DNA of 32,452 nucleotides from a virus. This document shows positions 1 through 32,452 of this stretch, piece after piece. The DNA lies in the IMG/VR virus record IMGVR_UViG_3300044984_003852, positions 1 through 32,452 of that record, one strand, 5' to 3'. The notes under the pieces are model-generated. The model made no database searches and was not told the DNA's origin. It saw only the letters and a list, made by a program, of their open reading frames with translations. Numbering within the stretch: position 1 is the first letter of the stretch; the number at the start of each line of letters is the position of its first letter. The position numbers were made by a program, and so were the translations under genes.

Positions 1-513
1 ATGCTTTTTAAGTATTGGTAATTTTTTAAGCATAGCCAGATATATCCGAGACCTTTTTGAATTTGATATTTCAACATTTTTATCATCTTCAATATCAGTA
101 AGACCACCATGAAAACTAATTGTTAATATTTTTTCTGAATCTTCTTTAAAATATTTTGTAATAAAATCGGTAAGTGTACCATAAATAACCGTTGATAATA
201 GTTTTGTTGGATTTTTTAATGATAACAATTCCTCAGTATCAACTTTAATCCAACTTTCTTGCGTCCAATTTTTGGCCGGTTTTGTTTTTAACAAACGACC
301 GAATGCAATTTTAATTAAATTATTATCTTCCAGTACTGGATCGGCATATTCACTTGTATATTGAACTTTAATGTCGATACCATCAACAGGTATTGAATAA
401 AAAACTTCCTTTGCCTTGAAATTTTTAGGACTTTCAAATGTATACATGCTATCAAATATTTCTGATAGTGTATCCTCTACTAATTTTGATTTGAATTGTT
501 TAAATGTAATCAT
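1..513 (-). CDS. Partial late-type protein with capsid-targeting-like N-terminus (3' end missing)
   Basis: The frame is open from an ATG at 513 to the left edge with no stop, giving the first 171 residues of a longer protein. I do not recognise the family. The N-terminus MITFKQFKSKLVE is nearly identical in its first five residues to the next upstream gene (MITFKTYTTE). It matches the pattern of the T4 capsid-targeting sequence (MKTYQEFIAE in the internal proteins), including an L-V-E triplet ending at residue 13 that resembles a gp21 cleavage site. The remainder is mixed alpha/beta in composition, with no membrane segment or catalytic motif that I can see. It starts 9 nt after the stop of the upstream gene, so the two are probably co-transcribed. 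My inference is virion-packaged cargo; the function is unknown. Confidence 0.75.
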   Translation of the reverse strand, partial: MITFKQFKSKLVEDTLSEIFDSMYTFESPKNFKAKEVFYSIPVDGIDIKVQYTSEYADPVLEDNNLIKIAFGRLLKTKPAKNWTQESWIKVDTEELLSLKNPTKLLSTVIYGTLTDFITKYFKEDSEKILTISFHGGLTDIEDDKNVEISNSKRSRIYLAMLKKLPILKKH

Positions 514-522
514 ATTATTATA

Positions 523-1128
523 TTATCTTCCTACTGCACGTTTTTGTGCATATTTTAATTCTATTTCGGAGCCGACATATTCTACCTTTACTTTTTTAAG
601 AGCTGCATCAAGCTTACTTTTAACTTCTGCTTGATTTTTACCAATTGCCATAATCCAACTTGTTACAATTCCTTCACCCGCATGAAATGAATAGTCATAT
701 TGAGATGTAGCAATTGTATCCGCCGGAAGTGCTTTGTATGTCTGTTCATCAACAATAAATTTATAGCGTTCGGTTGGACGCACTTTGCCAACAACAGGAA
801 AATTATCCTCAATACCATATTTGTATTTGTTTGAAAGTGGTGGAGCATCAAGTTTTAACTTTTGAAGGCCTGGGCTTTTTGGTAAAAAATAATCAATTGT
901 TGTTCTAATGCTACTCTTATTGTTCTTAACCCATTGATTTGCTTCTTTTGCTGCAATTGTTGATTCAAACGGATCGTATCCGCCGCCGCCATCTTGTGGG
1001 TCAAATGAATAGAGGAAAAAATCATGGCCAGATGTTTTTTCATATTCATATACAAGATCCTTGGGTGTTATTGTTACAATATCACCAACCTTGGAAGCTT
1101 CTGTTGTATATGTTTTAAATGTGATCAT
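523..1128 (-). CDS. Hypothetical protein with capsid-targeting-like N-terminus
   Basis: 201 residues starting MITFKTYTTE, with ATG at 1128 and the upstream gene ending 12 nt before. No family is recognised. A Gly-rich stretch (DGGGGYDP) lies near residues 46-53, and the C-terminal third is Lys-rich (KSKLDAALKKVKVEYVG). The first ten residues follow the T4 internal-protein tag pattern and end in T-T-E followed by Ala, which could be a gp21-type site, although the usual Leu/Ile two residues before the Glu is Thr here. The start region also resembles the next gene downstream at DNA level (ATGAT[T/C]ACATTTAAA), so the tag may have spread by local duplication. Position, neighbours and tag suggest a late protein packaged in the head. 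No catalytic residues can be named. Confidence 0.75.
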   Translation of the reverse strand: MITFKTYTTEASKVGDIVTITPKDLVYEYEKTSGHDFFLYSFDPQDGGGGYDPFESTIAAKEANQWVKNNKSSIRTTIDYFLPKSPGLQKLKLDAPPLSNKYKYGIEDNFPVVGKVRPTERYKFIVDEQTYKALPADTIATSQYDYSFHAGEGIVTSWIMAIGKNQAEVKSKLDAALKKVKVEYVGSEIELKYAQKRAVGR

Positions 1129-1140
1129 ATTATTTTAGCC

Positions 1141-2343
1141 TTATACCGTATAAAAAAGCTCCAAACCTTCCGTATCAACAGCACCTGGATCAAATCCAAA
1201 GTAATCTAATACTGCCTGAAGACCCCGCTTTGCTAATTTTTTTATCATATCAATTATTTCTTTTAATACATTTTTAAACCAAGAAATAATTGATTGAGTA
1301 ATACTTTCCTCAGTTAGAATATTCTCATTAAGAACCATATATTCAATATATTCATTTATAGCTGCTTCAATGGTTTCATTAACTGTTCCTTTTTTATCCG
1401 GTTCAACCGTCATTCTGATTGCACCTGACGTTGAACCTTCACCAGCAGAATTTACCTTTGAACCTGTTGGTGTTTTTGGTGATATACGAATTTTTGCTTT
1501 TTTTGCCACCCTTTTCATATAAGGAGAAGGTTCACCATCAATTTCTAATTTTTGTATATCATTTGAACCACCTTTAGGATCAAATTCAACCATCCAATTG
1601 GCTGAAGCTTTCGCATCAGGTTCAAATTTTATTTTACCTGTGGCTGCTTCATATGCAAACCAATTTTTATATTCAATATTTTCCTCAAAAAAGTTTTTAA
1701 ATTTTGGAGTAAGAGCTTTCATTTTATCTTTCCAACCGACAAATTCCTTCATTTTTTGAGCATATACCTCTTTGTCAATTACAATTTCTTTTGTTTTACC
1801 GCTTGTGGTTTTTGCGATAATTTTATCGGGAATAATTTTACTCTTTACGGCCGCCACCATGCTGTTAATATTTCCTGGAACAACAACCGTTTTTAATACA
1901 TCAATCAAATCATCAACTAGTGTTTCAACAACTTCTGGACTATTTTTTCCCATAAGCAATGTTGCGGCCTTAAATGTGCTTCGTGTTTCTCCCGCCAAAC
2001 CGCTCATAAGTTGTGATCCGCCTTTTTGTTTCAAACTGATATTAATACCATCGGTTGAATACAAATCGGTTTTTGGAGTTCCATTGGTTCCTTCCCACCA
2101 AGAGATCATTTTTCCAGTACCCTTCCCAAAATGAACCATGCTTCCGGCCTTTGCTCCAGTTTCTCTTTTGATATCTGCAGCAATTTTTTCTGATATTGCT
2201 TTTGATTTTTCATATTCTTCTAAGGATACATCATATTTATTTGGAGCTTTTTCCCAACCACCGTTATATGCGATGACAATGTATTGTTCCATTTTGGCGG
2301 CACCACCAGTTTCTTCTAAGATATATCTTTTAAATGATTTCAT
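1141..2343 (-). CDS. Tagged putative virion protein, possible PD-(D/E)XK-like nuclease fold
   Basis: 400 residues. The N-terminus MKSFKRYILE, followed by E-T-G-G, is the closest match in the window to the T4 capsid-targeting sequence and ends in an I-L-E cleavage-like triplet. Residues 85-105 contain an E-G-T-N-G-T-P-K-T-D segment, then N-I-S-L-K (D93, S103, K105). That spacing is reminiscent of PD-(D/E)XK nucleases, but the second acidic residue is replaced by Ser, so the nuclease idea is tentative. A Q-L-M-S-G motif follows. I recall similar K-T-D...S-L-K...Q-L-M-S proteins in other T4-like marine phages. The last 60 residues form amphipathic, Ile/Leu/Lys-rich helices that could contact membranes or assemble. 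The ATG overlaps the stop of the upstream metallopeptidase gene (ATGA), implying coupled translation. Confidence 0.8.
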   Translation of the reverse strand: MKSFKRYILEETGGAAKMEQYIVIAYNGGWEKAPNKYDVSLEEYEKSKAISEKIAADIKRETGAKAGSMVHFGKGTGKMISWWEGTNGTPKTDLYSTDGINISLKQKGGSQLMSGLAGETRSTFKAATLLMGKNSPEVVETLVDDLIDVLKTVVVPGNINSMVAAVKSKIIPDKIIAKTTSGKTKEIVIDKEVYAQKMKEFVGWKDKMKALTPKFKNFFEENIEYKNWFAYEAATGKIKFEPDAKASANWMVEFDPKGGSNDIQKLEIDGEPSPYMKRVAKKAKIRISPKTPTGSKVNSAGEGSTSGAIRMTVEPDKKGTVNETIEAAINEYIEYMVLNENILTEESITQSIISWFKNVLKEIIDMIKKLAKRGLQAVLDYFGFDPGAVDTEGLELFYTV

Positions 2344-2801
2344 TTTATATTACTATTTATTAATTTTGATTTAAAGAATTTTTGGCTTAATTCCAATTCA
2401 TACTGATTGGCCTCAAGTTCCCAAGGCATTTCTTCATAATCTGAATCGTCTGAAAATTTAACACCTTTCCATTTTGCGCAATAGTTACCATTTAGTATGG
2501 TAAGTTCTTTACGCACAAATTGTTTAACGTGAGCCATTTCATGAGCAAGACAACATACTATTGTTGATTCAGATTGATCTGAATCTATACAAATGGTATA
2601 ATCACAACCTGCATTATATAAGTCCATTTGGTAGCATGATGCGTATGCTCCTTCCTCAGCCAATAAGTTTGCCTTCATAAAGATGCCCACAGTTAATTTT
2701 CTTTTCCGTGGCATCAATGATCTTATAAAAGAATATGATGCTCTAAGAAGCAGCTGTTTTAAGTGCTTATCAGAACATCCATATATTTTTACTTCGGGCA
2801 A
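2340..2801 (-). CDS. SprT-like / zincin metallopeptidase-like protein
   Basis: About 153 residues. The active-site helix is H-E-M-A-H-V-K-Q (HExxH) near residue 87, followed about 35 residues later by P-W-E-L-E-A, whose Glu is the expected third zinc ligand in many small zincins. Four Cys lie before and around the HExxH. There is no signal peptide. The family assignment (SprT/gluzincin-like phage protein) comes from this motif arrangement; the substrate is unknown. The first in-frame start is TTG at 2801, just after an in-frame stop; the next Met (M30) would shorten the protein before the HExxH. It overlaps the following tagged gene by 4 nt (ATGA). It lacks the capsid-targeting tag of its neighbours, so it may act in the cell rather than in the virion. 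Confidence 0.75.
   Translation of the reverse strand: MPEVKIYGCSDKHLKQLLLRASYSFIRSLMPRKRKLTVGIFMKANLLAEEGAYASCYQMDLYNAGCDYTICIDSDQSESTIVCCLAHEMAHVKQFVRKELTILNGNYCAKWKGVKFSDDSDYEEMPWELEANQYELELSQKFFKSKLINSNIK
2354..2361 (-). promoter_or_regulatory. Candidate late promoter (AATAAATA)
   Basis: The minus strand reads AATAAATA, one mismatch from the T4 late -10 TATAAATA, 10 nt before the ATG at 2343. It lies inside the end of the upstream metallopeptidase gene. The position resembles the other late promoters here, but the match is imperfect. Confidence 0.35.
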
Positions 2802-2823
2802 AACAAAGAAGTGTTAATAAATG

Positions 2824-4347
2824 TTATGCGTACATTTCAATCATGCGTGATAAATCCGATTTGGAAATATTAACACCTGCAGCTTCAGCACCTGCTTTCA
2901 TGTTCAAACCTCGAGACAATTTTCGTAAGTTTGGTTTTTGTTTGGAATTACCTGCACGTAGTAATTTAATAACTTCCTTACGTGAATCAAGGCTTAGAGT
3001 TAATTCGTCTTCCAACTCCATGGTTCCAACAATCTTGTCCATAAAGTCGTAGATTTCATCTTCGGTAGGATCAATATTAACAATAAATGCACGTGTACGA
3101 AGAGCGCCGTCCGGATCAAGTTTGTCGAGTGACAAGTTGGAAATGAAAATAATCTTTCCGGTAAATTCAAAGTAACGAGGAATCATACCGTCATCGAGAA
3201 TTTCTTCATCGGTAAATTCCTCAGGATCAACAACGTTTTTACCCATTTTATTCCAAACCAATTTACGAACCTTTTTAGTATCCGTAGCTGCTTTTACAAG
3301 GTTACGTGCTTCTTGATCACCAAGTGTGCTGTCACTGTCGTCAAATAGGACGATTTTATCTTTATAACGGAACAGCAACGAGTATAAACCTGCGGCACTG
3401 GATGAACCTGTGTTTTTGAAATAACCTGATCCGTCACGCAATCCGGCACTTTTTAAAATCTTTTCGGTTGTAAATGTTTTACCAACACCACCTGAACCGC
3501 TAATAAACAATGCATTGGATGCACCGCTAATAGTCATTCGAATTAAATTTTCCAAATCTTCCAATTGCTTTTCAAAAGTAAGACGTTTAATATCCTTTGA
3601 AAGATTTTCAAGTTCCTTATTTGATCCATAGCTTTCGGTTGAACTTCCTTTACTTACTTTGATACCTACAACACCAAGTTGTGATAAAATTTTACTTTTA
3701 TCCTTTTTAATGTTTTCAATATCGCTGCTTGTTCCATTCCAATCATATTTGTTTCCGATCTTAAACAGCAAGTCTGGGAATTCTCTTCTTATTTCATCAA
3801 ACACTTTAACACCCGCAATTTTATTATACGAATAAATTTTACTTTGTGTCAATGATCCTTTAGGGCCGTTGTCTGCAATGATGGAAACAATGCCATCAAA
3901 CATTGTGCTTGAATCCATTGTTTCATTTTCATTTAATGGAACGTCATCTGGTGGTGACATTGTCGTGCCCAATTTAATTCCTTTATTGTTAATCATATCA
4001 ACAATAACTGGAAGCACTTTGATAACTGAAACGCGTGAATCAAATTCAATAAAGAATGGAGATGGATCTTCACCGTTCCAATAATGTACTGATGCAAGGT
4101 TTACCAAACCGATGCTTCCTACACTCTTATAATTAAATCGAATTGATTGATTACCTTTACTTGAAAACATTCTTAAACCAAAGCCAGAATTTCCCGAATT
4201 TTTATATTCTTCAACTCCTGGAAGTTTAAAAAAGGTTTTACCAGTCTTTTTAGCGATATATTGTGAAATTGTATCTGCGACCTTTAATGCCGTTTCAGGT
4301 GTAATTCGTTCGGTAATGTATTCTTTAAATTTAAATTTTTGTTTCAT
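2824..4347 (-). CDS. AAA+ ATPase with capsid-targeting-like N-terminus
   Basis: 507 residues. The N-terminus MKQKFKFKEYITE resembles the T4 internal-protein targeting peptide and ends in I-T-E at residue 13, a gp21-type cleavage motif. An uncharacterised domain of about 240 residues follows. The ATPase core has Walker A G-S-G-G-V-G-K-T near residues 283-290, Walker B I-V-L-F-D-D-S-D, an I-I-F-I-S-N sensor-1-like strand, and A-L-R-T-R-A as a possible arginine finger. A TATAAATA late promoter lies 12 nt upstream of the ATG. ATPases of this GSGGVGKT type occur widely in tailed phages without a settled role. A late promoter plus a targeting tag is odd for a replication ATPase and suggests a protein loaded into the head or acting during assembly. 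Confidence is high for the ATPase, moderate for packaging. Confidence 0.88.
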   Translation of the reverse strand: MKQKFKFKEYITERITPETALKVADTISQYIAKKTGKTFFKLPGVEEYKNSGNSGFGLRMFSSKGNQSIRFNYKSVGSIGLVNLASVHYWNGEDPSPFFIEFDSRVSVIKVLPVIVDMINNKGIKLGTTMSPPDDVPLNENETMDSSTMFDGIVSIIADNGPKGSLTQSKIYSYNKIAGVKVFDEIRREFPDLLFKIGNKYDWNGTSSDIENIKKDKSKILSQLGVVGIKVSKGSSTESYGSNKELENLSKDIKRLTFEKQLEDLENLIRMTISGASNALFISGSGGVGKTFTTEKILKSAGLRDGSGYFKNTGSSSAAGLYSLLFRYKDKIVLFDDSDSTLGDQEARNLVKAATDTKKVRKLVWNKMGKNVVDPEEFTDEEILDDGMIPRYFEFTGKIIFISNLSLDKLDPDGALRTRAFIVNIDPTEDEIYDFMDKIVGTMELEDELTLSLDSRKEVIKLLRAGNSKQKPNLRKLSRGLNMKAGAEAAGVNISKSDLSRMIEMYA

Positions 4348-4359
4348 AAGGTATGAGTA

Positions 4360-4367
4360 TATTTATA
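4360..4367 (-). promoter_or_regulatory. T4-type late promoter (TATAAATA)
   Basis: An exact TATAAATA on the minus strand lies 12 nt before the ATG at 4347, in the gap after the helicase gene. It would be read by RNA polymerase carrying gp55 and gp45. It marks the switch from the replication block to the tagged late-type cluster. Confidence 0.7.
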
Positions 4368-4372
4368 CATAT

Positions 4373-5776
4373 TCATACTTTAAATCCACCAAAATTATTT
4401 GCTCTTACCGAAGTCTTACCTGCAATAAATTGACTTGGAGCGGCTGTTGAACTTTGTGATCCACTGTCAACCGTAATATTAGCCATTGGATCAGCCAAAT
4501 CATACAACCTCATTTTACTGCGATCAACACCAACGGTAAATCGTTTATGTTTGGAAAGATCATTATAACGATTTTTCAACTGTTTAATCATAATTTGATT
4601 TGATTTTTCCAGTTGCTCATTACTGATAAGAACAAGAAATAAATCGACCGTATGGGAAATACCCATGGATTCCGAAACATTAGTAATATCAATATCACTA
4701 TTATTATAACCTTCTCTGTTTACCTGAGTCGCACTCCAAATGGCAACATTAAATTCGACTGCAAGGCCGCGAATTTCTTCCGCAACGCTTTTAATTAACC
4801 CGTATGAGTTAATTGAACCTCCCAATCCTTTCATTCGACTGCTGGCGCAAATATTAATGTAATCAATATAAATGACATCTGGAACAAATTTCTTTTTCAT
4901 TTTTAATTCCAGTAACAATGCACGAAAGTGACCAACATGTGCGGCCGCGGTAGGATACTCCTTAACAATAAGAGCACCTTTTGTGCGATCACCAACATTT
5001 TTAATTTTTGAAGAAAATGATGCTCGTGATAAATCTTTCAGCTGATCAATTCGTACATCAAGAAGATTGGCGTCAATACGTTCGGATATTTTTTCTTCCG
5101 ACATTTCCATTGTAATGTACAGCACGTTTCTTCCTTCGGCCAAGTTGGCAGCGGCCAAATGGCACATCGTCAAACTTTTACCACCACCAGTTCCAGACAT
5201 TAACATACTCAATGTTTTTCGCGGTATTCCTCCACCGGTAATAACATTTAACATGTCCAAATCAAACGGTATTTTATCTTCGGTTGTGTGATAAAAATCA
5301 TACCGTTGTTCCGCATTGGCAATATAATCGTGACCTACATTGGTATCAAATGTTACGCTTAATGCTTTGGCCAAAATATCAGGAATAAGTCCTTCACCTT
5401 TGGTTTTGCTTTTACCATCAATAATGGTAATCGCTTCCATTACAGCAAGATGAACAGCACGATCTTTACACCATTTTTCGGTATTATCAATTAACCATTC
5501 CAATTCAACTTCCAATGGAATATCAATTTCCGCAATGCATTTTGCAACCTCATTGCGATCACTACGATTAACATAATCACTATTTCGGAATTCAATATCA
5601 AGAACATTGGAATTGGGAAGCTTATTATATTTACTTATGAAATTTAGAATAAGGCCGTATATGGATTTGTAATGGCCTTCAAAATATTCCGATTTTAAAT
5701 GCGGTAATGCTTTTCTACAAAAAATTTCATTCTGAATAAGGTTCTTAATTATAATATCTTCGAGATTATTTTCCAT
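4373..5776 (-). CDS. 41: Replicative DNA helicase, gp41-like (DnaB family)
   Basis: 467 residues, close to T4 gp41 (about 475). This is the hexameric 5'-3' helicase that opens the fork and works with the primase. Residues 1-150 are an all-helical N-terminal domain. The RecA-like core has Walker A S-G-T-G-G-G-K-S at 194-201, Walker B V-I-Y-I-D-Y-I-N, the S-A-T-Q-V-N-R-E segment and a C-terminal K-N-R-Y-N region typical of DnaB. The Gly/Ser-rich tail (S-G-S-Q-S-S-T) is probably flexible. It sits directly downstream of uvsX and a small conserved gene, the arrangement in marine T4-like phages. The ATG at 5776 is preceded by ATAACAC with no ribosome-binding sequence. Confidence 0.95.
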   Translation of the reverse strand: MENNLEDIIIKNLIQNEIFCRKALPHLKSEYFEGHYKSIYGLILNFISKYNKLPNSNVLDIEFRNSDYVNRSDRNEVAKCIAEIDIPLEVELEWLIDNTEKWCKDRAVHLAVMEAITIIDGKSKTKGEGLIPDILAKALSVTFDTNVGHDYIANAEQRYDFYHTTEDKIPFDLDMLNVITGGGIPRKTLSMLMSGTGGGKSLTMCHLAAANLAEGRNVLYITMEMSEEKISERIDANLLDVRIDQLKDLSRASFSSKIKNVGDRTKGALIVKEYPTAAAHVGHFRALLLELKMKKKFVPDVIYIDYINICASSRMKGLGGSINSYGLIKSVAEEIRGLAVEFNVAIWSATQVNREGYNNSDIDITNVSESMGISHTVDLFLVLISNEQLEKSNQIMIKQLKNRYNDLSKHKRFTVGVDRSKMRLYDLADPMANITVDSGSQSSTAAPSQFIAGKTSVRANNFGGFKV

Positions 5777-5784
5777 GTGTTATA

Positions 5785-6075
5785 TCAATTTTTGCCAATT
5801 TTATATTCGTTTTGTTCCAATATGGAGGATAAAATATCTCCAATGTAATTCATAAATGATTCGTTTGTCATTAAAGATTCACTGTCGATTCCTTCCGGAC
5901 ATTCTTCAATTTTAAATTGAAATGACAATTTAACGACATCATTTTCCTTATCCTCTTTTATGGAAACGGAGCCGTATGTATATATCACACCGGCCCAATT
6001 TCCAGTCAATAATTTAATTGAATAAAATTCACTTGATGGTTTTTCAACCAGTACATAATCAACACGTTCTTTCAT
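5785..6075 (-). CDS. Conserved hypothetical protein between uvsX and gene 41
   Basis: The longest frame begins at 6144 inside uvsX, but I choose the ATG at 6075 (MKERVDYVLVE). It lies one nucleotide after the uvsX stop, and the extra upstream residues only shadow the acidic uvsX C-terminus. This gives 96 residues. The segment N-W-A-G-V-I-Y-T-Y-G-S-V looks like a beta-hairpin, and the C-terminal half contains N-Y-I-G-D-I-L-S-S-I-L-E, an amphipathic helix. I recall similar small proteins between uvsX and the helicase gene in cyanophages, with no known activity. The tight placement suggests co-translation with UvsX and the helicase and perhaps a role at the recombination/replication interface. 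Confidence 0.75.
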   Translation of the reverse strand: MKERVDYVLVEKPSSEFYSIKLLTGNWAGVIYTYGSVSIKEDKENDVVKLSFQFKIEECPEGIDSESLMTNESFMNYIGDILSSILEQNEYKIGKN

Positions 6076-6076
6076 A

Positions 6077-7165
6077 TTAGTCAAGATTTTCGATTTCTTG
6101 TTCAACCGTTTGATCAAAATCAAAATCGTCATTGGATGAATCAATCATATCACGCAGCCCAATTGTATATTTGGTTTTAATATATGAAGCAAAGTTTGTA
6201 CCTTTAAATACACCTTCCCAAAAGTCCTTGCTCATTGTTGCTGCTTCACGCACAGCCTTGGAAAGCTCCACTTTGGTTTCAGGGTGAATCGCAACATACC
6301 AACCATTTTTTGGTTTGACAACATAACCACCTTCAAGTGCAATGTCAAGCAGTCCACTCCATTTTTGGATACCACCTTTCCAACTTACGCTAATAGGAAT
6401 TTTACTTTTTTCTTTTACAAAGCGTGATTTTTCAATGTTAATAATAAAGTGATAACCTTGAATTTCAGTGCCATCTTTATCTTGTTGACGACCAATAATC
6501 CAGCAATTATCGCAGGAATACATGATTCCGGTACCGCCAGAAACAACCGCCTTGCTGAACATTTCCTGAGTTTGATATGTATGGTTAATGGCAAGCAATG
6601 GAATATTTTTCATTGTAAGATACGGAGTAACCATTCGGAACAATCCTTTTAATGATTTGGCTCGTGTCATATCCGCAACACTCTTTTCATTAAGAGCATC
6701 ATCAAGTTCCTTTTTACTTGCAAGGTTACCAACACTGTCAATTACAATAATAACTTTGTCTTTGCGGTCAATCGTTTCAAGTTGATTAACAATGTCAAAT
6801 TTAAGTTCTTCAATGTTTTTAATAGGAACGTGCAACACTCGGGAAGTGTCAATTCCAAAACTTTCAAAATAACTTTGCGGACTTCCAAACTCACTATCAT
6901 AAAACATAAGAACAGATTCCTTATGCTTTTTAAGATATGCACTTGCCATAAGAAGTGCAAATGAAGTTTTGAAATGTTTCGAAGGACCTGCCAAAATGGT
7001 AAGTCCGCTTGTAAGTCCTCCGTCAATGCTACCACTCAACGCAACGTTGATCATTGGCACACTGGTTGTGGTAATATCTTTTTCCGCATAAAATTCACTT
7101 TCGGAAAGCACATCGGCTTCCTTAATACGGCAATTCTTTTTCAGTTTTTCTAGGATTGATGACAT
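6077..7165 (-). CDS. uvsX: UvsX RecA-like recombinase
   Basis: 362 residues (T4 UvsX about 390). It forms ATP-dependent filaments on single-stranded DNA and performs strand exchange for recombination-dependent replication and repair, loaded by UvsY. Walker A is G-P-S-K-H-F-K-T at 60-67, close to the T4 form GPSKSFKS. Walker B is V-I-I-V-I-D-S-V-G-N, and S-G-G-T-G-I-M-Y and K-N-I-P-L-L-A-I-N-H-T match RecA loop and core regions. The C-terminus is acidic (D-D-F-D-F-D), as in T4, where the acidic tail modulates DNA binding. The ATG at 7165 follows an A/T-rich leader without a Shine-Dalgarno sequence. It lies downstream of small early-type genes and upstream of the helicase gene. Confidence 0.95.
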   Translation of the reverse strand: MSSILEKLKKNCRIKEADVLSESEFYAEKDITTTSVPMINVALSGSIDGGLTSGLTILAGPSKHFKTSFALLMASAYLKKHKESVLMFYDSEFGSPQSYFESFGIDTSRVLHVPIKNIEELKFDIVNQLETIDRKDKVIIVIDSVGNLASKKELDDALNEKSVADMTRAKSLKGLFRMVTPYLTMKNIPLLAINHTYQTQEMFSKAVVSGGTGIMYSCDNCWIIGRQQDKDGTEIQGYHFIINIEKSRFVKEKSKIPISVSWKGGIQKWSGLLDIALEGGYVVKPKNGWYVAIHPETKVELSKAVREAATMSKDFWEGVFKGTNFASYIKTKYTIGLRDMIDSSNDDFDFDQTVEQEIENLD

Positions 7166-7173
7166 GTGTGTTA

Positions 7174-7515
7174 TTATTGTTGTTTGTTAAAAATGTATTG
7201 TCTGTTTTGAAGAATACCATTGCAATAGTATTCATCTTGTTCACGTAAATCGTTTTGCATTTGAAGAATTTCCTCATCAACCAAATCATTTAATTCTGCT
7301 TCGATTAAAGCATTAATTTGTAATTGGCGATCACGTGTAATATATGTATGACAATCGCTTGTAAAGTGTTCCAATTGTTGTGAAACACTTAGGTTACCAT
7401 TGGTTACACCTTCGTGAAATGATAGCAGTGAATTAAACATAAAAGATTGCAAAAAATCGGAACAGTATTCTTCCTTTTTTGCATGAACCATTTCTGAAAG
7501 TCGTTGTATAATCAT
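7174..7515 (-). CDS. Hypothetical protein upstream of uvsX
   Basis: 113 residues (MIIQRLSEMVHAKKEEY...). I do not recognise the family. The sequence is mostly helical with many Gln, Asn and Glu, and the C-terminal half (E-L-N-D-L-V-D-E-E-I-L-Q-M-Q) has heptad-like hydrophobic spacing that could form a coiled coil. The start overlaps the stop of the 45-residue gene upstream (ATGA), so translation is likely coupled. It is probably transcribed from the early promoter at 7669-7697 together with uvsX. No function assigned. Confidence 0.75.
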   Translation of the reverse strand: MIIQRLSEMVHAKKEEYCSDFLQSFMFNSLLSFHEGVTNGNLSVSQQLEHFTSDCHTYITRDRQLQINALIEAELNDLVDEEILQMQNDLREQDEYYCNGILQNRQYIFNKQQ

Positions 7516-7649
7516 TGTTCGTTTTGCGATTGTTCCTCAGTTTCTAATTTTTCTTTTTTAATGCGTTTTTCATCTAGAATATTTTGTTCGTATTCTTCTC
7601 CAGGTGGTGTTACTTCCACAAGTAACTGTTTTTCTTTTTGCGTATTCAT
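7512..7649 (-). CDS. Small charged protein, first gene of the uvsX transcription unit
   Basis: 45 residues beginning MNTQKEKQLLVEV and ending EEQSQNEQ. It is very rich in Glu, Lys and Gln and probably disordered or helical. The case for a real gene is positional: it starts 19 nt after the -10 of a good early promoter, reads cleanly to a TGA, and that stop overlaps the ATG of the next gene (ATGA). Its codon use matches neighbouring genes. The leader has no Shine-Dalgarno sequence. Function is unknown; it may serve to couple translation of the following gene. Confidence 0.65.
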   Translation of the reverse strand: MNTQKEKQLLVEVTPPGEEYEQNILDEKRIKKEKLETEEQSQNEQ

Positions 7650-7668
7650 ATGTTTTGTTGATAATGTA

Positions 7669-7697
7669 ATTATACTATATTTTTATGTTGATGTAAA
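7669..7697 (-). promoter_or_regulatory. Early promoter, TTTACA-17-TATAAT
   Basis: On the minus strand, -35 TTTACA (7692-7697) within GTTGTTTACA and -10 TATAAT (7669-7674) are separated by 17 nt. The spacer ends TATAG, as in the other early promoters of this window. It would drive the small gene at 7512-7649, the unknown gene, and probably uvsX and 41. Confidence 0.85.
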
Positions 7698-7703
7698 CAA
7701 CAT

Positions 7704-7976
7704 TTATTCATCGTAATCACTCCTGTATTCGTTCACTCCGCACTCTTTACACTGATCCCAAAGTAATCCAAATCCTGGGCCTTCCCAGTCTCCACATTTA
7801 AGATATGCACAATAGCCATTTTCTTGAGTTGGTTTAGTTGGGTTACGATTCCAAAAAGGACACAGCTGCATCTTACCAACGGCATCACGCGTATAGCAAT
7901 ACGATCCTTGTGGAATCATGTTCTTGCATTGCTCATCTGTTAACTTTAGTGTATATGTTTCAACTTGCTGTTTCAT
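7704..7976 (-). CDS. Cys-rich conserved hypothetical protein
   Basis: 90 residues with eight Cys, spread from residue 17 to near the C-terminus (C-Y-T-R-D, L-C-P-F-W, Y-C-A-Y-L-K-C-G-D-W-E, D-Q-C-K-E-C-G-V-N-E). The pattern C-P-F-W ... N-G-Y-C-A-Y-L ... L-L-W-D-Q-x-K-E-C-G is one I recall from small conserved proteins of T4-like marine phages. Some of the Cys probably bind zinc or an iron-sulfur centre, but no enzyme family is recognisable. There is no signal peptide. It is followed by the early promoter at 7669-7697, so it ends the ligase-side transcription unit. Confidence 0.75.
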   Translation of the reverse strand: MKQQVETYTLKLTDEQCKNMIPQGSYCYTRDAVGKMQLCPFWNRNPTKPTQENGYCAYLKCGDWEGPGFGLLWDQCKECGVNEYRSDYDE

Positions 7977-7996
7977 AAAGACAATAGCTTTTTATA

Positions 7997-8167
7997 TTAT
8001 TTGCCGGCAACAATCATTAGTCCTAAATTTGACATTGCATAACTCATATAAACAAGTGTCCATGCCCAATTACTTTTTAATGCAAAGCTTACACCGACAA
8101 TAAAATACAACAAAAATGCTGCAGCAATTACATATGATTCAAAATTCATTTTTGTTGTAAGTTTCAT
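7997..8167 (-). CDS. Small two-helix membrane protein
   Basis: 56 residues: MKLTTKMNFESYV then a hydrophobic helix (A-A-A-F-L-L-Y-F-I-V-G-V-S-F-A-L), a short K-S-N-W-A-W turn, and a second hydrophobic helix (T-L-V-Y-M-S-Y-A-M-S-N-L-G-L-M-I-V-A). The ATG lies 2 nt after the stop of the upstream 68-residue gene, and the frame runs cleanly to TAA 20 nt before the next gene. A second Met at residue 7 is an alternative start. It is a likely inner-membrane protein. Phage miniproteins of this kind can act in lysis timing, superinfection exclusion or membrane modification, but nothing in the sequence chooses among these. Confidence 0.65.
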   Translation of the reverse strand: MKLTTKMNFESYVIAAAFLLYFIVGVSFALKSNWAWTLVYMSYAMSNLGLMIVAGK

Positions 8168-8169
8168 GT

Positions 8170-8376
8170 TTAGTTTTTCGGTCCATAAGTGGCCAAATAT
8201 TCTTCAAATGAAGATTCATCGCTATTGTAAATATAGTCAAAAACATAATCATTGAATTTGGCGTCATCTGATTCCAATAAATTTTCAAGATCAGTGAATA
8301 ATTTATCTTGGATTTTTGCCAAATCATTAATGTGTTTTTTGTATTCCTCAATTTTTTCCTGCGTATCGTTTTTCAT
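8170..8376 (-). CDS. Small acidic hypothetical protein
   Basis: 68 residues (MKNDTQEKIEEYKKHIND...). The N-terminal half is a charged helix; the C-terminal half has D-Y-I-Y-N-S-D-E-S-S-F-E-E-Y-L-A-T-Y-G, a motif I have seen in small phage proteins without known function. The ATG is 8 nt downstream of the -10 of an early promoter, so the mRNA would have a leader of only a nucleotide or two. It is followed 2 nt later by the small membrane protein gene. An overlapping ORF in another frame was rejected because this frame has the promoter and a normal charged composition. Confidence 0.7.
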   Translation of the reverse strand: MKNDTQEKIEEYKKHINDLAKIQDKLFTDLENLLESDDAKFNDYVFDYIYNSDESSFEEYLATYGPKN

Positions 8377-8384
8377 ATTATTGT

Positions 8385-8413
8385 ATTGTACTATATTTTT
8401 AGATTTTTGTAAA
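8385..8413 (-). promoter_or_regulatory. Early promoter, TTTACA-17-TACAAT
   Basis: -35 TTTACA (8408-8413) and -10 TACAAT (8385-8390) with a 17-nt spacer ending TATAG, on the minus strand. The upstream GTTG block of the other early promoters is absent (ATATTTACA here). The downstream ATG (8376) is 8 nt from the -10. Confidence 0.75.
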
Positions 8414-8435
8414 TATATTTTTAGGAAATGTGAGT

Positions 8436-9554
8436 TTAATCAATTCCCTGGCCATCTCTGAATCCAATGACATATGGAAAACGTGGAATTCCATCTGGCG
8501 TCAAATTGAAGTATTTGCATGTGGCATATTTGCCAACATAACTTGCGGCATCAATCAACAGTGCTTTTAGAAAAGTGTGGTTACCTTTAATATTGCTGCT
8601 GAATCTTTTACCATCAGCTCGTTCCAACGTTGCGTAACCTGCCATTCCACTTTTATTGCCATTGCCTTCACAAATTTCCACGATAAGATATTCATCATCT
8701 TGAAACTCCTTACGTTTAAGCAATGTATTGCTACGTTTGAATTCATAAGGTTCATTGGTGCGAACCATTTGGCCTTCATAACCATCTTCAAGAAGAATAC
8801 CATAAAGCTCATCAAGCGTTTGCTCATTACGTGCAACATATGTCACCACTGGAACAACTGGTGTCTTTGAGGTAAAATTATATTCCGCACAAATACTTCC
8901 GATTTTCATGTTGCGATCAAGGAATTTTAATGAGTTGTCTGCAATATCATACCAGTGATATTCAATCAACTTCGCACTTTCCTCAAGATCCGCAGCAGAT
9001 GGCTTGGTCTTTTTAATAAGTGAACTGATCTTGTTAAAGTCATCGTGGAGTCCGTGGCAATACAATTCACCGTCCAAAACCAAGTCTGGGTGTGCAGTAA
9101 ACACCGGCACCAATGCCTTAAGAATATGCGGAATTGTTACCCACGGTTTGCCGTTGCGACTTGTTGCGCCATAGCGTGTAATAATTGCGCGCATACCGTC
9201 CAGCTTGGGTTGGCAATAGAGTGGAAATGAAATCTTGCTTTTGCGATCTTCCCATTTTTTGGCAAGCATAGGCTCAATGAATGTAAAGGTATCAATTTTT
9301 GATAGATCTTGAAAACACCCACTGTCCACTTTCTTTTTCCAACACGCTTGCGCTTCAAAAGTTGCTTGAGCATTGCCGTCGCGTTCATTGGCTCGACCGA
9401 CGTTTGTTGGAACAGAATCAAACCATTCAGTGGTAACAATTTTACCACCAACTTTACCGTGGTATGTACGAGTGCGTGAACCATCAATTTCAATTGTCCA
9501 TTGTTGGACTGATCCGTTTGATGTTCGTGAATATAGTGTAGGAAGTTGAATCAT
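8436..9554 (-). CDS. ATP-dependent DNA ligase with N-terminal WGR-like domain
   Basis: 372 residues. Residues 1-80 resemble a WGR domain (L-Y-S-R-T-S-N-G ... Y-H-G-K-V-G-G-K ... N-V-G-R-A-N-E), a nucleic-acid-binding module best known from PARPs. The ligase core follows: motif I K117-L-D-G-M-R (adenylated Lys), motif III V-L-D-G-E-L-Y, motif IV D-G-Y-E-G-Q-M-V-R and motif V L-L-K-R-K. An OB-like C-terminal part ends the protein. It seals nicks in lagging-strand and repaired DNA. It is shorter than T4 gp30 (about 487) and differs in its N-terminal domain, so I do not give it the T4 symbol. The ATG at 9554 is 3 nt after the stop of a small membrane-protein gene. Confidence 0.93.
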   Translation of the reverse strand: MIQLPTLYSRTSNGSVQQWTIEIDGSRTRTYHGKVGGKIVTTEWFDSVPTNVGRANERDGNAQATFEAQACWKKKVDSGCFQDLSKIDTFTFIEPMLAKKWEDRKSKISFPLYCQPKLDGMRAIITRYGATSRNGKPWVTIPHILKALVPVFTAHPDLVLDGELYCHGLHDDFNKISSLIKKTKPSAADLEESAKLIEYHWYDIADNSLKFLDRNMKIGSICAEYNFTSKTPVVPVVTYVARNEQTLDELYGILLEDGYEGQMVRTNEPYEFKRSNTLLKRKEFQDDEYLIVEICEGNGNKSGMAGYATLERADGKRFSSNIKGNHTFLKALLIDAASYVGKYATCKYFNLTPDGIPRFPYVIGFRDGQGID

Positions 9555-9557
9555 AAT

Positions 9558-9722
9558 TTATTTAGTAAAGACGTGATAGAAAAATGCAGCAAAGGCAATG
9601 AAAGAAACTACTGAGGAAAAAATATCTTTCCTTACAAAGATGCTTAGTATAAGCGCATTGGTTAGTGTAAAACTAACAGAAAAATAAATGATGCACTGTA
9701 GGATTATGTTGATGTAATTCAT
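9558..9722 (-). CDS. Small membrane protein upstream of ligase
   Basis: 54 residues: a first hydrophobic helix (Y-I-N-I-I-L-Q-C-I-I-Y-F-S-V-S-F-T-L-T-N-A-L), a basic R-K-D turn, and a second helix rich in Phe and Ala ending F-Y-H-V-F-T-K. The ATG at 9722 and TAA at 9558-9560 leave 3 nt to the ligase start, so the gene fills the only gap in this unit exactly. There is no cleavage site typical of a secreted protein. Two membrane spans with the R-K-D turn facing the cytoplasm fit the positive-inside rule. Function unknown; it resembles the protein at 7997-8167 only in size and topology. Confidence 0.65.
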   Translation of the reverse strand: MNYINIILQCIIYFSVSFTLTNALILSIFVRKDIFSSVVSFIAFAAFFYHVFTK

Positions 9723-9743
9723 AATTGATGTGGATGTTGTTTG

Positions 9744-10022
9744 TTATTGATTAATGTATACGGATGAAATTAGAATGACCATATCTTCTTCAGGATCATC
9801 CATTGGGTGATCTTGTTCTTCTTCTGGGTCATTGTGAACAACGGCAAAACCGCTGCGAGAATATGCAGATTCATATAGTTGAACTGGAATAATATTTTGT
9901 ACCTCCAATGCTTGAAGCGTATGATGATAGTCACCATAGTCTGCGCCGAGGCGCACCTGAACATCGCTGCCGTATTGTTCTTTTAAGCATTGCAATTCTT
10001 CAATTAATTGTTCGATTGTCAT
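9744..10022 (-). CDS. Hypothetical acidic protein
   Basis: 92 residues beginning MTIEQLIEELQCLKEQYGSD. The N-terminus resembles a widespread group of small phage and bacterial proteins that start with a short helix followed by beta strands (V-Q-V-R-L-G and V-I-L-I-S-S-V-Y-I); none has an assigned activity that I know. The middle is very acidic (D-P-E-E-E-Q-D-H-P-M-D-D-P-E-E-D). It is the first gene after the promoter at 10047-10075. Its 24-nt leader contains AAGGAA, one of the few Shine-Dalgarno-like sequences in the window, 10 nt or so before the ATG. Confidence 0.75.
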   Translation of the reverse strand: MTIEQLIEELQCLKEQYGSDVQVRLGADYGDYHHTLQALEVQNIIPVQLYESAYSRSGFAVVHNDPEEEQDHPMDDPEEDMVILISSVYINQ

Positions 10023-10046
10023 AATGTGGTGTTTCCTTACGTGACT

Positions 10047-10075
10047 ATTCTACCATATTTTTCGGCAAATGTAAA
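10047..10075 (-). promoter_or_regulatory. Early promoter, TTTACA-17-TAGAAT
   Basis: -35 TTTACA (10070-10075) inside AGTTGTTTACA and -10 TAGAAT (10047-10052), 17-nt spacer ending TATGG, on the minus strand. It would drive the acidic protein, the membrane miniprotein and the ligase. A 24-bp palindrome lies just upstream. Confidence 0.85.
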
Positions 10076-10099
10076 CAACTAATTTCAATAAAATGCATT

Positions 10100-10123
10100 A
10101 TTTTTAGGTCTAAACCTAAAAAT
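10100..10123. repeat. 24-bp palindrome upstream of early promoter
   Basis: A perfect inverted repeat with 10-bp arms (ATTTTTAGGT / ACCTAAAAAT) around a 4-nt centre. It lies 38 nt downstream of the primase stop and 24 nt upstream of the -35 at 10070-10075. It could be a weak transcript end for the primase gene, though no U-tract follows directly, or a protein-binding site for the promoter. Confidence 0.6.
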
Positions 10124-10161
10124 GCGGTTTTGACCCTTTTCTTTCACCAATATTGTCAAAC

Positions 10162-11103
10162 TTATAAGCTTTTTGCCACTCGTTCTATCGCTCTTGCTGA
10201 TTCAACTTCCATAGGTCTGTTCTTATACCAACCACCGGTATCAAGATCAATTTGTTTGCATAAAGACGCAACTTCATTTGAAGTTATAGGGTAACCTCTT
10301 CGCATGGCATTACTGGCAATATTCAACATAATTTGATACATTTTAGCATACCATCCTCCGCTGTGAATTGTTCGGTATTCATTGATCATATTCTTATTTA
10401 CAAACGGGCAGTCTGCATAACTGCTCCATTTAAAATTTGTATTGATCAATCCTTCTCTTTTATATTTTTGAATCTTATCACGAATTTCATCTGGTAATCT
10501 ATCTGCGAATGATGAAGCTTTAATATTGTCAATATAAGGATGATTTGACATTAATGCATCCGGATCAAGAAATGTTTTGCTTGGACCGCTATAAATGAAA
10601 TTATTACTATTTGGATATTTTGCTGGAACATAATACATTCGAGATAAATCCTTGGTTTGAGGATCACCAAGACTATTAAATTCCTTGTTGCATGCATACC
10701 ACAAATGGCGAATTTTTGTTGCTTCAACATGCCGCGTCATAGGAAGTATTACACGAAATTTTGTTGCTTCCTTTTTACTGCTTGCCGATGAATAACATAC
10801 ATGAGTGTATGGAGCAAAAATACTGGCTGCATTTTCAAAACTTCCTTCATAACTATCAACGTCCATTGCAACCCATCCTCCCCATGACAGCACATTATCA
10901 TTTTTACGTGTAGTATTTTGGGCGAAACAAGCGGGAGTTATTAAAGGACTGCCATCTCTTCTTTCATGTTTTTTAGGTTTATAACCAGGCTGTTCACTCA
11001 ATGAATACAACAAATCCTCAAACCCGCTCCAGGATTTAAATTCCATGTTGCGGTGTGTTTTGTTGTCAAATATGCTTTTAAAAATTGTGAGTGAATAGTT
11101 CAT
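10162..11103 (-). CDS. Archaeo-eukaryotic primase (AEP/PrimPol-like) superfamily protein
   Basis: 313 residues. The AEP signature is visible: W-V-A-M-D81-V-D83 (metal-binding hhhDhD), then C-Y-S-S-A-S-S-K-K ... K-F-R117-V-I-L-P (the hhSxS...RhhhP core), then D152-L-S-R-M-Y-Y-V-P as the third motif. The C-terminal region (W-S-S-Y-A-D-C-P-F-V-N ... G-G-W-Y-A-K-M-Y-Q-I-M) resembles the helical domain found after plasmid and phage PrimPol cores. It probably makes primers for gp43. T4 instead uses gp61, a TOPRIM (DnaG-type) primase, and no TOPRIM gene is seen in this window. It starts 6 nt after the polymerase stop, so the two are co-transcribed. Confidence 0.8.
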   Translation of the reverse strand: MNYSLTIFKSIFDNKTHRNMEFKSWSGFEDLLYSLSEQPGYKPKKHERRDGSPLITPACFAQNTTRKNDNVLSWGGWVAMDVDSYEGSFENAASIFAPYTHVCYSSASSKKEATKFRVILPMTRHVEATKIRHLWYACNKEFNSLGDPQTKDLSRMYYVPAKYPNSNNFIYSGPSKTFLDPDALMSNHPYIDNIKASSFADRLPDEIRDKIQKYKREGLINTNFKWSSYADCPFVNKNMINEYRTIHSGGWYAKMYQIMLNIASNAMRRGYPITSNEVASLCKQIDLDTGGWYKNRPMEVESARAIERVAKSL

Positions 11104-11109
11104 GGTATA

Positions 11110-13665
11110 TTAACAAAAGAAATCCTCAAGACTTGAAGTAGGTTCAGGTTTCCAGCCAATGGAATTTAAGATAAGTTGTAACGGTTCAACAAAAGTTTTT
11201 TTGAATTGAAGATCGTAATCAATAAAATTCGTCAAACCAAATTCAACTGGAAGCTTATCAATAAAGCCAATGACGTTTTCATTTGTTGGATTTTGTTTTT
11301 TCAAATATATGTATTTGATTTTATCACCGCCTTGAATAAGTTGATATTGCTGTTGCAAACCTTTTGTTACACAAAGATGATTATGCATAAGAGCAGCTCT
11401 GGAATTCATAGGTGTTCCTTTAATGTAGACTGATCCTTTATCTTTCCATTTTTTGATATTGCTGACACCTCTTGGAGATGCAACTGATTCGGGGGGAAGA
11501 TTGGAAAAATACGTTTTGAACAAAGCGAGTGATTGTTGCATTTTGGATTCATCCTCATTCATAATCACCTTGAATATTTCCTTGAATGCTTGCCTGCATA
11601 CTTTGGGTGTGGAACTTTTTACTGCCTCAACACCCATCATTTTAATTTTAGGTTCGGCATATTGCACACCTTCATTATTATGAACATTCATAATATAGCG
11701 TTTTTTGGCAATAACAATTCCACGGTTTGAAATACTTTCACGTTTCATTACCATTTTATTATCATAAGCATTTGTCAGCATGGCAAATTGCGCAAATGAC
11801 TTTTCCAACATAGGTTCAATTGATTTTTTGGCAAATTCATCAAGAAACATTACTGGATTTTTAGGATTAAATTTATCAATAACATCCTTCACAGAAATGT
11901 AGCAGCTGTCAGTGTCCATCATAATAACACGATCCTTGGGAACTGTATCTTTAAGAAATTTGGACAAATGATTATTAAAGCTTTCCTCTGCCCATTTAAT
12001 CACAAGCTGACCTGTAAGTGTAATACCTTCGGCCACAGCAATGTCAAAATATCGGAAAAACCTGTTACCAATAGCACCATACAAACTGTTCAGCAAGATT
12101 TTGATGGCCATCTGTTCGGTTTCAAGACGATCAACTGCAGACGCAACAGCAAAATATGATTTAGGATCTTGTTGCTCATGTATTGTTTCCAATTCCTTCT
12201 TTTTGTCAATCATCTGTTTTTTAAGAATCACACGTTTGGAATATAGCTCCTCAACAATTTGTGGCATAAACCCTTGTTTATCTCTTCTGAAACACGCGCC
12301 GTTGGCCGCTGTTGCCAAATTAGGTTCTGGGCTTATGTTTTCCTTTTGTTGAAGAATGCGATCTACATCCAAGCCATGAACCGTCATATGACGCACCAAT
12401 GTTTCTGGGCTCATATTGTATTGCATAATCAAAGAAGGGTAAAGACTGTTAAGGTCAAAACTTAGCACCCATTCGTGCATTCCAATATTTGGATCTTTAA
12501 CATAACCACCAGGATATGCAACCGCTGCTTTAGGTGTGCTTGGAGGAACTGCGATATGTTGTTTGGCCAATTTTCGGAAAATAATTGTATCCCAAATTGC
12601 AACGGTACCTAATGTTTCCGCGTAGTTTACACCTGCAAAATACGAAAGAGTAAAGACAAGATTTAATAGACCAAGTTTGGATTCAAGACGTTCAACAAGT
12701 TCAACATCCTTAATGTTATAATCCAAGAAATGCTGGAAATTATGCTCGTACAATTTTGTAAGGTTGTTGTAGTCACCGTAATCCAATTTGTTTTCACCAA
12801 GAACAAGTTCGGCGATATTATCCAATTTATAACTTTCTTGTTGACCGTAAGTATTCAGTGTGAATTTTTTAAACAATTCCAAATAGTCAAGTTGTTGAAT
12901 CCCAAGAATTTCATAATACACATTTGTTTGACCTTGAAATGTTTTTGATTTTTGATCAACTTGTTTCCACGGTGATAGTCGATTCACATCCGTATTACCG
13001 AGTATGCGGGAAATTCGATTTACCAAATATGGAATATCAAAATTAAGAGTGTTCCATCCAGTAATTACATCCGGCGTGTTCAACGTATCACTCCACCAAT
13101 TTAAAAAGTCATCAAGCATTTCCGATTCACTTTCAAATTGCCGATATTCTTTTTTAAGATGCGGAACGATACTTGCAGAAGAATCATAATCTTTAAGACC
13201 CCAAGCAATGTAAGTATCGCTGCGACTACTTTTAATTGTTATGGTTACAATTGGATGTTTAGCTTCATCAGGTTTAGGAAACCCACCTTCTGCTCCATCA
13301 ATACCACTAGGACATTCCAAATCCAAATAGCATATGTCAATTAACCTTTTGTCATATTGGATTGTGTCCGGAAATTCTGCTTGAATAAAAGCAGGAATAT
13401 GACGTTCATTGCCATAAATTTTGAATCCATCAACACCTTCATAAGTTTTTGCAAATTCACGAGATTCACTCATACTTTCAAACCTGTGAGGTTCCAAAGG
13501 AATGCCATCCAAACTTTTCCATTTGGCATTCTTATCTTTGCTTTCAAGATAAACAACAGGACGAAATCTGTAACTGTTGTAAATCTTTTGTCCTTTATCA
13601 TTATATCCGCGATAAAGCAGATTGTTCATTTTCCTATCAATACACGTATAAAATCCATCAAGCAT
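11110..13665 (-). CDS. 43: Family B DNA polymerase, gp43-like
   Basis: 851 residues (T4 gp43 898). This is the replicative polymerase with proofreading. Exonuclease motifs: D115-L-E117 (Exo I), W-N-T-L-N-F-D-I-P-Y (Exo II) and Y-N-I-K-D (Exo III). Polymerase motifs: S-F-D-L-N-S-L-Y-P-S (A), K-I-L-L-N-S-L-Y-G (B) and M-D-T-D-S (C, catalytic Asp pair). The last residues (S-L-E-D-F-F-C) match the C-terminal clamp-binding peptide of T4-type polymerases. The ATG at 13665 is only 6 nt from the -10 of a strong early promoter, so the mRNA is predicted to be leaderless. In T4, RegA represses its own neighbours and gp43 binds its own leader; a leaderless message here would exclude that second mechanism. 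Confidence 0.97.
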   Translation of the reverse strand: MLDGFYTCIDRKMNNLLYRGYNDKGQKIYNSYRFRPVVYLESKDKNAKWKSLDGIPLEPHRFESMSESREFAKTYEGVDGFKIYGNERHIPAFIQAEFPDTIQYDKRLIDICYLDLECPSGIDGAEGGFPKPDEAKHPIVTITIKSSRSDTYIAWGLKDYDSSASIVPHLKKEYRQFESESEMLDDFLNWWSDTLNTPDVITGWNTLNFDIPYLVNRISRILGNTDVNRLSPWKQVDQKSKTFQGQTNVYYEILGIQQLDYLELFKKFTLNTYGQQESYKLDNIAELVLGENKLDYGDYNNLTKLYEHNFQHFLDYNIKDVELVERLESKLGLLNLVFTLSYFAGVNYAETLGTVAIWDTIIFRKLAKQHIAVPPSTPKAAVAYPGGYVKDPNIGMHEWVLSFDLNSLYPSLIMQYNMSPETLVRHMTVHGLDVDRILQQKENISPEPNLATAANGACFRRDKQGFMPQIVEELYSKRVILKKQMIDKKKELETIHEQQDPKSYFAVASAVDRLETEQMAIKILLNSLYGAIGNRFFRYFDIAVAEGITLTGQLVIKWAEESFNNHLSKFLKDTVPKDRVIMMDTDSCYISVKDVIDKFNPKNPVMFLDEFAKKSIEPMLEKSFAQFAMLTNAYDNKMVMKRESISNRGIVIAKKRYIMNVHNNEGVQYAEPKIKMMGVEAVKSSTPKVCRQAFKEIFKVIMNEDESKMQQSLALFKTYFSNLPPESVASPRGVSNIKKWKDKGSVYIKGTPMNSRAALMHNHLCVTKGLQQQYQLIQGGDKIKYIYLKKQNPTNENVIGFIDKLPVEFGLTNFIDYDLQFKKTFVEPLQLILNSIGWKPEPTSSLEDFFC

Positions 13666-13671
13666 AGGAAT

Positions 13672-13700
13672 ATTATACTAAAAAACCCGAACAATGTAAA
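13672..13700 (-). promoter_or_regulatory. Early promoter of DNA polymerase gene, TTTACA-17-TATAAT
   Basis: -35 TTTACA (13695-13700) and -10 TATAAT (13672-13677), 17-nt spacer, minus strand. It overlaps the terminator hairpin of the upstream unit: the -35 covers the loop-stem border and the spacer contains the downstream arm and U-tract. The -10 ends 6 nt before the gp43 ATG. Confidence 0.88.
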
Positions 13701-13718
13701 CAACAATTGTTCGGGTTT
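13683..13718 (-). terminator. Rho-independent terminator after the DUF5824-like gene
   Basis: On the minus strand, a 13-bp perfect stem (AAACCCGAACAAT / ATTGTTCGGGTTT) with a 10-nt loop, running into TTTTTT. It ends the regA unit just before the polymerase gene and overlaps the polymerase promoter. Confidence 0.88.
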
Positions 13719-13731
13719 GAAATTTAATTTA

Positions 13732-14229
13732 TTATTTGTCCTTTACTTCAGCTGCAAGGTCTGCATCTGCCTTACCCCAAGTTCCTGGACTTTTGGTAAC
13801 GAACGAATTTACACGTGCATATCCCCACTGCTCTTGAGTTGCGCCAGGGCGATGGCCGCTTTTCCATGCTCCCATACCTCTGCGCATTACAGCACGAAGA
13901 ATACCAATGGAAATACCTGTTTCCTCACTTTTCTTTTTCAGTGCCTTTTCAATCTTTTCACTATCAATAGGACCGCGAGCCGTGGATTTTTCCTGTAATG
14001 ATTCTTCCTTTTTGGCAAAAAGATCTTTATATTTTTGTGTAAATTTTGAAGCTTTTGTTGTTTTAAGACCTTTGGTATCTCCTGGCATTTTCTTATAAGC
14101 CGATGGATCATCTGAATCCATAGCAGCTTGCTTTGCCATTTGCGCCTTTTTCTTCTCGATTGTGCTAGGGCTTAATCCAGTAAAATAACCGCTTTCGGAT
14201 AACCAATGTTTAAAAGTTTCTAAACTCAT
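13732..14229 (-). CDS. DUF5824-like protein with capsid-targeting-like N-terminus
   Basis: 165 residues. The C-terminal 70 residues (I-S-I-G-I-L-R-A-V-M-R-R-G ... A-W-K-S-G-H-R-P-G-A-T-Q-E-Q-W-G-Y-A-R-V-N-S-F) match a conserved domain I recall from many marine T4-like phages, which I believe is annotated as DUF5824. The N-terminus MSLETFKHWLSE, then S-G, follows the same pattern as the tagged proteins at the left of the window (aromatic residues, then L-S-E before Ser, a good gp21 site). A Lys-rich linker lies between. The ATG overlaps the regA stop (ATGA), and both genes sit behind a TATAAATA late promoter. These features suggest a virion-associated protein; its function is not known. Confidence 0.85.
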   Translation of the reverse strand: MSLETFKHWLSESGYFTGLSPSTIEKKKAQMAKQAAMDSDDPSAYKKMPGDTKGLKTTKASKFTQKYKDLFAKKEESLQEKSTARGPIDSEKIEKALKKKSEETGISIGILRAVMRRGMGAWKSGHRPGATQEQWGYARVNSFVTKSPGTWGKADADLAAEVKDK

Positions 14230-14654
14230 ATTTTTTTCTTTACATTACCTATGCTGTATTTGGATAAGCAGGTCCAATCTTTCTTTTCACTGTGTGAAAG
14301 AATTTTTATTTGTTTAAGCGATGTAACATCTTTAATGTCATCATTATTGGCAACACGCAATAAACCCCAATCGGAAAGAAGTGTTACAATAGTATTACGT
14401 CTGCAAAGATCATCATGTGTAAAGGTACTAGGCTTGCCATCAAGCAAAAATAATTCTTTAAAATGAACGATAAAGTATCGCCCTTGTTTGTGCAGTATGT
14501 GACAACTTTGATATAATGTATTATGATCTTTCTTTGAAGAAACGCCAATTCGGCCTAGTGTTTCCTTAATTTTAAGAAAATCATCAGGTTCACTTAAATA
14601 TATTTCCACCATATCCGATGGAGCCCATTCAATAATTGTTTGCGATTCATTCAT
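14226..14654 (-). CDS. regA: RegA translational repressor
   Basis: 142 residues (T4 RegA 122). It binds initiation regions of early mRNAs and represses their translation. Match to T4 by recall: E-P-D-D-F-L-K-I-K-E-T-L-G-R-I-G, then L-Y-Q-S-C-H-I-L-H-K-Q-G-R-Y-F-I-V-H-F-K-E, D-L-C-R-R-N-T-I-V-T-L-L-S-D-W-G-L, and the terminal K-Y-S-I-G-N. The N-terminus carries about 12 extra residues; an internal Met (M15) would give a T4-like length, but the late promoter and A/T-rich leader favour the first ATG. It is preceded by a TATAAATA promoter 11 nt upstream and translationally coupled to the DUF5824-like gene. Confidence 0.95.
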   Translation of the reverse strand: MNESQTIIEWAPSDMVEIYLSEPDDFLKIKETLGRIGVSSKKDHNTLYQSCHILHKQGRYFIVHFKELFLLDGKPSTFTHDDLCRRNTIVTLLSDWGLLRVANNDDIKDVTSLKQIKILSHSEKKDWTCLSKYSIGNVKKKI

Positions 14655-14665
14655 AACTATTATGT

Positions 14666-14673
14666 TATTTATA
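14666..14673 (-). promoter_or_regulatory. T4-type late promoter (TATAAATA) before regA
   Basis: An exact TATAAATA on the minus strand, 11 nt before the regA ATG, in the gap after the gp62 stop. It would give late transcription of regA and the DUF5824-like gene, ending at the terminator at 13683-13718. Confidence 0.7.
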
Positions 14674-14684
14674 ATAATATGATT

Positions 14685-15149
14685 TTACTTACCGCCTACA
14701 TCACGTAGTTTTCTTATGTGATCTAATGCTTCAGCCGTAAACATAGGAAGAACATTACGTGCCTTTTCGGAGCTATAATTGTAATGTGCCATTAACATGG
14801 CAACATCTCCTGCGTCATCTGGTTTTTTAGACCATTTACTAAACCGCTTGCGTGGTCTAATAAGATTACGAAAGAAATCATATTGCATTTTAGGTGCACA
14901 CGAAGAACGAATATTCATTTCATTTGCAAACAATACAGTATCTTGAAAATATGACAACCCTCGGTTAATCATAAACGGCACATATTGTTTATCCACAGCA
15001 TCAATGTCAGCCGAACAATCGCTATAATCCGCTCGTGAATTTTCCATTAAGTTTGTTCCTCTCGATCCTTCATTAATATTATTAATAAAATCAAAAGGTG
15101 ATAACTTTTTAGGACCTACGGTTTTTTCTTTTGTTTTTGCCGCGGCCAT
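14685..15149 (-). CDS. 62: Clamp loader small subunit, gp62-like
   Basis: 154 residues (T4 gp62 187). It forms the gp44(4):gp62(1) complex that loads the gp45 clamp. Identification rests on K-Q-Y-V-P-F-M-I-N-R-G-L-S-Y-F-Q-D-T and F-F-R-N-L-I-R-P-R-K-R-F-S-K-W, both typical of marine T4-like gp62, together with its position directly after gene 44. The N-terminal 20 residues are Lys/Ala-rich. The ATG is 1 nt beyond the gp44 stop, so translation is probably coupled, which in T4 sets the subunit ratio. There is no ATPase motif, as expected. Confidence 0.88.
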   Translation of the reverse strand: MAAAKTKEKTVGPKKLSPFDFINNINEGSRGTNLMENSRADYSDCSADIDAVDKQYVPFMINRGLSYFQDTVLFANEMNIRSSCAPKMQYDFFRNLIRPRKRFSKWSKKPDDAGDVAMLMAHYNYSSEKARNVLPMFTAEALDHIRKLRDVGGK

Positions 15150-15150
15150 A

Positions 15151-16101
15151 TTATTTTTTCCAAGTTACATTACTCATCAATTCAGTGAGACACGCAACCA
15201 TGTTAAGTTCTCTGTCGGCCACAAATGCGGCTTTATAAGAATAATCAGCAAGAATAAGAACTGCGGATGGAATTGTTGATGGTTCCGCAGTATCACTAAG
15301 TCCATCATAAATCTTACGAAAAATAACGCTGCTGTCAAGTGAACTGTTATTAACAACCCAACTGCGCATACTTTTGAAATCCTTATCACGCAAATAAGAT
15401 GTCAATTGAGCAATGTTTTGATCACTCATACCTACAAGAATTTCTGTTGGAATGGTACCGCTTGTAGAATATCTTTGACATTCATTTAGCACTCGGCGCC
15501 AGTCCGGAGCATAACGAATAATCAATTCTGCAATTGTTTTTTCTTGAAACGTCACACCTTCATTTTTAAGAATAGTGGAAAGGCGTTTCATAAAATCACC
15601 TGCCAGTGAAGCAAGTTGTTTTTTATTTGTGTTAAATTCAATTACACTGCACCGACTGTGTAGTGGTTCGATAATTCTATTCTTAAAATTACACGTAAGA
15701 ATGAAACGACAATTATTACTAAATTCCTCGATAAAACCACGAAGAGCAGGCATTGTACTTGTCGGATTTAAATAATCAGCCTCGTCAAGAATTACAACTT
15801 TATAACCACCGGTTAATGATACGGTGCTTGCGAATTGTTTAATTTTATTGCGCAGCACATCAATGCCACTTTCTTCGGATCCGTTAATTAAAATGTAGTC
15901 AAGATTAAGCATATTGCATAATGCCTTGGCTGCAGTTGTTTTTCCTAGACCTGCGGTTCCAGAAAACATAAGATTAGGAAGTTGTCCTCCTTGAACAAGT
16001 TCATTTAATGTCTTTTTAAGATCAGACGGAAGGATACACTCGTCAATGGTTTTTGGGCGATAGCGTTCGCACCACAAATATTCGTTTTTGTTTGAATTCA
16101 T
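15151..16101 (-). CDS. 44: Clamp loader ATPase subunit, gp44-like
   Basis: 316 residues (T4 gp44 319). AAA+ ATPase of the RFC family: Walker A G-T-A-G-L-G-K-T at 48-55, Walker B V-V-I-L-D-E-A-D, sensor 1 F-I-L-T-C-N-F, and the S-R-C motif in L-H-S-R-C-S-V-I. The start M-N-S-N-K-N-E-Y-L-W-C-E-R-Y-R-P-K matches the conserved W-x-E-K/R-Y-R-P opening. It loads the gp45 ring onto primer-template junctions. A terminator lies between it and the upstream dsbA gene, and no clear promoter follows that terminator, so expression may depend on read-through. The ATG is preceded by A/T-rich sequence with no Shine-Dalgarno. Confidence 0.96.
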   Translation of the reverse strand: MNSNKNEYLWCERYRPKTIDECILPSDLKKTLNELVQGGQLPNLMFSGTAGLGKTTAAKALCNMLNLDYILINGSEESGIDVLRNKIKQFASTVSLTGGYKVVILDEADYLNPTSTMPALRGFIEEFSNNCRFILTCNFKNRIIEPLHSRCSVIEFNTNKKQLASLAGDFMKRLSTILKNEGVTFQEKTIAELIIRYAPDWRRVLNECQRYSTSGTIPTEILVGMSDQNIAQLTSYLRDKDFKSMRSWVVNNSSLDSSVIFRKIYDGLSDTAEPSTIPSAVLILADYSYKAAFVADRELNMVACLTELMSNVTWKK

Positions 16102-16124
16102 AATATATTAAAGTTAAAAAATAA

Positions 16125-16159
16125 GGCGCACCTGTTTATATGTATATGACAGGTGCGCC
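16125..16159 (-). terminator. Terminator or attenuator between dsbA and gene 44
   Basis: On the minus strand, a perfect GC-rich 11-bp stem (GGCGCACCTGT / ACAGGTGCGCC) with a 13-nt loop, followed by TTATTTTTT. It lies in the 78-nt gap between the DsbA-like gene and gene 44, inside what is otherwise the clamp/clamp-loader unit. Confidence 0.87.
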
Positions 16160-16179
16160 GTTTTGTATAAAATTACAAT

Positions 16180-16434
16180 TTAAATTGTTGTAATTTGTTG
16201 ATACAAGTCCTTAATGACACTTGTTTCGTTTTCAAATGAAGCAGCATTTTTCTTATGATAAATTTTTGCAACTTTACGGATGAAACTTTTTTCAACATCC
16301 AATGCATCGCTGGTCGCATTGATAATTTCTTTCATTTGGTCACGAGCATCATCCATTTTGGAAAGCTCCTCACCAATTTCTTTAATTGCATCCAGCATTG
16401 CGCGTTGTTCGCTCTCGTCTTTAAGGTGATTCAT
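16180..16434 (-). CDS. dsbA: DsbA-like double-stranded DNA-binding protein
   Basis: 84 residues (T4 DsbA about 89). The match to T4 DsbA by recall is in the C-terminal half: L-D-V-E-K-S-F-I-R-K-V-A-K-I-Y-H-K-K-N ... F-E-N-E-T-S-V-I-K-D-L-Y. The rest is helical and charged. T4 DsbA binds double-stranded DNA and has been linked to late promoter function and replication. Here the gene lies between the clamp and clamp-loader genes instead of its T4 location, and it is followed by a strong terminator, so it would be the last gene transcribed with gp45 when that terminator works. Confidence 0.75.
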   Translation of the reverse strand: MNHLKDESEQRAMLDAIKEIGEELSKMDDARDQMKEIINATSDALDVEKSFIRKVAKIYHKKNAASFENETSVIKDLYQQITTI

Positions 16435-16440
16435 ATTGTA

Positions 16441-16656
16441 TTATTGTTCGGTTGTCGGAAAATCAAGTTCAAGTTGTTCAAGTTGTTCTTCTTTTTCAAC
16501 AACAAAAGATTTTAATTTTTCAAAAAGTGCTCCCACAATTTGAAATTCCTCTGGTTGAAATGCTCCACGTTTGCTTACAGTGCTTATAATATTAACCATA
16601 AGAATAATATCTTGAGCTGAAACTTGAAAATTTAAATTATCGGTTTGTGTGTTCAT
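16441..16656 (-). CDS. Small conserved hypothetical protein next to clamp gene
   Basis: 71 residues (MNTQTDNLNFQVSAQDIILMVNIISTVSKRGAF...). The segment S-K-R-G-A-F-Q-P-E-E-F-Q-I-V-G-A-L-F-E-K-L resembles short helical proteins I recall from T4-like marine phages, of unknown role. The C-terminus is an acidic run of E-Q-L repeats likely to be helical. It starts 3 nt after the gp45 stop and ends 6 nt before dsbA, so it belongs to the gp45 unit. It is not recognisably gp33 or RpbA. Confidence 0.75.
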   Translation of the reverse strand: MNTQTDNLNFQVSAQDIILMVNIISTVSKRGAFQPEEFQIVGALFEKLKSFVVEKEEQLEQLELDFPTTEQ

Positions 16657-16659
16657 AGA

Positions 16660-17331
16660 TTATAGATTAAAAGATGAGGTTTTTTCCAATGCGATGAAAT
16701 ATTGCACTGGTTGTGATTGATTTGGCCAACGTGAGATAAGTTTGGAACTTATTTCAACTGCATAATCACCTGGAACAACTTTAAGATTGCCAATCAAAAA
16801 GTGTAGATCAAACGATGCCTTTTGGCTATTATTTTCATCAATAACAACCGAAAAAGTATTCGCCGATGGATTTTTTGGATCACCAACGGAAAGAGTTACA
16901 ATTCCATCTGATCCACTGATTACTAGGATTGAATGTCCTAAGGCGCCAGCGGCCTTACGAATTTGTCCTAAGACTTCTTCGGTAATGGTTACAATAAGAT
17001 CGGTTGATGGCATATTAATTTTGCTCTTAGGAGTAGTTAAAATGCTTGGATCTGCAAAGCGGTACGATGCTTGAGTGCGGCCGCTTTTGAAAAGTACACT
17101 GTCTTCGGAAAAATGAAGTTCAGGATCTTCCATCAACCCAAACATGGAAATGAATTCATTAAGATCATAAATTCCAAAGGTGGAATCAAATGAACTTACA
17201 TCAGCAATTGCCATAATGTTTTTCGCTTCGGAAATTGTCGAGATAGGCTCACCTGCTTTTACCAAAAGATTGGAATTAATTGATGAAAAGTTTTTAAGAA
17301 TATCAAGTGTTTGTGTATTTAGTTTTGTCAT
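16660..17331 (-). CDS. 45: DNA polymerase sliding clamp, gp45-like
   Basis: 223 residues (T4 gp45 228). The trimeric processivity ring for gp43, and in T4 also the mobile activator of late transcription with gp55 and gp33. Matches by recall: L-K-N-F-S-S-I-N-S-N-L at the N-terminus, A-D-V-S-S-F-D-S-T-F-G-I-Y-D-L-N-E-F, F-A-D-P-S, and the C-terminal Y-F-I-A-L-E strand. The ATG is 6 nt downstream of a TATAAT -10, so the mRNA should start at or next to the AUG. It heads the unit 45 - small gene - dsbA, which may read through into 44-62. Confidence 0.95.
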   Translation of the reverse strand: MTKLNTQTLDILKNFSSINSNLLVKAGEPISTISEAKNIMAIADVSSFDSTFGIYDLNEFISMFGLMEDPELHFSEDSVLFKSGRTQASYRFADPSILTTPKSKINMPSTDLIVTITEEVLGQIRKAAGALGHSILVISGSDGIVTLSVGDPKNPSANTFSVVIDENNSQKASFDLHFLIGNLKVVPGDYAVEISSKLISRWPNQSQPVQYFIALEKTSSFNL

Positions 17332-17337
17332 ATTTGA

Positions 17338-17366
17338 ATTATACTATAAATTGTGATAAAGGTAAA
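17338..17366 (-). promoter_or_regulatory. Early promoter of clamp gene, TTTACC-17-TATAAT
   Basis: -35 TTTACC (17361-17366) and -10 TATAAT (17338-17343), 17-nt spacer ending TATAG, minus strand. The -10 is 6 nt from the gp45 ATG. The GTTG block upstream of the -35 is missing (CCCTTTACC here). Confidence 0.83.
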
Positions 17367-17392
17367 GGGATTTGTTTTTAAATTTAAACACA

Positions 17393-17429
17393 AAAAGACG
17401 GATAGACCATAAAGATCTATCCGTCTTTT
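17393..17429 (-). terminator. Rho-independent terminator after winged-helix gene
   Basis: On the minus strand, a perfect 14-bp stem (AAAAGACGGATAGA / TCTATCCGTCTTTT) with a 9-nt loop, running into a U-tract. It begins 4 nt after the stop of the winged-helix gene and separates it from the gp45 promoter. Confidence 0.9.
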
Positions 17430-17432
17430 AAA

Positions 17433-17708
17433 TTATGCAACAATACCGCGGGCGCGATTTGGTGTACGATGTGTACCAAGACGATAGCGACGAACTTTTT
17501 CTCCGCGATTGGTTTTGCGATCATTGAGATAGATTGCAAAACCTTCTCCACGAAGTTGTGCAATTACACGAGACGGATCCGAAATTCCGCTTTGCTTTGC
17601 TTCACCAGCAGAAAATTCATGGCCTTCCAAAAGGAAGGAATAAATTGCATCGGCCTGAGTCATGTTCTTTGTGAGACGTGACAGTTTGTCTGTTTGTTTC
17701 TTAGTCAT
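17433..17708 (-). CDS. Winged helix-turn-helix DNA-binding protein
   Basis: 91 residues, basic. T-K-N-M-T-Q-A-D-A-I-Y-S-F-L-L-E-G-H-E-F-S-A-G-E-A-K reads as helices 1 and 2, S-D-P-S-R-V-I-A-Q-L-R as a recognition helix, and G-F-A-I-Y-L-N ... R-R-Y-R-L-G-T as the wing. The R-Y-R-L-G-T ending is shared with many small wHTH proteins of marine T4-like phages. It probably regulates transcription or binds DNA structurally. It is a single gene ended by its own terminator. Its leader has a run of 15 A residues 9 nt before the ATG, and no clear promoter, so it may be read through from the MoxR-like gene. Confidence 0.8.
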   Translation of the reverse strand: MTKKQTDKLSRLTKNMTQADAIYSFLLEGHEFSAGEAKQSGISDPSRVIAQLRGEGFAIYLNDRKTNRGEKVRRYRLGTHRTPNRARGIVA

Positions 17709-17717
17709 ATATTTCTA

Positions 17718-17732
17718 TTTTTTTTTTTTTTT
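17718..17732. repeat. 15-nt homopolymer (A on the mRNA strand)
   Basis: An uninterrupted run of 15 T on the plus strand (A15 in the mRNA) in the leader of the winged-helix gene. It is the longest homopolymer I noticed in the window. Its length could vary between clones or be mis-sequenced. Confidence 0.9.
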
Positions 17733-17781
17733 CTTTGGCCAGTTTCATATATTTGGAGAAGGACCACTCACCAAAATTTTA

Positions 17782-18978
17782 TCAGAAAGGAATTTCTTCC
17801 ACTGGAGGTTCAGCAGGAGCAACGATTTGTCCTTCCTCATTTAATTGAATGGAATTACCATCAATTTTTGTGTATAAATCTAGAAATGCTTCACGCGTTT
17901 CATTTTCAAATCGGCTGATACACATATTGATTGCGGTAAGGCGATCATTAAAGACGCTGTAAGCTTTAATAATGTGGCACAAGCGGCGTGTACTGATCAG
18001 TTCATCAACGCCTTCCGCTTCATATGTTTTGCGAATAACCGCACTCCATCCTACAAGTTTGTCAACAAATTCATCGTCTTTAATGTCAAGTGCATCGTGA
18101 TGCTTTTTAACAATGTTGTGTTCGGTTTTAAAGTTTGGATACGGTTGATCAATTGTTGCAATAAACCTTTCCATGAAAGCATCGTCAATAATACTAGCGG
18201 CGCTATACCGACCATCATCGCTTCCGCGGCCTTTGGTATTTGCGGTCGCAATAACATTAAATCCTTTTGCGGGATGGACCATTTGGCCGATCTTTTTAAT
18301 AAGAATTGGCTTACCTTCAAGAACACCTTGAAGGCACATAATTTTATTTGAACCACGGTCAATTTCGTCAATAAGAAGAATGCAACCACGTTCCATTGCT
18401 TTTACAACTGGTCCTTTGTGAAACACCGTTTCACCATTAATCAAACGGAAACCACCAATCAAATCATCTTCATCGGTTTCTGGGCTGATTTGAATTCGGA
18501 TATATTCACGATTAAGTTTTGCGCACGCTTGTTCCACCATCATTGTTTTTCCGTTACCAGAAAGACCGCTAATATAAACAGGGAAAAACATTTTGCTTTG
18601 AATCACCTTTTTAATGGTGGAATGTTCACCCCAGGCAACAAATGTAGGATCAACCGCGGGAACATAAACATCGTCATTGCAAAGTGTATTAATTTTTGCA
18701 GGTGCGGGAATTGACATATTGAAAACAGGTTCCGGTGCTGAGATCGTCTGAGCGGCAGGTGAGAATGATCCAGTCATACGGCCTTTAAAAAGGTCGCGCA
18801 AATCGTATCTACCATAACCGACTTTTAACGCATCGGTCATAAAAGTTTCTTGAATTTCTTTGTATTTCATACCTTCGGAACGACCTGCTTCATTAATAGC
18901 GGTAGTTCCGAAAAACGGTTTTTCGCCTTTTGCGAATAGTTGATCCAAAGTTGATTTCGCGGATTCAGTTAGTTTCAT
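17782..18978 (-). CDS. MoxR/CobS-like AAA+ ATPase
   Basis: I place the start at the ATG at 18978 (MKLTESAKSTLDQLF), because an early promoter lies at 19010-19038. The frame stays open to 19083, but those codons would be upstream of the transcript start. The protein has 398 residues: a helical N-terminal part with a proline-rich linker to about residue 110, then Walker A G-L-S-G-N-G-K-T at 138-145, Walker B I-L-L-I-D-E-I-D (190-197), sensor 1 V-I-A-T-A-N-T and an R-F-I-A-T-I segment. This is the MoxR/CbbQ/CobS class, which works with VWA-domain partners as a remodelling machine. The VWA partner is the adjacent upstream gene. CobS-like genes are known in marine T4-like phages; their role in infection is unclear. 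Confidence 0.92.
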   Translation of the reverse strand: MKLTESAKSTLDQLFAKGEKPFFGTTAINEAGRSEGMKYKEIQETFMTDALKVGYGRYDLRDLFKGRMTGSFSPAAQTISAPEPVFNMSIPAPAKINTLCNDDVYVPAVDPTFVAWGEHSTIKKVIQSKMFFPVYISGLSGNGKTMMVEQACAKLNREYIRIQISPETDEDDLIGGFRLINGETVFHKGPVVKAMERGCILLIDEIDRGSNKIMCLQGVLEGKPILIKKIGQMVHPAKGFNVIATANTKGRGSDDGRYSAASIIDDAFMERFIATIDQPYPNFKTEHNIVKKHHDALDIKDDEFVDKLVGWSAVIRKTYEAEGVDELISTRRLCHIIKAYSVFNDRLTAINMCISRFENETREAFLDLYTKIDGNSIQLNEEGQIVAPAEPPVEEIPF

Positions 18979-19009
18979 AATATAGGTTGTATCGTTTCCC
19001 GATGAAGTT

Positions 19010-19038
19010 ATTCTACCATATTTTGCACGGTTTGTAAA
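19010..19038 (-). promoter_or_regulatory. Early promoter of MoxR-like gene, TTTACA-17-TAGAAT
   Basis: -35 TTTACA (19033-19038) in AAAAAGTTGTTTACA, -10 TAGAAT (19010-19015), 17-nt spacer ending TATGG, minus strand. Unlike most others here it leaves a leader of about 25 nt, with CGGGAAA but no convincing Shine-Dalgarno. It sits just before the end of the VWA gene's downstream region. Confidence 0.85.
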
Positions 19039-19063
19039 CAACTTTTTATCGAAAGAATCATTT

Positions 19064-21430
19064 TTATGCAATAATTTCAGCAAATTTGCTCAGAAATACT
19101 CTGGAATTCCTTTTCTCGGAGGTAAATTTGGTAAAATCCTTAGCCAGTTTGTTTTGTGCACTGGCTTCATTGAAACTTTTGCCTTCTTTAAGAGTTTCAC
19201 TTTCAAAGGTATCATCATTGTCAATGTTTAGATTTTTACTTCCTTCAAAAATGAAGTATGCGTCATATCCAAATGCACCTGTCACAAGAGTGCATTTTTC
19301 TTTCTTATTTTTCTTAACTTCAGTTTTGAAAGATTCCATACCCTCAGCCCAAGAAACGTCCTTTTTATTTTTAGAGTTGTATCTGAATGCATCAATACCG
19401 GTGGTTTTAATATCTTTTTGATTTTGTCCAATGAAGAATCCTATTGCGGTAGTACCACAAGTAATTTTCAAATTTTCAATAAGATCCAAATACATTTGTT
19501 TAGGCATTGTACCATAACCATAAGGGTTTTGTTCAAAATCAATTTCACGGCCGTGAATGTTAATTTTGAAGTTTTTGTTTCTTGTAAAATCTCCAGGTGC
19601 TGCTCCACTTACAGGTTTGCGATAATTAATATCTGTTGCTACATCCATTACGTTTACCTTTGAGCCATCACCATCAGTAAGAAAAACTGTATTCATTTTT
19701 TGAATTCGATTTTTTGTTTTGAAGTTTTTTACAATATCGTGAGCAATGATAATTGCTTCCAATAATGGTGTACTGCACATTCTTTCATAACCTGTGTTCA
19801 TATTAAATCTGCTCAAAGCATTTTTATTAAAGTTGAATAGTTGAGCTTTAAGTTCACGAACCGACAATTCAAATTTATCTTTTTTCATTGAGCTGTTAAG
19901 TAATTCAAAAACATGAGCTCTATCCTGCAATGTAATATGTAAACCAAATGTTGTTTTAATTCTCGGTTTATTATATTGTAAATCATCAGGGCCTGTGAAG
20001 CCATAAACCTCAAATGGAATTCCGACCGCTTTGCAGAAATAAACAAGTTGAAGTGTTTGATTCACAACATCTTCCAAAGTGTAGCGCATCGAGCCGCTAT
20101 AATCAATGAAGAATACCATTCCGTGAGATTTGGCATCAGCCAACGTTGTGACACTTTTGAAAATTTGATCTTCAAATTTGTAAGAATGAAGCTTATTGAC
20201 ATTAATAGAACCAGAATCACTTTGACGTGAGCGGCTGTATTGAAAAGCAGATTTTCTGCGTTCAAATTCTTTAATAAGAACAGCAATGTGTTTTTTTGTT
20301 TTAGATTTAAAATCAATAAAGTCATTTATAAATTCCGGGTTTGTCATTGCATAATTATAATGCGGACTTGCCTGACGAGCTTTCATAATGGTATCAATAG
20401 GAACAACGCAGTTCATTGTTTGTTCCTTTGTCGGTGAATTTACCACTTGATAGTTCATTTCTTTTTGTAAACTTTTCAAATTTGAATCAAATTCATTTTG
20501 TGTCATTGAATTCAATCCATCAATGATTTTAGAATTTAATTCATCTTGAGTGTCTGAATCGGCCGAATCATCTTTTTCATCTTGATCGGCAGATGGCGGT
20601 GGAGTTTTTTGTGAAGCACCTTCTTCTTGGCCTTTACCATCCGTATCATCTTCGGAATCATCTTGGCCTTTACCATCCGTATCATCTTCGGAATCATCTT
20701 GGCCTTCATTTTTGGTGTCATTCAAACCTTTGGTCTGTTTGTCATTTTCAGAATCATCATTCTCATCATCAGCAGGTTCAGGAGAAGCAATTTGTTCTTC
20801 AGAATCTTGATTATTCTGTTTTTGCTCGGAATCGGAATCATCTTCTTGATCTTCCTTTTCTTTCTCCTTTTCCTTTTTGACGAGATCATAAACATCTTTG
20901 CAAATATCAAGAACATCGTCATATGTTTCAGCTGCCAAACAACGAGAATAAATTGCTTCCTCTTCCTTGTTCATAGGCACTTGAATCAAAGCCCCAATTT
21001 TACCTCTAAGATTAAGACGGTCAATAAATTTTAAATTTCCGACAACAAGATTTTTGATTTTGAAAAAATCATTTTCAATAAAGTATTTGTAACCTTCATT
21101 GAAGGAATAAACAAGACCAGGATAATTGTCGCGGACTAATCGCTCAATGCGAATATCTTCAACAATGTTACCAATGTCAAATGGAGCACCAGGAATATGT
21201 TTACGGAATTTTTCAATAGCATCACTTGGTGTGTGCAAAGCATGACCAACTTCGTGGCCGACAAGCAAGTCGGAAACGCCTTTGTTGGTGGAATTCCAGG
21301 TTGGGAGACCTAATGTTCTACTTTTAATGTCAAAGAATGCAGTATTATAGTTTCCAACTACAACATCAATATTTTCCTTGGCCAAAAGCTTGGCCAGCAT
21401 TGTCTGAGAGTTTGAATTGACTGCCTTCAT
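19064..21430 (-). CDS. Zincin-VWA protein (CobT-like partner of MoxR ATPase)
   Basis: 788 residues in three parts. Residues 1-180 hold a metallopeptidase-like domain with H59-E-V-G-H63 and, about 30 residues on, N-I-V-E-D-I-R-I-E, whose Glu could be the third zinc ligand. Residues 190-300 are a very acidic, low-complexity linker with a perfect 36-bp tandem repeat. From about 430 comes a von Willebrand factor A domain with the MIDAS motif D443-Y-S-G-S-M and, later, V-F-L-T-D-G-D-G-S. The layout matches CobT-like/VWA proteins that pair with MoxR/CobS ATPases, the next gene downstream. It may act as a protease or as an adaptor that grips a metal-dependent substrate. The ATG is 6 nt from a -10, predicting a leaderless mRNA. 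Its target is unknown. Confidence 0.92.
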   Translation of the reverse strand: MKAVNSNSQTMLAKLLAKENIDVVVGNYNTAFFDIKSRTLGLPTWNSTNKGVSDLLVGHEVGHALHTPSDAIEKFRKHIPGAPFDIGNIVEDIRIERLVRDNYPGLVYSFNEGYKYFIENDFFKIKNLVVGNLKFIDRLNLRGKIGALIQVPMNKEEEAIYSRCLAAETYDDVLDICKDVYDLVKKEKEKEKEDQEDDSDSEQKQNNQDSEEQIASPEPADDENDDSENDKQTKGLNDTKNEGQDDSEDDTDGKGQDDSEDDTDGKGQEEGASQKTPPPSADQDEKDDSADSDTQDELNSKIIDGLNSMTQNEFDSNLKSLQKEMNYQVVNSPTKEQTMNCVVPIDTIMKARQASPHYNYAMTNPEFINDFIDFKSKTKKHIAVLIKEFERRKSAFQYSRSRQSDSGSINVNKLHSYKFEDQIFKSVTTLADAKSHGMVFFIDYSGSMRYTLEDVVNQTLQLVYFCKAVGIPFEVYGFTGPDDLQYNKPRIKTTFGLHITLQDRAHVFELLNSSMKKDKFELSVRELKAQLFNFNKNALSRFNMNTGYERMCSTPLLEAIIIAHDIVKNFKTKNRIQKMNTVFLTDGDGSKVNVMDVATDINYRKPVSGAAPGDFTRNKNFKINIHGREIDFEQNPYGYGTMPKQMYLDLIENLKITCGTTAIGFFIGQNQKDIKTTGIDAFRYNSKNKKDVSWAEGMESFKTEVKKNKKEKCTLVTGAFGYDAYFIFEGSKNLNIDNDDTFESETLKEGKSFNEASAQNKLAKDFTKFTSEKRNSRVFLSKFAEIIA
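20627..20706. repeat. 36-bp tandem repeat in acidic linker of VWA protein
   Basis: Two perfect 36-bp copies (20627-20662 and 20663-20698) plus the first 8 bases of a third. They encode repeated acidic 12-residue blocks of the form GKGQDDSEDDTD. In-frame expansion or contraction by slippage would change linker length without breaking the protein. Confidence 0.93.
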
Positions 21431-21436
21431 GTGAAT

Positions 21437-21465
21437 ATTCTACCATAAAGCAAGGCGGATGTAAA
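21437..21465 (-). promoter_or_regulatory. Early promoter of VWA gene, TTTACA-17-TAGAAT
   Basis: -35 TTTACA (21460-21465) in GAAAAAAGTTGTTTACA, -10 TAGAAT (21437-21442), 17-nt spacer ending TATGG, minus strand. The ATG at 21430 is 6 nt from the -10. The rest of the gap up to the gp46 stop (21466-21541) has no hairpin I consider a terminator. Confidence 0.87.
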
Positions 21466-21541
21466 CAACTTTTTTCAGTAGAATGAAAATATTTTCGATT
21501 TCACCCCTATTTGACAGCCAATCCGTTTAGATCTAAAGGAA

Positions 21542-23263
21542 TTAGGTTATGGATTTGATATGCGTGAAGTTCTTTTTCTTCTCAAATTCAATCTTTCTTT
21601 CAAATTTCCCTTCCAAAAGGTCTTGCTTATGACTAATCACAAATATTCTCGTTTCCTTATCCAAATCTTGCAGAATCCGTAATAAGTTTTCAATGCTTTC
21701 AATATCCAGCGATGCATCAAATATTTCATCCAAGATCAAAATATTCGTGTTGCTGCTGTTTTTCATTCTGGCAACTTGTCTCCACGCAAACAACAAACTT
21801 AGGTCAATTTTTTGTTTTTCCCCTTCACTAAAAGAACTGTATGTAAAATCATCTCGGTGGCGTGAACGGATCGTTTCATTGAAATTTTCATCAAGTTCAA
21901 AGCTTACAAAGAAATCAAGCATTTGAAGATAATTATTAATAAGTTTATTCATAATAGGAAGATATTGTCGAATGATTTTGGTTTTAATACCGGTATCTTT
22001 CAACAATTCCCCAATGACTTCATTGTATGTACGTTCCTCCAATTGATTGGATTTAAGGTCAGACAAAACATCACGAGTATTTTTTAATTCTTCAAGATCA
22101 TCAATTACAGTTTGAAGTTCTTTTTGATCACCACTTGTATTTTTTAAAGTAATAAGTTCGGAAATGCGTTTTTCAAATTTGGCAATCAACGCTTGGTTGG
22201 CACGAACGTCATTATTAAGTTTTAACAATCCTTGCAATTCAGTTTCAGCCTTGGTCAAAGCTGCTGAAGTATCAGATATGGATTTTTGCAATAGTTCATA
22301 TCCTTCCACCATTGCTTGTGACTTATCGTTACATTCCTTTATTTTACCGTCACGAATGTGTGATTCAATTCCTTGGCTGCAAGTTGGACATACATCATTT
22401 GATTCATAAAAATCAGATTCAAATTTAATTTTTCTAATATTGTCATTAATTTGCTTTTCATACAATTTAAAACTTGACAGTGTTTTATTGTCTCGATCAA
22501 GTTTGGTTTTGGTTTTACCATAACTGTTTCCGTAAACTGTAGACAATTCTTGATTACTGTTAATAAGCTCTTGAATTTGAAATTGAAGGTCATCAATTTC
22601 CTCATCATATTTTGCCGCATTGCTTGCGTTTAATTGGCGCAATTTATCAATATGCTTATTTTGAACAAGTAGTAAATCTTTTGTATGAGATATTTGATAT
22701 TCAGTATCCTTAATTGAATCTTTTAATTTTGATTGTGTTTCTTTTAACACCACATTCATTTTACCAAAAATACCAATATCCAACAATTCCTCAATAACCT
22801 CACGTCTTTGGTTTGTTGAAAGTTGCATAAAAGGAATAAAGTTTCCGCTTCCAAGAACAACAACTTGGTGAAAACTTTTATGATTCAATTTAAGAATATT
22901 TGTTTCCAATAGTTTTTGATAATCACGAGAATGTGATTCTTGATTAATCATTGAACCGTTACACCAAATTTCAAAAGTATTTGGTTTCATTGTTCTTATA
23001 ATTTTATATTCGCTTGATCCAATTGCAAATTCAACTTCAACTTTGCACCCTTTACCATTAATGCTATTAATAAGTTGAGGTTTGGTAATGTTTCGGTGTG
23101 GTTTACCAAACAGTGCAAATGATAATGCATCCAGCATAAGGCTTTTACCGCTGCCGTTATGCCCAACAATTAGTGTTGAAGCAATGCTATTAAGATCAAT
23201 TTCAATTTCGTTTTCTCCAACGCTAAGGAAATTTTTGTATCGTAGTTTCTTAAAGATTAACAT
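21542..23263 (-). CDS. 46: Recombination nuclease ATPase subunit, gp46-like (SbcC/Rad50)
   Basis: 573 residues (T4 gp46 560). With gp47 it processes double-strand ends for recombination-dependent replication and host DNA breakdown. Walker A G-H-N-G-S-G-K-S at 34-41, a coiled-coil region on both sides of the zinc hook C292-P-T-C295, ABC signature F-S-E-G-E-K-Q-K near residue 480 and Walker B I-L-I-L-D-E-I-F-D. The Q-loop segment is V-V-L-G-S-G-N-F-I-P-F-M-Q-L. The ATG is 3 nt after the gp47 stop. The order 55-47-46 is as in T4. Confidence 0.96.
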   Translation of the reverse strand: MLIFKKLRYKNFLSVGENEIEIDLNSIASTLIVGHNGSGKSLMLDALSFALFGKPHRNITKPQLINSINGKGCKVEVEFAIGSSEYKIIRTMKPNTFEIWCNGSMINQESHSRDYQKLLETNILKLNHKSFHQVVVLGSGNFIPFMQLSTNQRREVIEELLDIGIFGKMNVVLKETQSKLKDSIKDTEYQISHTKDLLLVQNKHIDKLRQLNASNAAKYDEEIDDLQFQIQELINSNQELSTVYGNSYGKTKTKLDRDNKTLSSFKLYEKQINDNIRKIKFESDFYESNDVCPTCSQGIESHIRDGKIKECNDKSQAMVEGYELLQKSISDTSAALTKAETELQGLLKLNNDVRANQALIAKFEKRISELITLKNTSGDQKELQTVIDDLEELKNTRDVLSDLKSNQLEERTYNEVIGELLKDTGIKTKIIRQYLPIMNKLINNYLQMLDFFVSFELDENFNETIRSRHRDDFTYSSFSEGEKQKIDLSLLFAWRQVARMKNSSNTNILILDEIFDASLDIESIENLLRILQDLDKETRIFVISHKQDLLEGKFERKIEFEKKKNFTHIKSIT

Positions 23264-23266
23264 AAT

Positions 23267-24346
23267 TTATAGTGCGTCAAGTTGTTGCGCTTCAGTATAA
23301 AGTTCTTGAAGTTTTGATTTTATTCTTTCTTTATCCAAATCAGTTTCAACAGAATCAACATATGTATTTAACAAAGTGCCGGTATCGCTGATGCAAACGG
23401 ATTCATCATCCACATTTTCACTGGTATATTCTGCAAATGATTCGACAATTTTAAGATCAAATGGATCACACGCATTAATCTTATCAATGTATTTGTCAAA
23501 CGCATACGGATCTTTTTTAGATGATACAATAACTTTTACAAATGAACCTTCAACGTGAGACAAGTCCATTGCTTTAACGGCTTGAACCGGACTGTCATAT
23601 ACGCTATCATTGTATACAAGTTTTTTGAAAATGCATAAATTATTCCGCACAGGTTGTAGCTTTCTGGTGGAAGTATCAAGTGTATGAAAATATTTAGGAT
23701 CATTGCAATCCGCCCACGTGTGTTCAAATGCAACTCCCAAGTAATTAATATTGCCGTTGCTGCTTTTTGTATGATAATGTCCGCTGAGAACCATTTCATA
23801 TCTTTTAAACAAATTTGCATCCATGCCGTGGCTTGTTGATGGCGCACCTTTCATCATTTCAAACCCTTGTAATTCCAAATGTGCTCCAATAATAGGTGCA
23901 TTTGCAGTTTCAATAAACTTAATACTTTCGGCATAATTTTCAGGTGTGATCCATGGAAGTAATGCCATTGACATTCCATTATAATCAACAACAGTTGGTT
24001 TCATATAAACATGCACGCAATCGTTGTAATGATTTAATATTTCAACAAGACTGCATAAATCATTAGTGTTTTTGAAAAAACAGTCGTGATTGCCTGGAAT
24101 AATATCCATCGTCATACCATATTCTCTCAACTTTTCAAGAAACATGGAACGATTTCTATTAAGAACTTTATAGTTTACAAATCTGCGGTGATCAAAATAA
24201 TCACCAAGATGAACTATTTTCTTAATGTTATGCTTTAAACAATAGGGAAAAAATATTTCACTGTAAAATTTTTCGGCATAATTGAGAAATATATCACTGC
24301 CGTTTTTAATACCCGCATGCGTGTCGCATAGTATTGCTATTTTCAT
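23267..24346 (-). CDS. 47: Recombination nuclease subunit, gp47-like (SbcD/Mre11)
   Basis: 359 residues (T4 gp47 339). Calcineurin-type phosphoesterase with D-T-H-A-G at 8-12, G-D-Y-F-D-H-R, G-N-H-D and G-H-Y-H-T-K, giving all the metal ligands of Mre11-type nucleases. It partners gp46. The C-terminal third (V-E-S-F-A-E-Y-T-S-E-N-V-D-D) is acidic and probably contacts gp46. The ATG lies 2 nt after the gp55 stop in an A/T-rich context with no Shine-Dalgarno. Confidence 0.96.
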   Translation of the reverse strand: MKIAILCDTHAGIKNGSDIFLNYAEKFYSEIFFPYCLKHNIKKIVHLGDYFDHRRFVNYKVLNRNRSMFLEKLREYGMTMDIIPGNHDCFFKNTNDLCSLVEILNHYNDCVHVYMKPTVVDYNGMSMALLPWITPENYAESIKFIETANAPIIGAHLELQGFEMMKGAPSTSHGMDANLFKRYEMVLSGHYHTKSSNGNINYLGVAFEHTWADCNDPKYFHTLDTSTRKLQPVRNNLCIFKKLVYNDSVYDSPVQAVKAMDLSHVEGSFVKVIVSSKKDPYAFDKYIDKINACDPFDLKIVESFAEYTSENVDDESVCISDTGTLLNTYVDSVETDLDKERIKSKLQELYTEAQQLDAL

Positions 24347-24348
24347 AT

Positions 24349-24969
24349 TTAATCTTCTAAAAAGCTATCAAGTAATCCTTTACGCGTTGAAGGATGTTTT
24401 CTCTTATCAACTTTTTGTGGTTTTTCGTTGGCCTTTATTGATTTTTCCTCATTGTCATAATTGTAAAAAGCATCATTCTTTTGGCGCATTTTTTCAATCA
24501 TACTTTCGTTACCGTTGGCGGAATTTTCATCAAACTCTGCAAAAGTTCCAATGTTGCCTTGTTCAATCAAAGATTGTTTAATTGTGACTTGTTTCTTTTC
24601 CTTGGCAATCCGACGCAAAAATGCAAAGTAACTTATTTGTGTAAAATAAGAAAATGCATTTGCCGCACCTGTTCTTGTAGGAGCATCAAAATTATAGTTA
24701 TGAACTGCTTTGATGCAATTTTCAACTGCATCCATAACCATATCATCTCGGTATGTGTATTTTACAAAGTTAGGACTTTTTGAAAGGCCGTAACATATTT
24801 TCAAGAAACATTCACCAATATAATTGGTAAGAGGTCTTGGCTCTTTGCCTTCGGCAATATCTTCCTTAACACCAACCACATGTTCATATATTGCTTGAGA
24901 AAATTCTTTGTTGTTAACATAATCTTCGCCGCGGGATCTTCGTTTTTTTACTGGGTATTCATCATCCAT
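24349..24969 (-). CDS. 55: Late transcription sigma factor, gp55-like
   Basis: I choose the ATG at 24969 (MDDEYPVKKRRSR), giving 206 residues, because the early promoter -10 lies at 24977-24982 and the longer frame to 25017 would start upstream of the transcript. T4 gp55 has 185 residues. The region F-L-K-I-C-Y-G-L-S-K-S-P-N-F-V-K-Y-T-Y-R-D-D-M-V-M-D-A-V-E-N-C matches the sigma region 2-like core, and N-A-F-S-Y-F-T-Q-I-S-Y-F-A-F-L-R-R-I follows as in T4 and cyanophages. It directs RNA polymerase to the TATAAATA promoters seen here. The ATG is 7 nt from the -10, so the mRNA is probably leaderless. It heads the 55-47-46 unit. Confidence 0.95.
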   Translation of the reverse strand: MDDEYPVKKRRSRGEDYVNNKEFSQAIYEHVVGVKEDIAEGKEPRPLTNYIGECFLKICYGLSKSPNFVKYTYRDDMVMDAVENCIKAVHNYNFDAPTRTGAANAFSYFTQISYFAFLRRIAKEKKQVTIKQSLIEQGNIGTFAEFDENSANGNESMIEKMRQKNDAFYNYDNEEKSIKANEKPQKVDKRKHPSTRKGLLDSFLED

Positions 24970-24976
24970 GTTGTCT

Positions 24977-25004
24977 ATTATACACGATTCTAAAAATTTG
25001 TAAA
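24977..25004 (-). promoter_or_regulatory. Early promoter of gp55 unit, TTTACA-16-TATAAT
   Basis: -35 TTTACA (24999-25004) in GAAAAAAGTTGTTTACA and -10 TATAAT (24977-24982), minus strand, with a 16-nt spacer (others have 17). The -10 is 7 nt before the ATG at 24969. Confidence 0.85.
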
Positions 25005-25046
25005 CAACTTTTTTCAAATTTATTTTTTAAGACTTGAATTTTATGG

Positions 25047-25075
25047 TTTACATCATAACTACAAAGTGTTATAAT
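25047..25075 (+). promoter_or_regulatory. Plus-strand promoter-like sequence, TTTACA-17-TATAAT
   Basis: On the plus strand, TTTACA (25047-25052), a 17-nt spacer and TATAAT (25070-25075) with TG one base before it (extended -10). It points away from the gp55 promoter, into the ends of the Sm-like and uvsW genes, against the direction of every gene here. No plus-strand gene follows, only very short frames. A 13-bp palindrome overlaps the expected start site. Confidence 0.55.
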
Positions 25076-25087
25076 ACATTTAATGTA
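25075..25087. repeat. Operator-like palindrome at the plus-strand start site
   Basis: A perfect 13-bp palindrome, TACATT-T-AATGTA, beginning at the last base of the plus-strand -10. It covers the predicted transcription start of that promoter, where a repressor could sit. It could equally be chance in AT-rich sequence. Confidence 0.5.
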
Positions 25088-25100
25088 ACCGCAAATGCTG

Positions 25101-25520
25101 TTATGAATTCATCCTATCTTTAAAATCCTTCCAGTAATCCTGTTTAGCAAGGTCTGTTAAGTTTGTTTGATTCTTACTACTTTTATCCAATGGTAATTTT
25201 GATAGTAATGAAATTAAGTTATTGTATACAAGTTGATTAACATAAATTTGTTTAAGTTCCAAACTTGCTTCTGCTTCCGATTCAATTGAATTCATGTGAA
25301 GTACTAAAACATTTGAATCATCAAACGGCGTAGCCGTAATAAATGTTGTTTTATACGATCCATCACGTTCCATTATGATTTTGCATTGTAGTGCAGCATT
25401 AAGATAAACACATTCATCTTCCACTTCAATAAGCTCTCCTACCAATTGTCGGCCGCTAACGGTATTGAATACTCTTATATCCAATTCTTCCAAATCAATT
25501 GTGTTTTTATCCTTATTCAT
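25101..25520 (-). CDS. Hypothetical protein, possible Sm-like beta domain
   Basis: 139 residues. The first 60 (V-F-N-T-V-S-G-R-Q-L-V-G-E-L-I-E-V-E-D-E-C-V-Y-L-N-A-A-L-Q-C-K-I-I) read as alternating beta strands in the way Sm/Hfq-like folds do. That is only a composition argument, and I cannot assign a family. The C-terminal half is helical and charged. The ATG overlaps the uvsW stop (ATGA), so the two are translationally coupled, and the pair sits between the recombination helicase and gp55. Similar unassigned genes lie here in other marine T4-like phages. Confidence 0.7.
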   Translation of the reverse strand: MNKDKNTIDLEELDIRVFNTVSGRQLVGELIEVEDECVYLNAALQCKIIMERDGSYKTTFITATPFDDSNVLVLHMNSIESEAEASLELKQIYVNQLVYNNLISLLSKLPLDKSSKNQTNLTDLAKQDYWKDFKDRMNS

Positions 25521-27034
25521 AATGGCATGGGAATTTCATAAACTTTATACTCGAAACCTTCTTTATCATAAATTTTTATCCGATCAATTGCATGTTGCAT
25601 GGTATAATTTTTTTTCTTTTTCCAAGAGAAATTATCCGATATGTCAAAAACGGTTGTTCCTTTGCCGTTATCAGATTTTCTTAATCCTCGACCGATACTT
25701 TGAAGAACACGAATTTGGCTTTTTGTTGGTGCTGCAAAAATAATGGTATGTAAATTTTTAATATTGATTCCTGTGGAAAATGTGGCTGAGGAGGCTACAA
25801 TAATTGCGTTTTTTTCATTTTCAACAATACCTCGAATATTTTCTCTGTCCATTGCATTAACTTCACCGCTGACATAAAATGCTTTGCGACCTTCTTCTTC
25901 TGAAGTATTTATCAACGCTTGTATTTGTTTAAATAAAGGTTTACCATGTTTTCCAACGAGATTAAATAGCACAAGTGTATTGCCTTTTTGATCACATGCC
26001 AATTTGGATATAAAGGAATTGCGACCTGGGTGAGATACAATGGCATCAATTTCCTTATGATAATCCATTTTACTGACTATCTTTTTAAGTTCATCATCGT
26101 GATTAAGAACAAGACATTTGATTTTTAATGATGCAAGTGTATTACTGTCCATCAATTCCTTGGTTGTAATAACACGATGAACTGGTCCAAAATTACCAAT
26201 AAGAACAAGTTCATTACATACACTTCCGTCAATCGTTCCTGTTGTACCAATACGATATTGCGCATTAACAAGATTGCTCATAATGCTATTAAGACTTTTG
26301 GCTTTAAATAAATGCGCTTCATCTCCTACAACCATACCGTATTGTAGAAACCAAGATTTTGGTAGAGTAATGGCACTTTGCCAAGTTGTAACTACAACTC
26401 TGCTTGAAAAAGCATTTTTTTCTTTACCGCTGTAAATTTTATGTACATCAACAGCATAATCAAAGCCTTCATCTTGTTGACTGTAATCTCCAAAATCCTT
26501 TGTAAGCTGTTCGACCAAACTTGTTGTAGGTACAACGATTAGAATTTTTTCATCATGATTGGCAAGAAACCAACGAACCATCATGTAAATGATAAGACTT
26601 TTACCGCTTCCAGTAGGACTGATAACCAAACTGCGACCTTCGCTTAATGCATGTGTAAAAGCCGAAACTTGGTAATCACGAGGCGCAATAACATTATTGT
26701 TACTATCAGTTAAAGTTAAAGTTTTTGAATAATCAATTAAATGTTGTTTATCGGTAGGAACGCTATGCGCAATATCCACGTCAATTTCAACTGTATATTT
26801 TCTACTGTTTGCAAACTTAATTAATTCCAACAATAAACCGTATGGTAATGTGTGGTTGCGTGCATCGAGCAAACGTATTTTTCCATCCCAAATTTTATTT
26901 CTATATGAAGGAATAAACTTATAACCTTCAGCCATAAAAGTAAAGTGTTCACATGCTTCCATAAGAATACCATGATCATCGGAACCTATTTTAAGTACCG
27001 ATTCATTTACTTTCTTTACGGAAATATGTGCCAT
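25517..27034 (-). CDS. uvsW: UvsW recombination helicase
   Basis: 505 residues (T4 UvsW 503). Superfamily 2 helicase that branch-migrates junctions and unwinds R-loops, moving replication from origin- to recombination-dependent mode. Motif I S-P-T-G-S-G-K-S at 139-146, motif II G-D-E-A-H, motif III G-T-T-G-T, and motif VI Q-S-I-G-R-G-L-R-K-S. The first 100 residues (F-I-P-S-Y-R-N-K-I-W-D-G-K-I-R-L-L-D) match the N-terminal DNA-binding domain of UvsW. The ATG is 3 nt after the uvsY stop, and the stop overlaps the next gene. Confidence 0.96.
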   Translation of the reverse strand: MAHISVKKVNESVLKIGSDDHGILMEACEHFTFMAEGYKFIPSYRNKIWDGKIRLLDARNHTLPYGLLLELIKFANSRKYTVEIDVDIAHSVPTDKQHLIDYSKTLTLTDSNNNVIAPRDYQVSAFTHALSEGRSLVISPTGSGKSLIIYMMVRWFLANHDEKILIVVPTTSLVEQLTKDFGDYSQQDEGFDYAVDVHKIYSGKEKNAFSSRVVVTTWQSAITLPKSWFLQYGMVVGDEAHLFKAKSLNSIMSNLVNAQYRIGTTGTIDGSVCNELVLIGNFGPVHRVITTKELMDSNTLASLKIKCLVLNHDDELKKIVSKMDYHKEIDAIVSHPGRNSFISKLACDQKGNTLVLFNLVGKHGKPLFKQIQALINTSEEEGRKAFYVSGEVNAMDRENIRGIVENEKNAIIVASSATFSTGINIKNLHTIIFAAPTKSQIRVLQSIGRGLRKSDNGKGTTVFDISDNFSWKKKKNYTMQHAIDRIKIYDKEGFEYKVYEIPMPL

Positions 27035-27037
27035 AAT

Positions 27038-27484
27038 TTATGATCCGCTTGTAAAGCGTCTAAAGTCCAATATGTTTTTAATTGTAGAGTGACGCCATTT
27101 AATATTATCCAGTATATCTTTTAATGTATCAACTATGGTTTGTTGATAATCCATGGTCATGCGCAATTTTGAAATATCAGCATCTGTTTCGTAAAACATT
27201 TCCATATCGCTTTTTAATGGTTTGGCCATTCCGTGAAATGGATCATAATTCCACCCTTTTGAATCCATTTCAGCTTTGGTCATTTTACCATTGTAATATA
27301 ACCACTTGTCCTTTTTCAAATTGGCCATTTCAAGGTCTTTCTTTTTATATCGCAATTTTGATATGCCATATAATTCCAAATACTTTGCGTGCAAACTGGC
27401 GCTTTTAATACTGGTAGTATCAAGATTGACTTCGTCAATTTTACTATCCTCTTTCCATAATGTTAGTATTTCATCAAGTGTCAT
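27038..27484 (-). CDS. uvsY: UvsY recombination mediator
   Basis: 148 residues (T4 UvsY 137). It helps UvsX displace single-strand-binding protein and form filaments. The start M-T-L-D-E-I-L-T-L-W-K-E-D-S-K-I-D-E and the middle L-H-A-K-Y-L-E-L-Y, G-K-M-T-K-A-E-M-D-S-K-G-W, K-P-L-K-S-D-M-E resemble marine T4-like UvsY proteins by recall. Helical and Lys-rich as expected. The order uvsY-uvsW is as in T4. TATATT lies 8 nt before the ATG but I find no good -35, so I do not claim a promoter. Confidence 0.88.
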   Translation of the reverse strand: MTLDEILTLWKEDSKIDEVNLDTTSIKSASLHAKYLELYGISKLRYKKKDLEMANLKKDKWLYYNGKMTKAEMDSKGWNYDPFHGMAKPLKSDMEMFYETDADISKLRMTMDYQQTIVDTLKDILDNIKWRHSTIKNILDFRRFTSGS

Positions 27485-27505
27485 AATGTTGTAATATAGT
27501 ATATA

Positions 27506-27958
27506 TCAAATAAATTGGAATCGGTCATATCGGAAGGTAACATCAACATATGCATAATCAACACTTGTGTTTTGTGTATTAAATTCAATACTACTTAATG
27601 ATGTTGGAAATGCATTCGTAAATTTTACTTGTCGTGAAACATTGTTGTGACCAGTCATAAAATGCAATATTAATTCCTGAGTTTTTAATTTTTCCTCTTG
27701 TGTATTGTATAACATCCAATCGTACATTTCATTATACGCCAACAATTCATCATCCACCGCAATTCGGATTGTAAACGGTTCGTATTGTAACACGTCATCA
27801 GCAACAAATCCTTGTCTGTTTCTGTATGATGCATTTGCTTCACCCAGTGAAATATTTGGAAATGTTGCGCTTACGGCGAAAAACTCCGAAAGTTTAAATT
27901 CGTTTGTACCACCGATGGTAAGTTTAAATCCGGTAAGTGCTAATAAATTGTATTGCAT
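27506..27958 (-). CDS. Tail-tube-fold virion protein (gp19/gp3-region)
   Basis: 150 residues. S-A-T-F-P-N-I-S-L-G near the start and Y-E-P-F-T-I-R-I-A-V-D-D-E-L-L-A-Y-N-E-M-Y-D-W-M in the middle match the tube-fold pattern (Y-x-P-hh ... V-D-E-x-L-x-N-Y-x-E-h-x-x-W) of T4-like tail tube and tube-related proteins. The final V-D-V-T-F-R-Y-D-R-F-Q fits a closing strand. In marine T4-like phages the gene after gp23 is often annotated as tail completion protein gp3, so this could be that, or a tube or tube-initiator relative. A TATAAATA late promoter lies 7 nt before the ATG, confirming late expression. Confidence 0.75.
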   Translation of the reverse strand: MQYNLLALTGFKLTIGGTNEFKLSEFFAVSATFPNISLGEANASYRNRQGFVADDVLQYEPFTIRIAVDDELLAYNEMYDWMLYNTQEEKLKTQELILHFMTGHNNVSRQVKFTNAFPTSLSSIEFNTQNTSVDYAYVDVTFRYDRFQFI

Positions 27959-27965
27959 ATGGAAT

Positions 27966-27973
27966 TATTTATA
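27966..27973 (-). promoter_or_regulatory. T4-type late promoter (TATAAATA)
   Basis: An exact TATAAATA on the minus strand, 7 nt before the ATG at 27958, immediately after the gp23 terminator's U-tract. Transcription would start at about the AUG. Confidence 0.8.
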
Positions 27974-27975
27974 CT

Positions 27976-28006
27976 AAAAAAGCGGTTGGCCTTTCGACCA
28001 ACCGCT
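27976..28006 (-). terminator. Rho-independent terminator of the major capsid gene
   Basis: On the minus strand, a 9-bp perfect stem (AGCGGTTGG / CCAACCGCT) with an 8-nt loop, then TTTTTT. It lies 27 nt after the gp23 stop. Confidence 0.9.
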
Positions 28007-28033
28007 AGAGGTTTTATTTACTGTCCGTTAGGA

Positions 28034-29395
28034 TTAGTTAACAGATGTATCAGTTGGGATGTAAGAACCACCACCAAGGTTTGTAACTTGGAATGTACGG
28101 AAGTATGGGTTCTGACGATCAGCACCTTTACCACCGTCTGCAGTTGGGTTACCAGCAAACGGGTTGGCGACAAGACCGTAACGTGTTTTGAAACCAATTT
28201 TTGGTTGGAACGTGTTAGGATCAACGGCGCGAACCATTGTCAACGGAACGTATGGGCAATAGAATACACCTGCGTCATACGCGTTTGAACCGCGATAACC
28301 AACAGTGATGTAATCAGTTGATGCGAAAGGATCAACATATACTTTCAAACGACCGTTGATGATACCTGCAAAAACATTGCCTGTGTCGTCAACATTGAGG
28401 TTTGCGGAAAGAGCAGGAGCATAATCAAGAACACCAGCAGCTGCAAGAGCACTTGCAACGTTGGATGAGCAGATTACGATGTTACCTTTACCACGACGTG
28501 TTGCTTTTGCAACGGCGTTAGCCTCGATTTCGATTTGATAGATAAGCGACTTGAATTTTTCAACGGCCCAACGACCATCGGCATCTTCGTGAATGTCGAA
28601 ACCACCAGTTGCGTCACCGACAACGATTGCTGTGTTACCAGCACCCGGAAGGGAAGTGGTGCCACCGAATGTTGTGTTACGAACACCACCAAGAACAGCT
28701 TTGCTGTTTACAAGGTCAAGTACTTCACGGTTGATTTCCGCAAGGATTTCAACAGACAGAATGTTCGCAAGTTCTGCTTCAGCATCAAGGCCGTGAACGG
28801 ACTTAAGGTCTTGAGCAAGTTCCATTGTGTATTCAGCTTTAAGAGCACGTGTTTGAGCAGTAACAGTTGTTTTGTCAACTGTGAAACCCATGTTACCGAA
28901 ACCGCCACCAGCTACAGTCTTGCCTGTGCCGTTAGCTGAGTCACCGGAAAGAGCTTCACCTTGTGCAGTAGTAACTGGACCAGCAAAATTTTCTGGCTTG
29001 TCAAAAAGAGCTTCACGATTATTTGATGGAGTTGGAGTACCTTGTTGATATTGACTGCGCATAGCGAAGATCAAACCAGTAGGCATTGTCATTGGTTGAA
29101 CACCAGCAATATCGTAAGCAACGATATTTGGCATTGCACGACGGACAAGTGAGATAAGAACTGGATCCCAGGTCTTAACAGCACCGGAACCACCGCCCGT
29201 ACCATCGGCACCGATACCACTAACATTGTTTTCGTTAAGGAAAGAAGCTTGTGAGCGTTCTTCACGAAGAGCAATTTCTTGGTTTTCAAGAAGTACAGCG
29301 GTAATCGACTTACGATAATTGTCCTTGAATGCAGGAGCGTCTTTGGCTTCCAATACTGGAGCCCATTTCTTTTCGAGTTGTTCTGAATTAAACAT
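28034..29395 (-). CDS. 23: Major capsid protein, gp23-like
   Basis: 453 residues (T4 gp23 521). Forms the hexamers of the head. Conserved blocks recognised: V-R-R-A-M-P-N-I-V-A-Y-D-I-A-G-V-Q-P-M, L-K-A-E-Y-T-M-E-L-A-Q-D-L-K-S-V-H-G-L-D-A-E-A-E-L, E-I-N-R-E-V, and G-F-K-T-R-Y-G near the C-terminus. The N-terminal 55 residues are helical and charged and end in F-L-N-E55, a likely gp21 cleavage point corresponding to E65 in T4. GC content looks higher than in neighbouring genes, probably reflecting codon selection for high expression. A late promoter 6 nt before the ATG and a terminator after the stop make it a self-contained unit. Confidence 0.98.
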   Translation of the reverse strand: MFNSEQLEKKWAPVLEAKDAPAFKDNYRKSITAVLLENQEIALREERSQASFLNENNVSGIGADGTGGGSGAVKTWDPVLISLVRRAMPNIVAYDIAGVQPMTMPTGLIFAMRSQYQQGTPTPSNNREALFDKPENFAGPVTTAQGEALSGDSANGTGKTVAGGGFGNMGFTVDKTTVTAQTRALKAEYTMELAQDLKSVHGLDAEAELANILSVEILAEINREVLDLVNSKAVLGGVRNTTFGGTTSLPGAGNTAIVVGDATGGFDIHEDADGRWAVEKFKSLIYQIEIEANAVAKATRRGKGNIVICSSNVASALAAAGVLDYAPALSANLNVDDTGNVFAGIINGRLKVYVDPFASTDYITVGYRGSNAYDAGVFYCPYVPLTMVRAVDPNTFQPKIGFKTRYGLVANPFAGNPTADGGKGADRQNPYFRTFQVTNLGGGSYIPTDTSVN

Positions 29396-29401
29396 AATAG
29401 T

Positions 29402-29409
29402 TATTTATA
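29402..29409 (-). promoter_or_regulatory. T4-type late promoter of gene 23 (TATAAATA)
   Basis: An exact TATAAATA on the minus strand, 6 nt before the gp23 ATG. With a start site about 6-7 nt downstream of the -10, the capsid mRNA would begin at or next to the AUG. Confidence 0.82.
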
Positions 29410-29453
29410 ATAGTTGTTGTTTTACTTATTGTTTGTGGGAATAAAGCGCATTG

Positions 29454-31346
29454 TTAGCTGACCAAGTTGGCAGTTGTTGCCTTGTTCATGCGTGACATTG
29501 CACTTAAATAGTTTTGCATTGAAGGGGAAATTGTATCTCCTTCAATTTGATTTTCGACGATTGTTTCTTTTGAAATAAATGAAGCGTTATCGTCAACGTT
29601 TTCATTTAAAGTGTTTTTATCATTAGCTGCACGGCGGTTAACATAAAATTCACGAATGGTTGAAACCTTTTTAGTAAAGGTATCTTCATTAATAAATTCA
29701 ACATCTTCAACCATTTCAGTTAATTTTGCAATTTGGGTATCAGCAAGACCAGCAGAAGCTTCTGCAATTACTTTTTGACGTGTAAGTTTTTCAACACGAT
29801 CAGCAAGTGCATTTGCAATTCTTCCTTTGGTTGCAACTTGTTCTTTAAGGGCGGATAATTGTTGTTCCATATCTGCAACAACATTAACCTTACTTTCAGG
29901 AACTTCGATATAGTGTTCCGTAAAGATATTTTTAAGAGAGCCGATAAAGCTTTCAGTAATTTCTGTACGAAGTGTGGATTCAACGGCAACTTTGTTATCA
30001 TTAACCCATGTTTCAACAGCGTATGTTAAATATGAATCAATTTTTTCGACCAAGGTTTCCTTAATAACTTCAACTTCCTCATTGAGTTGCGTTGCATATT
30101 GTTCTTTCAACAGTGATTTGGTTTCCTTAACTTTCGAGGCGACAGCAGCTTCAAAAATGATGCTTGCCTTTTCCTTGAAACCTTCAGTTAAACCTTCTTC
30201 ACTTGAAACAAGTTCATCAATGTCAGTTGTGTCAATTTTCATTTCGGATTGTTCATCAATAATAACTCTCGCACCGTATTTTGGACTCTCATCAAATTCA
30301 AGACCAAGACCAAGCATATCTTCAACTTCTGCCACAAGTTTTTCATCCGACATTGATTTAAACGTATCAAGACTCCTATTGCCATCATCCATAATATGCA
30401 CAAATTTATATGCATAATACTTAAAGTCCTTTATAGGCATTTCAGAACTGTCATAAGTAAAATGATCGCTTAATGTATCTGAAGCTTTCCAAGCTTCTTC
30501 TTCTTCTTGGCTTAGTTCTTCTTCATCTTCATCTTCATCGTCATTTTCATTAACCGATTCTTTTTTAATGCGTTTAATGAATTCATCTTTGGTGAGCTTT
30601 TTGAAATTACGTTTAGCTTCTTTCATTTCGGATTCGTCTTTATCCATTTCCATCATGTCGGATTCGTCTTCTGATTCTTCGTCATCCTTTTTCATTACTT
30701 CGTCAATGTGCTGCTCAAGTGCATCAAAATCACCATTGACTATTAACTCCATCATTGCTGATTTGTGTTCTTCATCAGTAGGCATTGCGACCATTTTAAG
30801 CATATCAAGTAACTTTGCATCACCTTCTTCTTCATACTTTTCATTGCTCTTTGCGGCAAGTGTCTCCACTTGTTCATCAGTCAATTCAAGTTTTGCAGCA
30901 AGTGATTCAATTGTTTCTTCTTCTTCGACTTCCATATTTTCCATATCTTCGGCTTCCATAGGTTCAATATCATCCAGACTACGCATATCTTCCATGCTCT
31001 CATTCAGTTTACTGAGTGAGGAAAGAATATAATCTTTACTTCCCATTTTGCGTTGATTAAACACGATTTTGGTTTTTGGTGTATCCTTTGCTTTAAATGT
31101 GATTGACGATGGAGTAACCTCGACAACAACACCAAAGTTGGTTTTATCACCTTTTTTGTATTCTTTAACTTTATTTGCGATTGCAATAACTTCAGCTGAA
31201 TTCTCTTTAAGAGTGCGTTCAGCAATAAAATTATCAACTTCCTCTTGTACGGTTTGCTTTGTAATTTCCTCGGCAACACCATCTAGAGTAAGTAACGATT
31301 GTTCTGTGATGTCTTGAATGACATCGTTTTGTTTTTGTACTGACAT
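29454..31346 (-). CDS. 22: Prohead core scaffolding protein, gp22-like, enlarged
   Basis: 630 residues, more than twice T4 gp22 (269). The C-terminal 300 residues (long Glu/Lys helices ending A-N-A-L-A-D-R-V-E-K-L-T-R-Q-K ... S-M-Q-N-Y-L-S-A-M-S-R-M) correspond to gp22 by composition and position between gp21 and gp23. The N-terminal half has a small beta-rich stretch (F-G-V-V-V-E-V-T-P-S-S-I-T-F-K) and two very acidic segments (D-D-E-E-S-E-D-E-S-D and N-E-N-D-D-E-D-E-D-E-E-E). Several L-N-E, I-N-E and L-T-E sites fit degradation by gp21. T4 genes 67 and 68, acidic core proteins, are not seen here, so their function may be fused into this protein. A late-promoter variant precedes the ATG. Confidence 0.85.
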   Translation of the reverse strand: MSVQKQNDVIQDITEQSLLTLDGVAEEITKQTVQEEVDNFIAERTLKENSAEVIAIANKVKEYKKGDKTNFGVVVEVTPSSITFKAKDTPKTKIVFNQRKMGSKDYILSSLSKLNESMEDMRSLDDIEPMEAEDMENMEVEEEETIESLAAKLELTDEQVETLAAKSNEKYEEEGDAKLLDMLKMVAMPTDEEHKSAMMELIVNGDFDALEQHIDEVMKKDDEESEDESDMMEMDKDESEMKEAKRNFKKLTKDEFIKRIKKESVNENDDEDEDEEELSQEEEEAWKASDTLSDHFTYDSSEMPIKDFKYYAYKFVHIMDDGNRSLDTFKSMSDEKLVAEVEDMLGLGLEFDESPKYGARVIIDEQSEMKIDTTDIDELVSSEEGLTEGFKEKASIIFEAAVASKVKETKSLLKEQYATQLNEEVEVIKETLVEKIDSYLTYAVETWVNDNKVAVESTLRTEITESFIGSLKNIFTEHYIEVPESKVNVVADMEQQLSALKEQVATKGRIANALADRVEKLTRQKVIAEASAGLADTQIAKLTEMVEDVEFINEDTFTKKVSTIREFYVNRRAANDKNTLNENVDDNASFISKETIVENQIEGDTISPSMQNYLSAMSRMNKATTANLVS

Positions 31347-31352
31347 ATTTGT

Positions 31353-31360
31353 TATTTACT
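31353..31360 (-). promoter_or_regulatory. Candidate late promoter of scaffold gene (AGTAAATA)
   Basis: The minus strand reads AGTAAATA, two mismatches from TATAAATA, exactly 6 nt before the ATG as for gp23. The spacing supports it more than the sequence does. Confidence 0.45.
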
Positions 31361-31362
31361 TT

Positions 31363-31440
31363 TTAATGTTTGTTTGGAGAGGAAACGAACAAACCAAAAG
31401 GTTTTTCAATTTCTGTCTCATATTGTTCAATTATTCCCAT
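31363..31440 (-). CDS. Possible 25-residue peptide between genes 21 and 22
   Basis: An ATG-initiated frame encoding MGIIEQYETEIEKPFGLFV followed by SSPNKH and TAA, filling much of the 154-nt gap between the protease and scaffold genes. It has no Shine-Dalgarno sequence and no overlap with either neighbour. The composition is protein-like, but at this length it may be chance. The rest of the gap (31441-31500) holds no feature I can support. Confidence 0.3.
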   Translation of the reverse strand: MGIIEQYETEIEKPFGLFVSSPNKH

Positions 31441-31500
31441 AGTAATAGTTCACTTACAACAACTTGTTGTTAATCCATAATTTAAAATTTGTAAATGTTC

Positions 31501-32154
31501 TTAAAGATTAATATCCTTAAGAAAATTTGAAAAGAGTTGTATTTGTTGTTCTGCCAATTGTGCTTTTGGCATTTTTGAAATGATTTTTTTGTATTTATCT
31601 GAAGTAACGGCAACGATTGAATTTCCTTCGTAGAAATATTCAACACCTTCCATAATGCCGTTGACAAAAGCGGACGGTGCAGAAGGATCTTGTACAATAT
31701 CAACAGTTGAAAGAACAAAATCATCATTAACGGTTGTTTTACCATTTTTGCTATCCACTGTTCCCATACCGCGGCTTGATACACCCAATTGGCAACCACC
31801 TTCAAGTAATCCTTTTACAATAACTCCCATTGGAGTATTTAAGATAAGCGCCTTACCAATAACATCATTACCGTCCCAGGAAAGGTTTGTAATACGATGT
31901 GAAACTTTATCTAAGTTTATGCTTGGTGATTCAGGGTGATTTAATTCACCTACTGCACGTCCCTTATTAACATAATTGGTAACGTAACGATCAACGGCGC
32001 TTTCAAGAACAGTTTTAGGATAAATTCTACTATTTCTATTAAGCTGTTCCGCTTGCATGAAAATGCCTTCAATGACAAATTTCTTTTCGCCATTGGATCC
32101 AACTGATTCAGAAAAGTATTTGACATTTTCTGTATGTTCGGTTATTAACTTCAT
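31501..32154 (-). CDS. 21: Prohead core protease, gp21-like
   Basis: 217 residues (T4 gp21 212). Serine protease of the herpesvirus assemblin-like U9 type that degrades the scaffold and trims capsid and internal proteins after Leu/Ile-x-Glu. Catalytic candidates: H73 in G-E-L-N-H-P, S126/S127 in G-V-S-S-R-G-M-G, and D152 in V-D-I-V-Q-D-P-S. The N-x-N-x-R-x-Y-P segment (L-N-R-N-S-R-I-Y-P) is the conserved opening. An exact late promoter lies 7 nt before the ATG. Its cleavage preference is what makes the tags at the left of the window informative. Confidence 0.97.
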   Translation of the reverse strand: MKLITEHTENVKYFSESVGSNGEKKFVIEGIFMQAEQLNRNSRIYPKTVLESAVDRYVTNYVNKGRAVGELNHPESPSINLDKVSHRITNLSWDGNDVIGKALILNTPMGVIVKGLLEGGCQLGVSSRGMGTVDSKNGKTTVNDDFVLSTVDIVQDPSAPSAFVNGIMEGVEYFYEGNSIVAVTSDKYKKIISKMPKAQLAEQQIQLFSNFLKDINL

Positions 32155-32161
32155 TAGAATC

Positions 32162-32169
32162 TATTTATA
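32162..32169 (-). promoter_or_regulatory. T4-type late promoter of gene 21 (TATAAATA)
   Basis: An exact TATAAATA on the minus strand, 7 nt before the gp21 ATG and 19 nt after the stop of the upstream gene. Confidence 0.8.
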
Positions 32170-32188
32170 CAAAATGATATTTCTAAAT

Positions 32189-32452
32189 TCATTTTTTTAA
32201 CACTTTATTATATGCATTCATAATAGTCATATCAATAATTTTAAGCTGTTTTTGTGTCAATAATTTTGCTGGCATTAATTTTATTAATTCATCGCAATAC
32301 AATGATGATGCTAATTCCCATTTACGAGTTAAATACACATAATGGTAAAAATACAAATAAGCATTAGCTTGTTTGGCATAAACATTACCATCAAATATTT
32401 TCCAATGTTTATTCATTTTCAATGCTCGTGCTTCGCAATCTTGTTCTAGTCG
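32189..32452 (-). CDS. Edge-truncated small protein upstream of gp21 (5' end missing)
   Basis: The frame is open from the right edge (reading R-L-E-Q-D-C-E-A-R-A-L-K-M-N-K-H-W) to a TGA at 32189, giving 87 visible residues. Internal starts exist (TTG at 32422, ATG at 32416), but the open frame beyond them reads like protein, so the true start probably lies outside the window. The visible part is helical and rich in Tyr and Lys (Y-L-Y-F-Y-H-Y-V-Y-L-T-R-K-W). Its location before gp21 suggests a head gene. I do not recognise the family. Confidence 0.6.
   Translation of the reverse strand, partial: RLEQDCEARALKMNKHWKIFDGNVYAKQANAYLYFYHYVYLTRKWELASSLYCDELIKLMPAKLLTQKQLKIIDMTIMNAYNKVLKK

Follow-up and report, generated by a model that had tools for sequence, protein, structure and literature searches.

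What is the function of a gene pair that T4-like cyanophages and Pelagibacter phages have in common, and that is usually annotated as belonging to vitamin B12 synthesis? Both phage groups are among the most abundant viruses of the ocean, and one of the two genes, cobS, serves as a marker in ecological studies, taken as a sign that the phages boost the vitamin B12 of their hosts. The pair encodes a MoxR-type AAA+ ATPase and a VWA protein, which have long been counted among the cyanophage genes under the names 'cobS' and 'peptidase' (PMC3037559, PMC8651126). The literature conflicts on the second label: in 2021, one study named the pair cobST and called the peptidase label a mistake (PMC8651126), and another study of the same year recognized, in jumbo phages, MoxR-vWA pairs that include a metallopeptidase at the N-terminus (PMC7824862). 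The zincin-VWA/MoxR architecture is therefore not new. Here, we analyzed the pair in a window of 32,452 nucleotides, which covers part of the genome of a T4-like phage and comes from an IMG/VR virus record.

Gene order and conservation

Family searches with the ORFs showed that the window encodes DNA polymerase, RegA, gp62, gp44, gp45, gp46, and gp47, together with the late sigma factor gp55, UvsW, UvsX, a DnaB-like helicase, and DNA ligase, while its virion genes comprise those for the major capsid protein gp23 and the head scaffold protein. The VWA and MoxR genes are located between gp46 and gp45, both on the minus strand, and the ATPase gene is followed by a gene for a 91-aa protein. Thus, the pair lies in a replication/recombination block, away from the virion genes, which bears out the first-pass annotation, where it had been described as a MoxR/VWA module embedded in the replication region. 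Both minus-strand ORFs are real, and the limits proposed for the VWA gene were correct (Table 1). The ATPase gene had been started at a TTG at 19083 (433 aa), which is too long, since the promoter of this gene lies within the 35 additional codons, and the true start is most likely the ATG at 18978.

Table 1. Coordinates of the gene pair, its domains, and its putative promoters in the window.
Feature	Position (nt)	Strand	Basis
MoxR-type AAA+ ATPase, 398 aa, phrog_249, annotated CobS	17782..18978	-	Pfam, phrog
Zincin-VWA protein, 788 aa, phrog_459 'peptidase'	19064..21430	-	phrog_459 match, E 1e-153
Predicted N-terminal zincin domain, residues 1-200	20831..21430	-	Conservation, model, structural matches
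HEVGH, residues 59-63	21242-21256	-	Within the N-terminal zincin domain
N88..E91-D92, candidate third metal ligand	N-terminal zincin domain	-	Conservation in 101 relatives
Acidic linker, residues about 199-291, low confidence	20558..20836	-	pLDDT < 50 at 199-291
VWA domain, residues about 430-788	19067..20143	-	NorD VWA match, Z 17.1
VWA gene promoter, TTGTTTACA-N12-TATGGTAGAAT, extended -10	21437..21468	-	Motif search
ATPase gene promoter, same family, intergenic gap	19010..19041	-	Motif search

The conservation of the metal-site residues was examined in 101 VWA relatives, the window included. H59, E60, H63, N88, D92, R94, D443, S445, S447, and D586 are invariant in this set, although the invariance of D443 is partly selected, because 80 of the loci were fetched by two DNA patterns, one of which includes D443 (neither includes the HExxH motif). 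E91 is kept in 100 of the 101 relatives. Position 554 is a threonine in 98 of them and a serine in the other three, so that the full MIDAS is present in 98/101. Hence, the loss of HExxH or MIDAS residues from most homologues, which would have spoken against the first-pass reading of the pair, was not found. The ATPase gene lies less than 3 kb away on the same strand in 87 of the 93 loci with enough flanking sequence. One of the remaining six has the ATPase elsewhere in its record, and in five contigs of 4-14 kb the VWA gene was present and the ATPase was not detectable. Where all four genes could be placed, their order was gp46-VWA-MoxR-gp45 in 61/62 loci, the pair being swapped in one. The VWA protein was found in 463 phage records, and carriers of the pair include cyanophages, the Pelagibacter phages HTVC008M and Mosig, and Stenotrophomonas phage DLP6. 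The module is strongly conserved. The 'peptidase' and 'cobS' genes of cyanophages and pelagiphages (phrog_459 and phrog_249) are orthologous to the pair and are likewise located between gp46 and gp45, but all known phage records are less than 60% identical, and the genes are annotated as B12/porphyrin genes.

Domain architecture and promoters

By Pfam, the ATPase is a member of the AAA_5 family (E 8e-22), and it matches phrog_249, labeled 'porphyrin biosynthesis' (E 1.6e-106). It contains Walker A (GLSGNGKT), Walker B (ILLIDEID), and sensor 1 (N247) motifs, with R271 and R331/R332 as candidate Arg finger residues, and the AAA+ motifs are invariant in an alignment of 32 ATPases. The PDB chains that matched it were those of midasin, CobS, NorQ, and CbbQ. 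The VWA protein of the window matched no Pfam family at E 0.1, and neither searching the PDB with a profile of the VWA family nor phmmer with the single protein gave anything usable, the matches being mostly to the low-complexity linker. A defense or anti-defense role of the pair was also considered, and was not supported by the PADLOC defense models, to which the VWA protein showed no match and the ATPase only matches with E > 1e-3.

The full VWA protein was modeled by AlphaFold2 with a pLDDT of 74, and the low-confidence acidic linker that separates its two halves is probably disordered, judging from this model. In the DNA that encodes the linker, 36 nt are duplicated in tandem without a mismatch at 20633-20704. 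A MIDAS motif, DxSxS...T...D, is formed by D443/S445/S447/T554/D586. The best structural match of the model was the VWA domain of NorD in the NorQ-NorD complex 9qh6 (Z 17.1, with 243 residues aligned over residues 327-788), and other NorQD entries scored Z about 16, followed by the MIDAS domains of midasin (Z 14.5-15.8) and general VWA domains (13-14). CobT chains were absent among the listed structural matches, which is not evidence either way, and we did not find in the model the finger that would enter the pore. The N-terminal 200 residues modeled alone reached a pLDDT of 88.5. That this end of the protein is an HEVGH metallopeptidase-like domain had been proposed from the motif, and the model agrees with it in predicting a zincin fold. 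The top structural matches were consistently zincins or zincin-like proteins with modest Z scores, the best being ArdC (Z 6.3), with Ste24, abylysin, PprI, BepA, BlaR1, jannalysin, and selecase among the further matches, while Foldseek gave no match with this domain at E < 0.001. The likeness to ArdC, PprI, and the minigluzincins jannalysin and selecase (Z about 5-6) is at the level of the fold only, and these proteins have no VWA half.

Three exact copies of TTGTTTACA-N12-TATGGTAGAAT are present in the window, where shuffling gives an expectation of zero, and two of the three lie directly upstream of the VWA and ATPase genes, in line with the earlier suggestion that each gene has its own promoter of a shared family. 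The promoter core is kept 5' of both genes in four relatives, and 5' of the VWA gene in one more. Its sequence resembles that of a strong promoter of the sigma70 type with an extended -10. By contrast, only 1 of 101 VWA starts and 0 of 86 MoxR starts have the T4 late promoter, TATAAATA, nearby, compared to 19 of 35 regA starts. With a background of about 0.018 per interval scanned, the VWA and ATPase counts are at background level, so that non-late expression of the pair is likely. In our phage fragment, TATAAATA precedes the gp23 gene by 7 nt. The pair is thus likely expressed before the late genes, in the early or the middle class, and it is the promoter type only that suggests the early one. 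In phage DLP6, too, the peptidase gene is reported to be preceded by a phage promoter (PMC5349666). With respect to expression timing, the genes are not mentioned in the transcriptome papers that we examined.

Related modules on plasmids and in other phages

On plasmids, distant relatives with HExxH and VWA are accompanied by a MoxR ATPase and, in most cases, by a DUF3150 protein. Such plasmids include Vibrio p123, IncC, IncHI, and one from Proteus, and a megaplasmid of Erythrobacter carries the module without DUF3150. Neighboring genes in the plasmid modules encode Ssb, Bet or RecT, a lambda-type exonuclease, and helicases or toprim proteins. The modules that combine MoxR, DUF3150, and VWA on conjugative plasmids and ICEs (PMC2642839; IncC, IncHI, p123) share the HExxH, VWA, and MoxR components with the phage pair, but differ in the extra DUF3150 protein and in their very low similarity (about 20% in the N-domain). 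Similar pairs occur in the unrelated phages Rhizobium RHph_Y2_11 and ICP2, with genes for DNA polymerase III or primase nearby, and in Stenotrophomonas ANB28 the ATPase match is near polymerase III. The HExxH motif is kept in the VWA partners checked in other phages, as HEVAH and HECYH, and as HEIGH in a Gordonia phage. A Listeria phage ATPase may be a different MoxR, because no neighboring VWA protein with these motifs was found.

Proposed mechanism and alternative readings

With moderate confidence, we favor the reading that the pair forms a NorQ/NorD-like MoxR hexamer with a VWA adaptor, which would act before the late genes and remodel, and likely cleave, a target protein. The ring-adaptor mechanism is taken by analogy from NorQ/NorD, in which a MoxR hexamer works with a VWA adaptor (PMC13036017). 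Accordingly worded for the phage proteins, the VWA domain would dock in the concave face of the hexamer ring, and the MIDAS metal would grip an acidic residue of the target protein. ATP hydrolysis would twist or pull the adaptor, rotating the VWA domain against the N-terminal domain via the linker, and in this way the target would be remodeled. The remodeled protein could then be cleaved, or otherwise processed in a metal-dependent manner, by the linker-tethered N-terminal domain. Remodeling coupled to cleavage is the likely output because this domain is apparently an intact metallopeptidase, and we infer both the proteolysis and any target. The retained HExxH could also serve metal binding instead.

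NorQ/NorD (PDB 9qh6 and others) resembles the pair in its hexamer, its MIDAS adaptor with a flexible linker, and the VWA half, for which it is the best match, but the task of NorD is to help insert iron into nitric oxide reductase, and a metallopeptidase domain is not described for it there (PMC13036017). The phage pair might likewise be a metal-insertion chaperone for a metalloenzyme of the phage or of its host, for example ribonucleotide reductase, with the zincin site handing over metal without cutting; that the closest solved VWA structure is NorD, and that the metal-site signature is invariant in the relatives, would fit. We consider this quite improbable. In zincins, the glutamate of HExxH is the catalytic base and is dispensable for metal binding alone, and E60, at this position, is invariant. 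Moreover, no metalloenzyme gene was consistently adjacent in the annotated phages examined. Another reading, proposed for jumbo phages, is that the chaperone pair and peptidase process structural proteins during virion assembly (PMC7824862). By description, the jumbo-phage pair has the same architecture and pairing (Iyer et al. 2021), and a MoxR-vWA pair without the peptidase is reported to act in tail assembly of an archaeal virus (PMC7824862). However, the promoters of the window pair are of the non-late type, whereas gp23 has a late promoter, although promoter class is an indirect argument. In addition, the pair lies in the replication block instead of among the virion genes, and related modules reside on conjugative plasmids, which form no virion. 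A role in virion assembly is therefore rather unlikely.

The reading behind the current names is that of a viral cobaltochelatase, in which CobS/CobT subunits hijack the CobN of the host to provide cobalamin for nucleotide synthesis (PMC8651126). The likeness is genuine in that both systems combine a MoxR ATPase with a VWA protein, and the ATPase matches CobS better than NorQ or CbbQ (75 versus 48 bits). CobN-type proteins occur in cyanobacteria, as a control match in Synechococcus elongatus showed, although this family also holds Mg-chelatase. The VWA protein has plasmid relatives that match the CobT family PF06213 (E 1e-10 to 1e-11) and make the CobT N-terminal domain alignable. These relatives bear an intact HExxH motif, and their match to PF06213 shows that the phage VWA protein and CobT share ancestry. 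However, the window VWA protein itself matches neither PF06213 nor PF11775, and the ATPase scores 67.4 bits against a cut-off of 558.55 for the CobS equivalog TIGR01650. In 31 authentic CobT genes, collected mainly from Alphaproteobacteria, CobT aligns over the same stretch but has other sequences at this site, for example HHDxxxH, and HExxH is present in 0/31 of them versus 101/101 of the phage proteins. CobN was found in only 2 of 50,697 phage records. An ATPase tree placed the T4-type ATPases in one group apart from CobS, which we count as weak support because of long-branch warnings and the four divergent rows that were left out. Among the 20 window ORFs scanned, the ATPase itself was the only one to match a cobalamin family, in agreement with the first-pass annotation, and linkage to cobalamin synthesis was not found. 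SAR11 hosts are not known to make B12. They also lack the B12-dependent methionine synthase (PMC12478193), although Pelagibacter phages carry the pair. The loss of HExxH from CobT and the near absence of CobN from phage records make a cobaltochelatase role very unlikely, and the earlier view that the CobS/CobT naming misleads is supported. Since CobT lacks HExxH and yet shares ancestry with the phage protein, it looks like a degenerate cousin on the sequence comparison, and 'peptidase' is the more informative label.

A more specific version of a remodeling protease, which we regard as speculative and unlikely as it stands, is a replication-coupled, AAA+-driven metalloprotease of phages and conjugative elements that would strip or cut proteins stuck on DNA, or remove a host or replisome protein, for which the eukaryotic p97-SPRTN team offers an analogy. 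Hints in this direction are the gp46 and gp45 neighbors in phages, and the ssb-Bet/RecT-exonuclease, helicase, DNA polymerase III, and primase genes elsewhere. The distant structural kinship of the N-domain to ArdC and PprI is a further hint. The association with replication and recombination genes is suggestive and not proof, because early phage regions are rich in such genes. If the pair is indeed a protease-remodeling machine, then the metabolic inferences that connect these phages to B12 would be wrong, and a function in infection that nearly all marine phages share would still have to be discovered.

Module genes and their relatives

The acidic linker of the zincin-VWA gene contains two perfect tandem copies of a 36-nt unit that encodes an Asp/Glu-rich stretch, and an alignment with the close relative L003 showed that this duplication is absent there. 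The 91-aa gene that follows the MoxR ATPase gene was found at the equivalent position in most close relatives, and is possibly a third member of the module within the phage clade of the window. Among the VWA-carrying loci from genome contigs (L106-L139), many contigs labelled as bacterial or archaeal are T4-like phage contigs with the order gp46-VWA-MoxR-gp45, and their filing under cellular genomes is probably due to binning contamination.

The Pfam scaffold domain of the 630-aa head scaffolding protein is confined to residues 374-616, and its N-terminal half has no clear family.

Features located in the window
Feature	Position	Context
Promoter-family copy	7669-7700	upstream of replication-block gene
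Promoter-family copy	8385-8413	upstream of replication-block gene
Promoter-family copy	10047-10078	upstream of replication-block gene
Promoter-family copy	13672-13703	upstream of replication-block gene
91-aa gene	17433-17708	immediately downstream of ATPase gene
36-nt tandem duplication	20633-20704	acidic linker of VWA gene
Head scaffolding protein ORF	29454-31346	

Promoters in the replication block

The DNA polymerase gene is among the replication-block genes preceded by copies of the promoter family shared with the VWA and ATPase genes. In the IMG/VR loci, a late-type promoter, TATAAATA, was present at 19 of the 35 regA starts, which suggests that the translational repressor RegA may also be produced late in these phages.
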